This document shows positions 1-64,000 of a stretch of 64,000 nt of DNA, piece by piece. The stretch is from Neobacillus ginsengisoli. Its GTDB lineage: Bacteria > Bacillota > Bacilli > Bacillales_B > DSM-18226. The position numbers and the translations under genes are program-made. The notes beneath the pieces are model-generated. The model was not told where the DNA came from. It worked only from the letters and a program-made list of their open reading frames with translations, and ran no database searches. The DNA is taken from contig NZ_JAUSTW010000001.1 in the NCBI RefSeq assembly GCF_030813055.1, positions 1-64,000 of the forward strand. The letters run 5' to 3'. Within the stretch, counting starts at the first letter, position 1; the number at the start of each line of letters is the position of its first letter.

Positions 1-73
<73 letters not shown>

Positions 74-202
74 AGTTTTAAAGCGAACTCGTTTTACAAA
101 ACTTCTTCTGAATTATCTAGTTTTGAGGGAATGAAAAAAAATTAAATTTCCTCTTGAAAAATATGAAAAAGACATTATAATTAAATAGTGTCTGATAAAT
201 AG

Positions 203-319
<117 letters not shown>

Positions 320-328
320 TGTAAATAT

Positions 329-404
329 GGAGGATTAGCTCAGCTGGGAGAGCATCTGCCTTACAAGCAGAGGGTCGGCGGTTCGATCCCGTCATCCTCC
401 ACCA
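329..404 (+). tRNA. tRNA-Val(TAC)
   Basis: Full cloverleaf with acceptor GGAGGAT/ATCCTCC. The anticodon loop CTTACAA reads TAC, and CCA is encoded. It is the first of 21 tRNAs, in the order known for the B. subtilis trnB cluster. Confidence 0.97.
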
Positions 405-412
405 TATTTAAT

Positions 413-488
<76 letters not shown>

Positions 489-494
489 TTTTTC

Positions 495-570
495 GAGCCA
501 TTAGCTCAGTTGGTAGAGCATCTGACTTTTAATCAGAGGGTCGAAGGTTCGAGTCCTTCATGGCTCACCA
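495..570 (+). tRNA. tRNA-Lys(TTT)
   Basis: Acceptor GAGCCAT/ATGGCTC. The anticodon loop CTTTTAA gives TTT, and CCA is encoded. This tRNA species is a substrate for mnm5s2U wobble modification, which links it to ytqA/ytqB in this window. Confidence 0.97.
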
Positions 571-583
571 TTTCAATTTATAT

Positions 584-665
584 GCGGGTGTGGCGGAATT
601 GGCAGACGCACCAGACTTAGGATCTGGCGCCGCAAGGCGTGGGGGTTCGACTCCCTTCACCCGCA
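584..665 (+). tRNA. tRNA-Leu(TAG), no encoded CCA
   Basis: Class II tRNA with a long variable arm, acceptor GCGGGTG/CACCCGC and anticodon loop CTTAGGA (TAG). After the discriminator A the genome reads TCA, so CCA is not encoded and must be added after transcription. Confidence 0.95.
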
Positions 666-703
666 TCAAAGTTTTTTGCGATTGCAAAATAACTTATCAT
701 AAC

Positions 704-778
704 GCGGAAGTAGTTCAGTGGTAGAACACCACCTTGCCAAGGTGGGGGTCGCGGGTTCGAATCCCGTCTTCCGCTCCA
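704..778 (+). tRNA. tRNA-Gly(GCC)
   Basis: Acceptor GCGGAAG/CTTCCGC. The anticodon stem CCACC/GGTGG encloses TTGCCAA (GCC). CCA is encoded. Confidence 0.97.
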
Positions 779-783
779 GAAGT

Positions 784-872
784 GCCGGGGTGGCGGAACT
801 GGCAGACGCACAGGACTTAAAATCCTGCGGTAGGTGACTACCGTACCGGTTCGATTCCGGTCCTCGGCACCA
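784..872 (+). tRNA. tRNA-Leu(TAA)
   Basis: Class II tRNA of 89 nt. The anticodon stem CAGGA/TCCTG encloses CTTAAAA (TAA). CCA is encoded. Confidence 0.97.
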
Positions 873-908
873 AAGTTTTTTGCGAAAGCAAAATAACTTT
901 CAAAATAC

Positions 909-985
<77 letters not shown>

Positions 986-994
986 TTATCAATA

Positions 995-1071
995 CGGGAA
1001 GTAGCTCAGCTTGGTAGAGCACTTGGTTTGGGACCAAGGGGTCGCAGGTTCGAATCCTGTCTTCCCGACCA
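995..1071 (+). tRNA. tRNA-Pro(TGG)
   Basis: Acceptor CGGGAAG/CTTCCCG. The anticodon stem CTTGG/CCAAG encloses TTTGGGA (TGG). CCA is encoded. Confidence 0.97.
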
Positions 1072-1090
1072 CTTTTAAAAAGATCTTCAT

Positions 1091-1166
1091 GGGGCCTTAG
1101 CTCAGCTGGGAGAGCGCCTGCTTTGCACGCAGGAGGTCAGCGGTTCGATCCCGCTAGGCTCCACCA
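1091..1166 (+). tRNA. tRNA-Ala(TGC)
   Basis: Acceptor GGGGCCT/AGGCTCC. The anticodon loop TTTGCAC reads TGC. CCA is encoded. Confidence 0.97.
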
Positions 1167-1184
1167 TATTTTAATCTTATATTT

Positions 1185-1261
1185 GGCGGTGTAGCTCAGC
1201 TGGCTAGAGCGTACGGTTCATACCCGTAAGGTCGGGGGTTCGATCCCCTCCGCCGCTACCA
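1185..1261 (+). tRNA. elongator tRNA-Met(CAT)
   Basis: Acceptor GGCGGTG pairs with CGCCGCT, including G-U pairs. The anticodon loop TTCATAC reads CAT. The sequence is nearly that of the B. subtilis elongator tRNA-Met as I recall it, which separates it from the Ile2 and initiator CAT tRNAs further along. CCA is encoded. Confidence 0.93.
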
Positions 1262-1269
1262 ATTTTTGA

Positions 1270-1296
1270 GGACCTTTAGCTCAGCTGGTTAGAGCA
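1270..1296 (+). pseudogene. duplicated 5' end of tRNA-Ile2
   Basis: These 27 bases are identical to the first 27 bases of the intact tRNA-Ile2 at 1412-1438: the 5' acceptor strand and complete D arm up to GAGCA. After that the sequence departs completely from the tRNA. No matching acceptor 3' strand follows, so this cannot fold as a tRNA. Confidence 0.9.
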
Positions 1297-1371
1297 ACGA
1301 GCAAGTCTTCCTTGAGTATGCTACGAGTTGTACCCATCGAGCTGCTTCTTGATTAGGCTTTCTGAGATGGG
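1295..1371 (+). ncRNA. two-hairpin element, copy 1
   Basis: Hairpin 1 pairs CAAC 1295-1298 with GTTG 1327-1330 and AGCA 1300-1303 with TGCT 1319-1322, around a 15-nt loop containing CTTCCTTGAGTA. Hairpin 2 pairs CCCATC 1333-1338 with GATGGG 1366-1371 and AGCT 1340-1343 with GGCT 1356-1359, around loop GCTTCTTGATTA. The same fold with changed pairs occurs at 1638-1713, so the structure is conserved between the copies. The function is unknown. It is presumably co-transcribed with the rRNA/tRNA operon. Confidence 0.6.
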
Positions 1372-1411
1372 GACAGACAGATTTTAAACATAAGTAAAAG
1401 AACTCTTATTT

Positions 1412-1488
1412 GGACCTTTAGCTCAGCTGGTTAGAGCAGACGGCTCATAACCGTCCGGTCGTAGGTTCGAGTCCTACAAGGTCCACCA
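1412..1488 (+). tRNA. tRNA-Ile2 (CAT, lysidine type)
   Basis: Acceptor GGACCTT/AAGGTCC. The anticodon stem GACGG/CCGTC encloses CTCATAA. It matches the remembered B. subtilis tRNA-Ile2, whose C34 is converted to lysidine by TilS so that it reads AUA. CCA is encoded. Its first 27 bases are duplicated at 1270-1296. Confidence 0.9.
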
Positions 1489-1505
1489 GTAATTTTTTAT
1501 AATAT

Positions 1506-1598
1506 GGAGGAATACCCAAGTCCGGCTGAAGGGATCGGTCTTGAAAACCGACAGGCGGGTTAAACCGCGCGGGGGTTCGAATCCCTCTTCCTCCGCCA
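1506..1598 (+). tRNA. tRNA-Ser(TGA)
   Basis: Class II tRNA of 93 nt with acceptor GGAGGAA/TTCCTCC. The anticodon loop CTTGAAA reads TGA. CCA is encoded. Confidence 0.97.
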
Positions 1599-1620
1599 TA
1601 TTATTTGTTTTTTATCTTAT

Positions 1621-1637
1621 CGTCGCGGGGTGGAGCA
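1621..1637 (+). pseudogene. duplicated 5' end of initiator tRNA-Met
   Basis: The 17 bases CGTCGCGGGGTGGAGCA recur exactly at 1762-1778, where they are the start of the intact initiator tRNA plus 3 upstream bases. As at 1270, the match ends at GAGCA and is followed by the two-hairpin element. Confidence 0.85.
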
Positions 1638-1713
1638 CGTTCGAATAAGCTTCTTCGAATATTATTCAGCGCACCGATTGAGCTGCTTCTTGAGTAAGCT
1701 TTCTGAAATCAGG
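1638..1713 (+). ncRNA. two-hairpin element, copy 2
   Basis: Hairpin 1 pairs CGTT 1638-1641 with AGCG 1668-1671 and GAATAA 1643-1648 with TTATTC 1662-1667, loop GCTTCTTCGAATA. Hairpin 2 pairs CC/GATT 1674-1679 with AATC 1707-1710 and GG 1712-1713 (one bulged A) and AGCT 1681-1684 with AGCT 1697-1700, loop GCTTCTTGAGTA. Loop 2 is identical to copy 1 at 11 of 12 positions, while most stem bases differ but still pair. The function is unknown. Confidence 0.6.
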
Positions 1714-1764
1714 GCGACAATTACTCCGATTAGTGTAATGCAACAAATTTATATTTTTTACCGT

Positions 1765-1838
<74 letters not shown>

Positions 1839-1841
1839 TCC

Positions 1842-1918
1842 GGTCTGGTAGTTCAGTTGGTTAGAATGCCTGCCTGTCACGCAGGAGGTCGCGGGTTCGA
1901 GTCCCGTCCAGACCGCCA
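1842..1918 (+). tRNA. tRNA-Asp(GTC)
   Basis: Acceptor GGTCTGG/CCAGACC. The anticodon loop CTGTCAC reads GTC. CCA is encoded. Confidence 0.97.
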
Positions 1919-1924
1919 TTTGTT

Positions 1925-2000
1925 GGCTCAGTAGCTCAGTCGGTAGAGCAAAGGACTGAAAATCCTTGTGTCGGCGGTTCGATTCCGTCCTGAGCCACCA
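1925..2000 (+). tRNA. tRNA-Phe(GAA)
   Basis: Acceptor GGCTCAG/CTGAGCC. The anticodon stem AAGGA/TCCTT encloses CTGAAAA (GAA). CCA is encoded. Confidence 0.97.
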
Positions 2001-2029
2001 TTTAATGAAAAATATTAATCTTATATCAT

Positions 2030-2106
2030 GGCGATTGTGGCGAAGTGGTTAACGCATCGGATTGTGGTTCCGACATTCGTGGGTTCGATTCCCATCAGTC
2101 GCCCCA
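2030..2106 (+). tRNA. tRNA-His(GTG)
   Basis: The gene starts with the extra G typical of tRNA-His. Stem CGGA/TCCG encloses TTGTGGT (GTG), and CCA is encoded. Confidence 0.95.
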
Positions 2107-2122
2107 TTTTTAATACTCGTAT

Positions 2123-2196
2123 GCGGGTGTAGTTTACTGGTAAAACCTCAGCCTTCCAAGCTGATGTAGTGGGTTCGATTCCCATCACCCGCTCCA
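2123..2196 (+). tRNA. tRNA-Gly(TCC)
   Basis: Acceptor GCGGGTG/CACCCGC. The anticodon stem TCAGC/GCTGA encloses CTTCCAA (TCC). CCA is encoded. Confidence 0.97.
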
Positions 2197-2201
2197 ATTA
2201 T

Positions 2202-2278
<77 letters not shown>

Positions 2279-2294
2279 TAATTTATTTAATTAT

Positions 2295-2369
2295 TCCGCA
2301 GTAGCTCAGTGGTAGAGCTATCGGCTGTTAACCGATCGGTCGTAGGTTCGAGTCCTACCTGCGGAGCCA
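2295..2369 (+). tRNA. tRNA-Asn(GTT)
   Basis: Acceptor TCCGCAG/CTGCGGA. The anticodon loop CTGTTAA reads GTT. CCA is encoded. Confidence 0.97.
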
Positions 2370-2372
2370 TAT

Positions 2373-2463
2373 AGAGAAGTACCCAAGTGGCTCAAGGGGC
2401 TCCCCTGCTAAGGGAGTAGATCGGGTAACCGGTGCGAGGGTTCGAATCCCTTCTTCTCTGCCA
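2373..2463 (+). tRNA. tRNA-Ser(GCT)
   Basis: Class II tRNA with acceptor AGAGAAG/CTTCTCT. The anticodon stem CTCCC/GGGAG encloses CTGCTAA (GCT). CCA is encoded. Confidence 0.95.
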
Positions 2464-2467
2464 TATT

Positions 2468-2539
2468 GGCCCCTTGGTCAAGCGGTTAAGACACCGCCCT
2501 TTCACGGCGGTAACACGGGTTCGAATCCCGTAGGGGTCA
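2468..2539 (+). tRNA. tRNA-Glu(TTC), no encoded CCA
   Basis: Acceptor GGCCCCT pairs with AGGGGTC (one G-U). The anticodon stem CCGCC/GGCGG encloses CTTTCAC (TTC). The discriminator A is followed by TAC, so CCA is not encoded. It is the last tRNA of the cluster. Confidence 0.95.
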
Positions 2540-2546
2540 TACAAAA

Positions 2547-2577
2547 AAACTGGTGACAGATTGTCATCAGTTTTTTT
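2547..2577 (+). terminator. terminator of rRNA/tRNA operon
   Basis: The inverted repeat AACTGGTGACA / TGTCATCAGTT with a 3-nt loop is followed by seven T. It sits directly after tRNA-Glu and ends the ribosomal and tRNA transcription unit. Confidence 0.9.
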
Positions 2578-2580
2578 GTG

Positions 2581-2936
2581 CGTTTTTTTCAGTAAAGAAT
2601 TAAAGATCTTTATTCCCCAAACAAAACGCGATTGTGTCGTTCCCTTAGAACATACCTCAGGACTTTGATTATCTCCCCATGATGTCTCAAGATTATTAAC
2701 ATTGCATTCTTATAGGAATAATGTAACCGCTTTATTTTTAAAAAAATTTCATTTCTTTTGTCGACATCTGAATTTTTTTTCATCAATTTTTGTCGAATAC
2801 TGTTGAATTATAAATCATTATGATGATTAAAGAAGTTTATTGTCCGAAAAGATAAAAAACTTTTTGAGGAATATATTAAATTTCCAATTATAATTGAACG
2901 ATGTAATACATATTTTCAAGAGGAATGAGGAGAGCC
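2581..2936. other. intergenic region upstream of glgB
   Basis: An AT-rich stretch of ~350 bases between the tRNA terminator and glgB. I see no gene and no convincing vegetative promoter. The glg operon promoter is expected here. In B. subtilis that promoter is sigma-E dependent, but I could not place a confident -10/-35 pair. Confidence 0.4.
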
Positions 2937-4883
2937 ATGACAGTGAACACATTATTTCCTACTGATTACCAGCTGCATTTATTTCATGAGGGTAGTCTTT
3001 TCCAAAGTCATCAGCTTTTTGGCGCTCATATCTTAAAAGATGCCACCAGGGTATATACACGATTTTGCGTATGGGCCCCTAATGCTAAGCAGGTGAGGCT
3101 TGCAGGGGATTTCAATAGCTGGAATGGTGAAGGATATGAACTGCAAAAAGTAAATGATGAAGGGGTTTGGATTATTGTTATTAATCAAAACCTGGAAGGT
3201 AGTCTTTATAAGTATGAAATTTTATCACAAACCGGAGAAACCCTCCTAAAAGCAGATCCATTTGCATTTTATTCTGAACTTAGACCGAATACGGCATCAA
3301 TTGTGTATTCTTTACAGGATTATGAGTGGCAGGATTACCAATGGATTCATCGCAGAGAAAAAACAAATTTTTTATCTGAGCCGGCAGTTATATACGAAGT
3401 TCATGTAGGGTCTTGGAGAAAAAAAGCTAATGGTGATTTCCTTACATATAAAGAATTGGCCTCAGAATTAATTCCATATGTAATTGAGCATGGTTTTACC
3501 CACATTGAGTTATTACCACTTGTTGAACATCCTCTTGATGCCTCCTGGGGATACCAAGGTACAGGTTATTATTCCGTCACTTCCAGATACGGAACACCAA
3601 ATGATTTCAAGTATTTTGTGGACCAGTGTCACCAGAATGGATTAGGTGTAATTCTAGACTGGGTGCCGGGACATTTTTGTAAGGATGCCCATGGATTATA
3701 CCAGTTTGACGGTACACACTTATATTCATATCGCACAGAAAATGATAGAGAAAATCATGTATGGGGAACAGCGAACTTTGATCTTGGAAAAGGAGAGGTA
3801 CAAAGCTTCCTCATTTCGAATGCATTTTTTTGGATGGACTACTACCATATAGATGGATTTAGGATGGATGCAGTTGCTAATATCATTTATTGGCCCAATT
3901 CTTCCGAGAATGTAGAAAATCCATTTGGAATAGAATTTTTAAAGAAATTAAATAAAGAAGTACACGAGTATGCTCCTAATTTCCTAATGATTGGTGAGGA
4001 CTCTACTGACTTCTCTAATGTGACTGCACCTGTTCATTATGGCGGATTAGGATTTGATTATAAATGGAATATGGGCTGGATGAATGACGTTCTGGAATAT
4101 GCAGAAACCCCGCCGTTCAACCGCTCCAATGTACATTCAAAAATAACTTTTTCGTTTTTATATGCTTATTCAGAAAAATTTATGCTGCCATTTTCACATG
4201 ATGAAGTAGTCCATGGAAAAAAGTCATTACTAGATAAAATGCCAGGTGATTACTGGGAAAAATTTGCTCAACTTCGGTTATTGCTGGGTTATATGTTTGC
4301 CCACCCAGGCAAAAAGTTATTATTCATGGGGTTTGAATTAGGTCAATTTGCAGAATGGAAAGATAAAGAACAACTCGATTGGAATTTAATGGAATATGAC
4401 ATGCACCGAAATTTAAACACATATGTTAAAGAATTATCAAAGATATATAAACGTTCAAAACCGCTATATGAATTAGACCATTTATGGGAAGGGTTTGAAT
4501 GGATAGACGTAAATAACAGCAAGCAATCCATTTTTTCTTTTATCCGAAAAGGTAAGAATGAAGATGAATTCTTAGTAGTCATTAGCAATTTTACCGGCGT
4601 TAGTTACCAAGATTATAAAGTGGGTGTACCGAAACTTGGCGAGTATCGGGAAATTCTTAATAGTGACTATGTGGAGTACGGTGGTACAGGACATATTAAC
4701 AAAAAAGTAATTGTTGCTGCTGATGAGCCATTTCATGGAAGGCCATATTCGGTAAATATAACAATTCCACCATTTGGTTTTTTAATTTTAAGACCGGTCA
4801 AAAAACGGAAGGAGCGAAAAGGAAATGGCAAAGAAAAAGTGCGTAGCAATGCTGTTGGCAGGAGGGAAAGGAAGCAGGCTTAA
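2937..4883 (+). CDS. glgB: 1,4-alpha-glucan branching enzyme GlgB
   Basis: GlgB transfers alpha-1,4 glucan segments to C6 positions to branch glycogen. It is a GH13 protein of 648 aa with an N-terminal CBM48-like region ([19 protein letters not shown]) and a TIM barrel. Visible catalytic residues are Asp ~311 in DGFRMDAV, Glu ~354 in IGEDST and Asp ~422 in [12 protein letters not shown] 2937 is chosen because GAGGAGAG precedes it; an in-frame ATG at 2925 sits immediately after the AGAGGA run and is too close. After the normal family end ([10 protein letters not shown]) there is a Lys/Arg-rich tail of ~29 residues, the last 59 bases of which overlap glgC. It is the first gene of glgBCDAP. Confidence 0.97.
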
Positions 4884-5970
4884 TTCGCTTACGAAAGATT
4901 TAGCAAAGCCGGCTGTTCCCTTTGGCGGGAAATACCGCATCATTGATTTTCCATTAAGCAACTGCAGCAATTCAGGTATTGACACGGTAGGAGTGTTAAC
5001 ACAATATCAACCCTTGCTGCTAAATTCATACATTGGAATTGGAAGTGCCTGGGATCTTGACCGTAAAGATGGAGGAGTAACGGTTTTACCGCCTTATGCT
5101 GAATCGTCAGAGGTAAAGTGGTACACCGGGACAGCAAGTGCAATCTATCAAAATCTTAATTATCTAAAGCAATACCAGCCGGAATATGTGTTAATCCTAT
5201 CCGGCGATCATATTTACAAAATGAACTATGAGAGCATGCTTGATTATCATATTGAAAAACGGGCAGATGTCACAATTTCTTTAATTGAAGTTCCATGGGC
5301 GGAGGCCAACCGTTTTGGAATTATGAATACAAACGAAGAAATGAGAATAACAGAATTTGAGGAAAAGCCAAGCAGCCCGAAAAATAACCTAGCTTCCATG
5401 GGCATATATATCTTTAACTGGAATATACTTAAAGAATATTTGGAAATGGATGACCGAAACCCTGATTCTAGTCATGACTTTGGTAAGGATGTTATTCCAT
5501 TACTGTTGGAAGAGAAGAAGAAATTATTTGCTTACCCGTTTAAAGGATATTGGAAAGACGTTGGTACGGTTGAAAGCCTTTGGGAAGCAAATATGGATCT
5601 CTTAAATGAAGAGTGTGACTTGGACTTATTTGACCACGGTTGGAGAATTTATTCAGTCAATCCGAATCAACCTCCGCAATATATATCTCCGGACGCATTA
5701 GTTAAAGAGTCATTAATTAATGAGGGCTGTACAATTGAAGGGGAAATTGAAAAGTCTGTTCTCTTCCAAGGGGTAACAGTAGGAAAAGGCTCGATTATCA
5801 AAGAAGCAGTGATTATGCCTGATGCAGTAATTGGGAAAAATTGTTTAATTGAAAAAGCCATCGTTCCAAGCGACGTGACTGTTCCCGATGGAACCGTGAT
5901 CCGTTCATTTGATGATGAGATTATTCTAGTAACAGAAGAAATGTTAAGTGGGTTATACCCTGCTTTTTAA
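4825..5970 (+). CDS. glgC: glucose-1-phosphate adenylyltransferase GlgC
   Basis: GlgC makes ADP-glucose and pyrophosphate from glucose-1-phosphate and ATP, the committed step of bacterial glycogen synthesis. The 381-aa length fits the family. The nucleotidyltransferase signature is near the start ([37 protein letters not shown] is split here only by its G-rich loop), with SGDHIYKM around residues 127-134 and left-handed beta-helix repeats in the C-terminal third. The RBS GAAGGAG is inside the 3' end of glgB, so translation may be coupled. In B. subtilis GlgC acts together with GlgD. Confidence 0.97.
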
Positions 5971-5971
5971 G

Positions 5972-6092
5972 TGTCCAGCTTCAGCGCCTAGCCCCTCGAG
6001 GTCGCGTCACGCCTGCCAATGAAGTCAAAAACCGACTTCACCGTCAAGCCCGCAAGCAGCCGTCAGGGCAGACCAAGGCGCTTCAGCTTTTC
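5972..6092 (+). repeat. MITE-like intergenic repeat, type A, between glgC and glgD
   Basis: About 120 bases with imperfect terminal inverted repeats (AGCTTCAGCGCC at the left; the right end GGCGCTTCAGCT reads AGCTGAAGCGCC on the other strand), plus an internal GAAGTC/GACTTC hairpin. GC content is clearly higher than the flanks. The ends resemble those of the repeats at 17146-17294 and 42225-42375. It has no coding capacity and lies inside the operon without a terminator. Confidence 0.75.
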
Positions 6093-6116
6093 TATAAATA
6101 TTAGGAGGGAATCGGG

Positions 6117-7148
6117 TTGAAGAGAAAGTTATTAGGAGTAATTGACGCAACAACTTACCATGATGATTTAGAGGATCTTTTAACACACCGATCACTGGCA
6201 GCTCTGCCGTTTGCAGGACGTTACCGCCTGATTGATTTTGTTTTATCAAATATGGTGAATTCAGGAATTCGCAGTGTAGCCATATTTCCAAAAATGCAAT
6301 ATCGTTCATTAATGGACCATCTTGGTTCGGGTAAAAATTGGGACTTGAATCGCAAGCGCGATGGCCTATTCTTTTTCCCGTCTCCGATTGTTGATAACGA
6401 TGATAATCGAATCGGATCCTTTGATCATTTTGCTGCTAATATCGATTTCTTCTACCGCAGCACACAAGAATATTCTATCATTGCTAATAGTTATACCGTT
6501 TTTAATACAAATTTTAGGTCGCTATTAGAGTGGCATATCCAATCAGGCTGTGATATCACGGAAATTCATCATAAAGACGGTCATTCGATGGAAATGTATT
6601 TAGTAAAAACCTCTTTATTAATTAAGCTGATTGAAACAAGAGATGTTACAGGCTATTCCTGTATGAAGGATGTCGTTAATGATCTTCATAGCCTTTATAC
6701 CATTTGCCACTACGATTATTCCGGATACACTATGATGATAGATTCAATTCAAAACTATTTTTCTACTAGTATGAATTTATTGCAATCCAACGTATGGAAA
6801 CAGCTATTTTTAAAGGAGCAACCGATTTATACAAAAGTGAAAGATGAACCTCCAACGAAGTATGTGAAAGGGTCGTCTGTTCAAAATGCAATGATTGCAA
6901 ATGGCTGTATCATCAACGGTACAGTAGAAAATAGTATCGTTTCCCGCGGCGTAAAAATCGGTAAAGGAACGGTTATAAAGAACTGTATTATTATGCAGAA
7001 GTGTCAAATTGAAGATAATTGCTATCTGGATTCCGTTATATTAGATAAGGATGTAAAGGTGGAGGCCGGAACGCACCTAACCGGCTCGGCCCGTTCACCA
7101 TTTGTGATTCGTAAAGGTACCAAGCAAGGAGCGTTGATGAATTCGTGA
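6117..7148 (+). CDS. glgD: glycogen biosynthesis protein GlgD
   Basis: GlgD is a 343-aa paralogue of GlgC and is thought to be the regulatory or assisting subunit of ADP-glucose pyrophosphorylase in Firmicutes. It keeps the fold ([19 protein letters not shown] near residue 35; C-terminal beta-helix repeats such as [20 protein letters not shown]). It lacks the intact Gly-rich AGGKGSRL loop of GlgC, consistent with a non-catalytic role. The start is TTG 6117 behind GGAGGG. The last 4 bases overlap the glgA start. Confidence 0.93.
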
Positions 7149-8596
7149 AAGTATTATTTGCAGTTTCTGAATGTGGTCCATTTGCAAAATCTGGGGGACT
7201 CGCTGATGTAGCAGGTTCCCTCCCAAAGGAACTAAAAAGTCTTGGAACAGATGTTAGAGTGATTCTTCCAAAATACGGTACGGTCTCTGAAGAATATAAA
7301 AAGGAAATGAAAAAGGTAAAAGAATTTTCAGTTTCTGTCGGATGGAGAAACCAGTATTGCGGTATAGAAGAACTGACATACCAGGGCGTCACTTTTTATT
7401 TTATTGATAATGAATACTATTTTAAACGGGATCGCCTTTATGGTTATTACGATGACGGCGAAAGATTTGCATATTTTAATAGGGCCGTATTGGAAGCAAT
7501 CGAACACCTTAATTTCTATCCGGATGTCGTTCATTGCCATGATTGGCATACTGCAATGATTCCCTATCTTTTAAGAATGGAATATGTTAACCGAAAAGGC
7601 TATGGCACCATTCGTACAGTTTTTACCATCCACAATCTTCAATTTCAAGGGATTTTTCCAAAAGAGGTATTGGGAGATTTGTTGGGAATGGATTTTCAAT
7701 ATTTCCATCCTGAACATTTAGAGTTTTTTGGCGCTATTAATTTTATGAAAGGCGCACTTGTAGCGGCAGATGAAATTACGACCGTCAGCCCTACCTATAA
7801 AGAGGAAATTCAAACAGCCGCATTTGGAGAAAAACTGGAAGGTCTACTGAAGACAAGAGAAGAGGATTTAGTAGGGATTCTAAATGGGATTGATGAGGAT
7901 TTCTATAATCCGGCTAATGATTCATTAATCTATCAGACCTATACACCGAATGAGTATAAGAAAAAGGCTATTAACAAAAGAGAGGTTCAAAAGCTTTTTG
8001 GATTGCCGCAAAAATCAAAAATACCGTTAATGGTGATGATTTCACGGCTTACAAAGCAAAAGGGTCTCGATCTTGTTAAATGTGTTCTTCATGAAATTTT
8101 ACAGGAAGATATTCAAGTAATCATTCTTGGAACGGGTGATTATGAATATGAAGAATACTTGAAGTATGCTGCACATATGAATCCTGATAAATTAAAGGTT
8201 AATATTGGTTTCAATGAAAATCTAGCACATAAGCTATATGCTGCGGCTGACTTGTTTTTAATGCCATCACTTTTTGAACCATGCGGACTTGGACAGTTAA
8301 TTGCCATGAAATATGGTGCAGTTCCGATTGTTCGGGAGACGGGTGGGTTAAATGATACAGTACAAGCTTGGAATGAAGTTACAGAAGACGGAAATGGTTT
8401 CTCATTCAGGAATTTTAATGCCCATGATATGCTCTACACCATAAGAAGAGCAATTAGTTTTTATCATGAGAGCGATGTCTGGGGCAAAATTGTCCAGCAA
8501 GCGATGCTGATGGACAATAGCTGGGCTCAGTCAGCATTTAGATATAATCAGCTCTATGCCGGACTCATCTCTAGGAGTGAAACCCATGTTTTCTAA
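7145..8596 (+). CDS. glgA: glycogen synthase GlgA
   Basis: GlgA transfers glucose from ADP-glucose to the growing alpha-1,4 glucan. It is a GT5 family protein of 483 aa with the usual N-terminal KSGGLADV motif (ADP-glucose contact, residues ~15-22). The C-terminal GT1-like half carries [19 protein letters not shown]. The start is GTG 7145 in a GTGA overlap with the glgD stop; GGAG lies 13 bases upstream, rather far, so translational coupling with glgD is likely. Confidence 0.96.
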
Positions 8597-10979
8597 TAAA
8601 ACAGAGTTCAAGGAGACCTTTTTAAAAAGGCTTGAGATGTTATATGGTAAGAGTTTTTCGGAGAGTTCTGAGCGGGACCATTATCAGACACTCGGTAACA
8701 TGATACGTGAATATGTAAGTAATGATTGGATTAAAACAAACGAGAGTTACTTAGCTGGTAAAGAGAAACAAGTCTATTACTTATCCATTGAATATTTATT
8801 AGGGAAGCTCCTAAGGCAAAATTTAATCAATTTGGGGATTGAAGATACTGTACAGCAAGGTCTTCATGAACTGGGAATTGATTTAAGTGAGCTGGAGGAA
8901 TTAGAAGCGGATGCAGGTCTGGGAAACGGCGGCTTAGGAAGATTGGCCGCCTGTTTTTTAGATTCCCTTGCTTCTTTAAATCTCCCCGGTCATGGTCATG
9001 GAATCCGTTATAAGCATGGCTTGTTTGAACAAAAAATCGTCGACGGCTATCAAGTAGAATTACCGGAACAATGGCTTAGGGGAGGTAATGTTTGGGAGGT
9101 TCGTAAAGCGGATTTGGCCGTTAAAATCCCATTTTGGGGTAAGGTGGAAGCAAGGACGGAAAATGGGCGACTTGTGTTTCATCATTTAAATGCTGAAACG
9201 GTTACGGCCGTTCCACATGACATGCCGGTCATTGGTTATGAGACAAAAACTGTCAATACCTTAAGGCTTTGGAATGCGGAGCCTTCCCAGTTCCCGTTTC
9301 ATACCGATATTCTACAATACAAAAGAGAAACGGAAGCTATATCGGAATTTTTATATCCGGATGATACACACGATGAGGGGAAAATCCTGCGGTTAAAGCA
9401 ACAATACTTATTAGTTTCGGCGAGCCTTCAATCAATCATCAAAACCTATCGGAAACAACATCCCAACATGAATCTTTTCCATCACCATGTCTGTATCCAT
9501 ATTAATGATACTCACCCGGTTTTGGCCATACCGGAATTGATGAGAATCTTAATTGATGAAGAAGGATTCGAGTGGGAGCGTGCCTGGCATATTACAACAA
9601 ATACAATCTCCTATACCAATCATACAACCTTAACAGAAGCTTTGGAAAAATGGCCAATTCGAATTTTTCAACCGCTTCTCCCAAGGATCTATATGATCGT
9701 TGAGGAAATTAATGAGCGCTTTTGCCAACAGCTTTGGGAACAGTCTCCGGGAGCTTGGGAGAGAATAGGTCAGCTTGCAATTATCGCTGACGAATATGTA
9801 AAAATGGCTCACTTGGCAATCGTTGGCAGCTTTAGTGTAAATGGTGTGGCAAAGCTACATACAGAAATTCTTAAAACACGGGAAATGAATCAATTTTATC
9901 AACTGTTTCCAGAGAAATTTAATAATAAAACCAATGGTATCGCTCACCGTCGCTGGCTTTTAAAAGCCAATCCAAAACTATCAACGTTAATATCCGATGC
10001 AATTGGGACTAACTGGGCTACTTCACCAAATGATCTTACCCAATTATTGAAATACCAGGACGATCCATCATTTTTAGAACAATTGTTTAAGATTAAAAAG
10101 GAAAACAAACAAACACTTGCCGATATCATTTACAGTAAAACGGGAACAATTGTCAATACGGACGCGATTTTTGATGTACAGGTGAAACGGTTGCATGCCT
10201 ATAAAAGGCAGCTGTTAAATGTTTTACATATAATGTACCTTTATAATCGTATTAAAGAGGATTCAAGCTTTACAGTAGTTCCAAGAGTGTTTATTTTCGG
10301 AGCAAAAGCATCACCAGGTTATTATTATGCAAAAAAAATTATCAAATTAATTAATACAGTAGCAGAAAAAGTAAACAATGACCCAATTATCGGAGATAAA
10401 ATGAAAGTGATTTTCCTTGAAAATTATCGGGTTTCCCTTGCAGAAAAAGTATTCCCGGCATCTGATGTGAGTGAACAGATTTCCACAGCCAGTAAAGAAG
10501 CCTCAGGAACGGGAAATATGAAATTTATGATAAACGGGGCTCTTACGTTGGGAACTTTGGACGGTGCCAATATAGAGATTCAAGAATTGGTAGGGGCATC
10601 GAATATCTTTATTTATGGTCTTACAGCTGAAGAAGTTCTTCATTATTACCAACATGGAGGTTACCAATCCATAGAATACTACCATCATGATAGCCGTATC
10701 CGACAAGCGGTGGATCAGCTTGTAAATGAATTTTTCCCTGGGGTACACAATGAATTTGAGCCTATCTTTGATTCATTACTTGAGGAAAATGACCAATATT
10801 TTGTATTAAAGGATTTTGCCTCATATGCTGATACGCATAAAACAGTCGGAGAAACTTTTATGGATCAGCGAAAATGGCAAAAAATGAGCCTCATTAATAT
10901 TGCCCATGCCGGATATTTTTCAAGTGATCGGACGATAAAAGAATATGCGGATAATATATGGGGGATTAAACCACGATAA
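8586..10979 (+). CDS. glgP: glycogen phosphorylase GlgP
   Basis: GlgP phosphorolyses alpha-1,4 glucan to glucose-1-phosphate. It is a GT35 protein of 797 aa, the B. subtilis length. The PLP-binding Lys is ~646 in [39 protein letters not shown] around residues 80-100 is the phosphorylase signature. ATG 8586 follows AGGAGTG with good spacing, so an in-frame upstream ATG at 8556 is not used. It overlaps glgA by 11 bases. A terminator follows directly, so it is the last gene of the operon. Confidence 0.97.
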
Positions 10980-11017
10980 AAAAAGCTTTTGCCAATTGGC
11001 AAAAGCTTTTTTTTTAA
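10978..11017. terminator. bidirectional terminator glgP / menA
   Basis: The perfect inverted repeat AAAAGCTTTTGCC / GGCAAAAGCTTTT around AATT has T and A runs on both sides. It separates the convergent glgP and menA genes and overlaps the menA stop. Confidence 0.92.
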
Positions 11018-11943
11018 GAAAAATAGTGTCCAATGAAAATTCCAACGGCTAGTAAAAATCCAAAAATCGTATTCGTTTGCGCAGTAGCTTTCATCGCCGG
11101 TGCCATTTGAATCGGCAAGGTATTTTCAATAAATCCTTTTGTCGCTTTAATGGCTTTTGGTGCACTTAAAATTACGATCGCAATCCAGATAGGCGCAACT
11201 CCAGTTATAATGAGGGCTAAAACCCATAAATATGAAAATGTAAACATGCCGGCTAATAAATAAATGGCTCTTTTTTTGCCTAAAAGAATTGCAACAGTTT
11301 TGCGCCCATTTTCTTTATCGCCATCAAGGTCACGGATATTATTCGAAAGCATGATTTCACCAACAAGGACCATAATTGGAACTGAAACCAGAATACTCGT
11401 GCTATCGACCGTTCCCGTTTGAATAAAGAAGGAAATTAAAATGATTAGCATTCCCATAAAGAAGCCCGCAAAAACTTCTCCAAATGGAGTATAAGCAATC
11501 GGGAATGGTCCGCCAGTATAAAAATAACCGACTGCCATACAAAAAAGCCCAACTAATGCCAGCCACCAGCTGCTATTGGCACAAATATAAACGCCTATTA
11601 ATAACGCAATTCCATAAAAGCCAAACGCAAGGTTGATGACTGTTTTCGGTTTGATGCCATCGCGGACAATGGTACCGCCAATTCCTACAGAATGCTCCGT
11701 ATCGAGGCCCCGTTTAAAATCGAAATATTCATTAAACATATTGGTTGCTGCTTGTATTAATAAACTGGCGATTAACATTGCTACAAAGAGCCCTACATTA
11801 ATTTTGCCATGCCTAAGGGCAAGTGCTGTCCCCAGCAATACAGGTACGAATGATGCTGTTAAGGTGTGGGGACGGGTCATTTGCCACCAAACCTGGAAAC
11901 CACGGTTGGATTCAACAGCAGGTCGCTGTATATTTGGCTGCAT
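11014..11943 (-). CDS. menA: 1,4-dihydroxy-2-naphthoate polyprenyltransferase MenA
   Basis: MenA attaches the polyprenyl chain to 1,4-dihydroxy-2-naphthoate at the membrane, giving demethylmenaquinone. It is a UbiA-superfamily integral membrane protein of 309 aa with about nine hydrophobic segments. Both Asp-rich motifs are visible: NMFNEYFDFKRGLD near residue 70 and NNIRDLDGDKENGRKT near residue 200. GGGAGAG precedes the ATG. It is transcribed divergently from menF, as in B. subtilis. Confidence 0.96.
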   Translation of the reverse strand: MQPNIQRPAVESNRGFQVWWQMTRPHTLTASFVPVLLGTALALRHGKINVGLFVAMLIASLLIQAATNMFNEYFDFKRGLDTEHSVGIGGTIVRDGIKPKTVINLAFGFYGIALLIGVYICANSSWWLALVGLFCMAVGYFYTGGPFPIAYTPFGEVFAGFFMGMLIILISFFIQTGTVDSTSILVSVPIMVLVGEIMLSNNIRDLDGDKENGRKTVAILLGKKRAIYLLAGMFTFSYLWVLALIITGVAPIWIAIVILSAPKAIKATKGFIENTLPIQMAPAMKATAQTNTIFGFLLAVGIFIGHYFS

Positions 11944-12297
11944 ATTTTTTCTCTCCCTTTTTAAAAATTTTATTTTCTATTTTCAAAGCGTTCTTTATAA
12001 GAAGGATAAGGTTTTCCAAACCTTAGTTTAGGGAATCGAGCTACTAGTGTCAATGACTTTTTCCTAGATTAACTAGAAGAAAATGCCTGTTGGATTATTA
12101 TTATGGGATTAGAGGAAAACTGAAATAACTATATAAGCACGTTTACAACCTGATTTGTTTTTTTTGATATATAATAGGAATATAAATGGATAGGTAGTGA
12201 CAAGAATTATTGACTTCTTTACAATTGGAGTAGTATCTTAAAATAAGCTTTAAAATGAATGGATAACAGTCATTTTGGCTGTTTTGGAGGGATTTTT
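11944..12297. other. divergent intergenic region menA / menF
   Basis: About 350 AT-rich bases hold the promoters of both menA and the menFDHB genes. A TATAAT near 12167 and a TTGACT near 12210 are visible, but no -35/-10 pair with good spacing stands out. No gene is seen. Confidence 0.4.
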
Positions 12298-13698
12298 TTG
12301 GTTACCATTCAAGAAACGGAATTAAAGGAAAGGGGTCTTTTGGCTGTTAGTCGTGCTAAAGAACTTGGCCGGCCCATTTTAATTAGTGAAGTTCATAAAA
12401 TGGACACGATTAACCCTTTATCATTTTTTAATATTGGAAAAGAGCGCTTTCTGGGTGAACGTTTTTTCTGGAAAGACCCGACTGACGAGATTATGCTTAT
12501 TGGACTTGGAATATCAAAACAAATTCAATCGGATCAGGTTACTGACCGCTTTTTTCATGTTGAAGAAGAATGGCAGAAATTTTTATTGGAAAGTCTTATC
12601 TTTAATCCATATCCGGAAAATGGTTTAGGTCCTGTTATGTTTGGAGGATTCTCATTTGACCCTAATAAAATGAAAACGGATTTATGGTCCAAGTACTCTG
12701 ATTCTTTGTTCCATATTCCAAAATATTTGTTGAGTATCATTAAAGGTCAAACGTATCTAACCACGAATATCGTTTGTACTCCCCATGATAATCAAGATTT
12801 ATTTATTAAAGTAACGGAAGAGAGAAAACGGTTATTTAATTCTCTTGATCAAAGTTATCAGTTAAGAACAGTTAATCTTCTTGAAACAAAAGAAGTTTCC
12901 CCTGAAAAATGGAAAAAGACTGTAGAGGATGTTGTACAGGATTTGAAGTCAGGACCATTAAAAAAAGTCGTCCTTGCACGAGAGCTCAGATTAGTTTTTG
13001 ACGCTCCTTTTGAAGCTGAAACAGCACTTTTCAATTTGTTTAATCAGCAGCATGAAAGTTTTATTTTCGTTTTTGAATCGAATGGTGACGCCTTTTTAGG
13101 TGCATCCCCAGAAAGACTTGTAAAAAAACAGGGGAATGACGTTTTTTCCACTTGTCTTGCAGGTTCGATTCCAAGAGGCAATACCGAAGAGGAAGACAAA
13201 ATTTTAGGCGAACAATTATTAAATGATCAAAAAAATCTAATTGAGCATGGATTTGTCGTGGAAATGATCAAGGAAGCATTAGAAGAAACCTGCGACCAGG
13301 TTATACTCCCGGACAAGCCGCAATTAATGAAAATTAGAGATATTCAGCATCTTTATACACCTGTTATTGGAAAATGTCAAAAGGATGCTTCCATTTTGTT
13401 ATTAGTCGAAAGACTTCATCCAACACCTGCTCTTGGCGGACTTCCTAAAAAGGAAGCAGTTGAAAAGATTAGGGAACTAGAAGAATTGGACAGAGGTTTT
13501 TATGCCGCTCCATTAGGATGGGTTGATTATCGTGGAAACGGAGAATTTGCTGTTTCGATTCGCTCCGGTCTCATCCAAGGCAATGAAGCATCATTATTTG
13601 CCGGATGCGGTGTTGTAGCGGATTCTAATTCTGAAAGTGAATATTTGGAAACAGGCTTGAAGTTTAAACCAATGCAGAGAGCCTTAGGGGGAAAATAA
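12298..13698 (+). CDS. menF: isochorismate synthase MenF
   Basis: MenF isomerises chorismate to isochorismate, the first step of menaquinone synthesis. It belongs to the chorismate-binding family, 466 aa from the chosen start. Visible signatures are KKVVLAREL, GASPERLVKKQ, AGSIPRG and HPTPALGGLPKKEA, then GFYAAPLGWVD and AVSIRSGLI. I prefer TTG 12298 because GGAGGG lies six bases upstream; a longer frame from ATG 12259 would contain this RBS inside the gene. menD follows after 1 base. Confidence 0.95.
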   Translation: MVTIQETELKERGLLAVSRAKELGRPILISEVHKMDTINPLSFFNIGKERFLGERFFWKDPTDEIMLIGLGISKQIQSDQVTDRFFHVEEEWQKFLLESLIFNPYPENGLGPVMFGGFSFDPNKMKTDLWSKYSDSLFHIPKYLLSIIKGQTYLTTNIVCTPHDNQDLFIKVTEERKRLFNSLDQSYQLRTVNLLETKEVSPEKWKKTVEDVVQDLKSGPLKKVVLARELRLVFDAPFEAETALFNLFNQQHESFIFVFESNGDAFLGASPERLVKKQGNDVFSTCLAGSIPRGNTEEEDKILGEQLLNDQKNLIEHGFVVEMIKEALEETCDQVILPDKPQLMKIRDIQHLYTPVIGKCQKDASILLLVERLHPTPALGGLPKKEAVEKIRELEELDRGFYAAPLGWVDYRGNGEFAVSIRSGLIQGNEASLFAGCGVVADSNSESEYLETGLKFKPMQRALGGK

Positions 13699-13699
13699 C

Positions 13700-15451
13700 A
13701 TGGAGCATCAAGAATCACTAACAGCTTATATCGCTGCCTTTGTCAGCGAACTCGTTCAAACCGGGATAACGGATGTTGTTGTCAGTCCGGGATCCAGGTC
13801 AACACCAATGGCGATGGTAATGGCGGAGCACCCTGATCTCACGCTGCATATCCATGTTGATGAACGCTCTGCTGCATTCTTTGCCTTGGGGATTGCGAAG
13901 GCGTCCAAAAGACCTGTCGCTATTCTTTGTACTTCAGGTACGGCTGCCGCCAATTACTACCCGGCAATTGTAGAAGCGCATTATTCCCGGGTACCTTTAC
14001 TGGTGTTAACAGCAGACCGGCCTCATGAACTTAGGGAAGTAGGAGCACCGCAGGCGATAGATCAAATTCATCTATATGGAAATCATGTAAAATGGTTTGC
14101 CGAAATGGCCTTACCGGAAAAAAATAACGATATTATCCGCTATGCCCGGACAGTGTGCGCACGTGCTGCAGCACTTGCTAGTCAATCTCCTTCAGGTCCG
14201 GTCCATTTGAATTTTCCATTTCGGGAACCGCTCATACCTATTATGGATGAAAATCTTTTTCAAACTGAGGAACGCCCGAATGGGTATGTAAAGGTACATA
14301 ATGGAGATTTAACAATAAATAGTTATCAGTTTAGAGATATTGCTGCTAAGTTGAGTAGAAAAGAAAAAGGTATCATAATTTGTGGAAATTTAGAGACGGA
14401 AGGATTTGCTGATGCTGTAACCATTTTAGCTTCTGTTTTAAATTTTCCTATTATAGCTGATCCCTTATCACAGCTAAGAAGTGGTAAACACTCTAGCGAA
14501 AATATTATTGAAGCCTACGATACGTTTCTACGGAATGAAGATGCTAAATCATTTTTAAAACCTGATGTAGTTATCCGATTTGGAGCTATGCCGGTTTCAA
14601 AAGCGTTAACGATATTTTTAAAAGAAAATCACAGTGCTGAACAGTATGTAATTGATAGCGGCGGCGGCTGGCGAGATCCTGCCGCCTTATCTACTGATAT
14701 GATTTTTTGCAATGAAACATTCTTTTGTAAATCTCTCATTTCGTATATCAAGCCTAAAGCTCCTACCGGTTCATTGGAGAAATGGAGAAACATTAATACG
14801 CTTACGAAAGAACACATGAAAATAATTAATGACTCTACAGAATTGAGTGAAAGCCGCCTGTTCTATCAATTGGCTGATATGCTGCCGGAAGGGGCTACCC
14901 TTTTTGTTGGAAATAGTATGCCAATTCGTGATTTAGATAGTTTTTTCCTCAATAATGAGAAGTCTATTAAAGTCATGGCTAATAGGGGAGCAAATGGAAT
15001 TGATGGTACTGTTTCTACTGCCCTGGGCGCCGCCTTATACTCTAAACCATTATATTTAGTATTAGGTGATTTAACGTTTTTCCATGATTTAAATGGTCTT
15101 ATAGCGGCAAAGCTATACAATATTGATATTCATATCATTGTTATTAACAATAATGGCGGCGGGATTTTTTCTTTCCTTCCACAGGCGGAACATGCAAAAA
15201 AATTCGAACTACTCTTTGGTACGCCTTTAAATATTGAATTTGAACATGCAGTAAGAATGTTCAATGGGAATTATATGAACATAAAGGATTGGGACCAATT
15301 TGGCTCGGTTATGAAAGTTTCTCTGGAAACTCCCGGTTTAAACGTTCGTGAAATTTCAACAAATAGGGATAGAAATACATTAGAACATCGCGAATTTTGG
15401 CGTTCTGTTTCCTGGGAAATATCAAATTTTGTAAAAGGTGAACGTAAATGA
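13700..15451 (+). CDS. menD: SEPHCHC synthase MenD
   Basis: 2-succinyl-5-enolpyruvyl-6-hydroxy-3-cyclohexene-1-carboxylate synthase. It is a thiamine-diphosphate enzyme joining isochorismate and 2-oxoglutarate. The 583-aa length fits. The N-terminal Pyr domain has VVSPGSRSTPM, HVDERSAAFFALG (with the cofactor-activating Glu) and CTSGTAAANYYPA. The C-terminal PP domain has GNSMPIRDLDSF, ANRGANGIDGTVSTALG and LVLGDLTFFHDLNGL for Mg-ThDP binding. The stop overlaps the menH start as ATGA. Confidence 0.97.
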   Translation: MEHQESLTAYIAAFVSELVQTGITDVVVSPGSRSTPMAMVMAEHPDLTLHIHVDERSAAFFALGIAKASKRPVAILCTSGTAAANYYPAIVEAHYSRVPLLVLTADRPHELREVGAPQAIDQIHLYGNHVKWFAEMALPEKNNDIIRYARTVCARAAALASQSPSGPVHLNFPFREPLIPIMDENLFQTEERPNGYVKVHNGDLTINSYQFRDIAAKLSRKEKGIIICGNLETEGFADAVTILASVLNFPIIADPLSQLRSGKHSSENIIEAYDTFLRNEDAKSFLKPDVVIRFGAMPVSKALTIFLKENHSAEQYVIDSGGGWRDPAALSTDMIFCNETFFCKSLISYIKPKAPTGSLEKWRNINTLTKEHMKIINDSTELSESRLFYQLADMLPEGATLFVGNSMPIRDLDSFFLNNEKSIKVMANRGANGIDGTVSTALGAALYSKPLYLVLGDLTFFHDLNGLIAAKLYNIDIHIIVINNNGGGIFSFLPQAEHAKKFELLFGTPLNIEFEHAVRMFNGNYMNIKDWDQFGSVMKVSLETPGLNVREISTNRDRNTLEHREFWRSVSWEISNFVKGERK

Positions 15452-16254
15452 ATGTTGTAATCGACGGGATTCGCTACCATGTCGAAAAAGAAGGTGAAGG
15501 GTTTCCACTTCTTCTTCTTCATGGCTTTACTGGAGATTCATCTACATGGACTTCCTTTTGCCCTACATGGGGAAAGCATTCAACACTCATTTTCCCTGAC
15601 ATAATTGGACACGGGAAAACGGATTCTCCCGATAAAGGCGATCGTTACCAAATTGAATCGGTTGCAAATGATCTTAAAATCATCCTTGATAAAATAGGTG
15701 TGAATCAAGTTGATATATTGGGATATTCAATGGGAGGAAGGCTTGCACTGACCTTTGCGATTCTTTTTCCTGATAGAATTCGGAAGCTAATATTAGCAAG
15801 TGCTTCTCCAGGTCTATTAACGGAGCAGGAAAGAGAATCAAGGCGGATGAAAGATAAAGAACTTGCAGAATTTATTCAGGAAGCCGGTATTAAGCCTTTC
15901 GTAGATTATTGGGAAGCAATCCCGCTCTTTTCTACTATGCATCGTCTCTCTCTGACCGTTAAGGAAACGATTCGAAATCAACGTTTGCGAAATTCTCCAT
16001 CGGGCCTTGCAAATAGTCTTTTAGGAATGGGGACAGGCACGCAGCCTTCCTGGTGGGAAAATTTAAGCAAAATAACAAATGCGGTTCTGCTGGTAACCGG
16101 AGAAGAAGATGCGAAATTCTGCGATATAGCCCAAAAGATGCTTGAAAAATTACAAAATGGTACTTGGATAGCGCTTAATAACAGCGGGCATGCATTACAT
16201 GTGGAAGAACCAGAAAAGTTTGGTACAATAGTAAGTGACTTTTTGTCAAATTGA
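15448..16254 (+). CDS. menH: SHCHC synthase MenH
   Basis: An alpha/beta hydrolase-fold lyase, 268 aa, expected to eliminate pyruvate from the MenD product. Visible features are [12 protein letters not shown] (oxyanion region), the nucleophile elbow [10 protein letters not shown] near residue 94 and a C-terminal [12 protein letters not shown] with the catalytic His. Starting in an ATGA overlap with menD suggests translational coupling. Because the fold is shared by many hydrolases, the assignment rests partly on its place in the men operon. Confidence 0.93.
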
Positions 16255-16276
16255 TAATACGAGGAGGATTCTTGTT

Positions 16277-17095
16277 TTGACAGTAGAATGGGTTGCAGCA
16301 CGAAAATATGAAGAAATACTTTATGAAACCTATAACGGTATTGCTAAAATCACGATTAATCGCCCCCATGTACATAATGCATTTACACCAAAAACCGTTA
16401 TGGAATTAATCGATGCAGTTGCTTATGCACGTGATGATTCTAGTATTGGCGTTATTGTGTTAACAGGGGCCGGAGATAAGGCATTTTGCTCCGGCGGAGA
16501 CCAAAGTGTACGTGGACATGGCGGATATGTTGGTGAGGACCAAATTCCTCGTTTAAATGTTCTCGACCTCCAACGTTTAATTCGTGTGACTCCAAAACCG
16601 GTGGTTGCAATGGTTAAGGGATATGCGATTGGCGGCGGCCATGTACTCCATATTGTATGTGATTTAACAATAGCGGCAGATAACGCTGTTTTTGGACAAA
16701 CAGGACCGAAAGTTGGTAGCTTTGATGCCGGTTATGGTTCCGGCTATCTTGCCAGAATCGTCGGGCATAAGAAGGCACGTGAAATCTGGTATTTATGCCG
16801 TCAATATAATGCTCAGGAAGCGCTTGACATGGGCTTGGTCAATACCGTTGTTCCTTTAGATCAAGTGGAAGAAGAAACAATTAAATGGTGTGAAGAAATG
16901 CTTGAGAAAAGCCCGACTGCTCTTCGTTTCTTGAAAGCTGCATTTAATGCTGATACAGACGGCTTGGCAGGTATTCAACAATTTGCCGGTGACGCGACAC
17001 TACTTTACTATACAACAGATGAAGCGAAGGAAGGCCGCGATGCATTTAAAGAAAAGCGTAAGCCGGACTTCGGTCAATTTCCGCGTTTTCCTTGA
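16277..17095 (+). CDS. menB: 1,4-dihydroxy-2-naphthoyl-CoA synthase MenB
   Basis: MenB is a crotonase-family enzyme that cyclises O-succinylbenzoyl-CoA. The 272-aa protein is nearly identical over long stretches to the B. subtilis enzyme as I remember it. Examples are [57 protein letters not shown] and the C-terminal [14 protein letters not shown] 16277 follows AGGAGG by nine bases, so a longer frame from 16235, which overlaps the menH end, is rejected. Confidence 0.97.
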
Positions 17096-17109
17096 TAAGA
17101 GTTTTTTAC

Positions 17110-17144
17110 AGCAGCTTGGTGGATTCCATCAAGCTGTTTTTAAT
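17110..17144 (+). terminator. terminator-like hairpin after menB
   Basis: CAGCTTG 17112-17118 pairs with CAAGCTG 17130-17136 and is followed by six T. It lies 15 bases after the menB stop and upstream of a repeat and menE. It could split menFDHB from menEC or attenuate read-through. Confidence 0.65.
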
Positions 17145-17145
17145 A

Positions 17146-17294
17146 AGAAAAGCGCAAGCTCCCCGTTTAGCGGCGTATGGACTGGAGCGCTTCGACTGAG
17201 ATAAAGGAAACACGGAGAGCGTTAGCGATCCGATGTTGACTTATCGTAGGGAGAAGAGCGAAGTACACTAGCCGCTGGGAGCTGAAGCTAGACA
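17146..17294 (+). repeat. MITE-like intergenic repeat, type B, copy 1
   Basis: About 149 bases, nearly the reverse complement of 42225-42375. Shared stretches include AGCGGCGTATGGACTGGAGC, CTTCGACTGAGATAAAGGAA and TTGACTTATCGTAGGGAGAA. The ends form an imperfect inverted repeat (AGCGCAAGCTCCC against AGCTTCAGCTCCC on the other strand). It lies between menB and menE with no coding capacity. Confidence 0.85.
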
Positions 17295-17315
17295 TTATAA
17301 AGGGTAGTGACGAGT

Positions 17316-18812
17316 ATGCAAAACAATAGCCTGCCTAATTTTTTGAAAAAAAGAGCGTTTCTGACACCTGATCGGACTGCGATTTATTTTCATGAAGAGG
17401 CTATAACCTTTAAAGAACTTTATCATCGTTCGTTCAAAGCTGCCGGCCAGCTTCAAGCATTAGGGATTAAAAAAGATGATTATGTTGGTGTATTACTAAA
17501 AAACCATCTTGATACAGTTATTATCTTATTTGCTCTACAATTATTAAGTGTAAGGGCAGTCATTCTGAATAACCGTTTAACATCAGGAGAATTGGTTTGG
17601 CAACTGAATGATTCAAAAGCAAAATTCGTAATTCTGGAACCGGCTTTTTCCGAAGTGGAAATGGCATTAAAAGCTGGTGTAGCTTCCTTAAGATGCATTT
17701 CCAAAGATCAAATGCTTTCATCCAAAGCAGAAGATCCAATCATTCAAGAGGAAGTGGATTTGTCTAACGTCTGTACTGTTATGTACACATCAGGGACAAC
17801 CGGAAATCCAAAAGGGGTAATGCAAACCTATGGAAACCATTGGTGGAACTCTGTAGGGTCTGCATTAAATCTGGGATTTATTGAACGGGATTGCTGGCTA
17901 TGTACCGTACCGATTTTCCATATTAGCGGATTTTCCATTTTAATGCGCGGTGTGATTTATGGCATGCCAATTGTACTTCATGAAAGCTTCGATGTAGAGA
18001 AAGTATTATTTGATATTAAAAATAAACAGGTCACGATTATGTCTGTGGTTGGAACGATGCTTTCCCGGATGATTGACACCATTAAAGATGCTCACCTTCC
18101 TGAACAGTTCCGGTGCATGCTGCTTGGGGGTGGACCTGCACCCTTGCCTTTATTACAATCTTGCGTTGAGAAAGAAATTCCCGTTTTTCAAACGTATGGT
18201 ATGACAGAAACGGCCTCACAAATTGTAACCCTTTCCCCGGAATACAGCTTAACGAAACTTGGTTCTGCCGGGAAACCGTTGTTTCCTGCGCAAATTAAAA
18301 TAGAACTTGAAGATGGGACAATTGCTTCATCAGGGAAGGCAGGAGAAATTATAGTAAAGGGACCTAACGTTACCCCCGGTTATTTAAATCGGCCCGAGGC
18401 AACAATGGAAAAACTAAGGGATGGATGGTTGCATACAGGTGATGTTGGATATTTGGATGAAGAAGGCTTTTTATACGTGCTTGATCGCCGGTCTGATTTG
18501 ATCATTTCAGGGGGAGAAAACATTTATCCAGCTGAACTCGAAAGTGTTTTATCAGGACACCCTAATGTAGCAGATGTTGGGGTTACAGGATTAGAGGATG
18601 ATAGATGGGGGCAGGTCCCGATTGCATTTGTTGTCAAAAAAGATGGGGCAGATGTCTCTGTCGAAGAGCTTGTTGATTACTGCATGAGCCGGATGGCTAA
18701 ATATAAGATTCCGAAAGCAATATATTTTATCGACCACCTTCCGAGAAATGCAGCAAAAAAATTATTGCGAAGAAAGCTGAGGGAATGGCTGAGTGAGGGC
18801 AGATTTGAATGA
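17316..18812 (+). CDS. menE: o-succinylbenzoate-CoA ligase MenE
   Basis: MenE activates O-succinylbenzoate with ATP and CoA. It is an acyl-adenylate-forming enzyme of 498 aa with the P-loop-like VMYTSGTTGNPKGVMQTYGN (~150-170), QTYGMTETASQ, the hinge region LHTGDVGYLDEEGFLYVLDRRSDLIISGG and a late NAAKKLLRRKL Lys. ATG 17316 is preceded by a weak AAAGGGT; a GTG at 17307 is also in frame but lies too close to that RBS. It overlaps menC by four bases. Confidence 0.95.
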   Translation: MQNNSLPNFLKKRAFLTPDRTAIYFHEEAITFKELYHRSFKAAGQLQALGIKKDDYVGVLLKNHLDTVIILFALQLLSVRAVILNNRLTSGELVWQLNDSKAKFVILEPAFSEVEMALKAGVASLRCISKDQMLSSKAEDPIIQEEVDLSNVCTVMYTSGTTGNPKGVMQTYGNHWWNSVGSALNLGFIERDCWLCTVPIFHISGFSILMRGVIYGMPIVLHESFDVEKVLFDIKNKQVTIMSVVGTMLSRMIDTIKDAHLPEQFRCMLLGGGPAPLPLLQSCVEKEIPVFQTYGMTETASQIVTLSPEYSLTKLGSAGKPLFPAQIKIELEDGTIASSGKAGEIIVKGPNVTPGYLNRPEATMEKLRDGWLHTGDVGYLDEEGFLYVLDRRSDLIISGGENIYPAELESVLSGHPNVADVGVTGLEDDRWGQVPIAFVVKKDGADVSVEELVDYCMSRMAKYKIPKAIYFIDHLPRNAAKKLLRRKLREWLSEGRFE

Positions 18813-19918
18813 GAAAACTATCATCTGTTAAACTCTATGTAATTAAGATGCCATTAAAATCGCCTTTCCTTACTCATTTAGGGGCTGTAAATGAGCGGGA
18901 GGGAATTATTGTTGAGGTAACAGATGCAGACGGAATTTCCGGGTTTGGAGAGGGTGTAGCATTTTCATCACCATGGTATACCGAAGAAACGGTTGAATCA
19001 AGTCTTCATATGTTAACTGATTTTTTAATTCCGCTTCTGCAAAAACAGCCGATTAAACATCCTGAGGATGCTTTGACCCTGTTTAAATCAATTAAAAGAA
19101 ATAATATGGCTAAAGCAGCAATAGAAACAGCATTATGGGATTTGTACGCAAAGAAAATGTCTTTACCGCTTTCAAAAATCCTTGGAGGTACCCGTGAGAA
19201 GATTCCTTCAGGAGTTGTCGTAGCTACTGATTCCGTTGCAAATGCTTTGAAGCAAATAGAAGCATATCTTGATGAGGGGTATCAGCGGATGAAAATAAAA
19301 ATTAATCCAAATCAGGATTATTTCTTTTTATCGGAGATTCGCCGCTACTACCCGGATCTGCCGATTATGGCTGACGCTAACTCTTCTTATAGTTTAAAGG
19401 ACATGGACCGGTTAAAGGCACTTGATGATTTTCACTTACTTATGATTGAGCAGCCGCTCGCACATGACGATATTATTGACCACGCGCTCCTTCAGAAAGA
19501 AATTAATACACCGGTTTGTTTGGACGAAAGTATTGTTACCTTTGATGACGCTAGAAAGGCAATTGAATTAGGCAGCTGCAAGGTTATCAATATTAAGGTT
19601 GGGCGTGTTGGCGGACTTTACGAAGCTAAACGAATACATGATTTTTGTGTAGAAAAGGATATTCATGTTTGGTGCGGTGGAATGATTGAATTTGGAGTCT
19701 CACGTGCTCATAATATTGCTCTTGCTTCTTTGCCGGGGTTTTCAATTCCGGGAGACATATCCGCATCCGATCGTTTTTGGGAGCAAGATATCATTACCCC
19801 GGAGGTGACGGTTGAAAATGGATATGTAACTGTGCCGCAAAAACCCGGGATTGGATTTGAGATCAATCTAAAAAGGCTAAATGAGCTTTTACTGGATAAA
19901 AGAGTATTCACTTTTTAA
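18809..19918 (+). CDS. menC: o-succinylbenzoate synthase MenC
   Basis: MenC dehydrates SHCHC to O-succinylbenzoate. It belongs to the enolase superfamily (muconate lactonizing subgroup), 369 aa. The K-x-K pair is visible in RMKIKINPN (~165). Metal ligands follow in MADANSSY, MIEQPL and CLDESI, and a later Lys is in VINIKVGRVGG. It starts in an ATGA overlap with menE and ends at a terminator. N-acylamino-acid racemase-like activity occurs in the same family, but the operon settles the role. Confidence 0.95.
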   Translation: MRKLSSVKLYVIKMPLKSPFLTHLGAVNEREGIIVEVTDADGISGFGEGVAFSSPWYTEETVESSLHMLTDFLIPLLQKQPIKHPEDALTLFKSIKRNNMAKAAIETALWDLYAKKMSLPLSKILGGTREKIPSGVVVATDSVANALKQIEAYLDEGYQRMKIKINPNQDYFFLSEIRRYYPDLPIMADANSSYSLKDMDRLKALDDFHLLMIEQPLAHDDIIDHALLQKEINTPVCLDESIVTFDDARKAIELGSCKVINIKVGRVGGLYEAKRIHDFCVEKDIHVWCGGMIEFGVSRAHNIALASLPGFSIPGDISASDRFWEQDIITPEVTVENGYVTVPQKPGIGFEINLKRLNELLLDKRVFTF

Positions 19919-19957
19919 TAATAAGAACCAGGACATCATCCTGGTTCTTATTATTAA
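19917..19957. terminator. bidirectional terminator menC / DUF1540 gene
   Basis: AATAATAAGAACCAGGA pairs with TCCTGGTTCTTATTATT around a short loop. It lies between the convergent menC and the minus-strand gene ending at 19960. Confidence 0.85.
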
Positions 19958-19959
19958 AG

Positions 19960-20112
19960 TTACGATGGTTCAAAGGTTTTACAGTCTGTTTCCGCTTGTG
20001 TATCAGCTGATTTCCCTGTATGGCTGACCACATAGATTTGTTCGGCACTGCATTTATTTCCTTTTGCCCAATAACTGCAATTATTTACTTCACATAATAC
20101 ATCTTGTGCCAT
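19960..20112 (-). CDS. DUF1540 family small Cys-rich protein
   Basis: A 50-aa protein starting MAQDVLCEVNNCSYWAKGN. It has four Cys in the pattern C-x4-C ... C ... C (CEVNNC, NKCSAEQ, DCKTFEPS), typical of DUF1540 metal-binding-like small proteins in Bacilli. AAAGGAG precedes the ATG at 20112 with good spacing; an upstream in-frame ATG at 20151 lacks an RBS. The function is unknown. Confidence 0.85.
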   Translation of the reverse strand: MAQDVLCEVNNCSYWAKGNKCSAEQIYVVSHTGKSADTQAETDCKTFEPS

Positions 20113-20218
20113 TTGTATCACTCCTTTAGTTTTGTAATACAGGAATAGCATTTGATGATTTTAGTAAAACAATGCCTGCCAGTAATAGGGAACAAAATAG
20201 GAAAATAGGAGGAATTTA

Positions 20219-20287
20219 ATGATTGTCATTTTGCTGCGAGTAAAAAAATTGGTTAACATGGCTAGATTTCTGTATCCTAAAATATGA
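20219..20287 (+). CDS. possible 22-codon micropeptide upstream of carbonic anhydrase
   Basis: ATG 20219 is preceded by AGGAGG with a 6-base spacer, an optimal site, and the frame runs 22 codons to TGA 20287. The peptide starts MIVILLRVKKLVNMA and is hydrophobic with interspersed Lys and Arg. It ends 25 bases before the carbonic anhydrase start. It could be a real small membrane peptide or a leader. I do not recognise it, and chance cannot be excluded. Confidence 0.4.
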   Translation: MIVILLRVKKLVNMARFLYPKI

Positions 20288-20312
20288 GATTAAAAAAAAG
20301 GCGGGGGTAAAA

Positions 20313-20882
20313 ATGAGCGCATCATTATTGAAAGATATCCTTGAATTCAATCAAAAATTCGTAGAAGATCGTGAATATGAAAAATATGAAACGACTAAAT
20401 TCCCAAAAAAACGAATGGTCATTCTCACTTGTATGGATACAAGATTACTCGAATTATTACCGAAAGCTATGAACGTTAGTAATGGGGATGTAAAATTGGT
20501 GAAAAACGCCGGTGCACTTGTTTCCCATCCTTTTGGAAGTATCATGAGGAGTATTCTGATTGCTGTTTATGAATTGCAAGCGGAAGAAGTTATGGTAATC
20601 GCTCATTACGACTGTGGCATGAGTGGGTTAAAAGCCGAGCCTGTTATCGAAAGTATGAAAGAGCGAGGAATTACACAAGAAACCATTGATACACTTATCT
20701 ATTCCGGCATAGACATTAAACAGTGGCTTCACGGATTTGATAATGTTTCAGAAAGTGTTGAGCACAGTGTCGGGATCATTAAAAATCATCCATTAATGCC
20801 AGAAGGAGTTCCTGTTCACGGTCTTGTCATTGATCCTAAAACCGGTAAGCTTGACCTTGTTGTTGATGGATCTTTGGCTTAA
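20313..20882 (+). CDS. ytiB: beta-class carbonic anhydrase (YtiB-like)
   Basis: Zn-dependent interconversion of CO2 and bicarbonate in the cytoplasm. The 189-aa protein has the beta-class Zn ligands Cys and Asp in TCMDTRL (~38) and His/Cys in AHYDCGM (~95), plus [25 protein letters not shown] precedes the ATG. The last four bases overlap the end of the convergent yidD gene. Confidence 0.92.
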
Positions 20883-21106
20883 TGATTTTTTTTCTCCGGA
20901 ACGGGGTCAATCCCGCCAGGATGAAAAGGGTGGCATTTCAGGATCCGTTTGATTGTTAGCCATCCGCCTTTTATGGCGCCAAAGCGCTGCACAGCTTCCA
21001 ACCCATAATGGGAGCATGTGGGATAAAATCGGCATGTTGGCGGTTTTAATGGTGATATCACTATTTGATAAAAACGAATAAGCGAAATGAATACTTTTTT
21101 CACCAT
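20879..21106 (-). CDS. yidD: membrane protein insertion efficiency factor YidD
   Basis: A 75-aa protein of the YidD family (B. subtilis YtjA). Visible signatures are [54 protein letters not shown], read in parts: Pro-rich [11 protein letters not shown], then [12 protein letters not shown]. It is thought to aid insertion of membrane proteins at the inner face of the membrane. The start MVKKVF at 21106 follows AAAGGAGAG; a longer in-frame extension to 21139 lacks an RBS. Confidence 0.92.
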
Positions 21107-21243
21107 GTGTCTCTCCTTTACTGCAATTAGTTTAAACATACCATAAAAAATTTTTTTAGTCTAAATTGTTAATTATATGTAAGTAGATGAAAAAACTCGG
21201 ATTTTAATGTATGATATTTGTAAATAATAAAAGGAGTGATAAC

Positions 21244-21717
21244 ATGCCTTCAGTTGAAAGCTTTGATTTAGATCATAATGCTGTTAAAGCCCCTTATGTC
21301 AGACATTGCGGTGTCCATAAGGTAGGAAGTGACGGTGTTGTTAATAAATATGATATCCGTTTCTGCCAGCCTAATAAGCAGGCAATGAAACCTGATGCCA
21401 TTCATACGCTTGAACACTTGCTCGCTTTTAATATTCGGAAGCATTCTGAAAAATATGACCACTTTGATATAATTGATATTTCTCCGATGGGCTGCCAAAC
21501 AGGTTATTATCTTGTTGTCAGCGGTGAACCGACTGTTGAAGAAATCATTGATCTTTTAGAGGATACGATGAAAGATGCGGTTGAAATCATCGATATCCCT
21601 GCTGCAAATGAGAGACAGTGCGGGCAAGCGAAGCTCCACGATTTAGAAGGTGCAAAACGTTTAATGCGCTTCTGGCTTGAACAAAGTAAAGAAGATTTAA
21701 AGCAAGTATTTGCATAA
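21244..21717 (+). CDS. luxS: S-ribosylhomocysteine lyase LuxS
   Basis: LuxS splits S-ribosylhomocysteine to homocysteine and the autoinducer-2 precursor DPD, recycling the by-product of SAM-dependent methylation. It is 157 aa long. The metal-binding [12 protein letters not shown] (His ~54, His ~58) and the third ligand Cys in [11 protein letters not shown] are present, as is [21 protein letters not shown] precedes ATG 21244; an upstream ATG at 21211 lacks an RBS. A terminator follows. Confidence 0.97.
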
Positions 21718-21723
21718 AAATAG

Positions 21724-21753
21724 AGGATGACTCTTTGGGTCATCCTCATTTTT
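21724..21753 (+). terminator. luxS terminator
   Basis: GAGGATGAC pairs with GTCATCCTC around a 5-7 nt loop and is followed by ATTTTT. It overlaps the 3' end of the minus-strand ytzI gene. Confidence 0.8.
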
Positions 21754-21919
21754 CTTCCTTCTTATCCATTTGATTTTCATTCATTTCATTATGAATATTC
21801 GGGTTATTCTCCAGTGGATCCACTGTATGCTTGTAGGTGTAGGCTTTTGAAGTGGTAATAACACTAAGTAAGAGAACAACAATGACAATAATTATACAGA
21901 CTACAAAAATGGTATACAA
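21746..21919 (-). CDS. ytzI: small membrane protein YtzI
   Basis: A 57-codon frame starting at TTG 21919, which follows GAGGAGGG. It encodes an N-terminal transmembrane segment (IFVVCIIIVIVVLLLSVITT), then SKAYTYKHTVDPLENNPN and a polar Asn/Glu/Lys tail. The SKAY...HTVDPLEN segment and the place beside luxS match the small Bacillus protein YtzI. The function is unknown. Confidence 0.8.
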   Translation of the reverse strand: MYTIFVVCIIIVIVVLLLSVITTSKAYTYKHTVDPLENNPNIHNEMNENQMDKKEEK

Positions 21920-22004
21920 ATTTGTCCCTCCTCACTTCATATTGTAGCATGATTGCTTAAGGAAGAAGGGGATATTATTTCAAGAGGATTTTTAAATATG
22001 GAAG

Positions 22005-22042
22005 GAATAAAAAGGGAAGCTTACATTTTATGCTTCCCTTTC
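22005..22042 (-). terminator. terminator-like hairpin downstream of the DUF6154-like gene
   Basis: AAAGGGAAGC pairs with GCTTCCCTTT around an AT-rich loop, just after the stop of the minus-strand gene at 22058. The U-run is short. Confidence 0.6.
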
Positions 22043-22057
22043 CTGTCGTATGTAATT

Positions 22058-22315
22058 TCAATGAATATTTCTTGGATAGTAAGTATGGGTTCGATGCTGT
22101 CCGTACTCTTCCTGTGCAAATTTCGCTTTTAAGCTTTCGATTAAATAAAGACCCATTAAATCGTAAAGTTCCTGTTTATCCATCTCCTGAATTAAACTTA
22201 GCAAATCTTCATGTGTCATTTCTTCTAAAAATGCAAAGGCGAGCATATCGATATCTTCTTCATCGCCTGTAAGCTTGTTTCGATACATTTCGTAAAGTTC
22301 ATCTACTAATTTCAT
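22058..22315 (-). CDS. DUF6154-like acidic small protein
   Basis: An 85-aa acidic protein starting MKLVDELYEMYRNKLTGDEED, with MTHEDLLSLIQEMDKQELYDLMGLYLIESLKAKFAQEE, read here in two helical blocks. It looks like the Bacillus family I know as DUF6154; no function is established. ATG 22315 is chosen because GGAGGTG lies eight bases upstream; the GTG at 22324 is itself part of that RBS. Confidence 0.7.
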   Translation of the reverse strand: MKLVDELYEMYRNKLTGDEEDIDMLAFAFLEEMTHEDLLSLIQEMDKQELYDLMGLYLIESLKAKFAQEEYGQHRTHTYYPRNIH

Positions 22316-22459
22316 TTGGTTCACCTCCCGGAGATTGTTATTTCTTATCCATTATTAATCAATTCCCAAAAACTTGAAAAATATCCCTTGGCCAATTGTT
22401 AGAAAAATCTGTTTTTTTAATTTTATATCATTATATCGTATTCACCGTTAAAAAATGAA

Positions 22460-22487
22460 CTAAATTTTGAAAAAGAATAAAATTTAG
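22460..22487. other. 9-bp perfect inverted repeat, possible operator
   Basis: CTAAATTTT and AAAATTTAG are separated by ten bases, ~45 bases upstream of the gene at 22534. It could be an operator or a weak terminator on the minus strand. Nothing else is seen in the 218-base gap. Confidence 0.3.
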
Positions 22488-22533
22488 CCGTTTGTGGAAA
22501 ACGATAAACATTGAGAAAAAGGGAGCTGAAAAA

Positions 22534-22857
22534 ATGGATGAACAAAAGAAAACCTATTATATAGATGTTGGCACTGGGCATATAACACAAAATGCAACAA
22601 GTTCCACATGGAGCTATAAAATACAAGCCAATGATGAAGAGATTATACAGTTACGTGAGCTTTTTGATCAAAATTATTCGACTGAATGGCAAAACTTTTT
22701 TCGAGCCCATGTCCCATATGTTCAATATCATTATGACCGGGAAAATGATGCCTATGACAATATGATTCAGCAAGTATATAGCATGATTCACAAACTTGGT
22801 GACGAAGATGCAAAAAATCATATTGAAAGTATGAATATTTTACCTAATGGAGATTAA
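22534..22857 (+). CDS. conserved hypothetical protein upstream of ytkD
   Basis: A 107-aa soluble acidic protein (MDEQKKTYYIDVGTGHITQN ...). It has no signal peptide or membrane segment and no motif I can tie to a function. ATG 22534 follows GGGAG with good spacing; the longer frame from 22492 has no RBS. It ends at its own terminator, so it is probably monocistronic. I believe similar proteins occur next to ytkD in Bacilli, but cannot name a family. Confidence 0.7.
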   Translation: MDEQKKTYYIDVGTGHITQNATSSTWSYKIQANDEEIIQLRELFDQNYSTEWQNFFRAHVPYVQYHYDRENDAYDNMIQQVYSMIHKLGDEDAKNHIESMNILPNGD

Positions 22858-22868
22858 TTAAACAAGAC

Positions 22869-22914
22869 GGAGAATCCTTATCAAACAAAAGGTAAGGATT
22901 TTCCGTTTTTTTCG
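22869..22914 (+). terminator. terminator before ytkD
   Basis: ACGGAGAATCCTTA pairs with TAAGGATTTTCCGT around a ~12-nt loop and is followed by seven T. Confidence 0.88.
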
Positions 22915-22957
22915 ATTATAATAAGAGCAACATTGTAATGGGTGAGGCGGTATTTAC

Positions 22958-23437
22958 ATGAAAGAGTTTTTAGATTTATACGGGAATAAGGTCGAGCTTT
23001 CCTTCCTCCAATGTTCTTTTCAAGAGGAAGCCAAACATGTGTTGGTTATTTGCCAATATGGTGAAGCCTGGCTTTTAACAAATCATAAGGAACGGGGGCT
23101 TGAATTTCCCGGAGGAAAAATGGAGATCGGGGAAAGCCTTGACGAAGCTGCACAGCGTGAAGTTTATGAAGAAACGGGTGCCATTTTAGGAAAACTGCAA
23201 CCTATTGGCTCCTACAGAGTTACAGATTGTAAAGGATCATTTGTCAAAGCGATATTTTGGGGAAAGGTAATTAAGCTGGTGGACACGAATACTTTTTACG
23301 AAACAAAAGGTCCAATTCTTATAAAGGGAGACATCTTACAATTACGCTTTGGGGCTGAATATAGCTTCATCATGAAAGACCCGGTAGTTGAGGAATGTAT
23401 TAAATACATTCATGAGCTGCAAAGCAAAAAAGAATAG
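22958..23437 (+). CDS. ytkD: Nudix hydrolase YtkD
   Basis: A 159-aa Nudix phosphohydrolase. The Nudix box is complete: GGKMEIGESLDEAAQREVYEETGA around residues 51-74, with the REVYEE catalytic core. B. subtilis YtkD (MutTA) sanitises oxidised nucleoside triphosphates such as 8-oxo-dGTP, and RNA pyrophosphohydrolase activity has also been discussed. It is convergent with ytlD and only 20 bases separate the stops. Confidence 0.88.
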   Translation: MKEFLDLYGNKVELSFLQCSFQEEAKHVLVICQYGEAWLLTNHKERGLEFPGGKMEIGESLDEAAQREVYEETGAILGKLQPIGSYRVTDCKGSFVKAIFWGKVIKLVDTNTFYETKGPILIKGDILQLRFGAEYSFIMKDPVVEECIKYIHELQSKKE

Positions 23438-23457
23438 CAGATGCCTAAAACAGTCCA

Positions 23458-24264
23458 CTACTCTTTAATAAGTTTTTTCTCCAAGAGGTCTACAAGCTGA
23501 TACATAATCGTAGCGAAAACAGCGATCACCACGAGGGACAAGAAGACGAGGGTAAAATTAAAAACTTGAAAGCCGTAAAGTATCATATATCCGAGACCTT
23601 GTGAGGATACAAGGAATTCGCCGACGATTACTCCGACCCATGATAAGCCAACGTTCACCTTCAACGTTGAAATAATTGTAGGAAAACTTGCGGGCAGTAT
23701 TGCTTCTTTAAAGCATTGAAAACGTGTGGCGCCAAATGTTTGGAGCACTTTTATATAGTTTGGATCTACTTCCTTAAACGATGTATAGACAACAATCGTT
23801 GTGATGATGACCGAGATGATCGCTCCCATTGCGATAATGGAAGGATAACCGGTACCGAGTGAGACGATTAGAATAGGACCTAAGGCTACTTTTGGCATGG
23901 CATTAAAAATAACAAGATAGGGGTCAAGAACTTTTGAAACCATGGGCGACCACCAAAGAATAGCGGCTAAAATTGTACCTAGTAAAGTAGCAAGGATAAA
24001 CCCAAATATGGTTTCAGTTAAGGTAACCCCCAAATTTGTTAATAGGGAACCATCTTGAAGCTTTTCGAAAAATAATTTCCCAATTTTTGATGGTGAACTG
24101 AAAAGCAGCGGATCGATCCATCTTTTTTGGCTTGATAGTTCCCAGCCAAAGAAAAAAAGCAAAAATATGACTACTTGATAAATACGAACCCTTCTTTTTT
24201 CAATTTTTAATGATTGAATATACTTTTTATGGAGGAGTTTGACTTTATTGTTTTCGTGATTCAA
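23458..24264 (-). CDS. ytlD: ABC importer permease YtlD
   Basis: A 268-aa SsuC/TauC/NMT1-type permease with about six membrane segments and the EAA-like loop ([22 protein letters not shown] ~ residues 175-195). TTG at 24264 is chosen because a GGAG lies just upstream; a much longer frame reaches into ytlC and is rejected. It overlaps ytlC by 20 bases. The operon order is ytlA-ytlC-ytlD on the minus strand. The substrate is unknown. Confidence 0.85.
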
Positions 24265-25021
24265 GGGACTCCAGCTCCTTCCATATGGTTTGAAAGATAC
24301 TTGAGAATGCCTCATGGTTTCTGGCCTCAAACGGGGACAATCTACGTAGCTCTTCCGGCATAACAAATGTTCGATGCAGCTTTCCGGGACTTGGGGAAAA
24401 TAGAAAAACCCGATCACTCATAGCAATAGCTTCACTAATGTCATGGGTCACAAGAATAGCGGTTTTACCATAATTCTTTAGCGTTCCGGATACCAAATCC
24501 TCTAATTTTAGCTTTATTTGATAATCAAGTGCGGAGAACGGCTCATCTAACATCAGCAGTTTTGGTTCAGTTGTCAACGTTCTCACCAGAGCAACTCTTT
24601 GTCGCATACCACCTGATAATTGTTTGGGCAGCTGTTTTTCTACTCCGCTCAAACCAATTTGGTTTAATAGGTTTAACGCATTCGCTTTGGTCTTTGAATT
24701 TAGTTGTTTTGATAATTTCAGACCTAATAAGATATTTTCTTCAATCGTCTTCCAAGGAAACAAATAGTCCTGCTGAAGCATGTAGCCAATTTTATTTTTT
24801 GAAGTTGACACAGCCTCATTTTCTAAGATTACAGTACCTTGCGTTGGTTTAATCAAGTTAGCAATGATGGAGAGAAGAGTTGTTTTTCCACAGCCGCTTG
24901 GGCCAAGGAAGGAAACAAATTCTCCTTCCTCAACCTGCAGTGAAATATCGGAAAGAGCCGTGGTGGCCGAGGTTTTTGTAAAATAAGTGTGATGAATATC
25001 CTGAACCAATAAGAAACTCAT
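24245..25021 (-). CDS. ytlC: ABC importer ATP-binding protein YtlC
   Basis: A 258-aa ATPase of the SsuB/TauB type. It has Walker [13 protein letters not shown] (~39-50), signature [13 protein letters not shown], Walker [13 protein letters not shown] and H-loop [10 protein letters not shown]. It energises the YtlD permease and is fed by the lipoprotein YtlA. Translation overlaps ytlD. Confidence 0.93.
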
Positions 25022-25042
25022 AAGGACGGCCCCCTTTTTCGC

Positions 25043-26062
25043 TTATTTTTTGATGACTTTTTCTGCAATTGCTGTGTTTACAATAGCCTTATAGTCAACT
25101 TCCTTTGGAAGCACTCCGGACTCTTTCATGATCGTCTGAAGATTGTTCCACTCTTCCTTATCGAGGATTGGATCAGTTGAGAAGGAGCCTTGGCTTTTAT
25201 ACCGTTCGACAACCGTTTTAATAATTTCAAAATCTGTATCCGGGAAATACGGTTGAACAGCTTTGGCTATCTCCTCTGAACTATGTGTAGCAACCCATTG
25301 TTGAGCCTTGTAAATTGCTCTGGTGAAGCTTTCAACAGTTCCTTTGTGATTGTTGATATAGCTTTGTTTCGTCATAAAGGTTGTATAAGGGACATGTCCT
25401 GACTCCGTACCGAAGGAAGCGACAATATACCCTTTTCCTTCCTTTTCAAAAATACTGGCAGTCGGTTCGAATAATTGAACGAAATCACCGGTTCCCGATG
25501 CAAAAGCGTTCGCGATATTGGCGAAATCAATATTTTGGATTAAATTTAAATCTTTATGGGGATCTATTCCATGGTTCTTTAAAACAAATTCACCAACCAT
25601 CTGCGGCATCCCGCCTTTGCGTTGACCTAGGAATGTGGTTCCCTTTAATTGATCCCATGTAAAATGATCGATTTTTTTTCTTGAAACAAGGAAGGTCCCA
25701 TCTGTTTGTGTCAATTGGGCAAAGTTAATGACCGGATCATTCGCGCCTTGGGCATAAACATAAATGGATGTTTCAGAGCCAACCAGTGCAATGTCAGCAC
25801 CGCCTGAAAGCAATGCTGTCATCGTTTTGTCTCCGCCGGCGGTCGTGGTTAGTTGAACATCCAAACCTTCATCCTTGAAAAACCCCTTTTCTAAGGCCAC
25901 ATATTCAGGGGCATAGAAGATGGAACGGGTAACTTCGGCAAGCCGAACCTTCACCAATTTCTTCGTTTTCGAATTGTTAGTATTAGTATTGCAAGCAGCT
26001 AAGGAAAACATAAGAATAGCAATGAGAAGAAAGGAAAAACTGAATTTTGACCATTTTTTCAT
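25043..26062 (-). CDS. ytlA: ABC importer substrate-binding lipoprotein YtlA
   Basis: A 339-aa NMT1/THI5-like solute-binding protein. The start MKKWSKFSFSFLLIAILMFS at 26062 follows AAGGAGG and is a lipoprotein signal ending in the lipobox LAAC; an in-frame extension to 26161 has no RBS and would bury the signal. VRLAEVTRSIFYAPEYVALEKG is typical for binding proteins of sulfonate, taurine or thiamine-precursor importers. I see no riboswitch in the short upstream region, so the substrate stays open. Confidence 0.9.
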   Translation of the reverse strand: MKKWSKFSFSFLLIAILMFSLAACNTNTNNSKTKKLVKVRLAEVTRSIFYAPEYVALEKGFFKDEGLDVQLTTTAGGDKTMTALLSGGADIALVGSETSIYVYAQGANDPVINFAQLTQTDGTFLVSRKKIDHFTWDQLKGTTFLGQRKGGMPQMVGEFVLKNHGIDPHKDLNLIQNIDFANIANAFASGTGDFVQLFEPTASIFEKEGKGYIVASFGTESGHVPYTTFMTKQSYINNHKGTVESFTRAIYKAQQWVATHSSEEIAKAVQPYFPDTDFEIIKTVVERYKSQGSFSTDPILDKEEWNNLQTIMKESGVLPKEVDYKAIVNTAIAEKVIKK

Positions 26063-26179
26063 GAATTGTACCTCCTTAAATCTGGGCTTCTTTTGCCTGG
26101 AATATCGTATGAAGGGGATAAAAAATGTGTGAATGCCCAGTTGCAGAAATTTCAAAAACAAAGAAAGGAGGGATTAGGG

Positions 26180-26971
26180 CTGGAAGAATATAACGGTAAA
26201 ATCGTTGAAATAAATGAGTTTCCCTCACCAAATCCGAAGGTTGAATTAAAGGTGATTACTTACATATCAAACGGACTCCGGGTAAAAGGAATGCTCGCCG
26301 AACCGAAAACCAGGGATACCAGTGAAGGGTTTTTATATTTGCGGGGCGGGATAAAAAACGTCGGTAAAGTCAGACCTTCAAGGATTGCCCAGTTTGCTTC
26401 CGAGGGTTTCATCGTCTTTGCCCCCTATTATCGCGGAAATCAAGGTGGAGAGGGCAATGAGGATTTCGCAGGGGATGACCGCGAGGATGCTTTTGCAGCT
26501 TATCGGCTATTACAATCACTTCCCGGGGTGAGACATATTCATATCTTTGGATTTTCGCGCGGCGGTGTAATGGCATTGTTGACAGGGATCCAATTTTCTG
26601 AGGCTGCGTCCATTGTTACATGGGGAGGGGTCAGTGATATGTCCTTAACCTATCAGGAACGCAAAGATTTACGCAGGATGATGAAAAGAGTAATTGGCGG
26701 AACACCGGAAAAATATCCGGAAAGGTATCAAATACGTACACCACTTTACGAGCTGGAAAAGCTTTCACCACCGGTTTTAATTATTCATGGTGTAAATGAC
26801 GAGAATGTTTCTGTTGAGCATGCCTACCGGCTTGAACGTAGGCTAAAGTTGCTGAATAAATCGGTGGCATGCTGGTATTTTGAAAAGTTTACACATTATT
26901 TTCCTCCTGCTGTTAACAGAAAAATAGTTGAGGACTTAACGAAGTGGATGAAAAATCAAATCAAAAGATGA
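26180..26971 (+). CDS. ytmA: alpha/beta hydrolase YtmA (probable CTG start)
   Basis: A prolyl-oligopeptidase-type alpha/beta hydrolase of ~263 aa. It has the nucleophile elbow GFSRGGVMAL, a late Asp in IIHGVNDENVS and His in FTHYFPPAVNR. The substrate is unknown. Homology to B. subtilis YtmA, as I recall it, begins near EEYNGKIVEINEFPSPNP. The only strong RBS, GGAGGG at 26167-26172, is seven bases before an in-frame CTG at 26180, and no ATG/GTG/TTG lies between. A GTG at 26126 is the alternative start. The gene is divergent from ytlA. Confidence 0.8.
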   Translation: MEEYNGKIVEINEFPSPNPKVELKVITYISNGLRVKGMLAEPKTRDTSEGFLYLRGGIKNVGKVRPSRIAQFASEGFIVFAPYYRGNQGGEGNEDFAGDDREDAFAAYRLLQSLPGVRHIHIFGFSRGGVMALLTGIQFSEAASIVTWGGVSDMSLTYQERKDLRRMMKRVIGGTPEKYPERYQIRTPLYELEKLSPPVLIIHGVNDENVSVEHAYRLERRLKLLNKSVACWYFEKFTHYFPPAVNRKIVEDLTKWMKNQIKR

Positions 26972-27009
26972 TAAAATAAAAGAAATAAACAAGCAGAGGA
27001 GTGTAAAGA

Positions 27010-27252
27010 ATGGGTATGCCCCTTGAATTAAATACAATGATTGTGACAAAGGGAAGAGAAAAAAGGGTCGAAGAAAATCTGTTCCTTCTTGAAAAGGAAG
27101 GATATCGACTTTATCCGATTGAGATTCCTATTGATGTAAGAAAAACAATGGACAGCGATTCAAGCGGAACAGCATTAATCAAAAAAGTCGAGTGGCAAAA
27201 AAACAGCACGACGTTGACATATCAATTAATTTCCTTAAATACGACGAATTAA
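27010..27252 (+). CDS. ytmB: YtmB, DUF2584 family protein
   Basis: An 80-aa soluble protein (MGMPLELNTMIVTKGREKR ...) of the DUF2584 family. GAGGAGTG precedes ATG 27010. It lies 39 bases after ytmA, so the two are likely co-transcribed up to the terminator at 27283. The function is unknown. Confidence 0.85.
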   Translation: MGMPLELNTMIVTKGREKRVEENLFLLEKEGYRLYPIEIPIDVRKTMDSDSSGTALIKKVEWQKNSTTLTYQLISLNTTN

Positions 27253-27280
27253 GCAGGGCACCTGACCTTTGTGTTTTTTT

Positions 27281-27314
27281 GAAAAAACCCCCATCAATTG
27301 ATGGGGGTTTCTTT
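27281..27314. terminator. bidirectional terminator ytmB / pckA
   Basis: AAACCCCCATCAATTGATGGGGGTTT-type perfect palindrome: AAACCCCCATCA pairs with TGATGGGGGTTT, flanked by A and T runs. It separates the convergent genes. Confidence 0.92.
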
Positions 27315-27333
27315 CTGTTTAGTAAAACTCTTC

Positions 27334-28917
27334 TTAGGCAATTGGGCCGCCTTTTTCTTCAATGTCGGCTGAAACGTTTGTGAATTTTTTAAAGTTCTCA
27401 CGGAATTTTTCCGCTAATTCTTTTGCTTTCTGTTCATAGGCAGCCGCATCCGACCATGTTTTATTTGGTTGGAGAACTTCATCAGGAACACCGGCAATGT
27501 GTAACGGAATATTTAAGCCGAAAATTTCATCCTTAACCGTTTCCACTTCATTCAATTCACCTTCAAGAGCAGCCTGCACCATTGCTCTTGTAAACATAAG
27601 CTTCATGCGGTTACCTACACCATATTCTCCCCCTGTCCAGCCTGTATTAACAAGGAAGACATTCGCATTATGCTCGAGTATTTTTTCACCGAGCATTTCC
27701 GCATACCGTGTCGCCGGCAATGGTAAGAACGGAGCTCCAAAGCAGGTTGAGAAGGTTGCCTGCGGAGAAGTGATTCCGCGTTCTGTCCCGGCAAGCTTGG
27801 AGGTATAACCGCTTAAGAAGTGATACATCGCTTGTTCCTTAGTTAATTTTGCAATTGGCGGTAATACTCCGAATGCGTCAGCAGTTAAGAAGATGATTGT
27901 GTTTGGATGACCCGCAATACTTGGCAGCACAATATTATCAATTGCATCAATTGGGTAAGCTGCACGAGTATTTTCTGTTAATGTGCCGTCATCATAATCA
28001 GCAATTCTCGATTCTTGATTAAGGGTCACATTTTCTAAAACTGTTCCAAAACGAATCGCATCAAAAATTTGCGGCTCTTTTTCACGGGAAAGATTAATGC
28101 ATTTTGCATAGCATCCGCCTTCAATGTTAAAGACGCCGTTTGATGACCAACCGTGCTCGTCATCGCCAATTAGCCGGCGATTAGGATCGGCAGATAATGT
28201 GGTTTTTCCTGTACCTGAAAGTCCAAAGAACAGGGCTACATCACCTTCTTGACCTACATTCGCAGAACAGTGCATGGATAAAATATTATTTTCAGGTAAC
28301 AAATAATTCATCACGGAAAAAATCGATTTTTTCATTTCACCTGCATATTCTGTCCCGCCAATTAAAACAGTCCTGCGTTCAAAAGAAATAATAATAAATG
28401 TTTCTGAGTTCGTACCGTCAACTGCTGGATCTGCTTTAAAATTTGGAGCAGAGATGACTGTGAATCCGGGATCATGTGCCAGTAATTCATCTTCATTTGG
28501 ACGAATAAACAATTGATGAACAAATAAATTATGCCAGGCATACTCATTAATTACCTGGATTGGCAATTGCGATTTTTTATCAGCGCCTGCAAATCCTTTA
28601 AAAACATAAATTTCGTTTTTTTGTTTTAAATAGTCTACTACCTTATTATAGAGGTTGTTGAATTTTTCCTCTGATATGGGTTGATTTGCACTCCAGGCAA
28701 TCTTATCTTTTGTTGATTCTTCACTAACAATAAATTTATCTTGGGGAGATCTCCCTGTGTATTTACCCGTGGATACCCGAATGGCTCCAGCAGAAGTTAA
28801 TGTCCCTTCGTTACGGCTTAAGATTTTTTCAACTAATTGGGGAACCGATAATTGCACTTGAACATGATTTTCTTTTAATAATTCATTTAATTCATTTGGA
28901 ATGTGAACAGAATTCAT
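27334..28917 (-). CDS. pckA: phosphoenolpyruvate carboxykinase (ATP) PckA
   Basis: PckA converts oxaloacetate and ATP to phosphoenolpyruvate, the entry to gluconeogenesis. It is 527 aa long, the B. subtilis length. The kinase-1a loop [11 protein letters not shown] (~235-245), kinase-2 [26 protein letters not shown] with the metal-binding Lys/His region, and [14 protein letters not shown] are all present. GGAAGG precedes the ATG. It is divergent from metK. Confidence 0.97.
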
Positions 28918-28969
28918 TTAAGGGGACCTTCCTTTTCCATGTATTTAAATGTGATAACATCTTATGATT

Positions 28970-28997
28970 AGTATAACACATTTATTCTAATAGTCTA
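28970..28997 (-). promoter_or_regulatory. candidate pckA promoter
   Basis: On the minus strand TAGACT (-35) and TATACT (-10) are separated by 16 bases, ~55 bases before the pckA start. Spacing is slightly short and the -35 is imperfect. In B. subtilis this gene is repressed by CcpN during glycolysis; I cannot place that site here. Confidence 0.45.
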
Positions 28998-29215
28998 TAC
29001 TAATTAGTAATTCAGATTGTATTTTATACTATATCCGCAAATTTGATGAATAGTTATTAAAAATCATTATTTTAAAAAAATATTCAAGATAAAAACGTAC
29101 TGCGCTTTTTTTAATTTGGGCTCAAACAAAAAATACTATTTAATTAGGAATGATAAATTGTATGTCCCTACTAAGGCGATTTTTTTATATTCCCGTTAAA
29201 TTTTGAAAAAATCCA
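28998..29215. other. intergenic region pckA / metK
   Basis: A strongly AT-rich spacer. Beyond the flanking promoters I see no gene or clear structure. Confidence 0.4.
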
Positions 29216-29245
29216 TTGACATTGTTCGATAATGTGCGGTATGAT
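29216..29245 (+). promoter_or_regulatory. metK promoter
   Basis: TTGACA at 29216 and TATGAT at 29240 are 18 bases apart. They lie just upstream of the SAM-I aptamer, so transcription would start near 29252. Confidence 0.75.
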
Positions 29246-29263
29246 TCATCCTTGAACGGATAC

Positions 29264-29402
29264 TCTCTTATCCCGAGCTGGTGGAGGGACAGGCCCTATG
29301 AAACCCAGCAACCTGCTATATGAGAAAAACGACCTCTTAATGGTCTTTTTCCTAGCGAAGGTGCTAATCTGACGCAAGGCTCTGACCTTGAACGATAAGA
29401 GT
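29264..29402 (+). ncRNA. SAM-I (S-box) riboswitch aptamer
   Basis: The P1 stem pairs CTCTTATC at 29264 with GATAAGAG ending at 29402. Conserved S-box blocks are present: GAGCTGGTGGAGGGAC, GGCCCTATGAAACCCAGCAACC, and GAAGGTGCTAATCTGACGC. It binds SAM and, when occupied, favours the downstream terminator, so metK is expressed when SAM is low. Confidence 0.95.
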
Positions 29403-29416
29403 GAAAGGCCCGGAAC

Positions 29417-29448
29417 AACCTTTCCTCACTGGTAAGGTTTTTTGTTTT
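29417..29448 (+). terminator. riboswitch-controlled terminator
   Basis: AACCTT pairs with AAGGTT around an 11-nt loop and is followed by a T run. The 5' arm follows the aptamer closely, as expected for the S-box expression platform. Confidence 0.8.
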
Positions 29449-29629
29449 GTATAAGTCCTTTTATGATAAGAGTTAGGAATAAAGCTTTTAGTTTATTCCC
29501 TTCTAATAAAAATCCTTTGTTTATTTCATACTATAAAGGGAATGAGTTCCGTATCAATGCACGAGGTTCAAGAAGTATTCCTGTAACCTTCTAAAACCTC
29601 GATTATCTCATATTATAGGAGGAATTCAG
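29449..29629 (+). promoter_or_regulatory. structured leader between riboswitch and metK
   Basis: This is 180 bases of leader after the riboswitch terminator. GGAATAAA 29476-29483 pairs with TTTATTCC 29492-29499. CGAGGTT 29562-29568 pairs with AACCTCG 29595-29601, with AGAAG/CTTCT nested inside. Neither hairpin has a U-run, so they are not simple terminators. They may affect mRNA stability or metK translation. Confidence 0.45.
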
Positions 29630-30832
29630 TTGTCAACAAAACGTCGTTTGTTCACTTCTGAATCAGTAACTGAAGGTCATCCTGATAAAATCTGTGACCA
29701 AATTTCTGATTCCATTTTAGATGCAATTTTAGCGAAGGATGCTAATGCTCGTGTTGCGGCAGAAACTTCAGTAACAACAGGACTGGTACTTGTAGCCGGT
29801 GAAATCACAACTTCTACTTACGTGGATATTCCAAAAATTGTTCGTGAAACGATTAAAGGTATCGGGTACAATCGTGCTAAATACGGCTTTGACTCTGAGA
29901 CTTGTGCCGTTTTAACTTCTATCGATGAACAGTCTCCGGACATTGCCATGGGTGTTGATCAGGCACTTGAAGCACGTGAAGGTCAAATGTCTGATGAACA
30001 AATTGAAGCAATAGGTGCAGGAGACCAAGGTTTAATGTTTGGTTTCGCTTGTAATGAGACAAAAGAGCTAATGCCTCTTCCAATTTCTCTAGCTCACAAG
30101 CTTGCACGCCGTTTAACAGAGGTTCGTAAAGAAGAGCTTCTTCCTTACCTCCGTCCGGATGGAAAAACTCAAGTAACAGTTGAATATGATGAAAACGACA
30201 AACCGGTTCGTATTGATACAATTGTTATTTCTACTCAACATCATCCGGAAGTCGCTTTAGAGCAAATTCAACGCAACCTAAAGGAATTTGTCATCAACCC
30301 GGTAGTTCCGGAAGAACTAATTGATGAAAACACAAAGTATTTCATTAACCCAACAGGCCGTTTCGTAATCGGCGGACCTCAAGGGGATGCAGGCTTAACC
30401 GGCCGTAAAATCATCGTTGATACGTACGGTGGATATGCTCGTCATGGCGGCGGTGCATTCTCCGGTAAGGATCCAACGAAGGTTGACCGTTCTGCAGCCT
30501 ATGCTGCACGTTATGTAGCTAAAAACATTGTCGCAGCAGGACTAGCTGAGAAATGTGAAGTACAGCTTGCCTATGCAATCGGTGTTGCTCGTCCGGTTTC
30601 AATTTCTGTGGATACATTCGGTACAGGCAAAGTCAGTGAAGATGTTTTAGTTGATCTGGTAAGTGAAAACTTTGACCTTCGTCCTGCCGGAATCATTAAC
30701 ATGTTGAACCTTCGCCGTCCAATTTACAAACAAACAGCAGCATACGGACATTTTGGACGTACTGATGTAGATCTTCCTTGGGAGCGCACTGATAAAGCAG
30801 ACTTATTGCGTGAACAAGCAGCAAATCGTTAA
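29630..30832 (+). CDS. metK: S-adenosylmethionine synthetase MetK
   Basis: MetK makes SAM from methionine and ATP. It is 400 aa long. ATP/metal contacts include [14 protein letters not shown] at the N-terminus, [12 protein letters not shown] (~115), and the P-loop-like [21 protein letters not shown] with [19 protein letters not shown]. The start is TTG 29630 preceded by AGGAGG. It is controlled by the upstream SAM-I riboswitch. Confidence 0.98.
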
Positions 30833-30837
30833 AATAA

Positions 30838-30874
30838 AAGGGAGTTGCATTTTACATGTAACTCCCGTTTTTAT
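30838..30874 (+). terminator. metK terminator
   Basis: GGGAGTT pairs with AACTCCC, with an additional CA/TG pair inside, and is followed by GTTTTTATTTT. Confidence 0.85.
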
Positions 30875-31070
30875 TTTAACGTCTAAATGAACAGTATACG
30901 TCTTCAAATGCGAGGTTTAAGCAGGCTAAAATAGGTGAAAACTGAATGGTACCTTAAATTTCCTAACGTTCACAGTGCCATTTTTGCAAAAATAGTGGTA
31001 GTATTAGAGAGTATGTTTTTTGAAGTACGTCCTATATAGGATATTTAGAATGGAGTAGGTGAGGTACATA

Positions 31071-32963
31071 ATGTGTGGTTTTATTGGTTGTGTACACGAC
31101 AAAACACAAAACAATAGTGATGAACAAAAACAACAATTTAAAAATATGAACGATATTATTACCCATCGCGGCCCTGATGATGATGGTTTTTATTATGATG
31201 ACCATATTCAGTTTGGGTTTCGGCGTCTAAGTATTATCGATATTGAAAGCGGGCATCAACCGCTTACTTATGAAAATGAGCGCTACTGGATTATTTTTAA
31301 CGGCGAGGTTTATAACTATGTAGAGCTTCGTGAAGAACTTCAGAAAGTTGGTTTAAGCTTTGCAACGAGTTCTGATACAGAGGTTATTATTGCCCTCTAC
31401 AGTCACTTGAGAGAAAAAGCCGTGGAAAAACTTCGCGGGATGTTTGCGTTTGTCATTTGGGATAAACAAGAACAAACCCTATTCGGAGCAAGGGATCCTT
31501 TTGGAATTAAACCATTTTTCTATTTAGAAGATAGCGGAAAAACTTTCTTCGCTTCTGAAAAGAAAAGTATCTTACTGGCTCTTGAAAACGATGTACTTAA
31601 TTATGATTCCTTACAGCATTATTTAACCTATCAATTTGTTCCTGAGCCAAGCACGTTGTCGGAAGGCATTAAAAAGCTGGAGCCTGGACATTATTTTACA
31701 AAAAAAATTGGCTCTCCAATGGAAATGAACCGGTATTGGAAGGCGCATTTTAAACCTGTTCAAAAATCGGAACCGGATTTTATTAAAGAAATTAAAGATG
31801 TATTATTTGATTCTGTAAAAATGCATATGCGCAGTGACGTTCCGGTTGGTTCTTTTTTATCGGGCGGGATTGATTCATCCATCATTGCTTCTATTGCCAA
31901 AGAGTTTCATCCTTCCATCAAAACGTTTTCAGTTGGCTTTGAACGCAATGGCTTTAGCGAAATTGACGTTGCCAAAGAAACGGCTGAAAAGCTTGGTGTT
32001 GAGAATATCAGTTATGTAATCTCGCCGCAAGAGTATATGGATGAGCTGCCAAAAATTATGTGGCATATGGATGACCCTCTTGCAGACCCGGCGTGCGTTC
32101 CGCTTTATTTTGTGGCCCGTGAAGCAAGAAAGCATGTAACGGTTGTTCTATCAGGTGAAGGTGCCGATGAGCTTTTTGGCGGCTACAATATTTACCGTGA
32201 GCCGCAATCATTAGAAGTATTTAATAAAATTCCCCGTGTTGGAAAGGTTCTGTTAAAAGGGATTGCCAACATGATGCCGGAAGGTGCAAAAGGGAAGAGC
32301 TTCATTGAGCGCGGTGTTACTCCAATGGAAGAGCGCTACATCGGTAATGCGAAAATGTTCACTGAAGAAGAAAAACGTGAGCTTTTAACAGTATATCGTG
32401 AGGGATTAAATTATACTGATATTACGAAGCCGCTTTATATGGAATCCAGAGGCTACGATCCTGTCGATCGGATGCAATACATCGATATCCATACATGGAT
32501 GCGCGGTGATATTTTACTCAAGGCAGATAAAATGACGATGGCTCATTCGTTAGAGCTGCGCGTTCCTTTCCTTGATAAAGAAGTATTTGCAGCAGCATCA
32601 AAAATACCGACAAGCTTGAAAACAGCTAACAATACTACTAAATATATTTTACGAAAAGCAGCCGAAGGAATTGTCCCGGCACACGTGCTTGACCGTAAAA
32701 AACTAGGTTTCCCTGTCCCAATCCGTCATTGGCTGAAGGATGAAATGAATGAATGGGCGAAAACAATAATCCGTGAAAGCAATACGGATCATTTAATCAA
32801 TAAAACGTACGTATTGAGATTACTTGAAGACCATTGCCAAGGTAAAGCAGACAACAGCCGGAAAATTTGGACTGTTCTCATGTTCATGGTGTGGCACCAA
32901 GTGTATGTAGAAGAAAAGTATTCCTTTGCTGAGAAAAGAGTCCTTGAGACTGTTAATAACTAA
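31071..32963 (+). CDS. asnB: asparagine synthase (glutamine-hydrolysing) AsnB
   Basis: AsnB makes asparagine from aspartate, ATP and glutamine nitrogen. The start is set at ATG 31071 because class II amidotransferases use Cys2 (MCGFIGCV) as nucleophile after Met removal; a frame from 31059 would hide it. The N-terminal glutaminase domain has THRGPDDDG, FNGEVYNY and RDPFGIKP. The C-terminal synthetase domain has the PP-loop GSFLSGGIDSSI (~250) and VLSGEGADELFGGY. It is 630 aa, similar to B. subtilis AsnB. Confidence 0.97.
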   Translation: MCGFIGCVHDKTQNNSDEQKQQFKNMNDIITHRGPDDDGFYYDDHIQFGFRRLSIIDIESGHQPLTYENERYWIIFNGEVYNYVELREELQKVGLSFATSSDTEVIIALYSHLREKAVEKLRGMFAFVIWDKQEQTLFGARDPFGIKPFFYLEDSGKTFFASEKKSILLALENDVLNYDSLQHYLTYQFVPEPSTLSEGIKKLEPGHYFTKKIGSPMEMNRYWKAHFKPVQKSEPDFIKEIKDVLFDSVKMHMRSDVPVGSFLSGGIDSSIIASIAKEFHPSIKTFSVGFERNGFSEIDVAKETAEKLGVENISYVISPQEYMDELPKIMWHMDDPLADPACVPLYFVAREARKHVTVVLSGEGADELFGGYNIYREPQSLEVFNKIPRVGKVLLKGIANMMPEGAKGKSFIERGVTPMEERYIGNAKMFTEEEKRELLTVYREGLNYTDITKPLYMESRGYDPVDRMQYIDIHTWMRGDILLKADKMTMAHSLELRVPFLDKEVFAAASKIPTSLKTANNTTKYILRKAAEGIVPAHVLDRKKLGFPVPIRHWLKDEMNEWAKTIIRESNTDHLINKTYVLRLLEDHCQGKADNSRKIWTVLMFMVWHQVYVEEKYSFAEKRVLETVNN

Positions 32964-32971
32964 ATGGTAAT

Positions 32972-33015
32972 AAAAACGAGGCTGACTTATTTCATATAAG
33001 TCAGCCTCGTTTTTA
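32972..33015. terminator. bidirectional terminator asnB / ytoA
   Basis: AAAAACGAGGCTGACTTAT pairs with ATAAGTCAGCCTCGTTTTT around a short loop. It is long and perfect, with runs on both sides, between convergent genes. Confidence 0.93.
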
Positions 33016-33528
33016 TTGGGATTGAATTGACTTATAATACTGAGCTTTTTCTGCATATTCACGAACGATTCTTTCCATATCCTCAATATCATCAGGATTT
33101 AATTCTCTAATAACTTTAGCAGGTCTGCCAAATGCTAAGGTATTAGGAGGTATTTTCTTTCCTTGCGGAACAAGGCTGCCGGCACCGATGAAAGCACCTT
33201 CACCAATTTCTGCATTATCAAGGACTATGGAGCCCATTCCGATTAACGCCTTTTTTCTTATAATACAGCTATGAAGAATTACTTGATGACCAATGGTGAC
33301 CTCGTCTTCTAAAATAAGTGGATTATTAGGGCTTTGGTGTAAAACAGAGTTGTCTTGGATATTCACTTTATTTCCAATTTTCGTCGGAGCTACATCACCT
33401 CTGATGACTGTGTTAAACCAGACGCTCGACTCTTCACCAATTTCAACATCACCTGTAATGGTTACAAAATCCGCTAAAAAGGCAGATTCAGCAATTAAGG
33501 GGTATTTATCATTAAATGGGTAAATCAC
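33013..33528 (-). CDS. ytoA: gamma-carbonic anhydrase-like hexapeptide protein YtoA
   Basis: A 171-aa left-handed beta-helix protein of the gamma-CA / PaaY family. It has repeated hexapeptides and the metal-site His residues in NSVLHQSPN and GHQVILHSC. GRPAKVIRELNPDDI at the C-terminal end is typical. Catalytic activity of such Bacillus proteins is not certain. Confidence 0.88.
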   Translation of the reverse strand: MIYPFNDKYPLIAESAFLADFVTITGDVEIGEESSVWFNTVIRGDVAPTKIGNKVNIQDNSVLHQSPNNPLILEDEVTIGHQVILHSCIIRKKALIGMGSIVLDNAEIGEGAFIGAGSLVPQGKKIPPNTLAFGRPAKVIRELNPDDIEDMERIVREYAEKAQYYKSIQSQ

Positions 33529-33722
33529 AATTTTTCTCTCCTTTTTAATGAATCATGAAAGTAATTTAAGAAAACTTTTCCTATCTATGGTAAAGTACTT
33601 TCAACAGTACATGCAAATATTTACTCACCTAACACTGGATAATTCTTGCTGTTATACGTTCAAAGTGTAATAATGTTAAAATAAAAAAATATGGAGTTTT
33701 ATTTTTTAGGAGGAAAAGATAA

Positions 33723-34526
33723 ATGTGGAAGTGGGAAGCGGAAGGGGAAGCGAAAGCAGTCATTGTGATGGTTCATGGGGCAATGGAACACCACAGACGA
33801 TATGGCTGGCTCATTGAAATGTGGCGAACATCTGGTTTTCATGTGATAATGGCTGATCTTCCTGGACAAGGTATGACAACTAGATCCCGCAGGGGCCATA
33901 TTGATTCTTTTGATGAATACATATTTGAAGTAAAGGACTGGGTACAGGCAGCTTATCGTTATGATTTACCTGTATTTTTGCTTGGACACAGCATGGGAGG
34001 TTTAATCTCGATTCGTCTGCTTCAGGAGGAAAGGGTAAATATTGCTGGAGTCATACTATCCTCTCCATGCCTAGGTCTGGTTAAAACTCCATCCAAATTT
34101 TTAAGTGCTGTATCATATGGATTAAACGTGGTGTTTCCATCTTTAAGGATGAATTCTGGATTGACCGTTCAAATGGCAACAAGAAACCTAGATGTTTGTG
34201 AAGCAGATTCAAATGATACACTTTATGTAACAAAGGTTTCCATTAGGTGGTATCGCGAATTAGTGGCTGCCATAAAGCTTGCGTTCATGAATCTTGAGAA
34301 AACCTTTGATGTTCCAATGCTGGTTATGCAAGGCGGAGATGACAAGATCGTCAATAAAGCCACGGTCAAGCAATGGTTTAACCACGTGCCATTATCAGAA
34401 AAGAGATTTAAAGAATGGCCAAAATGCTACCATGAAATCTTTAATGAACCTGAACGCGAAGAGGTATTTGAATACGCAAAGGACTTTGTCAACAGCCAAT
34501 TAAAATCAATTGGTTATATTGTTTAA
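33723..34526 (+). CDS. ytpA: alpha/beta hydrolase / lysophospholipase-like YtpA
   Basis: A 267-aa serine hydrolase of the monoacylglycerol-lipase type. It has VHGAMEHHRRYGWL (oxyanion), nucleophile elbow GHSMGGLISIR (~96), Asp in MQGGDDKIVN and His in KCYHEIFNEPER. In B. subtilis YtpA is a phospholipase linked to the antibiotic bacilysocin. AGGAGG precedes ATG 33723. ytpB follows after 12 bases. Confidence 0.9.
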   Translation: MWKWEAEGEAKAVIVMVHGAMEHHRRYGWLIEMWRTSGFHVIMADLPGQGMTTRSRRGHIDSFDEYIFEVKDWVQAAYRYDLPVFLLGHSMGGLISIRLLQEERVNIAGVILSSPCLGLVKTPSKFLSAVSYGLNVVFPSLRMNSGLTVQMATRNLDVCEADSNDTLYVTKVSIRWYRELVAAIKLAFMNLEKTFDVPMLVMQGGDDKIVNKATVKQWFNHVPLSEKRFKEWPKCYHEIFNEPEREEVFEYAKDFVNSQLKSIGYIV

Positions 34527-34538
34527 AGGGGTGAAGGG

Positions 34539-35633
34539 ATGATGTTTTCCATGAAGCCAATCAGCCTCATGTCTCAGGTATACCGCAAAATAATCCCTGC
34601 CGTCCATCAAGAACTGGGTTATTGGAAAAGCCGCGCGGAAAAAATTCCGAACCCGGAGCTGCGAAATCAGGCTCTTGCCAGTATTGAGCATAAAACGTTT
34701 CACTGTGAAGGAGGGGCAATTCTCGCTTTAATGGCAGAGGAACATTACCAAAAGGCGGTAAAGTTTATTGTAGCCTATCAGACCATCAGTGACTACTTAG
34801 ATAATCTTTGTGACCGGAGTACTTCCCTTGACCCTAATGATTTTGCTGCGCTCCACGAATCAATGGCAGATGCATTAACATTGGAAGTCAGTGATAAAAA
34901 CTATTACAGGCTTCGAGCGGATCAAGATGATGGCAATTATTTAAAAGATCTATCAGAAACATGCCGTTCTGTTTTACGTGAAGTGAAACATTATGATTTA
35001 GTCAAGGATTATCTCCTTGAGCTTTGTGAGTATTATTGTGCCTTGCAAATTCACAAACATGTTGCCCATGAAGAACGGGTGCCTCGTTTAGAGAAATGGT
35101 TTCATAGCTATCAAAATAAACTGCCTGAGATGGAATGGTATGAATTTTCAGCATGCTCTGGATCGACATTGGGGATTTTTTGTTTGATTTCTTATGCGAT
35201 GCGAGGGGATTTTAAGGCTAGTGATGCTGAAAATATTCGCAAGGGATATTTTCCTTATATTCAAGGTTTGCATATCTTATTGGATTATTTCATCGATCAG
35301 GAGGAAGATTTGGCTGGCGGTGATTTGAATTTTTGTTTTTATTACGAAAATCATGAAAAGCTTTTTAATCGATTAAAGCACTTTGTTATGGAAGCTGACC
35401 GACATACAGAGTACCTTCCGCATAAAAAATTTCATCAGCTCATCAATCGGGGCTTATTAGGGATATATTTATCAGATAGTAAAGTCCGAAAGCAAAAAAA
35501 TGTCCGAAAGCTGGCAAAAAGGATTATTAAGTCCGGTGGAATCATCAGTTACTTCTTTTATGTAAATGGCCTTGCATACCGTTCATTTCAAAAATTCGTG
35601 CCCTCGTTTGTGATGAGGCTGATCTTAAAATGA
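34539..35633 (+). CDS. ytpB: tetraprenyl-beta-curcumene synthase YtpB
   Basis: A 364-aa DUF2600 protein. B. subtilis YtpB cyclises tetraprenyl diphosphate to tetraprenyl-beta-curcumene, a C35 terpene of spores and resting cells. Asp-rich segments that could bind the diphosphate-Mg complex are visible (TISDYLDNLCDRSTSLDPND near residue 90; LLDYFIDQEEDLAGGDLNFC near 250). It is probably co-transcribed with ytpA. Confidence 0.9.
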   Translation: MMFSMKPISLMSQVYRKIIPAVHQELGYWKSRAEKIPNPELRNQALASIEHKTFHCEGGAILALMAEEHYQKAVKFIVAYQTISDYLDNLCDRSTSLDPNDFAALHESMADALTLEVSDKNYYRLRADQDDGNYLKDLSETCRSVLREVKHYDLVKDYLLELCEYYCALQIHKHVAHEERVPRLEKWFHSYQNKLPEMEWYEFSACSGSTLGIFCLISYAMRGDFKASDAENIRKGYFPYIQGLHILLDYFIDQEEDLAGGDLNFCFYYENHEKLFNRLKHFVMEADRHTEYLPHKKFHQLINRGLLGIYLSDSKVRKQKNVRKLAKRIIKSGGIISYFFYVNGLAYRSFQKFVPSFVMRLILK

Positions 35634-35652
35634 AAAATCCAGGGCGCCAACT

Positions 35653-35709
35653 GTAAAATGTACCCTATAGAGTAGACACTTAAAAGTCTGCCTATAGGGG
35701 TACTTTACT
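35653..35709. repeat. 57-bp nested palindrome between ytpB and ytqB
   Basis: GTAAAATGTACCCTATAG on the left pairs with CTATAGGGGTACTTTAC on the right (one bulge, one mismatch). A second AGAC/GTCT pair lies inside. It lies between convergent genes but has no clear U-run. It could be a transcription stop, or a small mobile-element remnant made of two inverted ends. Confidence 0.6.
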
Positions 35710-35717
35710 GCGTGGTT

Positions 35718-36290
35718 TTATCTTTTTTCAATTGCGACAATAAAAGGCGGATTTTTTTGTTGATTAATAAATTGATACTGTAAAACATGTGCAGCTTTTT
35801 GATCAATTTGTTGGCAATAGTCGAGCAGAATATCCCGTTCAATAGCCCCTTCATCGTGACCATGATAAATGACAATGACAATTATTCCTTCGGGTGCCAT
35901 AATCTCTAATAACTGTTCAACCGCTGAAATTGTGGTTTCAGGTCGGGTCACAATTGCTTTATCACTTCCGGGTAAGTAGCCTAAGTTAAAAATTGCCCCG
36001 GTTACATTTCCATGATGTATGGAAGGGATATTTTCCAAAAGCTTTTCATGACCCTCATGAAAAAGTGTCACCCGCTCCAAAAGACCCTTCTGAATAAGTC
36101 TTTCTGTACTGGCGGTAATCGCTTCCTCTTGAATATCAAAACCAAATACCAAGCCATTTGCTCCAACCAGTTCGGCTAAAAATAACGTATCATGTCCATT
36201 TCCCAAGGTTGCATCAACAACAATATCTCCACGTCTAACAGCTTTTTCAAGTATTTTTTTAGCAAAGGGAAGAATTCGTTCTAATTTCAT
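35718..36290 (-). CDS. mnmM: tRNA wobble-uridine methyltransferase MnmM (YtqB)
   Basis: A 190-aa Rossmann-fold SAM methyltransferase (VVDATLGNGHDTLFLAELVG motif I, IFNLGYLPGSDKAIVT motif IV). B. subtilis YtqB has been described as MnmM, which methylates nm5s2U to mnm5s2U in tRNA. The start MKLERILPF at 36290 follows GGGAAG and lies 4 bases after the ytqA stop. The longer frame to 36356 overlaps ytqA and is rejected. Confidence 0.9.
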   Translation of the reverse strand: MKLERILPFAKKILEKAVRRGDIVVDATLGNGHDTLFLAELVGANGLVFGFDIQEEAITASTERLIQKGLLERVTLFHEGHEKLLENIPSIHHGNVTGAIFNLGYLPGSDKAIVTRPETTISAVEQLLEIMAPEGIIVIVIYHGHDEGAIERDILLDYCQQIDQKAAHVLQYQFINQQKNPPFIVAIEKR

Positions 36291-36294
36291 GCTG

Positions 36295-37248
36295 TTACTT
36301 CCCTTCCAAATAAAATTTACCCTGCCAGCTGTCTCTTCGCTTAAGTTCTGCATCAATGGAATTTAAAACTTCCCATTTGTTTACACTCCACATCGGACCA
36401 ACCATTAAATCAATCGGTCCATCACCCGTAATTCGATGAACAATCATTTCCGGCGGTAAAATTTCCAATTGGTCGCATACTAAGCTTACATAGTCCTCTT
36501 TAGAAAGGAATTCGAGCATTCCTTTTTCATATTGCTTCACCATTGGTGTACCTTTCAAAAGATGAAGCAAATGGATTTTAATGCCTTGCACATCCAAATT
36601 CGCTACTTCCCGAGCTGTTTCCATCATCATTTCATAAGATTCAAGCGGCAGGCCATTAATAATATGGGAGCAAATGCGGATTCCATGTTTTCTGAGCTTA
36701 TTCACGCCGTCAACATAGCATTGAAAATCATGAGCCCGATTGATGAGTAAGGCTGTACGTTCATGGACAGTCTGTAAACCAAGCTCGACCCATAGATAGG
36801 TTCGTTCGTTTAATTCCGCTAAATACTCAACGACATCATCGGGCAAACAATCCGGTCGTGTGGCAATCGACAACCCAACAACTCCATCATGTTCGAGGAC
36901 CTTCTCAAATTTTTCACGAAGAACCTCTACCGGGGCATGTGTATTTGTGTAGGCCTGAAAATAGGCCATGTATTTGCCGTCTCTCCATTTTGTATGCATC
37001 TTTTCTTTAATTTCGCGGAATTGTGTTTCCAGGGTCTCAGTCCGGTCACCGGCAAAATCCCCTGAACCGGCCGCACTGCAAAAGGTGCAGCCGCCATGAG
37101 CGACGGTACCATCACGGTTTGGACAGTCAAAGCCGCCATCGAGTGCCACTTTAAAAACCTTATGGCCAAATTGCCGGCGAAGGTGGTAATTCCATGTATG
37201 ATAACGTTTATCGTCCGAAGCATATAGAAAAGGTTTGGTCTGAAGCAT
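36295..37248 (-). CDS. mnmL: radical SAM protein YtqA (MnmL)
   Basis: A 317-aa radical SAM/Elp3-like protein. The FeS Cys cluster is in FDCPNRDGTVAHGGCTFC (~27-44), the spaced pattern known for the TIGR01212/YtqA group. It is paired with ytqB, and YtqA has been proposed as MnmL, which converts cmnm5s2U to nm5s2U. The start MLQTKPF at 37248 follows AAAGGAGG; the upstream in-frame ATG at 37284 lacks an RBS. Confidence 0.88.
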   Translation of the reverse strand: MLQTKPFLYASDDKRYHTWNYHLRRQFGHKVFKVALDGGFDCPNRDGTVAHGGCTFCSAAGSGDFAGDRTETLETQFREIKEKMHTKWRDGKYMAYFQAYTNTHAPVEVLREKFEKVLEHDGVVGLSIATRPDCLPDDVVEYLAELNERTYLWVELGLQTVHERTALLINRAHDFQCYVDGVNKLRKHGIRICSHIINGLPLESYEMMMETAREVANLDVQGIKIHLLHLLKGTPMVKQYEKGMLEFLSKEDYVSLVCDQLEILPPEMIVHRITGDGPIDLMVGPMWSVNKWEVLNSIDAELKRRDSWQGKFYLEGK

Positions 37249-37453
37249 GTCAGAAACCTCCTTTAATTTTAAAAATTTAAACACATAAATTCAATTTTAT
37301 CATGAAGTATATGACATATCCAATTGTACAAATTGGCAGCAATTATCGATAATCCTTTGTCATAGGAAAATGAATGGGGAACACAATAAGAAATGAAGCA
37401 GTGTGCTTCAAAGAAGGTTATTCCTAGTGCCACACATTTAAGGGGGTTCTTAG

Positions 37454-37717
37454 ATGGCTACTCGTGAATCAATGGAAAGTCTAATACAAAAATGTGAGGA
37501 TACTCTTCGGTTTGCCCAAAATCAATATAAAGAAAGCAGCCTTCAGCAGCATTATAACAACGATGATTATACAGCAGCATTGCAGCAGCTTGAAGAAACA
37601 TACCAAGATATTTGTACGATGGCACATAGCGCAAATGCACAGCAGAGAGAGCAGCTGCACAGAATGAGGCTGCAGCTTCAACAGCAACAAAACACAATGA
37701 TATTACAAGGGTATTAA
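37454..37717 (+). CDS. ytzC: YtzC, DUF2524 family protein
   Basis: An 87-aa Gln/Glu-rich helical, probably coiled-coil protein (MATRESMESLIQKCEDTLRF ...) matching Bacillus YtzC. AGGGGG precedes ATG 37454. No function is known. A small hydrophilic ORF follows 15 bases later. Confidence 0.85.
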   Translation: MATRESMESLIQKCEDTLRFAQNQYKESSLQQHYNNDDYTAALQQLEETYQDICTMAHSANAQQREQLHRMRLQLQQQQNTMILQGY

Positions 37718-37732
37718 GAGGAGGAAAAGCAG

Positions 37733-37900
37733 TTGAAAAAACGTTCTAAACAACAAAACCCCGAACAAAAGACACGAAATGGCAGTAACAATCAAGATAT
37801 AGAGCTTGGGCAGGATTATGATCTAGTCAAACAGTCCAAGAAGAATTATGAAAAATCAGGCGGACAGCCGGTTAAATCGAAATTTCATCAAGAACAATAA
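37733..37900 (+). CDS. small Lys/Gln-rich hydrophilic protein
   Basis: A 55-codon frame from TTG 37733, which follows GAGGAGG, to TAA 37900. The product is highly polar (KKRSKQQNPEQKTRNGSNNQ ... KFHQEQ) with no hydrophobic core, reminiscent of small spore-associated or disordered proteins. It is probably co-transcribed with ytzC and ends at a terminator. I do not recognise a family. Confidence 0.65.
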   Translation: MKKRSKQQNPEQKTRNGSNNQDIELGQDYDLVKQSKKNYEKSGGQPVKSKFHQEQ

Positions 37901-37926
37901 CTATCATCTTAAATCAAACAGAACCC

Positions 37927-37956
37927 TCAACTTCATTAGTTGAGGGTTATTCTTTT
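37927..37956 (+). terminator. terminator after ytzC unit
   Basis: AACCCTCAAC pairs with GTTGAGGGTT around TTCATTA, followed by ATTCTTTT. Confidence 0.8.
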
Positions 37957-38050
37957 GACGAAACCTGCCTAAGAAAAATCATTGCGCCTTACCGGAAAAC
38001 AGTCTAAAATTACCTAGGGAATCGAAATAAGTATTAAAGGAGCGTTTTTC

Positions 38051-39238
38051 ATGCCACGTGCCTTATGGCTCTTAATTATTGGGATGGCGGTGAATGTTAC
38101 TGGCAATTCTTTTTTATGGCCTTTAAATACAATTTATATCCATGATCATTTAGGGAAATCATTATCTGTTGCCGGAGTTGTTTTAATGTTAAACTCCGGA
38201 GCGAGCGTTATCGGAAATCTTTTTGGCGGCCATTTATTTGATAAAATAGGCGGCTATAAATCTATTCTTCTAGGAATCTGTATCACCCTTCTTGCACTTG
38301 TCGGACTATCCATCTGGCATGAATGGCCGGAGTATGTGGTCTTTTTAACCATTGCCGGATTTGGCTCCGGGATTGTTTTTCCTTCTATGTACGCCATGGC
38401 AGGAACCGTATGGAAGGAGGGCGGGCGTAAGTCATTTAACGCCATTTATGTTGCCCAAAATCTTGGAGTAGCAATAGGGACTTCGCTTAGCGGAGTTGTT
38501 GCGGATTATTCATTTCAACTAATCTTTCTAGCCAATGCCATTGCGTATGTCATCTTCTTGCTCATTGCGATTTTTGGCTATAAAGGGATCTCTACAGGGG
38601 GAACATCAAAATCCAAAACCACTAAGGGTCAACAGGCTATCCACAACAGAAAAAATATTAATGCTTTATTGATCCTTTGCTCCGGCTATCTATTATGCTG
38701 GGTAGCCTATGTTCAATGGACCACCACTATTGCTTCCTATACACAAGAAATCCATATTTCGTTAACACAGTATAGCTTTTTATGGACCGTGAATGGTATG
38801 TTAATTGTCCTCGGACAGCCAGTACTAAATAAATTATTAAAATTCATTGCAGCCTCACTAAAGGCTCAAATGCTAATTGGAATCGTCGTTTTTATTATTT
38901 CATTTTTGGTTGCCGGAAACGCCCATGCCTTTATCGGTTTTATGGTTGGGATGATTATTCTAACAATCGGCGAAATGTTTATCTGGCCTGCGGTTCCAAC
39001 GGTCGCATTCGATTTAGCACCAAAGGGCAGGGAAGGATTTTATCAGGGAATTGTAAACAGTACAGCAACCGGAGGCCGAATGCTTGGACCTTTACTTGGC
39101 GGAATGCTCGTTGATCTCTACAGTATGTCCATGCTATTTTTTGTATTAATTGCCTTGTTCCTTATTGCGATTGTTACCACTCTTGTTTATGATCACCGCT
39201 TAAAAGCAGGAAAGAAATTTGCTGCAAATGGTTCTTAA
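38051..39238 (+). CDS. yttB: MFS transporter (YttB-like)
   Basis: A 395-aa major facilitator with about 12 membrane segments. The loop 2-3 motif GNLFGGHLFDKIGGYKSILLG (~55-75) is the MFS signature. Substrate not predictable; drug-efflux-type members are similar. AAAGGAG precedes the ATG. A terminator follows. Its place upstream of leuS matches B. subtilis yttB. Confidence 0.85.
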   Translation: MPRALWLLIIGMAVNVTGNSFLWPLNTIYIHDHLGKSLSVAGVVLMLNSGASVIGNLFGGHLFDKIGGYKSILLGICITLLALVGLSIWHEWPEYVVFLTIAGFGSGIVFPSMYAMAGTVWKEGGRKSFNAIYVAQNLGVAIGTSLSGVVADYSFQLIFLANAIAYVIFLLIAIFGYKGISTGGTSKSKTTKGQQAIHNRKNINALLILCSGYLLCWVAYVQWTTTIASYTQEIHISLTQYSFLWTVNGMLIVLGQPVLNKLLKFIAASLKAQMLIGIVVFIISFLVAGNAHAFIGFMVGMIILTIGEMFIWPAVPTVAFDLAPKGREGFYQGIVNSTATGGRMLGPLLGGMLVDLYSMSMLFFVLIALFLIAIVTTLVYDHRLKAGKKFAANGS

Positions 39239-39246
39239 TCTAATAG

Positions 39247-39277
39247 CCGGTTCCTCTTGGGGAGCCGGTTTTTTCCG
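39247..39277 (+). terminator. yttB terminator
   Basis: CCGGTTCC pairs with GGAGCCGG and is followed by TTTTTT. Confidence 0.85.
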
Positions 39278-39481
39278 TTTATAGAAGGCTCTTTTCTTTA
39301 AAGATTGTGATTTTTGAAATAGAAAACTGCTATCCGCAAATGAAAGTTCTTTTTCATTACATTGATATTAGAGACAGTTTCAGGTAAAGAATAATCATAT
39401 TTAAATCTTGTTTAAAAAGTAGATATTTCGTCTAACCTGAAATTAGGCATTCCTTTGCTTGCAACATGTTAGAAAATTTAA
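39278..39481. other. spacer upstream of leuS promoter
   Basis: About 200 AT-rich bases between the yttB terminator and the leuS promoter; no gene or strong structure seen. Confidence 0.4.
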
Positions 39482-39487
39482 TACAAT
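39459..39487 (+). promoter_or_regulatory. leuS promoter
   Basis: TTGCAA at 39459 and TACAAT at 39482 are separated by exactly 17 bases, shortly before the T-box leader. Confidence 0.7.
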
Positions 39488-39504
39488 AACCGTATACTTT
39501 TATA

Positions 39505-39708
39505 TTGAAAAAACAGTGATGAGGAATAGTAATGGTTAATACCCGAATTTAGAGAGTTGACGGCTGGTGGGAGTCAACCGGGAACATCATGAACTCGCCT
39601 TAGAGTTGCAAGCATGAACTAAAAAGTAATGTTTGCCGTTTTCCGCGTTAAGGATGAATGAAGCGAGTGTTGACAACACTAATGTGGGTGGTACCGCGGG
39701 AGATACAT
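39505..39708 (+). promoter_or_regulatory. T-box leader of leuS
   Basis: The T-box core TGGGTGGTACCGCG is at 39685-39698. Upstream lies a long stem I region. A CTC codon at 39594-39596 in a GAACTCGCC context is the likely leucine specifier. Uncharged tRNA-Leu would pair with specifier and T-box and stabilise the antiterminator. Confidence 0.93.
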
Positions 39709-39712
39709 ACAA

Positions 39713-39750
39713 TCCTCTCGTCCCGTTTTTGGGATGAGAGGTTTTTTATT
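39713..39750 (+). terminator. T-box-controlled terminator
   Basis: CCTCTCGTCCC pairs with GGGATGAGAGG around GTTTTT and is followed by TTTTTTATTTTTTT. It is the attenuator stem of the leuS leader. Confidence 0.92.
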
Positions 39751-39771
39751 TTTTTATAGGAGGAAATCGTT

Positions 39772-42189
39772 ATGAGTTTCGATCATCAACAAATCGAAAA
39801 GAAGTGGCAACAGAAATGGGAAACAGAAAAAACCTTTAAAACAAGCGAAGAATTTGGAAAAAGAAAATTCTACGCTTTAGATATGTTTCCATATCCTTCA
39901 GGGGCGGGGCTACATGTTGGACACCCTGAAGGCTATACAGCAACCGATATTCTTTCCCGCTTAAAGCGGATGCAGGGCTATAATGTACTTCATCCGATGG
40001 GCTGGGATGCCTTCGGGTTACCCGCGGAGCAATATGCATTGGATACCGGTAATGACCCGGCAGAATTCACAAAGCAAAATATTGATACATTCCGGAGACA
40101 AATTAAATCACTAGGATTCTCCTATGATTGGGACCGTGAAGTGAATACGACGGATCCTGAATATTATAAATGGACGCAGTGGATATTTTTAAAACTATTT
40201 GAAAAAGGCCTTGCCTATATTGATGAAGTAGCGGTTAACTGGTGCCCGGCACTTGGAACCGTTTTGGCAAACGAAGAAGTTATTGATGGAAAAAGTGAAC
40301 GCGGCGGCCACCCGGTAGAACGCCGTCCAATGAAGCAATGGATGTTAAAAATCACGGCTTACGGTGATCGTTTGCTTGAAGACCTTGAGGAGCTTGATTG
40401 GCCGGAAAGTTTGAAGGAAATGCAGCGCAATTGGATCGGTCGTTCTGAAGGTGCAGAAGTAACCTTTAATATTGATGGTCACAATGAAACCTTTACTGTC
40501 TTTACAACACGTCCTGATACATTGTTTGGTGCAACCTATGCAGTGCTTGCTCCGGAGCATTCATTTGTCGATAAAATTACTACCGCTGAACAACGTGCTG
40601 CAGTGGATGCTTATTTAGATAAAGTAAAAACAAAAAGTGATCTTGAGCGTACGGATCTGGCAAAAGAAAAAACAGGAGTATTTACCGGTGCGTATGCAAT
40701 CAATCCGGCAAATGGCGAGAAAATGCCAATCTGGATTGCCGATTATGTTTTGGTAAGCTACGGTACAGGTGCGATCATGGCTGTACCTGCACATGACGAG
40801 CGTGACTATGAATTTGCTAAACAGTTTGATTTACCGATCAAGCAGGTTGTTGCCGGCGGAGATGTTCAGAAAGAAGCTTACACAGGTGACGGCGAGCATA
40901 TTAATTCCGATTTCTTAAACGGTTTGGATAAGCTTGAGGCAATTCAAAAAATGATTGCTTGGCTTGAAGAAAAGGGCATTGGTACAAAGAAAGTAACCTT
41001 CCGTTTACGCGATTGGCTGTTTAGTCGCCAGCGTTATTGGGGTGAGCCGATTCCTGTTATCCATTGGGAAGATGGTACAATGACCGCTGTTCCGGATGAA
41101 CAGCTTCCATTAACATTACCGAAAACGAAAGAAATCAGACCATCTGGAACAGGCGAATCGCCACTTGCAGTGATTGAAGACTGGGTTAATGTTGTTGATC
41201 CCAAAACGGGTAAAAAGGGTCGCCGTGAAACGAATACAATGCCGCAATGGGCAGGCAGCTGCTGGTACTATTTACGCTATATTGATCCGAAAAATGATCA
41301 AGCATTAGCTGCTGAAGAAAAATTAAAGCATTGGCTTCCGGTGGACACTTATATTGGCGGAGCAGAACATGCGGTGCTCCACCTACTTTACGCTCGCTTC
41401 TGGCATAAATTCTTATATGATATCGGGGTTGTGCCTACAAAGGAACCATTTCAAAAGCTATTTAACCAAGGAATGATCTTAGGCGAAAACAATGAGAAAA
41501 TGAGTAAGTCAAAAGGAAATGTTGTAAACCCTGATGATATCGTAGCCAGCCATGGTGCTGATACTCTTCGCTTGTATGAAATGTTTATGGGACCGCTTGA
41601 TGCATCGATTGCCTGGTCAACGAATGGCCTAGATGGATCACGACGCTTCTTAGATCGGATTTGGCGTTTAATGGTTGAAGAAGATGGGGAAGTAAATCCA
41701 AAAATTCAGCCAAATGAAGATGCTTCTAATTTAGAAAAGATATACCATCAAACAGTGAAAAAGGTAACCGAGGATTACGAAGGCTTAAGATTCAATACGG
41801 CCATTTCGCAAATGATGGTATTTATAAATGAAGCCTATAAGTCAACGGTTCTACCAAAGGATTATATGGAAGGCTTCGTGAAATTACTGTCACCTGTTTG
41901 TCCGCATATCTCCGAGGAGCTATGGGCAAAGTTAGGTCATATTGAAACAATTTCTTATGAGGCTTGGCCTGCATATGATGAAGCAAGGCTAGTGGATGAG
42001 GAAGTTGAAATTGTCATTCAAGTAAATGGTAAAGTAAAAACAAAGCTTATGGTCCCAACAGATGCCACCAAGGAATCGTTAGAAGAAATTGCTATGGATG
42101 ACGACCGAGTGAAGGAACAAATTGAAGGAAAAACCATTCGTAAAGTCATCACGGTGCCGGGCAAACTAGTAAATATAGTAGCTAATTAA
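39772..42189 (+). CDS. leuS: leucyl-tRNA synthetase LeuS
   Basis: LeuS charges tRNA-Leu (two such genes are in this window). It is a class I synthetase of 805 aa, the B. subtilis length. The HIGH-type motif is [20 protein letters not shown] (~42-61). The CP1 editing domain shows [17 protein letters not shown], and KMSKS is intact in [12 protein letters not shown] (~575). ATAGGAGG precedes ATG 39772. It is regulated by the T-box. Confidence 0.98.
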
Positions 42190-42224
42190 TACTATGGAAG
42201 AGAAAATTTTTGAACTAAGACAAC

Positions 42225-42375
42225 TGTCTAGCTCCAGCGCCCAGCGGCTAGTGTACTTCGCTCTTCTCCCTACGATAAGTCAACATCAAATCGCAAAAAA
42301 CGCGATTCGTGTTTCCTTTATCTCAGTCGAAGCGCTCCAGTCCATACGCCGCTAAACGGGTGCTTGCGCTTTTCT
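42225..42375 (-). repeat. MITE-like intergenic repeat, type B, copy 2
   Basis: About 151 bases in the opposite orientation to 17146-17294. The two copies match along most of their length except a ~25-base central part, where this copy has a small hairpin (TCGCAAAAAACGCGA). It lies between leuS and ytwF. Confidence 0.85.
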
Positions 42376-42393
42376 AATAAGGGGATGATATGA

Positions 42394-42699
42394 ATGGAAG
42401 AATTACAAATTATTACACCGGAAGAATTGCAGAAGAAGCTCGAGAATGGGGAAAAGCTGGAGCTTGTAGATGTTAGGGAAGATGAAGAGGTGGCAGCGGG
42501 GATGATTCCGGGGGCAAAGCATATTCGCATGGGTGATATTCCAATGAACCTTGACTATTTTGATAAAGATAAAGAATATATTTTTATCTGCCGCTCCAGT
42601 CACCGCAGTGGAAATGTATGCTTCTATCTTCAAGATCAAGGATATAAAGTCCGTAATATGATTGGCGGCATGCTGGCATGGACAGGTGAGACGAAATAA
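42394..42699 (+). CDS. ytwF: rhodanese-like protein YtwF
   Basis: A 101-aa single rhodanese domain with active-site Cys in FICRSSHRSGN (~65) and LVDVREDEEVAAGMIPGAKHI near the N-terminus. It is expected to carry persulfide sulfur in the cytoplasm; the partner is unknown. Its place behind leuS matches B. subtilis ytwF. GGGGATG is a modest RBS before ATG 42394. Confidence 0.9.
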   Translation: MEELQIITPEELQKKLENGEKLELVDVREDEEVAAGMIPGAKHIRMGDIPMNLDYFDKDKEYIFICRSSHRSGNVCFYLQDQGYKVRNMIGGMLAWTGETK

Positions 42700-42707
42700 A
42701 GATAAAA

Positions 42708-42739
42708 CCAATTCCACATTTCGGAATTGGTTTTTTTAT
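42708..42739 (+). terminator. ytwF terminator
   Basis: AACCAATTCC pairs with GGAATTGGTT around ACATTTC and is followed by T6. Confidence 0.9.
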
Positions 42740-42748
42740 TCACTATAA

Positions 42749-42973
42749 TCAGTGAGATACATTAAGCTTTTGCCGATCTTTTAAGAGTAATCCACCCATG
42801 ATCATCAAGGGGACAATGTTGACAACTGCCAGTACAGTTCCTTGGAAGTCGGTACCAATGAAGGGGCAATTCTCCAAAGATTCGAATTTCTCCGCCAACG
42901 TTGATAAAACCATAGCCTGATTTTCATTTGCAAACATTTCATGACTGATTGAGATTTGCACCAGTTTACTCAT
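42749..42973 (-). CDS. small membrane protein, unknown
   Basis: A 74-aa frame (MSKLVQISISHEMFANENQA ...) with an N-terminal soluble half and one hydrophobic segment (TVLAVVNIVPLMIMGGLLL, ~46-64) ending in a charged tail. I do not recognise it. No clear RBS precedes ATG 42973 and no other start codon lies close upstream. It is 23 bases downstream of the gene ending at 42997, so it may be translated as part of that unit. Confidence 0.5.
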   Translation of the reverse strand: MSKLVQISISHEMFANENQAMVLSTLAEKFESLENCPFIGTDFQGTVLAVVNIVPLMIMGGLLLKDRQKLNVSH

Positions 42974-42996
42974 GGAATTGAAACGATAGTTATACT

Positions 42997-43341
42997 TCAG
43001 GTTCCACCTGTTGTGGTATCGAAGCCGCCCCGCTGCCTTGCCCCGCCGCCGAATGAATCCTGATTTTGCGAGTTATTACCATTATCTAAGGAATTACCGT
43101 TGTTACTGGAAAACGCATCGCTATTAGTAGAATTATCATCAAAGAAGCTCTGATTTGAACCATCTGTATTTTGATTAAAATGCTGCTGGCTTGTATTCTT
43201 ATTTGAAGAGGAATTCTGCCTAGCTGTTATTTGATTGCTGGTCTTATCTCCATTTGTAAGTCCAAGATAGGAAACCATTCCGGCAACCAATGCTAAGCTG
43301 CTAAAGCTGACTCCCCAGGAAATTCGTTGTTTTTTATTCAA
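42997..43341 (-). CDS. membrane-anchored Asn/Ser/Gln-rich protein
   Basis: A 114-aa protein with a short basic N-terminus, one membrane anchor or signal (VSFSSLALVAGMVSYLGLT), then a ~85-residue low-complexity extracellular part dominated by Asn, Ser, Gln, Asp and Gly, ending GGGARQRGGFDTTTGGT. TTG 43341 is the likely start because AAAGGAG lies eight bases upstream; the ATG at 43359 overlaps that RBS. No family recognised. Confidence 0.6.
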   Translation of the reverse strand: MNKKQRISWGVSFSSLALVAGMVSYLGLTNGDKTSNQITARQNSSSNKNTSQQHFNQNTDGSNQSFFDDNSTNSDAFSSNNGNSLDNGNNSQNQDSFGGGARQRGGFDTTTGGT

Positions 43342-43490
43342 TTTAAATACTCCTTTCATTTAAACTGCTTACCTTCTAAAAGCAGTTTACAAGTTAATTC
43401 TTAATATAAACTTAATATATACTAGGTTTTTATTTTTAAAATTCAGAAAAATGGTAATACTGATAGAAAAAAAAGGAAAGGGAGAGGAAA

Positions 43491-43676
43491 TTGATACAAG
43501 TAAAACTGTTTGATCGGGAACACGAGAAGGATTTAGAAAAGGAAATGAATCACTTTCTCAAAGGATTGGATGAAAAGAAATTGCTGGATATTAAATATAA
43601 TGTAGCGGCCATGCCGGAGGAAGAAGAGGAAGAACAAATTTATTGTTTTTCTGCCATGATAATTTATCGGGCCTGA
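43491..43676 (+). CDS. cse60: sporulation protein Cse60-like
   Basis: A 61-aa acidic protein (MIQVKLFDREHEKDLEKEMN ... IYCFSAMIIYRA). It matches the small Cse60 family, expressed under sigma-E in B. subtilis, as I recall it. Start TTG 43491 follows GGGAGAGG. It is convergent with the flavoprotein gene. Confidence 0.8.
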   Translation: MIQVKLFDREHEKDLEKEMNHFLKGLDEKKLLDIKYNVAAMPEEEEEEQIYCFSAMIIYRA

Positions 43677-43693
43677 CAATTTGTCAGGCCTGA
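43668..43693. terminator. hairpin between convergent cse60 and HI0933-type gene
   Basis: GGCCTGACAA pairs with TTGTCAGGCC. It overlaps both stop codons. U-runs are poor, so it is a weak terminator candidate. Confidence 0.45.
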
Positions 43694-44964
43694 TTTACGT
43701 TTTCCCGGGCAAAATGGGCAGCATTGGTTCCTGCGAGTCTGCCGGTTACGAGTGCAGAGGTGATATTATAGCCTCCTGTATAGCCATGAATATCAAGAAT
43801 TTCTCCGCAAAAATAAAGGCCATTCATTAATTTCGAACCCATTGTTTGCGGCTCCACTTCTTTGACAGTAATCCCGCCGCCTGTCACAAATGCTTTTTCA
43901 AGTGGAAGTGTGCCATTTACGTTAATGGTAAATTGCTTGCAGCTTTTTGAAAAACTGCGGATCTTTTCATTAGAGATTGTGCCTCCCTGTTCGGATGAAT
44001 CAATCTCATTTAGCTCTAATAAAAATAGTAGATATCGTTCAGGTAGAATTCCTTTTAAAGTATTCTTTATGCTTTTTTTCGGCTCTTTTTTCACTAGCTT
44101 TACGATTTCTTGAAAAAGTTCTTCCTCTTTTTTATCAGGTAAAGCATCAAGATTCATCGTTACTTCTTTTAAATTCCATTTCTTCATTGCTTTGACAACA
44201 AACTGACTGCAACGGAGTACAGCGGGGCCGCTGATTCCGAAATGGGTAAAAATCATATCCATTCGGTGTGTTATGATGGGCTTCCCCTTTGGATTCAGGA
44301 CGCTTAAATCAATGTCTCTTAATGAAAGGCCTTGCAGTGCTTTAGTTTGAATAAAAGGCTCATTAGACGTGATTGGCACTTCGGTTGGAAAAAGTTCTGT
44401 TACCGTATGCCCAGCTTTTTCCGCCCAGGCGTAACCATCACCCGTTGACCCGGTATGGGGAACAGATTTGCCGCCCACCGCAATTACAATGGATTTTGCT
44501 TTGATTTTTGAACCATCCTTTAATATTACTGCAGCAGCCTGCCCATTTTCATAAACTACATCATCTACAGGACAATTCTTGAATACTCGGACATGTAATT
44601 GTTCCAGTTTTTCCAACAGTGCATCCACGACCGATTGCGCTCTATCGGAAACCGGGAACATCCGCCCATGATCTTCTTCCTTTAACTCAATACCTAATTT
44701 TTCAAAAAACCGAATGATATCTTCATTACTAAAGATCGAAAAAGCACTGTATAAAAACTTACCGTTTCCCGGCAAATGCTTGATGATTTCTTCAATAGGA
44801 AGCCTATTTGTAACATTACAGCGCCCGCCGCCTGAAATGGCAAGCTTTCTGCCAAGCTTGTCCCCTTTATCGATTAACAATACTTTCGCACCCTTTTCTC
44901 CGGCAGCAATGGACGCCATTAACCCGGAAGGACCGCCGCCAATAACAATGACATCAAATTCCAT
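43684..44964 (-). CDS. ytfP: HI0933-family NAD(P)/FAD-dependent oxidoreductase (YtfP-like)
   Basis: A 426-aa flavoprotein with the FAD dinucleotide motif [19 protein letters not shown] (~7-25), GGGRCNVTN (~46), [16 protein letters not shown] and a C-terminal [26 protein letters not shown], all typical for the HI0933 family. The substrate is unknown. Cytoplasmic. Confidence 0.88.
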
Positions 44965-45189
44965 ATTTCACCAACTTTATTTTATATTCGTTTAGTTACG
45001 GATAAACTATAGTATAATCTTTACCAGTCTTACCGAAAAGAGTAGGTTAAGTCAACGATTTTTAATAAATTTAACAGTATTGTTAGTAGCGTCATAGAGA
45101 AAAGAGTTGTAAACTACAATAGTGTGCAAAAAAAGTCGAAATAACTTTGTGATTGAATGCACTTATTTTTCTTAGTAGGAAGGGATTTT

Positions 45190-46809
45190 ATGGGGTCTAA
45201 GCTTTTAAGGGGAACGTTTATATTAACCGTTGGTACGATACTTTCCAAAGTTCTCGGCTTAATTTATGTTATTCCGTTCTATCAAATAGTAGGAAAACAA
45301 GGGACTGCACTGTATAATTTTGGCTATGTTCCCTATACCATATTTATTAGTATCGCAACGGCAGGTGTACCGTTAGCTGTTTCAAAATTTATTTCAAAGT
45401 ATAATGCCCTGGAAGAATATGCGGTCGGAAGGAAATTATTTAAATCCGGATTAGTTATCATGTTGACAACCGGGGTTGCAGCCTTCCTTATTATGTACTT
45501 CATAGCACCGGTGTTGGCTGAAATGAGTATAAGCGGAAAAAAACAATCGATAAGTGTGGATGATGTGACAACGGTCATCCGTGCCGTTAGCTGGGCTTTA
45601 ATCGTCGTTCCGTTTATGAGTTTAATTAGGGGATACTTTCAAGGACACCAATCAATGGGTCCTTCAGCTGTTTCCCAAGTTGTTGAGCAAATTGTTCGGG
45701 TTGCTTTTACCCTTATAGGGGCATATGTTGTCCTAAAATATATGAGTGGAAGTATGGTCTCGGCCGTTAGTGTTGCAACTTTTGCAGCGTTTATTGGAGC
45801 AATTGGCAGTTTATTTATATTGTTTTGGTATTGGTACAAAAGAAAACCATATTTGAACGAGCTTCTTGAACAGGATAAAGGCACGCTAAATATCTCACTA
45901 ATGGAAATATATAAAGAGATTTTTATTTACGCCGCTCCGTTTGTATTTGTTGGAATTGCCAATCCTTTATTCCAATCGATCGACCAATTTACCTTTAGCA
46001 AGGCTATGGCTGAGATTGGGAAATCGGGGCCTTATGCAACAGCAGCTTTTTCAACGTTGAATTTTGAGTCCCATAAGATTGTCATTATTCCAGTCTCACT
46101 GGCAACAGCTTTTTCCTTAACACTTGTGCCAAGTATTACCCAGGCATTTGTAAATAAAGACCAAAAAAGTATGAATCACCAGATAAATCAGACCTTTCAG
46201 GTTATGTTATTTTTAACCTTGCCTGCGGCAATCGGGCTTTCTTTATTGGCTGAACCTGTCTATACAGTGTTTTATGAGCATGAGGCCCTTGGTACACAAG
46301 TGTTAGCGGCTTATGCACCAGTCGCAATCTTATTTTCTCTATATTCGGTTACGGCAGCCATACTGCAGGGTATCAATGAACAGCGCTACACGATTTTAAG
46401 TTTGCTTGTTGGGCTTTTAATAAAATTAGCCCTCAATATTCCGCTTATTAAAATGATGGATACGAGGGGGGCCGTTCTTGCTACAGCACTAGGTTATACT
46501 TCATCAATTGTCATTAATCTGATTGTGATTAAAATTTACTCTCGCTATCAATTTCGTTTCGTATGGCGAAGAAGCTTATTAATAGTCATTTTTGCAGGCG
46601 TGATGTGGTTAGGAACTGAATTCGTTTATAAATCCCTATCATTATTCTTATCTCCTGCTTCAAGGGTACAATCGTTAATTCTTATTTTAATAAGTGCAGG
46701 AGTTGGAGCTGGTATCTATTTTTACTTAGGCCTCAAATCAGGACTTGCTGACAAGTTATTTGGTCATCGGATAGTCCGCATCAAGCAAAAATTGAAATTG
46801 CCAGTTTGA
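45190..46809 (+). CDS. murJ: lipid II flippase MurJ (YtgP)
   Basis: A 539-aa MVF/MOP-superfamily polytopic membrane protein with ~14 hydrophobic segments. B. subtilis YtgP is the MurJ lipid II flippase for cell-wall synthesis. The start MGSKLLRGTFILTVG at 45190 follows AGGAAGGG; the in-frame ATG at 45157 lacks an RBS. A pseudouridine synthase gene follows after 43 bases. Confidence 0.92.
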   Translation: MGSKLLRGTFILTVGTILSKVLGLIYVIPFYQIVGKQGTALYNFGYVPYTIFISIATAGVPLAVSKFISKYNALEEYAVGRKLFKSGLVIMLTTGVAAFLIMYFIAPVLAEMSISGKKQSISVDDVTTVIRAVSWALIVVPFMSLIRGYFQGHQSMGPSAVSQVVEQIVRVAFTLIGAYVVLKYMSGSMVSAVSVATFAAFIGAIGSLFILFWYWYKRKPYLNELLEQDKGTLNISLMEIYKEIFIYAAPFVFVGIANPLFQSIDQFTFSKAMAEIGKSGPYATAAFSTLNFESHKIVIIPVSLATAFSLTLVPSITQAFVNKDQKSMNHQINQTFQVMLFLTLPAAIGLSLLAEPVYTVFYEHEALGTQVLAAYAPVAILFSLYSVTAAILQGINEQRYTILSLLVGLLIKLALNIPLIKMMDTRGAVLATALGYTSSIVINLIVIKIYSRYQFRFVWRRSLLIVIFAGVMWLGTEFVYKSLSLFLSPASRVQSLILILISAGVGAGIYFYLGLKSGLADKLFGHRIVRIKQKLKLPV

Positions 46810-46852
46810 TATTGAAAAATGATATCTTCTTAACTAGAAGGAGAATAACAAA

Positions 46853-47572
46853 ATGAGAATTGATAAAATGCTTGCTAATTTGGGATTCGGAAGCCGTAAG
46901 GAAGTTAAGCAGCTACTGAAAAGCGGTGCTGTAAAGGTGAATGATGTTGTTGTGAAGGATGCGAAACAGCAGGTTGACCCAAATAAAGAAACCGTCACCT
47001 TGAACGGCGAAGTAATTGAATATAAAGAATTTATCTACCTAATGATGAACAAGCCCCAAGGAGTACTTTCAGCCACTGAAGATAGCGCCTGCGAAACGGT
47101 GATTGATTTATTGGAGCTTGAAGATCAGGTATATGAACCGTTTCCTGTTGGGCGATTGGACAAGGATACGGAAGGGCTGCTGCTGATTACCAATGACGGT
47201 CACCTGGCCCATCGGCTGCTTTCACCAAAAAAGCATGTTCCTAAAACGTATTTTGCGGTGATTGATCGTGAAGTTACGGAAGAAGATGTGAAGGCGTTTG
47301 CCGAAGGAGTTACCCTGGATGACGGCTATGAAACAAAACCAGGCGAATTAAAAATCTTAAAATCAGGGATTCGTTCCGATATCGAGCTTACCATCACAGA
47401 AGGTAAATTTCATCAAGTGAAAAGAATGTTCGAAGCCGTAGGAAAAAGTGTGGTTTACCTTCAGCGGATATCGATGGGACCGCTAGCCTTAGATGAGACG
47501 CTCGAACTTGGTGAATATCGTGAATTGACGGATGAAGAAGTAGAATTATTGCAGGATTATCAAGTAAAATAA
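46853..47572 (+). CDS. ytzG: 16S rRNA pseudouridine synthase (RsuA family)
   Basis: A 239-aa protein with an N-terminal S4 RNA-binding domain (RIDKMLANLGFGSRKEVKQL) and the RsuA/RluB catalytic motif GRLDKDTEGLLLITNDG with the catalytic Asp (~103). The likely target is U516 of 16S rRNA by analogy with RsuA. AGAAGGAG precedes ATG 46853. B. subtilis YtzG lies in the same place beside ytgP. Confidence 0.88.
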   Translation: MRIDKMLANLGFGSRKEVKQLLKSGAVKVNDVVVKDAKQQVDPNKETVTLNGEVIEYKEFIYLMMNKPQGVLSATEDSACETVIDLLELEDQVYEPFPVGRLDKDTEGLLLITNDGHLAHRLLSPKKHVPKTYFAVIDREVTEEDVKAFAEGVTLDDGYETKPGELKILKSGIRSDIELTITEGKFHQVKRMFEAVGKSVVYLQRISMGPLALDETLELGEYRELTDEEVELLQDYQVK

Positions 47573-47579
47573 GCAAAAA

Positions 47580-47615
47580 GCAACCTGACTTTAGGAGAGT
47601 CAGGTTGCTTTTTTG
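47580..47615. terminator. bidirectional terminator pseudouridine synthase / dps
   Basis: AAGCAACCTGACT pairs with AGTCAGGTTGCTT around TTAGGAG, followed by T6. Confidence 0.92.
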
Positions 47616-48050
47616 TTATGCTGCTAAAAAAGCTTTAAGCATCCAGTTATGTTTGCTTAGTTTGCCGATTAATTCCAAGAACATATCACTGCTTACTTCA
47701 TCATTGCTTTGTTCAGCTGCTTCCATACCGGCTTTTAATTCATCAATAAGTTGTGAGTAATCTTTTACAATTGATTGTACCATTTCTTCTGCAGTTAAAA
47801 CTTCGGTTGTCTCTTCAATCGTTGTAAGCTGAAGATATTCTTTTAATGTTGAAATTGGTTTGCCGCCGATGATTAATAGCTGTTCTGCTAATTCATCAAT
47901 GGTGCTTGCTGCTTCATTATAAAACTCTTCAAACTTAGCGTGTAAGGTAAAGAATTGTGGACCTTTCACATACCAATGAAAATGATGTAATTTTGTATAT
48001 AAGACATTCCAGTTTGCGATTTGTTGATTAAATACTTGTTCTAGTGTCAT
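47616..48050 (-). CDS. dps: Dps-family DNA-binding ferritin-like protein
   Basis: A 144-aa Dps/MrgA protein. The ferroxidase-site residues are visible in YTKLHHFHWYVKGPQFFTLHAKFEEFYNEA (His and Asp/Glu ligands ~20-50). Such proteins store iron with peroxide as oxidant and protect DNA. A Fur/PerR-like box sits 66 bases upstream of the start. GGAGGAAT precedes the ATG. Confidence 0.92.
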   Translation of the reverse strand: MTLEQVFNQQIANWNVLYTKLHHFHWYVKGPQFFTLHAKFEEFYNEAASTIDELAEQLLIIGGKPISTLKEYLQLTTIEETTEVLTAEEMVQSIVKDYSQLIDELKAGMEAAEQSNDEVSSDMFLELIGKLSKHNWMLKAFLAA

Positions 48051-48115
48051 GGATGATTCCTCCTTTTTCTATCTTAATTAATTATATCACATATTATTTA
48101 AAAGTGAATATTAAA

Positions 48116-48130
48116 TAATAATAATTATCA
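48116..48130 (-). promoter_or_regulatory. Fur/PerR-like box upstream of dps
   Basis: Read on the minus strand, TGATAATTATTATTA matches the Fur-family consensus TGATAATnATTATCA at 14 of 15 positions. It could bind Fur or PerR; for a Dps gene peroxide-responsive PerR is the more likely regulator. Confidence 0.6.
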
Positions 48131-48176
48131 TTAAAGTAGAATCCTAGTATCACCTTATTTATTTTATCCGAACAAT

Positions 48177-48214
48177 AAAAAAACAGTCTAAATTAATTTG
48201 GATAATTTAAACTG
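48177..48214 (-). terminator. orphan minus-strand terminator-like hairpin
   Basis: CAGTCTAAATTA 48184-48195 pairs with TAATTTAAACTG 48203-48214 (11 of 12 pairs). Seven A at 48177-48183 give a U-run on the minus strand. No minus-strand gene lies upstream of it. Confidence 0.5.
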
Positions 48215-48323
48215 CTTATCATATGGGGCAGTGGGATGATGAGCAAAGATTAATAACTAGGCAAATCAATGGGTATCCTAAAAAATATTTAAGGACGAAT
48301 AACTGTAATTAGGGGGAGCAGTC

Positions 48324-49139
48324 ATGAAATTAACACATGAACAGCATATCGAATTACATGGTTTTAATAACTTGACAAAATCACTTAGTTTTAATATGTA
48401 TGATGTTTGTTTCACTAGAAATAGGGAAGAGCGTGAAGCATATCTCAAGTATATTGATGAGCAATACAGTGCAGACAGATTAACAAAAATCTTAAAACAT
48501 GTATCGGATATTATTGGAGCACATGTATTGAATATCGCTAGTCAAGATTTTGAGCCTCAAGGGGCAAGCGTGACTCTTTTGGTTTCCGAGGGTCCTGTGG
48601 AAAATGCGCCATCAGAATCTTTCGAGGAATCACCGGGTCCTCTCCCGGAATCGGTGGTTATGCAATTAGATAAAAGCCATATAACTGTTCATACCTATCC
48701 TGAATTCCATCCCGATGAAGGAATCAGTACATTTCGAGCAGATATTGATGTATCCACATGCGGTGAAATTTCTCCGCTAAAGGCTCTCCATTATTTAATC
48801 CGTTCGTTCGAGACAGATGTAATGACCATCGATTACAGAGTTCGCGGTTTTACAAGGGATAAAAACGGTCATAAGCTATTTATCGACCACGAAATCAGCT
48901 CGATTCAAAATTATATTCCTGAGGATGTAGGAGAATTATTCGACATGATTGATGTGAATGTCTATCAAGAAAATATTTTTCACACTAAATGCAAACTCCG
49001 GGAATTTGATTTAAATCATTATTTATTCGGGTATACAAAAGAAAAATTAGATCCTGATGAACTCATAGAAATTACCGAAAGATTAAAGATCGAGATGGAT
49101 GAGATTTTTTATGGAAAAAATATTGTCAATAACTATTAA
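48324..49139 (+). CDS. speD: S-adenosylmethionine decarboxylase SpeD, E. coli type
   Basis: It decarboxylates SAM to supply aminopropyl groups for spermidine. The 271-aa length and motifs follow the long enterobacterial form: self-cleavage before Ser ~118 in [13 protein letters not shown], then [33 protein letters not shown] and [14 protein letters not shown]. subtilis instead has the short ~126-aa SpeD. AGGGGGAG precedes ATG 48324. No speE lies next to it. Confidence 0.94.
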
Positions 49140-49148
49140 AAACAATTC

Positions 49149-49188
49149 ATCAAAAAAGTGATATCCAAGGTCCGGATATCACTTTTTT
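49149..49188 (+). terminator. speD terminator
   Basis: AAAAAGTGATATCC pairs with GGATATCACTTTTTT around AAGGTCC. Confidence 0.9.
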
Positions 49189-49238
49189 ATTAATTAAATA
49201 GGACTTATCAAAAAACTGAAATTTTTAGAGTGGAAATA

Positions 49239-49266
49239 TTGCTAATATTTTTAATTTTTGTATAAT
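49239..49266 (+). promoter_or_regulatory. promoter of leader peptide / pyrH paralogue
   Basis: TTGCTA at 49239 and TATAAT at 49261 are 16 bases apart. The start of transcription would fall near 49273, about 30 bases before the leader peptide. Confidence 0.65.
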
Positions 49267-49304
49267 ATAGGAAGAAAAAAACTATGTGGAGGGGTGATGT
49301 GGGT

Positions 49305-49358
49305 ATGAAAAAGAACAACGCTTCAATTCACTTCTCTCCTCGCCTCATTTATTTTTAA
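49305..49358 (+). CDS. 17-aa leader peptide MKKNNASIHFSPRLIYF
   Basis: ATG 49305 follows a strong GGAGGGGTG site. The frame is 17 codons and its TAA stop (49356-49358) overlaps the base of a terminator hairpin. This arrangement is that of ribosome-mediated attenuation leaders, where a stalled ribosome stops terminator formation. Part of the leader (CTCTCCTC at 49334-49341) is also complementary to the downstream GGGAGGG RBS. The inducer is unknown. Confidence 0.65.
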   Translation: MKKNNASIHFSPRLIYF

Positions 49359-49390
49359 GGATCAAAGCATTTTGCTTTGGTCCTTTTATT
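49357..49390 (+). terminator. attenuator terminator before pyrH paralogue
   Basis: GGATCAAAGC 49359-49368 pairs with GCTTTGGTCC 49374-49383 (10 bp with one G-U), extended by AA/TT, followed by TTTTATTTT. It begins inside the leader peptide stop codon and ends 16 bases before the gene's start. Confidence 0.8.
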
Positions 49391-49406
49391 TTGGGAGGGA
49401 AATAAA

Positions 49407-50144
49407 ATGGAAAAGTATAAACGTATTCTAATAAAGCTTAGTGGAGGAGCATTGGCTGACCAAGAGGGAAATAGTTTTGGTGTGGACAATTTGGAGCATA
49501 TTACGGATGAAATTATCTCATTAGTGGATATGGGAATTGAGGTATCTGTTGTAATCGGCGGCGGAAATATTTTTCGCGGAAATCTGGCGGAACAATGGGG
49601 GATAGACAGGGTAGAGGCAGATAATATCGGTACCTTAGGAACAATTATAAACAGTTTGATGCTTCGGGGTGTATTAAAAGCCAAAATAGAAAAGGAAGTT
49701 AGGGTAATGACCTCTGTTCCTGCTCCGACCGTTGCAGAACCTTATATCAGGCTAAGAGCAATCCACCACCTGGAAAAAGGCTATATCGTCATTTTTGGCG
49801 GCGGGAATGGTCAGCCGTTTGTAACAACGGATTATCCAAGTGTGCAAAGAGCAATTGAAGTGAATTGTGATGCCCTTTTTGTAGCGAAGCAAGGCGTAGA
49901 TGGAGTCTTTACATCTGACCCAAGAACAAATCCGAACGCAAAAATGTACAAAAATTTGCATTATAACGATGTTGTTCAAAATAACATTAAAGTGATGGAT
50001 CAATCAGCATTATTGCTTGCCCGGGATTATGAATTACCGGTACATGTTTTTAACTTTAATCAAGTTGGGGCTATGAAGGCGGTTTGTTCGGGAGAACGAA
50101 TTGGGACCTTAATTAATAATGGTGAAACAGAATTGCTTATATAA
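49407..50144 (+). CDS. divergent UMP kinase (PyrH) paralogue
   Basis: A 245-aa amino-acid-kinase-fold protein resembling PyrH: RILIKLSGGALADQ at the start, VVIGGGNIFRG (~50), VAEPYIRLRAIHHLEKG, FGGGNGQPFVTTD, and DGVFTSDPRTNPNA. It departs from usual PyrH at key places: KLSGEA is KLSGGA (Glu lost) and the GMLAT segment is GTLGT. Housekeeping pyrH sits between tsf and frr in Bacilli, so this is an extra copy. ATG 49407 follows GGGAGGG. It sits behind a leader peptide and attenuator, so it is conditionally expressed. UMP kinase activity is unproven. Confidence 0.8.
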   Translation: MEKYKRILIKLSGGALADQEGNSFGVDNLEHITDEIISLVDMGIEVSVVIGGGNIFRGNLAEQWGIDRVEADNIGTLGTIINSLMLRGVLKAKIEKEVRVMTSVPAPTVAEPYIRLRAIHHLEKGYIVIFGGGNGQPFVTTDYPSVQRAIEVNCDALFVAKQGVDGVFTSDPRTNPNAKMYKNLHYNDVVQNNIKVMDQSALLLARDYELPVHVFNFNQVGAMKAVCSGERIGTLINNGETELLI

Positions 50145-50178
50145 GTTATGAAATAATAATTCAGCTTTGGAAATAATA

Positions 50179-50207
50179 AAAGTCAGCTAAGTACAGCTGA
50201 CTTTTTT
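50179..50207 (+). terminator. terminator after pyrH paralogue
   Basis: AAAGTCAGCT pairs with AGCTGACTTT around a 6-nt loop, followed by T. Confidence 0.88.
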
Positions 50208-50210
50208 AGC

Positions 50211-50264
50211 TTGACATGAAACCAAATGGTGTTATATAGTGTTAATGTGAAACCAAATGGTTTC
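50211..50264 (+). promoter_or_regulatory. promoter with two ArsR-type operators
   Basis: TTGACA 50211-50216 and TATATA 50233-50238 form the promoter. GAAACCAAATGGT occurs twice, at 50218 (between -35 and -10) and 50249, 31 bp (three helical turns) apart. The second copy is the near-palindrome GAAACCAAATGGTTTC. It is probably the operator of the ArsR-family regulator encoded by the second gene of this operon. Confidence 0.75.
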
Positions 50265-50303
50265 GTATTTATGGTAGAAAAATGGAATCGAGGAGATATT
50301 CTA

Positions 50304-50726
50304 ATGGGAAATGAAACACAACAATTATTAGACATCAAACATACAGTAGTCGTTAATGCACCAATTACGAAAGCCTGGGACGCAGTTGCGACATCAGAAG
50401 GCCTTTCTGCCTGGTTCATGCCAAATGATTTACAACCAATTGAAGGGCATGAATTTCATTTAAATGCAGGTCAGTTTGGTATGTCTCCTTGCAAAGTAAC
50501 AAAAGTTGATCCGCCTAACAGCCTTTCTTTTAACTGGGGAAAGGATTGGAAGCTTACCTTTGAATTATCAGAGCTGAACGATAAAACGGAAATCACGCTG
50601 ATTCATTCAGGTTGGGATGCGGACAAGGTTACCGAATTCGGTGCACCGCATACAGCGGTACGGGGTAATATGGATCAAGGATGGGCAGGCCTTGTCACAA
50701 AGTTAATGGGATATGTTGAGGCGTAA
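50304..50726 (+). CDS. SRPBCC (AHSA1-like) domain protein
   Basis: A 140-aa START/SRPBCC-fold protein (VVNAPITKAWDAVATSEGLS, GHEFHLNAGQFGMSPCKV, SLSFNWGKDWKLTFEL, GWAGLVTKLMGYVEA), the AHSA1-like group often paired with ArsR-type regulators. It presumably binds a small hydrophobic ligand. ATG 50304 follows GAGGAG; the in-frame ATG at 50226 lies inside the promoter. The regulator gene follows immediately. Confidence 0.88.
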   Translation: MGNETQQLLDIKHTVVVNAPITKAWDAVATSEGLSAWFMPNDLQPIEGHEFHLNAGQFGMSPCKVTKVDPPNSLSFNWGKDWKLTFELSELNDKTEITLIHSGWDADKVTEFGAPHTAVRGNMDQGWAGLVTKLMGYVEA

Positions 50727-51107
50727 ATGGCTGCTGCTTCAGCAAAGCATGATGTATTTCAAGCGATCGCTGACCCAACCCGTCGTAAGTTATTGAAACT
50801 ATTAAGCAATCAGGAACTGCCTGTCACCGTTATTAGTGAGAACTTTCCAATTAGCCGAACCGCGGTTTCCAAGCACCTTCATGTATTAGCAGATGCAGGA
50901 TTGGTCAAAGAGAGGAAAGTCGGCCGGGAAACACGATACAGGCTCGAGCCGGAGCCGTTACTTGAATTAAAAGATTGGCTTCAATTTTTTGAACTATTCT
51001 GGGAAAATAAGATGGCGGCTCTTAAACTTTTCGTCGAGTCTGATACAGTGGATGGTTCGACTCCTGAACATCCCCTAGAAATAGTTGAACAAAAGAAAAC
51101 AAAATGA
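50727..51107 (+). CDS. ArsR-family transcriptional regulator
   Basis: A 126-aa winged-helix repressor: IADPTRRKLLKLLSNQELPVTVIS with recognition helix SRTAVSKHLHVLADAGLVKERKVGRETRYRLEPEPL. No metal-binding Cys motif is visible, so it is not a classic metal sensor. It is of the type paired with SRPBCC genes. Its ATG directly follows the TAA of the preceding gene, so the two are coupled. It probably represses its own operon through the repeated operator upstream. Confidence 0.9.
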   Translation: MAAASAKHDVFQAIADPTRRKLLKLLSNQELPVTVISENFPISRTAVSKHLHVLADAGLVKERKVGRETRYRLEPEPLLELKDWLQFFELFWENKMAALKLFVESDTVDGSTPEHPLEIVEQKKTK

Positions 51108-51112
51108 TGAAG

Positions 51113-51148
51113 GAAAAGAGGGGTAAATCATTACCTCTCTTTTTTATT
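51113..51148 (+). terminator. terminator after arsR-type gene
   Basis: AAGAGGGGTAA pairs imperfectly with TTACCTCTCTT, followed by TTTTATTTT. Confidence 0.75.
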
Positions 51149-51246
51149 TTAAAGACTAAAAATTACCCTAATGAATTTTTTTTGGTTGAAGGAAACTTTT
51201 TTAGAATTGTCGAATATTCTAATATTAATATTGGAGGATGATTAAA

Positions 51247-51375
51247 ATGAGTACGACACCAAGGATTCAAAGAAAGATATTGCAGTATTCAGTGTTGTTT
51301 AAAATGCTTGGAATCATAAGTGACCAAGAGTTTAAGTCAATTACAAATTATGATTTTGTACATCACCGCCGCTAA
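51247..51375 (+). CDS. small ORF, 42 codons
   Basis: ATG 51247 follows TTGGAGG with good spacing and the frame ends at TAA 51375, just before a terminator. The product is basic (MSTTPRIQRKILQYSVLFKM ... NYDFVHHRR). LFKMLGIISDQEF recalls short helical segments such as those in SHOCT-type proteins, but I do not recognise a family. The RBS plus terminator make a real gene plausible. Confidence 0.5.
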   Translation: MSTTPRIQRKILQYSVLFKMLGIISDQEFKSITNYDFVHHRR

Positions 51376-51397
51376 AAAGGTTCAGTTATCATAAAAA

Positions 51398-51432
51398 AAA
51401 TAAGCAAGCGAAAAATTCGCATGCTAATTTTT
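51398..51432. terminator. bidirectional terminator small ORF / APC permease
   Basis: AGCAAGCGAA pairs with TTCGCATGCT with one mismatch around AAA, flanked by A and T runs. Confidence 0.75.
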
Positions 51433-52761
51433 TTTGAGTTTAATAAATGACAGGATGCTCAGTATGCATAATGTTATAAGACATACGGAAGTGCCAATTA
51501 AATTGTTAGGATTAAACATAAAACCAATAAAGATTAATGATAGTGAAACAATGGCCAATATCGTTGTATAAGGGAACCATTTTACCTGGAATGCCGGTAT
51601 GTCCTTGTACTGTGGACGGAGCTTTAATTGTGCCGAACAAATGCTGAGCCAAATGATCATTACTGTGAAACCGGGAATGGACATTAAGTAACTAATGACT
51701 TGACTCGGTGTTAAATAGGCTAAAAAAACACCAATCAATATACATACGCTTGTAATAAGAATTCCGTTAAGAGGAATTCCTCTTTTTGAAATTGCTTGAA
51801 GTCCTTTAGGCGCCACACCGCTTTGAGCCATTGAAAAAAGCGTTCTGGAAGTAGCGTATATACCTGAATTTGCGGCTGATAAAACAGCAGTTAAAAGAAC
51901 AAAGTTCATGATATGTGCGGCTATAGGGATTCCTGTAAGGCTGAAAACCTGTACGAAGGGGCTGTTCTCCGAGGTCACTTTGTCCCAAGGCATAATTCCA
52001 CAAATAATAAGGATGGGAAAAATGTAAAAAATGATTACCCTCCATACTGCGCCTTTAATGATTTTGGGTAACACTCTCTCGGATTCTTTCGTTTCTGTTA
52101 CGGCCACACCGATTAATTCAGCACCGCCATATGAAAACATGACAACTAAGAACGCACTTAAAGTACCGCTTAATCCGTGCGGGAAAAAACCTCCATGGGA
52201 TGTAAAATTAGAAAATGGGTTTTGGGTGTCACTTGGAATAATCCCTGTCAGAATGAAAATACCTAATAAAATGAAAGCGATTAAAGCGAGAATTTTAATT
52301 CCCGCAAACCAAAACTCAAGCTCCCCGTAGTATTTTACTTGAAATAAATTTATTCCGACGATTAAAGAAGCACATAGAAAACTTAAAAGCCATAATGGCA
52401 CTGAAGGGAACCAGAATTGTAAAAAACTGCCTGATGCCAATAATTCAACAATGGTAACGACAATCCAGTTGATCCAATAGAGCCAACCAACAATAAAGGA
52501 TACCCGGATTCCAAATGCTTTTTTGACAAGATGTTGGACGTTTAAGTTTGGAAATGCAATTGCCATTTCCCCTAAGGCTGCCATGACAATAAATAACAAT
52601 AGACCGCCAAATAAATAGGTTAGCACTACACTTGGCCCCGCAATATTTAACGTATCTGAGCTTCCTTTAAAAATCCCTGTCCCGATCATTCCTGCTAATG
52701 CAATAAACTGGACATGTCTAGGCAAAAGTCCCTTTTTTAAGTCTTGATGATTATTTTCCAT
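51424..52761 (-). CDS. APC-family amino acid permease
   Basis: A 445-aa APC-superfamily transporter with 12 predicted membrane segments. It has the N-terminal consensus GLLPRHVQFIALAGMIGTGIFKGS (~10-33) and GGAELIGVAVTETKES (~210-225), typical of the AAT/GabP group. The substrate is not decidable by eye. GTAGGAG precedes the ATG. A TTGACA/TATATT promoter and a cre-like site lie upstream. Confidence 0.9.
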   Translation of the reverse strand: MENNHQDLKKGLLPRHVQFIALAGMIGTGIFKGSSDTLNIAGPSVVLTYLFGGLLLFIVMAALGEMAIAFPNLNVQHLVKKAFGIRVSFIVGWLYWINWIVVTIVELLASGSFLQFWFPSVPLWLLSFLCASLIVGINLFQVKYYGELEFWFAGIKILALIAFILLGIFILTGIIPSDTQNPFSNFTSHGGFFPHGLSGTLSAFLVVMFSYGGAELIGVAVTETKESERVLPKIIKGAVWRVIIFYIFPILIICGIMPWDKVTSENSPFVQVFSLTGIPIAAHIMNFVLLTAVLSAANSGIYATSRTLFSMAQSGVAPKGLQAISKRGIPLNGILITSVCILIGVFLAYLTPSQVISYLMSIPGFTVMIIWLSICSAQLKLRPQYKDIPAFQVKWFPYTTILAIVSLSLIFIGFMFNPNNLIGTSVCLITLCILSILSFIKLKKN

Positions 52762-52814
52762 TTTGCTCCTACCTTTTTTATGAATTTATGGATGATAGCT
52801 AGTTTGCTTTTTTG

Positions 52815-52830
52815 CTTAAACGCTTTTAAG
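52815..52830 (-). promoter_or_regulatory. cre-like near-palindrome upstream of APC permease
   Basis: CTTAAACGCTTTTAAG is a near-palindrome matching the CcpA cre core (AAACGCTTT) at about 11 of 14 positions. It lies just downstream of the promoter, where binding would block elongation. Confidence 0.35.
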
Positions 52831-52847
52831 TGCTAAAGTATTATATT

Positions 52848-52875
52848 AATATATCATATTCTAGTAAGTTGTCAA
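52848..52875 (-). promoter_or_regulatory. APC permease promoter
   Basis: On the minus strand TTGACA and TATATT are separated by 16 bases, ~90 bases before the start codon. Confidence 0.7.
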
Positions 52876-52925
52876 ACTATGATTTCACTTCTTAAAGTCC
52901 TTTCCGGCACCGGTTCGAATTTTTA

Positions 52926-52963
52926 CAAACAAAAAAAGCACGCAAGTTGCGTGCTTTTTAATA
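52926..52963. terminator. terminator downstream of ytzE
   Basis: AAAAAGCACGCAA pairs with TTGCGTGCTTTTT. U-runs on both sides; it ends the minus-strand ytzE transcript. Confidence 0.88.
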
Positions 52964-53003
52964 GGCTTTTTCAAGGGTTTACAATTATTAATGTTTTTCA
53001 ACG

Positions 53004-53225
53004 TTAAGATGTCATTTTTACTTTCTTTTCTGTAGTTGTCCATTTTCCGCGGCTTGGGCTTATTACCAAGTCATTATAGGCTAAGACATTTAAATCTCGT
53101 TGAATGGTGCGAGGAGTGATACCAAATTCCTCTACAAGTTCCTGCGTTGTCACAGTGCCGTTATTGCGAATAAACATGTAGATACATTTGATGCGGTTTA
53201 ACATCCGGTTAGTTGAAGGTTTCAA
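53004..53225 (-). CDS. ytzE: DeoR-type HTH regulator YtzE
   Basis: A 73-aa protein that is little more than a winged-helix DNA-binding domain: RIKCIYMFIRNNGTVTTQELVEEFGITPRTIQRDLNVL followed by SPSRGKWTTTEKKVKMTS. Length and sequence match B. subtilis YtzE. Start TTG at 53225 follows GGGAGTGG; the longer frame to 53303 is rejected. It has no sensor domain, so its signal is unknown. Confidence 0.9.
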   Translation of the reverse strand: MKPSTNRMLNRIKCIYMFIRNNGTVTTQELVEEFGITPRTIQRDLNVLAYNDLVISPSRGKWTTTEKKVKMTS

Positions 53226-53706
53226 AAAACCACTCCCTATCCTTTTTCTAAACCTATGGCTTAATCCCTCTACCGACAGCCTCTTTGAAGAATAAATCTT
53301 CAAGAATATGTAGTTTTCTTTTCCGCGCAGACAACTCCTTCTTATGGATAGTTATAGTGGAAACTAAGAAGTTATACATCTAATATTATTGTACCCACAA
53401 TTTCTGAAAATTTCCACCATAATGATGAACTTTACAAATTATTAATAAACAAAATACATAAATTGTTCGGCTTTTCTCACCCCTTCATGTTCTCTTATTA
53501 CAGGTTATGGGGCATATAGCTAGGAATATGATAAATTATTCGAATTTTTTGTTAATTTTTTCTGGGAACTAACAAGACAAAAACCATATGGGCTAGCTTA
53601 AATAAATATTCATTTCTTTTTTATTTAGAAAATTGATAAGATATTTGCAATAATGATAGTGGTTACAAAATATGAGTATCATTTTTTCATTAGGAGGCAA
53701 AAGAAA
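53226..53706. other. intergenic region ytzE / pepV
   Basis: About 480 AT-rich bases between divergent genes. It must hold both promoters; I see no convincing gene, repeat or strong hairpin in it. Confidence 0.4.
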
Positions 53707-55128
53707 TTGACGAATATCAATTGGATGAGTGAGGTAGAAAAAAGAAAAGATTCACTCATTAAAGACACCAGGGAATTGTTACATATCAAAAGCCTTTTAG
53801 ACGAAGAACATGCGGTCCCTGATGCACCGCTAGGCAAGGGAGTAAAAGAGGCACTGGATTTTATGCTTAATCTCGGTGAGAAAGATGGATTTACTCCAAA
53901 GAATGTCGGGAATGTAGCGGGTCATCTTGAGTTTGGAGAAGGAAAGGAATTACTTGGAATCCTCTGCCATGTAGATGTCGTTCCCGAAGGGGATGGGTGG
54001 TCAAGCGACCCTTATGGGGCGGAAATTCGTGAGGGTAAAATTTTCGCTCGAGGAGCACTCGATGATAAGGGACCGACTATGGCAGCTTATTATGCAATGA
54101 AAATTGTCAAAGAGCTCGAATTGCCTTTAAAGAAACGAGTGCGAATGATAATTGGTACCGATGAAGAAAGCAATTGGCGTTGTGTTTCCCATTATTTTGA
54201 ACAAGAAGAAATGCCTACTTTAGGTTTTGCACCTGATGCAGATTTCCCGATCATCAATGCTGAAAAAGGGATTGCGGATTTTGATATGGTGCAGAAAAAA
54301 ATGCTGCAGGGTGAGTCCAACGCAAAAGTGGATGTGCTCAACTTTGTTTCCGGTAAGAGATATAATATGGTTCCTGATTATGCAAAAGCCACACTTTTCG
54401 TAAAGGATAATCAGCTAGAGACAATCCAGGAGTTTAAAGAGTTTGTAAAGAATTTTGAGTTGGAAAGCGGATGTCATGTTGAAAATGGCGAATTGATTTT
54501 AGAAGTAAGGGGAATTTCAGCGCATGGTATGGAACCAAAAAACGGGAAAAATGCAGGAGTTTATCTGGCAGAATTTCTTTCTAAGCAAAATTTAGATGAA
54601 AATGCCATACATTATTTCCAATTTGTTTCCCGTTATTTCTTCAATGATTCAAGAGGCTTGAACCTTGGCGTAGCCTATTCGGATGATATCTCCGGGGAGT
54701 TAACCTTAAATGTGGGTATCCTTTCTTATACGAAGGAAACCGGAGGCAGGCTGGGGATGACCTGCAGATACCCTGTAACGAACAAAATGGATGCTACGAA
54801 AGAAAAATTAGATGATCTTTTGGTAAAAGAAGGGTTTGCTATCGAAAACTTTTCTGATTCTAAACCGCATCATGTGGACGAGAAGGAATTTCTCATTCAA
54901 ACGTTGAAGAAGGTTTATGAAGAACAAACAGGTGAAAAGGCAGAATTGCTTTCCATTGGAGGAGGGACGTATGCACGTTCTCTAAAATCAGGGGTTGCTT
55001 TTGGGCCGTTATTTCCAGGAAGACCGGATATCGCCCATCAAAAGGATGAGTATATGAATATTGAAGACTTACTTAAAGCAACTGCCATTTACGCACAAGC
55101 CATTTATGAGTTGGCTCAAGGTGAATAA
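53707..55128 (+). CDS. pepV: dipeptidase PepV (YtjP)
   Basis: A 473-aa M20 metallopeptidase. Zn-site motifs are visible: LGILCHVDVVPEGDGW (~80), GRGA-type ARGALDDKGPT (~115), GTDEESNWRC (~150) and a C-terminal GGGTYARSLKSGVAFGPLFPG. It cleaves dipeptides, usually with D- or L-residues. TTG 53707 follows AGGAGG, so the frame from 53653 is shortened. dat follows, perhaps linking it to D-amino-acid metabolism. Confidence 0.93.
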   Translation: MTNINWMSEVEKRKDSLIKDTRELLHIKSLLDEEHAVPDAPLGKGVKEALDFMLNLGEKDGFTPKNVGNVAGHLEFGEGKELLGILCHVDVVPEGDGWSSDPYGAEIREGKIFARGALDDKGPTMAAYYAMKIVKELELPLKKRVRMIIGTDEESNWRCVSHYFEQEEMPTLGFAPDADFPIINAEKGIADFDMVQKKMLQGESNAKVDVLNFVSGKRYNMVPDYAKATLFVKDNQLETIQEFKEFVKNFELESGCHVENGELILEVRGISAHGMEPKNGKNAGVYLAEFLSKQNLDENAIHYFQFVSRYFFNDSRGLNLGVAYSDDISGELTLNVGILSYTKETGGRLGMTCRYPVTNKMDATKEKLDDLLVKEGFAIENFSDSKPHHVDEKEFLIQTLKKVYEEQTGEKAELLSIGGGTYARSLKSGVAFGPLFPGRPDIAHQKDEYMNIEDLLKATAIYAQAIYELAQGE

Positions 55129-55144
55129 GTAAAACAGAGGAGAA

Positions 55145-56026
55145 ATGGGAGAAATGAAATTTGCTATTTTAAATGGGGAAATCATTGAACGTTCGCAAGC
55201 AAAAGTTGATGTGGAGGATCGAGGCTATCAATTTGGTGATGGGGTATATGAGGTCATCCGCGTCTACAATGGGAAAATGTTTACCGCCAAGGAGCATTTA
55301 TACCGATTTGTTAGAAGTGCTGACAGCATTGGGATAACTCTCCCATATAAAGATGAACAATTGTTGGAACTGCTTGAAACGCTGATTGTTAAAAATAATC
55401 TTCAAACAGGAATCATTTATATGCAAATTACAAGGGGGGTCGCACCGAGAAATCATGCTTTTCCAACCGGAAAAGTTATTCCGGCTTTAGTAGCTTACAC
55501 TAAAGAAATAAACCGGCCGGTTGAAGGCTTAAAAACAGGAGTCACAACAATTCTTACTGAAGATATTCGCTGGCTCCGCTGTGATATTAAAAGCTTAAAT
55601 TTGCTCGGGAATTTATTAGCAAAACAAAAAGCAAGCGAAAAAGGGTGCTTTGAAGCCATTCAGCTTCGAGGTAACGATGTAACAGAAGGAAGTTCATCCA
55701 ATATTTTCATCGTCAAAAATGGCGTTGTGATCACTCATGAATCTAATCATTTTATATTAAAAGGAATTACAAAAGATGTTATTTTGCAGGTTTGTTCCGA
55801 TAATGGTCTTCCTGTCGAGGAGAGGACCTTCTGTTTAGCAGAGCTTGAACAGGCGGATGAAGTATTCCTTTCGAGCACGACGGCAGAGGTAATGCCGATT
55901 GTCGAGATTGAAGGAAACAAAGTAAACGGTGGTGCAGTAGGTTCCATCACTAGAAAATTACAGGAATTGTTTGAACAGGAAATTGAAACCCAATGTGGTA
56001 GTCTTGCTGATAAGATATTATTTTAA
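55145..56026 (+). CDS. dat: D-amino acid aminotransferase Dat
   Basis: A class IV PLP aminotransferase, 293 aa, interconverting D-alanine and D-glutamate via 2-oxoacids. It shows VEDRGYQFGDGVYEVIRVYNG (~20-42), TRGVAPRNHAFP, WLRCDIKSLNLLGNLLAKQ with the PLP Lys (~147), and EGSSSNIFIV. Two starts are possible, 55145 and 55154; the GAGGAG site is either close to the first or far from the second. Confidence 0.93.
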   Translation: MGEMKFAILNGEIIERSQAKVDVEDRGYQFGDGVYEVIRVYNGKMFTAKEHLYRFVRSADSIGITLPYKDEQLLELLETLIVKNNLQTGIIYMQITRGVAPRNHAFPTGKVIPALVAYTKEINRPVEGLKTGVTTILTEDIRWLRCDIKSLNLLGNLLAKQKASEKGCFEAIQLRGNDVTEGSSSNIFIVKNGVVITHESNHFILKGITKDVILQVCSDNGLPVEERTFCLAELEQADEVFLSSTTAEVMPIVEIEGNKVNGGAVGSITRKLQELFEQEIETQCGSLADKILF

Positions 56027-56029
56027 TGG

Positions 56030-56064
56030 AAAAAGACGTGCTGGCCAGCACGTCTGCTTTTTTA
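56030..56064. terminator. bidirectional terminator dat / ytkP
   Basis: AGACGTGCTGG pairs with CCAGCACGTCT, with A and T runs, between convergent genes. Confidence 0.88.
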
Positions 56065-56994
56065 TTCAAATTGGAACAGGTCACTAGAAAGATATCTTTC
56101 CCCTGTATCGCAAGCAATGCAAACGACTACTTCGTTAGGTGATAGCCGCTTTGCTACTTCTAAAGCTGCAAAGCAGGCTCCACCAGACGATGGACCGACA
56201 AGGATGCCTTCTTCACTTGCTAACCTTCGAGTAATTTCATATGCATCCTCATCTTCAATTTGATGAATTTCATCGTACACATCTTGATTAAGTATTTCCG
56301 GAATAAACCCCGGACTTGTCCCGACGAGCTTGTGCTTGCCGGGATTTCCTCCTGATAAAACAGGGGACCCTTTTGGCTCCACTACATGGACTGACAAATT
56401 TTTAAAATGTTCTTTTAGCGTTTCACCTGTACCAGTAATGGTCCCCCCTGTTCCGGCTGTTGCGACAAAAGCAGAAAGCGGCTTTCCGATTTCCTTCATC
56501 GCTTCGATGATTTCAAGTGCTGTCGAATAACGGTGGGCATCGGGGTTTGCTTTGTTTTCAAACTGCATGGGGATAAAACTATTGGGAATTTCTTTGGCTA
56601 ATTCCTGTGCTTTTTTTATCGCCCCGGGCATTTTTTCATCTCCGGGAGTAAGCACGACCTCAGCACCATACGCTTTTAGTATATTAATTCGCTCCTGTGT
56701 CATCGTATCAGGCATGACGATTACTGATTTATAGCCGCGTGCCGCAGCATTCATGGCAATTCCGATTCCGGTATTTCCGCTGGTCGGCTCAATGATGGTT
56801 GAACCTTCCTTCAAGTAGCCGAATTTTTCAGCTTCGACAATCATGTTAAAAGCTGCCCGATCTTTCACACTTTTGCTTGGATTGTAAAACTCCAGTTTCA
56901 AGTAAACCGAGGCACCGTCTTTAGGTGCTAATCGATTGAGTTTAACTAATGGTGTTTCCCCAATCAATTCGGCAATATTGTTTACAACCTTCAT
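56062..56994 (-). CDS. ytkP: cysteine synthase family protein YtkP
   Basis: A 310-aa fold-type II PLP enzyme. The PLP Lys is in PSKSVKDRAAF (~44), the phosphate loop is TAGTGGTITGTG (~180), and EPTSGNTGIG binds substrate. It resembles CysK/CysM and B. subtilis YtkP, a putative cysteine synthase-like protein. The start MKVVNNIAELIG at 56994 follows AAAGGAAGG; the in-frame ATG at 57012 lacks an RBS. Confidence 0.9.
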   Translation of the reverse strand: MKVVNNIAELIGETPLVKLNRLAPKDGASVYLKLEFYNPSKSVKDRAAFNMIVEAEKFGYLKEGSTIIEPTSGNTGIGIAMNAAARGYKSVIVMPDTMTQERINILKAYGAEVVLTPGDEKMPGAIKKAQELAKEIPNSFIPMQFENKANPDAHRYSTALEIIEAMKEIGKPLSAFVATAGTGGTITGTGETLKEHFKNLSVHVVEPKGSPVLSGGNPGKHKLVGTSPGFIPEILNQDVYDEIHQIEDEDAYEITRRLASEEGILVGPSSGGACFAALEVAKRLSPNEVVVCIACDTGERYLSSDLFQFE

Positions 56995-57145
56995 TGTTTG
57001 CCTTCCTTTCAAGTAATTAATTTTTTCTCTCTTCCTATCATAAATAAAATCCCCGATGAAGTAAAAAATATCGGATAACTGTTAACGACAATTAAATACA
57101 ATTTGCCTAAAATAGCTTAAAATTGAGAAAAGGAATGAGAAGCCA

Positions 57146-57736
57146 ATGGAACATCAAACACATTTTTTCTTTGCTGTAAAAATCCCTGAAGAAACGAAAT
57201 TAATTATGAAGGATCATTGTGAAAAATTAAAGGAAGCCTTCCCTTTTAGCCGATGGGTACACTATCAGGATCTGCATATTACCTTGGCATTTTTGGGCTT
57301 TGCCCCAACCGAAAAACTTAAATGTGCTGAAAAAAATGTAAAAGAGGTCTTAAATCAAACGGAGTCGCTAAAACTGCAAATCAATAAGCTTGGAATTTTC
57401 GGGAAAGCAGATTCGCCCCGTATTTTTTGGGCGGATACATTGGAAAGCGATCCGTTGCAACAGGTGAGAAAAAAGGTGTTTTCGGCATGTGAGGAGGCAG
57501 GATTCCAGCTTGAAACCAGGCCATTTCGGCCGCATATTACCCTTGCAAGAAAGTGGGTAGGTGAGATGCCTTTTGAATCGCATCTCCTTGATAGGTGGCT
57601 GGAATTTCAGCCCGAACCCCTGTCGTTTGAAGCAACTGATGTGGTTTTATATCAAACACATCTTAAGAGAACGCCAAAATACGAAGCGAAAACTATATTT
57701 CCATTCATTCATAACTCGAATGAAAATTCAAGTTAA
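57146..57736 (+). CDS. thpR: RNA 2',3'-cyclic phosphodiesterase ThpR (YtlP)
   Basis: A 196-aa 2H phosphoesterase / LigT-like protein. Both HxT motifs are present: DLHITLAFLG (~47) and RPHITLARKW (~134). Family members hydrolyse 2',3'-cyclic phosphates or ligate tRNA halves in vitro; the physiological role is unclear. AAAAGGAATGAG precedes the ATG. ytlR follows after 11 bases. Confidence 0.9.
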   Translation: MEHQTHFFFAVKIPEETKLIMKDHCEKLKEAFPFSRWVHYQDLHITLAFLGFAPTEKLKCAEKNVKEVLNQTESLKLQINKLGIFGKADSPRIFWADTLESDPLQQVRKKVFSACEEAGFQLETRPFRPHITLARKWVGEMPFESHLLDRWLEFQPEPLSFEATDVVLYQTHLKRTPKYEAKTIFPFIHNSNENSS

Positions 57737-57747
57737 AGGTTGGTTGT

Positions 57748-58731
57748 ATGGAACAAATCTATTTTATTATCAATCCCAAAGCGGGGAACGGATCCTGTTT
57801 AAAAATATGGAAAAGGCTCGAGCCTGAACTAAAGAATAAAAATATTTCTTATCTGGCTTTTTTTACGGAATATCAGGGTCATGCAACTAGCATTGCCGCC
57901 ACAATTGCAACCCGGGATCATGAGAAAAAAATACTTATTGCTGTTGGCGGTGATGGAACTATGCATGAAGTCATGAATGGAATGGTAAAATATAAGAATA
58001 TCATTCTTGGATTTATACCGGGCGGTTCCGGCAACGATTTTTGCAGGGGCTTTCAAATTCCTTCAGAACCTGCAGAAGCATTAGAAGTGATTTTTCGGCT
58101 TATGAATAAAGAGGCTGCATCAATCGATATCGGAGATATTACGATGCAGGATCAAGCAAAATATTACTTTATTAATAATATGGGAGCGGGTTTTGACGCA
58201 TTAATATCCTATGAAGTAAATCAATCCCGTATGAAAGTACTATTAAATAAGCTTTCAATGGGAAGGTTAATTTATTCCTATTTTCTTTTGAAAAAACTAT
58301 TTACTTATAAATGCTCAACAATTGATTTATCAATTGACGGGAAAAAGCATATATTTGAACATACATGGTTTGTTACCGTTTCCAATCAACCTTATTACGG
58401 CGGGGGTATGAAAATTGCACCCGGATCAGTGCCGGATGATGGAATTTTCGATATAACAGTGGTTCATCAGCTTTCAAGGCTGAAGCTTTTAGTTGTCTTT
58501 ATTAGTGTTTTTTGGGGTAAACATATCCATTTCAAAGAGGTTAAAACCTTTAAAGGCAGCTTTGTTTCAATTCAAACTAACTCTCCTTTATATGTACATG
58601 CAGATGGAGAGTTTATCGGATATACTCCCTTAACGATTTATCTTCACTCCAAGGCATTAAAGGTGTTAACGAGAAGACAAAGTAAGGAAGATGCTAATCT
58701 GAAAGAGAGGGGTTCGAATGATCTCAACTGA
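57748..58731 (+). CDS. ytlR: diacylglycerol kinase-like lipid kinase YtlR
   Basis: A 327-aa DagK-family catalytic protein: FIINPKAGNGSCLKIW at the N-terminus and the nucleotide loop VGGDGTMHEVMNG (~70-82), then IPGGSGNDFCRGF and late VHADGEF. It phosphorylates a lipid or lipid-like substrate by family. The 3' end overlaps amyX by 14 bases. Confidence 0.88.
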   Translation: MEQIYFIINPKAGNGSCLKIWKRLEPELKNKNISYLAFFTEYQGHATSIAATIATRDHEKKILIAVGGDGTMHEVMNGMVKYKNIILGFIPGGSGNDFCRGFQIPSEPAEALEVIFRLMNKEAASIDIGDITMQDQAKYYFINNMGAGFDALISYEVNQSRMKVLLNKLSMGRLIYSYFLLKKLFTYKCSTIDLSIDGKKHIFEHTWFVTVSNQPYYGGGMKIAPGSVPDDGIFDITVVHQLSRLKLLVVFISVFWGKHIHFKEVKTFKGSFVSIQTNSPLYVHADGEFIGYTPLTIYLHSKALKVLTRRQSKEDANLKERGSNDLN

Positions 58732-60865
58732 ACGAAATTTCTTTGCCTATTTGGATGAGATGAATATCATTACGATTCTTCTTCCGCTTTCCTATCATCA
58801 GGGATTGTCATCTTCTTTCACGATCACAAGTGATTTTCAAGAATTTCCTTTGATTATCATGGGGAAGAGCCAAATCGAAAACAATAATAAATATACATGT
58901 CATCTTGCAGAGGAAATTTCTTTTGGTAAACCATATTGGATTATTGATGAGCATGGCGGCAAAACAGATCTTCAAATAGGGGCAGTAATTCGCACAGATG
59001 CTTTTGATGAAAAATTTTATTATAACGGTAAGGATCTTGGTGTTCGGTTCGAAAACAATCAAACTCGCTTTAAGCTTTGGGCACCAACAGCTACTCAAGT
59101 TAAATTAAAATTACGTCCGCCAAATAACTTTTTTTCTGAGATTGTCAAGATGAAACGGGAGGAAAAGGGTATTTGGTCCGCTGTTGTTTCTCAGGATTTA
59201 GATCGCTATCAATATACTTACCTGGTCCTTGTGAATCAGGAATGGCGGGAGGCCGTAGATCCTTATACAACGGCAGTAACCTCTAATGGAGAGGGAGGAG
59301 TTGTTGTGAGACTTGAAAAAACAAATAGGCCGAAACCGGTTTTACCGGCATTGGAAAGTCCCGTTGATGCCATTATTTATGAAACACATATTAGGGATTT
59401 TACGATTCATCAAAACAGCGGAGTAAAAAATAAGGGTCTCTATTTAGGCGCGGGAGAGTTAAATACAAAGGGACGGGACGGAGAGGCTACAGGATTATCG
59501 TACCTAAAGGAGTTAGGAATCACCCATATTGAATTTCTCCCTTTTAATGATTTTGCCGGTGTGGATGAATTAGACCGAAACAAAGATTATAACTGGGGCT
59601 ATAACCCGCTGCATTTTAATGCTCCTGACGGAAGCTATTCAACGAATCCGGCGAACCCCTATTCCAGAATTAAAGAATTAAAGCAATTAATTGATAATAT
59701 CCATAGCGCAGGACTAAGAATTATTATGGACGTGGTCTACAATCATGTCTATATTCGTGAAAATTCCTCTTTTGAAAAAGTAGTTCCCGGTTATTATTTC
59801 CGCCACAATGAGTTCGGTCTGCCATCTAATGGTACGGGTGTGGGAAATGATATTGCATCCGAAAGGAAAATGGTCAGAAAGTTCATCGTTGACTCCATCC
59901 GATTTTGGATAGAGGAGTATCATATCGATGGATTTCGTTTCGATTTAATGGGGATTTTGGATGTTGAGACAATGTCTGAGGTGAGAGAGACTTGTGACAG
60001 CCTGCAAAAAGGAACACTGCTTATTGGTGAGGGATGGAATCTTAACACCCCTTTACCAATTGACCAAAAGGCGATTATTCGTAATCAGTCGAAGATGCCT
60101 ACAATAGCCCAATTTAATGATAAATTTAGGGATACCATTAAAGGAAGTACCTTTAATTTATTTGAGAAAGGATATGCCTTAGGAAATGCTCATTACTTTG
60201 AGGCAGCATGTGAGATGCTGACTGGTAGTGTAGGTTTCAAAGGGACGGAAAACGGGCTTTTTAATGAGCCTTACCAATCAGTTAATTATATCGAATGCCA
60301 TGATAACCATACGATGTGGGATAAACTACTCTCATGCCATTATAATGTGGACGATTCCATACTGATGAACTATCACCGTCTAGCAACAGGAATCGTTTTA
60401 TTATCACAAGGAATCCCCTTTCTTCACAGTGGTCAAGAGTTCTTCCGAACAAAGCAAGGGGAAGGAAACAGCTATCGTTCACCGGATTATATCAATCAAC
60501 TTGATTGGGATCGAAAATGTCGGTATGAAGAAAATGTAAACTATATTAAAGGGCTAATTGAGATACGCAAAGCGTTTACCTGTTTTCGAATGAGATCTGC
60601 AGCTGAAATCCGAACCAATATGCAGCTTTTACCCAACAGTGAAGCCCACATCATTAGTTATTTATATCAAAATAAAGATAGCGATTTCAATGAAATAGTA
60701 GTTTTAATTAACCCCTTTCCTGGAAAGCATACGATATCAATTCCCGAGGGAAAATGGTTGGTTCTTGCTGACCATCTCCATGCAGGAAATTATTCCAAAA
60801 GAGTTGTGAATGGGGGAAAAATCACGATAGATCCAGTTTGTCTTAATGTTTTAGCAAAAAAATAG
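58718..60865 (+). CDS. amyX: type I pullulanase AmyX
   Basis: A debranching GH13_14 enzyme, 715 aa, without a signal peptide, so it acts on cytoplasmic glycogen or dextrins. N-terminal CBM48-type segment TRFKLWAPTATQVKLKL, the pullulanase motif NWGYNP (YNWGYNPLHFNAPDGSYS), catalytic Asp in DGFRFDLMG (~407), catalytic Glu in LIGEGWN and Asp in ECHDNHTMWDK. It complements the glg operon at the other end of the window. GAGAGGGG precedes ATG 58718. Confidence 0.95.
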   Translation: MISTERNFFAYLDEMNIITILLPLSYHQGLSSSFTITSDFQEFPLIIMGKSQIENNNKYTCHLAEEISFGKPYWIIDEHGGKTDLQIGAVIRTDAFDEKFYYNGKDLGVRFENNQTRFKLWAPTATQVKLKLRPPNNFFSEIVKMKREEKGIWSAVVSQDLDRYQYTYLVLVNQEWREAVDPYTTAVTSNGEGGVVVRLEKTNRPKPVLPALESPVDAIIYETHIRDFTIHQNSGVKNKGLYLGAGELNTKGRDGEATGLSYLKELGITHIEFLPFNDFAGVDELDRNKDYNWGYNPLHFNAPDGSYSTNPANPYSRIKELKQLIDNIHSAGLRIIMDVVYNHVYIRENSSFEKVVPGYYFRHNEFGLPSNGTGVGNDIASERKMVRKFIVDSIRFWIEEYHIDGFRFDLMGILDVETMSEVRETCDSLQKGTLLIGEGWNLNTPLPIDQKAIIRNQSKMPTIAQFNDKFRDTIKGSTFNLFEKGYALGNAHYFEAACEMLTGSVGFKGTENGLFNEPYQSVNYIECHDNHTMWDKLLSCHYNVDDSILMNYHRLATGIVLLSQGIPFLHSGQEFFRTKQGEGNSYRSPDYINQLDWDRKCRYEENVNYIKGLIEIRKAFTCFRMRSAAEIRTNMQLLPNSEAHIISYLYQNKDSDFNEIVVLINPFPGKHTISIPEGKWLVLADHLHAGNYSKRVVNGGKITIDPVCLNVLAKK

Positions 60866-60918
60866 TTTCTCCAGATGTACTTGACTAAAAAAGCATATAG
60901 GAGATAAAATTTAGTAAG

Positions 60919-60962
60919 ATGGCTATTTTATGTAATGGTTTCAATAGCTTTTTTTATTTTTT
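60919..60962 (+). terminator. probable amyX terminator
   Basis: GGCTATT and AATAGCT pair around a ~15-nt loop, followed by a long T-rich tract. The stem is short. Confidence 0.55.
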
Positions 60963-61083
60963 TAAAATAAAAGCTGTTGAAATGCTTGCGATTATTAAAC
61001 CTTCCAGCAGCTAGAGATTACCTCTGTATATTGATGGGAGACTAAAAGCCCATTAGAACGGCATAAATTGAAGGTGAACAATT

Positions 61084-61854
61084 TTGGAACATATATTAGG
61101 ACAAGAATGGGAAATTGTCCCAGCAGGAGGCGCAACCGGGGAAGCCTTTTATGCAAGGTACAAAGATCAAAGGCTTTTTTTAAAGCGCAATTCTTCTCCA
61201 TTCCTAGCAGTACTATCAGCAGAAGGCATCGTCCCGAAGCTTGTTTGGACGAAGCGATTGGAAAATGGAGACGTAATTACTGCCCAACAATGGCTAACAG
61301 GCAGAGAACTTAAGCCGTCTGAAATGAATCAAGAGCTTGTTGCGAAACTTCTTAAGAAAATTCATTGCTCAGAGCCAATGCTTGGAATGCTAAGTCGGTT
61401 AGAAAAATCACCATTACATCCTAACACTATTTTCCAAACGGTGGAAGAGGAATTGGATGATGAAGTTCTTTTGTTGCCGGAAGTCCAAAAAACTATAGCT
61501 TTTTTGAAAAAAGAGGCGATAAATGTTTATTCAGAAGAAATGGTCGTTTGCCATGGAGATGTCAATCATAACAACTGGCTGCTTGCACAAGACAACCAGT
61601 TGTATTTAATTGATTGGGACGGAGCAATGATTGCAGACCCTGCCATTGACTTAGGCTTACTTCTTTACTGGTACATCCCTGAAGAAAACTGGGGAAATTG
61701 GCTTGCCATGTATGGGAAAACACTGAATAACCATTTAAAATTAAGGATGAAATGGTATGTGGCATTGCAAACTTTATCCTCTATTCAATGGCATAAAAAT
61801 AAGAACCGCCTGCAGGAAATGGATAAATGGATTGAATTCTTAAATGGAATTTAA
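61084..61854 (+). CDS. ytmP: YtmP, APH-type phosphotransferase
   Basis: A 256-aa aminoglycoside-phosphotransferase / choline-kinase-fold protein with the catalytic loop VCHGDVNHNNWLL (~159) and metal motif LIDWDGAMIADPAIDLG (~176). The substrate is unknown. Start TTG 61084 follows GAAGGTGA. It is convergent with ytzH, and only 3 bases separate the stops with no terminator between them. Confidence 0.87.
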   Translation: MEHILGQEWEIVPAGGATGEAFYARYKDQRLFLKRNSSPFLAVLSAEGIVPKLVWTKRLENGDVITAQQWLTGRELKPSEMNQELVAKLLKKIHCSEPMLGMLSRLEKSPLHPNTIFQTVEEELDDEVLLLPEVQKTIAFLKKEAINVYSEEMVVCHGDVNHNNWLLAQDNQLYLIDWDGAMIADPAIDLGLLLYWYIPEENWGNWLAMYGKTLNNHLKLRMKWYVALQTLSSIQWHKNKNRLQEMDKWIEFLNGI

Positions 61855-61857
61855 TCG

Positions 61858-62136
61858 TTAGGAAAACTGGTCAATATTGCTGACCCAATCTGACAAATTT
61901 TCCTGGTTAGAGAGTATATGTTGATCTAAATCAGCTGTCCCTGCGCCATGCTGGCTGTATTCATATACCTCCTGTAAAATATTTTTTACATTTTGATCAA
62001 CCTGTGTGTTTACCATAAGGGATTTTACTAAACGTTCCAATTGTTCACATTCTGCTACCGATCCACAACAATCCGTTTGATGATTGTTTAATATATCTTT
62101 AAGTAATGTAACTTGGTCCTGATGACTTAATGGCAT
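61858..62136 (-). CDS. ytzH: YtzH-like protein
   Basis: A 92-aa acidic protein (MPLSHQDQVTLLKDILNNHQ ...) with CCGSVAECEQLERLVKSLM, matching the small YtzH family of Bacilli. The function is unknown. The start at 62136 follows AAGGGTG; a longer frame to 62154 is less likely. It lies between ytmP and trmB as in B. subtilis. Confidence 0.85.
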   Translation of the reverse strand: MPLSHQDQVTLLKDILNNHQTDCCGSVAECEQLERLVKSLMVNTQVDQNVKNILQEVYEYSQHGAGTADLDQHILSNQENLSDWVSNIDQFS

Positions 62137-62165
62137 GAAAGCACACCCTTTCAAGTGAATATTAA

Positions 62166-62202
62166 AAAGAATTCACAGTTAGGTTGTGAATTCTTTTTTT
62201 GT
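62166..62202. terminator. strong hairpin upstream of ytzH and trmB
   Basis: AAAGAATTCACA 62166-62177 pairs with TGTGAATTCTTT 62185-62196, and T runs follow on the plus strand. It can stop plus-strand transcripts coming from ytmP across ytzH. Confidence 0.8.
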
Positions 62203-62301
62203 TTATTCATTTTTTAAATTTGTATTTTTAACAGGAATGGCTTGCAAGTGTTTAGTTTGAATGTTATGTTTTGAACGATATTATTTTTTAGGAGTGTCAA
62301 A

Positions 62302-62943
62302 ATGCGACTTAGGAATAAACCTTATGCGAAGGATAAAATAGAGCAGCATCCCCAATATATAGTAGCAAACCCTGAACTGTATAAAGGCAAATGGAATGAA
62401 GTATTTGAAAATGGCCAGCCGCTTCATATTGAAGTCGGTACTGGAAAAGGCCGTTTCGTTACAGAAATGGCAAAAGCCAATCCGCATATAAATTATATGG
62501 GTATTGAGCTATATAATAGCGTCATCGTCGCGGCGTTGGATCGGTTAATTGAAGCCGATTTACCAAATTTAAAGCTGTTAAATGTAAATGCTAGTGATTT
62601 AGAAAAATACTTTGAGAAAAATGATGTGGACAGGGTTTATTTGAACTTTTCTGACCCATGGCCAAAGGTTCGTCATGAAAAAAGGCGTTTAACCTATAAA
62701 GATTTTCTAAAACTTTACGAAAATATTATGGTTGATGGCGGCGAAATTCACTTTAAAACAGATAACCAAGGCTTATTTGAATATTCTTTAATGAGCTTTT
62801 CTGAATATGGATTATTATTGAAATATGTAAGCCTTGATTTTCATAAAAGTGATTACCAAGGAAACATCATGACTGAATATGAACAGAAATTTTCTGAAAT
62901 AGGCAACCGTATTTACCGTTGCGAAGTAAAATATCAAAATTAA
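62302..62943 (+). CDS. trmB: tRNA (guanine-N7)-methyltransferase TrmB
   Basis: TrmB methylates G46 in the variable loop of tRNAs with SAM. It is 213 aa long, the B. subtilis length. SAM motif [14 protein letters not shown] (~42-55) and [20 protein letters not shown] (~113-132) are family hallmarks. TAGGAGTG precedes the ATG. It is 88 bases upstream of ytnP with a terminator between. Confidence 0.95.
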
Positions 62944-62949
62944 TTAGTT

Positions 62950-62981
62950 GGACAGTTCATTACCTGAGCTGTCCTTTTTCA
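62950..62981 (+). terminator. trmB terminator
   Basis: GGACAG(TT) pairs with (GC)TGTCC around a ~12-nt loop, followed by TTTTTC. Confidence 0.75.
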
Positions 62982-63031
62982 TTCTCATAAATATCTCACA
63001 ATGATAAAATAATGAGGAGGGGGAGAAGCAC

Positions 63032-63871
63032 ATGGAAACGTTACAAATTGGAAATGTTTCACTGACCTGGTTATCCGGTGGGGTGACGAACCTCGATGGA
63101 GGTGCCATGTTTGGTGTTGTACCGAAAGGGCTATGGTCTAAGAAGTATCCACACAATGAAAAGAACCAAATCGAATTGTCTACAGACCCCATTTTAATTC
63201 AAATGGATGGGAAAACTATTTTGGTTGAATCCGGAATTGGAAAAGGAAAATTAAGCGAAAAGCAATTAAGAAACTATGGCGTTACAAGAGAATCAGAATT
63301 GGAAGCTTCTCTGGGGAAAATTGGGTTAAACCCTGAAAAAATTGATTATGTTCTGATGACACATCTTCATTTTGATCATGCTTGCGGTTTGACTGGTCTT
63401 GTAGGAGGTAAGTATGTTTCAACCTTCCCGAATGCCCAAATTATTACTTCCCACATTGAATGGGACGAGATGAGAAACCCAAATATCCGTTCAAAAAATA
63501 CATACTGGAAAGAAAATTGGGAAGCGATTGAAAATCAGGTTGTCAATTTTGAGGAATCATGGAAAATGGGGCCAATAAGTATGTATCATACCGGCGGACA
63601 TAGTGATGGCCATTCGATTTTAATCATTGAAGATGGCGAAGAGATGGCCATTCACATGGCAGATCTTATGCCCACCCATGCCCATCGAAATAGTTTATGG
63701 GTCATGGCTTATGATGATTACCCAATGGACTCCATTGCGGCAAAAGAAAAATGGGTAAGCCATGCATTAAAGCGTAACGCTTGGTTTACATTTTATCATG
63801 ATGCTTTTTATCGTGCTGTAAAATGGGGAGAAGACGGTCAAATAGTAAAAAGTATAAAAAGACAGGGATAA
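63032..63871 (+). CDS. ytnP: metallo-beta-lactamase-fold lactonase YtnP
   Basis: A 279-aa MBL-fold protein. The Zn-binding motif HLHFDHACG (~111-119) is complete, with further ligands in [10 protein letters not shown] and [12 protein letters not shown]. subtilis YtnP is described as a quorum-quenching lactonase acting on signalling molecules of Streptomyces and on acyl-homoserine lactones. GAGGAGGGG precedes the ATG. Cytoplasmic by sequence. Confidence 0.9.
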
Positions 63872-63876
63872 TTAAA

Positions 63877-63911
63877 GAGAGCCGCAACAAATAGGAACGG
63901 CTCTCCTTTAA
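63877..63911 (+). terminator. ytnP terminator
   Basis: GAGAGCCG 63877-63884 pairs with CGGCTCTC 63898-63905, then CTTTA. The U-run is weak. Confidence 0.6.
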
Positions 63912-63920
63912 GGTTATGAT

Positions 63921-63956
63921 AGAGCCCGTTTATTAATAAACTAATAAACGGGCTCT
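63921..63956. terminator. 15-bp perfect palindrome at window edge
   Basis: AGAGCCCGTTTATTA 63921-63935 pairs exactly with TAATAAACGGGCTCT 63942-63956 around ATAAAC. It contains the stop codon of a possible minus-strand gene, so it could be that gene's terminator, though the U-run is missing. Confidence 0.5.
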
Positions 63957-64000
63957 TGGGCTTTTCTTAATTCCCGTACATCCAGCAGAGTTCCTGTAGA
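63941..64000 (-). CDS. possible C-terminal end of a minus-strand gene (partial)
   Basis: The minus strand is open from the window edge for 19 codons (STGTLLDVRELRKAQEPVY) to TAG at 63941-63943. Too short to identify; the position before a perfect hairpin is the only support. It may be chance. Confidence 0.3.
   Translation of the reverse strand, partial: STGTLLDVRELRKAQEPVY

Follow-up and report, generated by a model that had tools for sequence, protein, structure and literature searches.

Two short elements in the 21-tRNA array of the rRNA operon that opens the 64,000-nucleotide stretch of Neobacillus ginsengisoli DNA analyzed here (the window) belong to a family found next to tRNA genes in many related genomes. 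On balance, and with somewhat better than even confidence, we regard it as a new family of Bacillaceae repeats that are small, mobile but non-autonomous, bear a hairpin and target tRNA genes. The usual plan is a tRNA 5' part ending in AGCA, an element of about 80 bases, a spacer of about 35-65 bases and then the intact tRNA. The family displays a common anatomy, a covarying hairpin, a target word and a two-base match at the right end; its sites are occupied in some genomes and empty in others, and tandem copies occur. Operons for tRNAs are regarded as tightly constrained; if correctly interpreted, the family would show either that a mobile repeat can exploit tRNA genes safely in a new manner or that these operons harbor a new RNA. 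For annotators, it means that partial tRNAs in such arrays can belong to one repeated structure.

The window copies and their relatives

The features of both window copies are collected in Table 1. The first-pass annotation had described a 17-base 5' piece of the following tRNA at the head of the fMet copy; the exact 17-base repeat CGTCGCGGGGTGGAGCA (1621-1637 and 1762-1778) was found there, but just 14 of its bases belong to the tRNA (tRNA-fMet nt 1-14, from 1624), the other three being leader bases, and the piece ends in the target word TGGAGCA. Both copies are real, and their limits, formerly given as 1638-1713 and 1295-1371, were corrected to those of the cores in the table. The loop-2 words GCTTCTTGATTA and GCTTCTTGAGTA agree in 11 of 12 positions and are followed by TTCTGA in both copies, exactly as had been described. 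The shared 22-base loop pattern occurs only at these two sites in the window when up to three mismatches are allowed (0.03 expected). Hairpin 2 of the fMet copy contains the conserved A1673/G1713 mismatch, and its C1675/A1711 pair is broken in the window copy. Neither window copy folded better than its shuffles as a single sequence (z +0.82 and +0.52). Elsewhere in the window, a SAM riboswitch (29265-29401) and a T-box leader (39507-39728) scored above the Rfam cut-offs.

Table 1. Coordinates of the two element copies and the adjoining tRNA features in the window
Feature	Position	Strand	Remarks
Duplicated tRNA-Met 5' piece (nt 1-27)	1270..1296	+	exact 27-base repeat of the tRNA start at 1412
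Element core, class A copy	1297..1375	+	CM R1 match 1292-1377, 84.8 bits; copy in the training set of the model
Hairpin 2 of the tRNA-Met copy	1329..1375	+	5' strand 1329-1338, 3' strand 1366-1375; covariation across the family
Spacer before tRNA-Met	1376..1411	+	first bases GAC, as the three bases after GAGCA in the following tRNA-Met
Intact tRNA-Met (CAT)	1412..1488	+	ARAGORN
Duplicated tRNA-fMet 5' piece	1621..1637	+	exact repeat of 1762-1778
Element core, class B copy	1638..1716	+	CM R1 match 1633-1718, 95.7 bits, taking in GAGCA at the left and 2 bases at the right; sequence in the training set of the model
Hairpin 2, class B copy	1670..1716	+	5' strand 1670-1679, 3' strand 1707-1716; covarying lower stem
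Spacer, element to intact tRNA-fMet	1717..1763	+	starts AC, usual GT
Intact tRNA-fMet (CAT)	1764..1841	+	ARAGORN; Rfam tRNA 1765-1838, 65.1 bits

A search of genome contigs with the loop pattern only found 18 stretches, 16 of which showed the same arrangement (Neobacillus, Mesobacillus, Metabacillus, Robertmurraya, Bacillus and similar). The remaining two (L002 and L011) had no tRNA and were taken as chance; three stretches on viral contigs, none with an ARAGORN tRNA, were likewise judged chance, and the plasmid collection yielded one record only, a 34-base match to the start of the intact tRNA-Met. A covariance model was built from 18 distinct copies on the 15 pairs of hairpin 2 only, and in the 13 genomes reached through the first loci it gave from 1 to 37 matches per genome at 37 to 100 bits. 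Extended to relatives, as suggested in the first-pass annotation, the model matched 130 of the 397 genomes sampled from the order (E up to 0.001), with none in the other 267 under strict filters. At the class level 9 of 299 genomes matched, all nine being carriers already found in the order-level search. As the loci were taken for listed, mostly better-scoring matches, weak copies are under-sampled in what follows.

Leaving out aligned matches shorter than 76 bases and repeats gave 287 distinct contexts; one alignment set reached E = 1, so a few weak copies, Asp ones among them, are included. An ARAGORN tRNA was present downstream on the same strand within 700 nt in 278 of these contexts: fMet in 74, Lys in 55, Phe in 43, Thr-TGT in 36, Asn in 26 and Arg-TCT in 16, followed by the rarer Arg-CCT (8), Met (8), Arg-CCG (5), Asp (4) and three single cases, of which Leu and Ile stem from runs of N. 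The nine contexts with no such tRNA comprised three that reach the end of the locus (L006, L117 and L207), three that precede a broken tRNA-Arg (L131), the inverted copy in L172, the copy in L144 that stands after its intact tRNA, and L139, whose letters do show an fMet start. The orientation was that of the adjoining tRNA or tRNA piece in 286 of 287 contexts. The exception was again the inverted copy, at a tRNA-Lys site (L172:150-320), where the core is flanked by the tRNA 5' piece and the intact tRNA but lies on the opposite strand.

Two further arrangements were noted. A third core class was seen at tRNA-Asp (L172:505-660; L096 and L097), placed after TAGCG in the D-loop and having a different hairpin-2 loop. 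In L160 and L174, upstream of the matches at 801 and 790, a tRNA-Arg copy apparently contains two elements, the second of them inserted in the D-loop; one ends before GGATAGAGCA and the other after it.

Insertion sites and junctions

Occupied and empty homologous sites, as would be seen with a non-autonomous mobile repeat, were found when the loci of relatives of Bacillus sp. FJAT-29814 (G009; L013), one per genome, were compared together with the window, which this close relative matches at 89% over a 901-base array query. The tRNA-Met site was filled in 5 of 20 loci (gap of 145-160 bases), empty in 14 (gap of 3-34) and degenerate in one. The Ser-fMet site was filled in 22 of 25 loci (gap of 132-182) and empty in three (gap of 19-42), and the Val-fMet site was filled in two of six (gap of 165-176) and empty in four (gap of 10-34). 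The fMet site is occupied by a class B core in the window and by a class A core in G009. Moreover, at one and the same fMet site, cores of both classes are accompanied by spacers of one family (L236 and L240 versus L237 and L243), which indicates that cores have been swapped or re-inserted there.

The left repeat was compared at fMet (37 genomes) and at Lys, Thr, Phe and Asn (126 copies). Its identity exceeded the cross-genome control up to approximately 34 nt from the junction and faded gradually. A duplication ending exactly at the tRNA start fitted less well, the leader comparison favoring a roughly constant length of about 34 bases from the junction. Tandem copies of the element occur in the arrays, and left pieces inside them had 6 mismatches in 993 sites versus 157 in 4951 sites for single or outermost pieces. 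Left pieces were perfect with respect to their tRNA in 39 of 44 inner copies versus 159 of 220 outer or single ones (p 0.02). Such fresher inner and decayed outer left pieces are expected if tandem growth renews the inner ones. Some cores stand without most of the left piece (L247, L251, and L146 and L162 at 1076), hence the piece looks like a by-product.

The word preceding the junction in the intact tRNA was TAGAGCA in 174 and TGGAGCA in 73 cases (247 of 264), a preference that is partly by construction since GAGCA was built into the search model; the next base was C only once in 264. Among the genes of the fetched loci, AGCA was present at the corresponding place in all 67 of tRNA-Val and all 49 of tRNA-Pro-TGG, with the element in none; in their commonest forms the word is GAGAGCA, or it is TAGAGCA with C as the next base. 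No element was found in the fetched loci at Thr-GGT (13) or Ser-GGA (19) either, whose commonest forms have C next. A defined target sequence of this kind is a further property of non-autonomous mobile repeats. The junction lies after nt 14 at fMet and after nt 25-26 at Lys, Thr, Phe and Asn. A general function through base pairing between the left piece and the 3' half of the tRNA was rejected, as the junction falls in the D-loop at fMet, in some Arg-CCT copies and at Asp.

The right end of the core follows a two-base rule. In 224 copies from 73 genomes, deduplicated from 264 after 14 of 278 with unclear left pieces had been dropped, the two bases after the core equal the two after AGCA in the neighboring tRNA in 93% and 90%, respectively, versus 22% and 26% when other tRNAs are used for comparison. 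The match falls to 61% at the third base and to the background at the sixth; at Lys the first three bases match in 42, 42 and 14 of 45 copies and at Thr in 29, 28 and 6 of 30. Counted once per genome and combination, the two-base match follows tRNA variants in 26 of 28 cases at Phe (AA 15, AT 8, GA 2, AC 1), in 13 of 15 at Asn (TT 7, AT 6) and in 32 of 38 at fMet (GT 29, GC 3), with just 4 of 8 matching at Arg-TCT. The fMet copy of the window (1717-1718) breaks the rule, having AC for GT. Longer continuations of the tRNA after the core were also encountered, of 10 bases in L089 and 11 in L112 and L120, and a tRNA-Arg 3' part was kept after the core in L144, alone among the 287 contexts. Judging from the sequences, the core may once have been situated inside a longer tRNA copy, and the two bases would have been retained longer than neutral decay allows. 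Simple neutral insertion does not explain why the two bases are kept at Lys and Thr with the third base near chance.

We propose that a unit composed of the approximately 80-base core with its conserved hairpin and a short spacer enters a tRNA gene directly after AGCA, mostly at T(A/G)GAGCA when the next base is not C; its position would be either the 26/27 junction or a place within the D-loop. The insertion would be accompanied by a duplication of about 34 bases upstream of the junction, presumably arising in the insertion event, leaving a useless tRNA 5' piece at the left and an intact tRNA at the right; the target duplication would thus spare the tRNA. The direct repeats could then permit tandem growth as well as clean loss. 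A trans-acting enzyme would be expected to recognize the hairpin, as DNA or as RNA, and copies are probably still being gained.

The conserved hairpin

The first 18 copies had been chosen by their loop letters alone, so the pairing of their stems was unselected. In these copies 98.9% of the 270 hairpin-2 stem cells pair, and seven of the nine pairs of the lower stem were changed on both sides. The covariation score of hairpin 2 was reached by none of 500 shuffles, and slid versions of the stem were only 36-52% paired; the count of further pair types alone was not above the shuffles for hairpin 2 of the same 18 copies. In the larger sets, found with the stem model and hence biased towards it, the seven listed stem pairs were 97-100% canonical in 142 non-redundant class B copies, the two most variable of them showing four pair types, and the listed stem pairs were 87-100% canonical in 46 class A copies. 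An A/G mismatch is conserved close to the foot of the hairpin. The inner stem is nearly invariant, so that covariation cannot test it. With compensatory changes above the controls, hairpin 2 alone behaves like part of a conserved structured RNA.

The hairpin-2 loop was missing or replaced, with the stem and its feet kept, in five copies (L170, L173, L289, L290 and L294). The retention of the stem despite the lost loop speaks against a function of the element residing in the loop only. The idea in the first-pass annotation that the C/U-rich loops might pair with Shine-Dalgarno-like sequences gained no support. The class A core begins CAAC-GA-GC and ends GC-GA-GUUG, and the class B core begins ACG and has CGU in the middle. 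As read from the alignment, in both classes the same middle bases could pair with either the left junction or the right end.

The first-pass annotation had pointed to stem bases that differ between the two window copies and yet pair, and had argued from this for a selected RNA structure rather than a decayed insertion. The first statement stands for hairpin 2; hairpin 1 as it had been drawn is not supported, for no nested run of covarying pairs was seen in it, and the AGCA/TGCT and GAATAA/TTATTC pairings fall in the two classes of different layout. As for the second, hairpin 2 is selected, and such a structure with copies in many relatives excludes a purely decayed insertion, but the element has been inserted too, as seen from the empty sites, target word, duplicated target and tandem copies. 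The choice posed between selection of the structure and insertion is a false one.

Alternative explanations and comparison with known families

The mobile-repeat interpretation has several facts against it. Among 141 class-B left ends (loci L109-L294) we detected no enzyme and no longer or autonomous copy; in 134 the usual hairpin-2 motif followed within 100 nt, and the other seven were variant, diverged or truncated short copies. Y1 transposases (Y1_Tnp) were present in all ten element-rich genomes searched and also in six of ten without a listed element. Reverse transcriptases were missing from four of the ten element-rich genomes, being present in six, and were found in four of ten genomes without a listed element; spread driven by a reverse transcriptase is not required, as G012 has 37 copies and no PF00078 match. 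Same-class cores at different tRNAs showed a median divergence of 0.278 within a genome and 0.295 between genomes, values close enough to argue against a recent burst between tRNA types. The two-base match kept at the right end with the third base near chance at Lys and Thr also counts against it. Possible, if doubtful, is a tRNA-targeting element of a new kind, whose own hairpin would align both ends and which would need two target bases repeated at the right end; it would enter tRNA 5' halves at TRGAGCA, duplicate the target so that the tRNA survives, and persist for a long time in the tRNA precursor as one of its structured parts.

The main rival, which we consider possible but doubtful, is that tRNA operons contain a structured RNA under host selection, which either acts in cis on processing or folding or is cut out of the precursor as a small RNA. 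The flanking tRNA bases would then belong to the recognition, and mobility would only be how the RNA spread long ago. The strong compensatory evolution of hairpin 2 favors this explanation, as does the agreement of the two bases behind the core with the tRNA variants present at Phe, Asn and fMet. In 139 of 264 cases, versus 43.9 expected, the closest counterpart of a core in another genome adjoins the same type of tRNA, which also fits a host RNA. When only elements at other tRNAs are considered, the nearest one shares the genome in 35 of 218 cases versus 7.6 expected, as exemplified by G279 with similar stems at Lys, Phe and Asn; these counts indicate lines mostly tied to the tRNA type with some exchange within genomes. 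In the nine pairs with the most similar spacers the core differs in 26 of 706 positions and the spacer in 27 of 391, a result favorable to the host RNA although these pairs were picked for low spacer distance. Over all 58 pairs the two distances are equal (core 0.197 versus spacer 0.201, core lower in 32), and the test is weak either way since 44% of unrelated spacers pass the orthology filter. Also against a host-selected RNA are the two thirds of sampled genomes that gave no match under strict filters, the many empty homologous sites, the lack of copies at Val or Pro, the copies that have lost or exchanged the hairpin-2 loop, and a left piece that decays or is lost.

An intron- or ribozyme-like unit appears unlikely. 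In such a unit the middle CGU/UGU would pair with the 5' junction or with the 3' ACG/ACA and so align the ends, and excision at the RNA level or reverse insertion would restore AGCA plus the next two tRNA bases. The ability of the same middle bases to pair with both ends, read from the alignment, the position of the core between AGCA and the next tRNA bases with no small target duplication, and the orientation shared with the tRNA in all contexts but one agree with it. On the other hand, the only tRNA-remainder-like sequence after a core (1 of 287, L144) stands beside an intact copy and is without the acceptor 5' strand, a splicing intron would allow undivided single tRNAs, and no Rfam intron or ribozyme family matched over the elements searched. 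Neutral debris, in which tRNA 5' parts were duplicated in tandem, their middle decayed and the hairpins are due to chance, is very improbable. In its favor, the left piece does come from a tRNA, and folding of the window copies is no better than that of their shuffles. In our view, this origin is already refuted by the covariation and the size of the family, with loop conservation, target specificity and the model matches in the first 13 genomes and in 130 of 397 of the order also against it.

No Rfam family reached its gathering score over the elements of the window and five element loci, and relaxed thresholds gave over the elements just tRNA-related, sub-threshold matches; in the open-access literature, among the titles seen, none describing this element was found. 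Bacillaceae-1 RNA (RF01690) is said to lie near rRNA operons. It resembles the element as a two-hairpin Bacillaceae motif with pyrimidine-rich loops, multicopy in some of the same genomes, but was rejected as the family because it had no match at the window elements (E up to 10) or at the five loci (E up to 1), and its listed matches, in 9 of 11 searched genomes, lie at other coordinates than the elements. RF01690 itself is a dispersed repeat in G005 and G003, with 75 and 46 matches, respectively, when E up to 10 is allowed, not all of them reaching the cut-off. The best of the relaxed matches, to the Staphylococcus sRNA S774 (RF02896), lies at an fMet locus (L108:1394-1485) and reaches 38.4 of the 48 bits of the cut-off. 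It extends from the element end across the spacer into the first part of the intact tRNA-fMet, but the alignment is carried by the leader and tRNA start (AUAUUAUCGCGGG-UGGAGCAGU-CGG), the element hairpins remain outside and the window is unmatched. The RF02896 consensus itself ends in the start of tRNA-fMet.

REP/REPIN and non-autonomous repeats derived from IS200/IS605 are short, hairpin-bearing and inserted 3' of a short target word. The element resembles them in all these respects and in the absence of a small target duplication at the core ends, but it occupies only tRNA 5' parts, beside a duplicated intact tRNA and with a flanking repeat of about 34 bases, and Y1 transposases occur also in genomes with no listed element. 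MITEs are likewise small, non-coding, multicopy insertions; in the element no terminal inverted repeats were identified in an unsystematic look, and its flanking duplication is longer than usual. In contrast to tRNA-rebuilding integrative elements, the duplicated part here is the tRNA 5' half and the unit is without an integrase gene; what it has in common with them and with the duplication of CRISPR repeats is a target that stays functional, a long target duplicated per insertion and the formation of tandem units.
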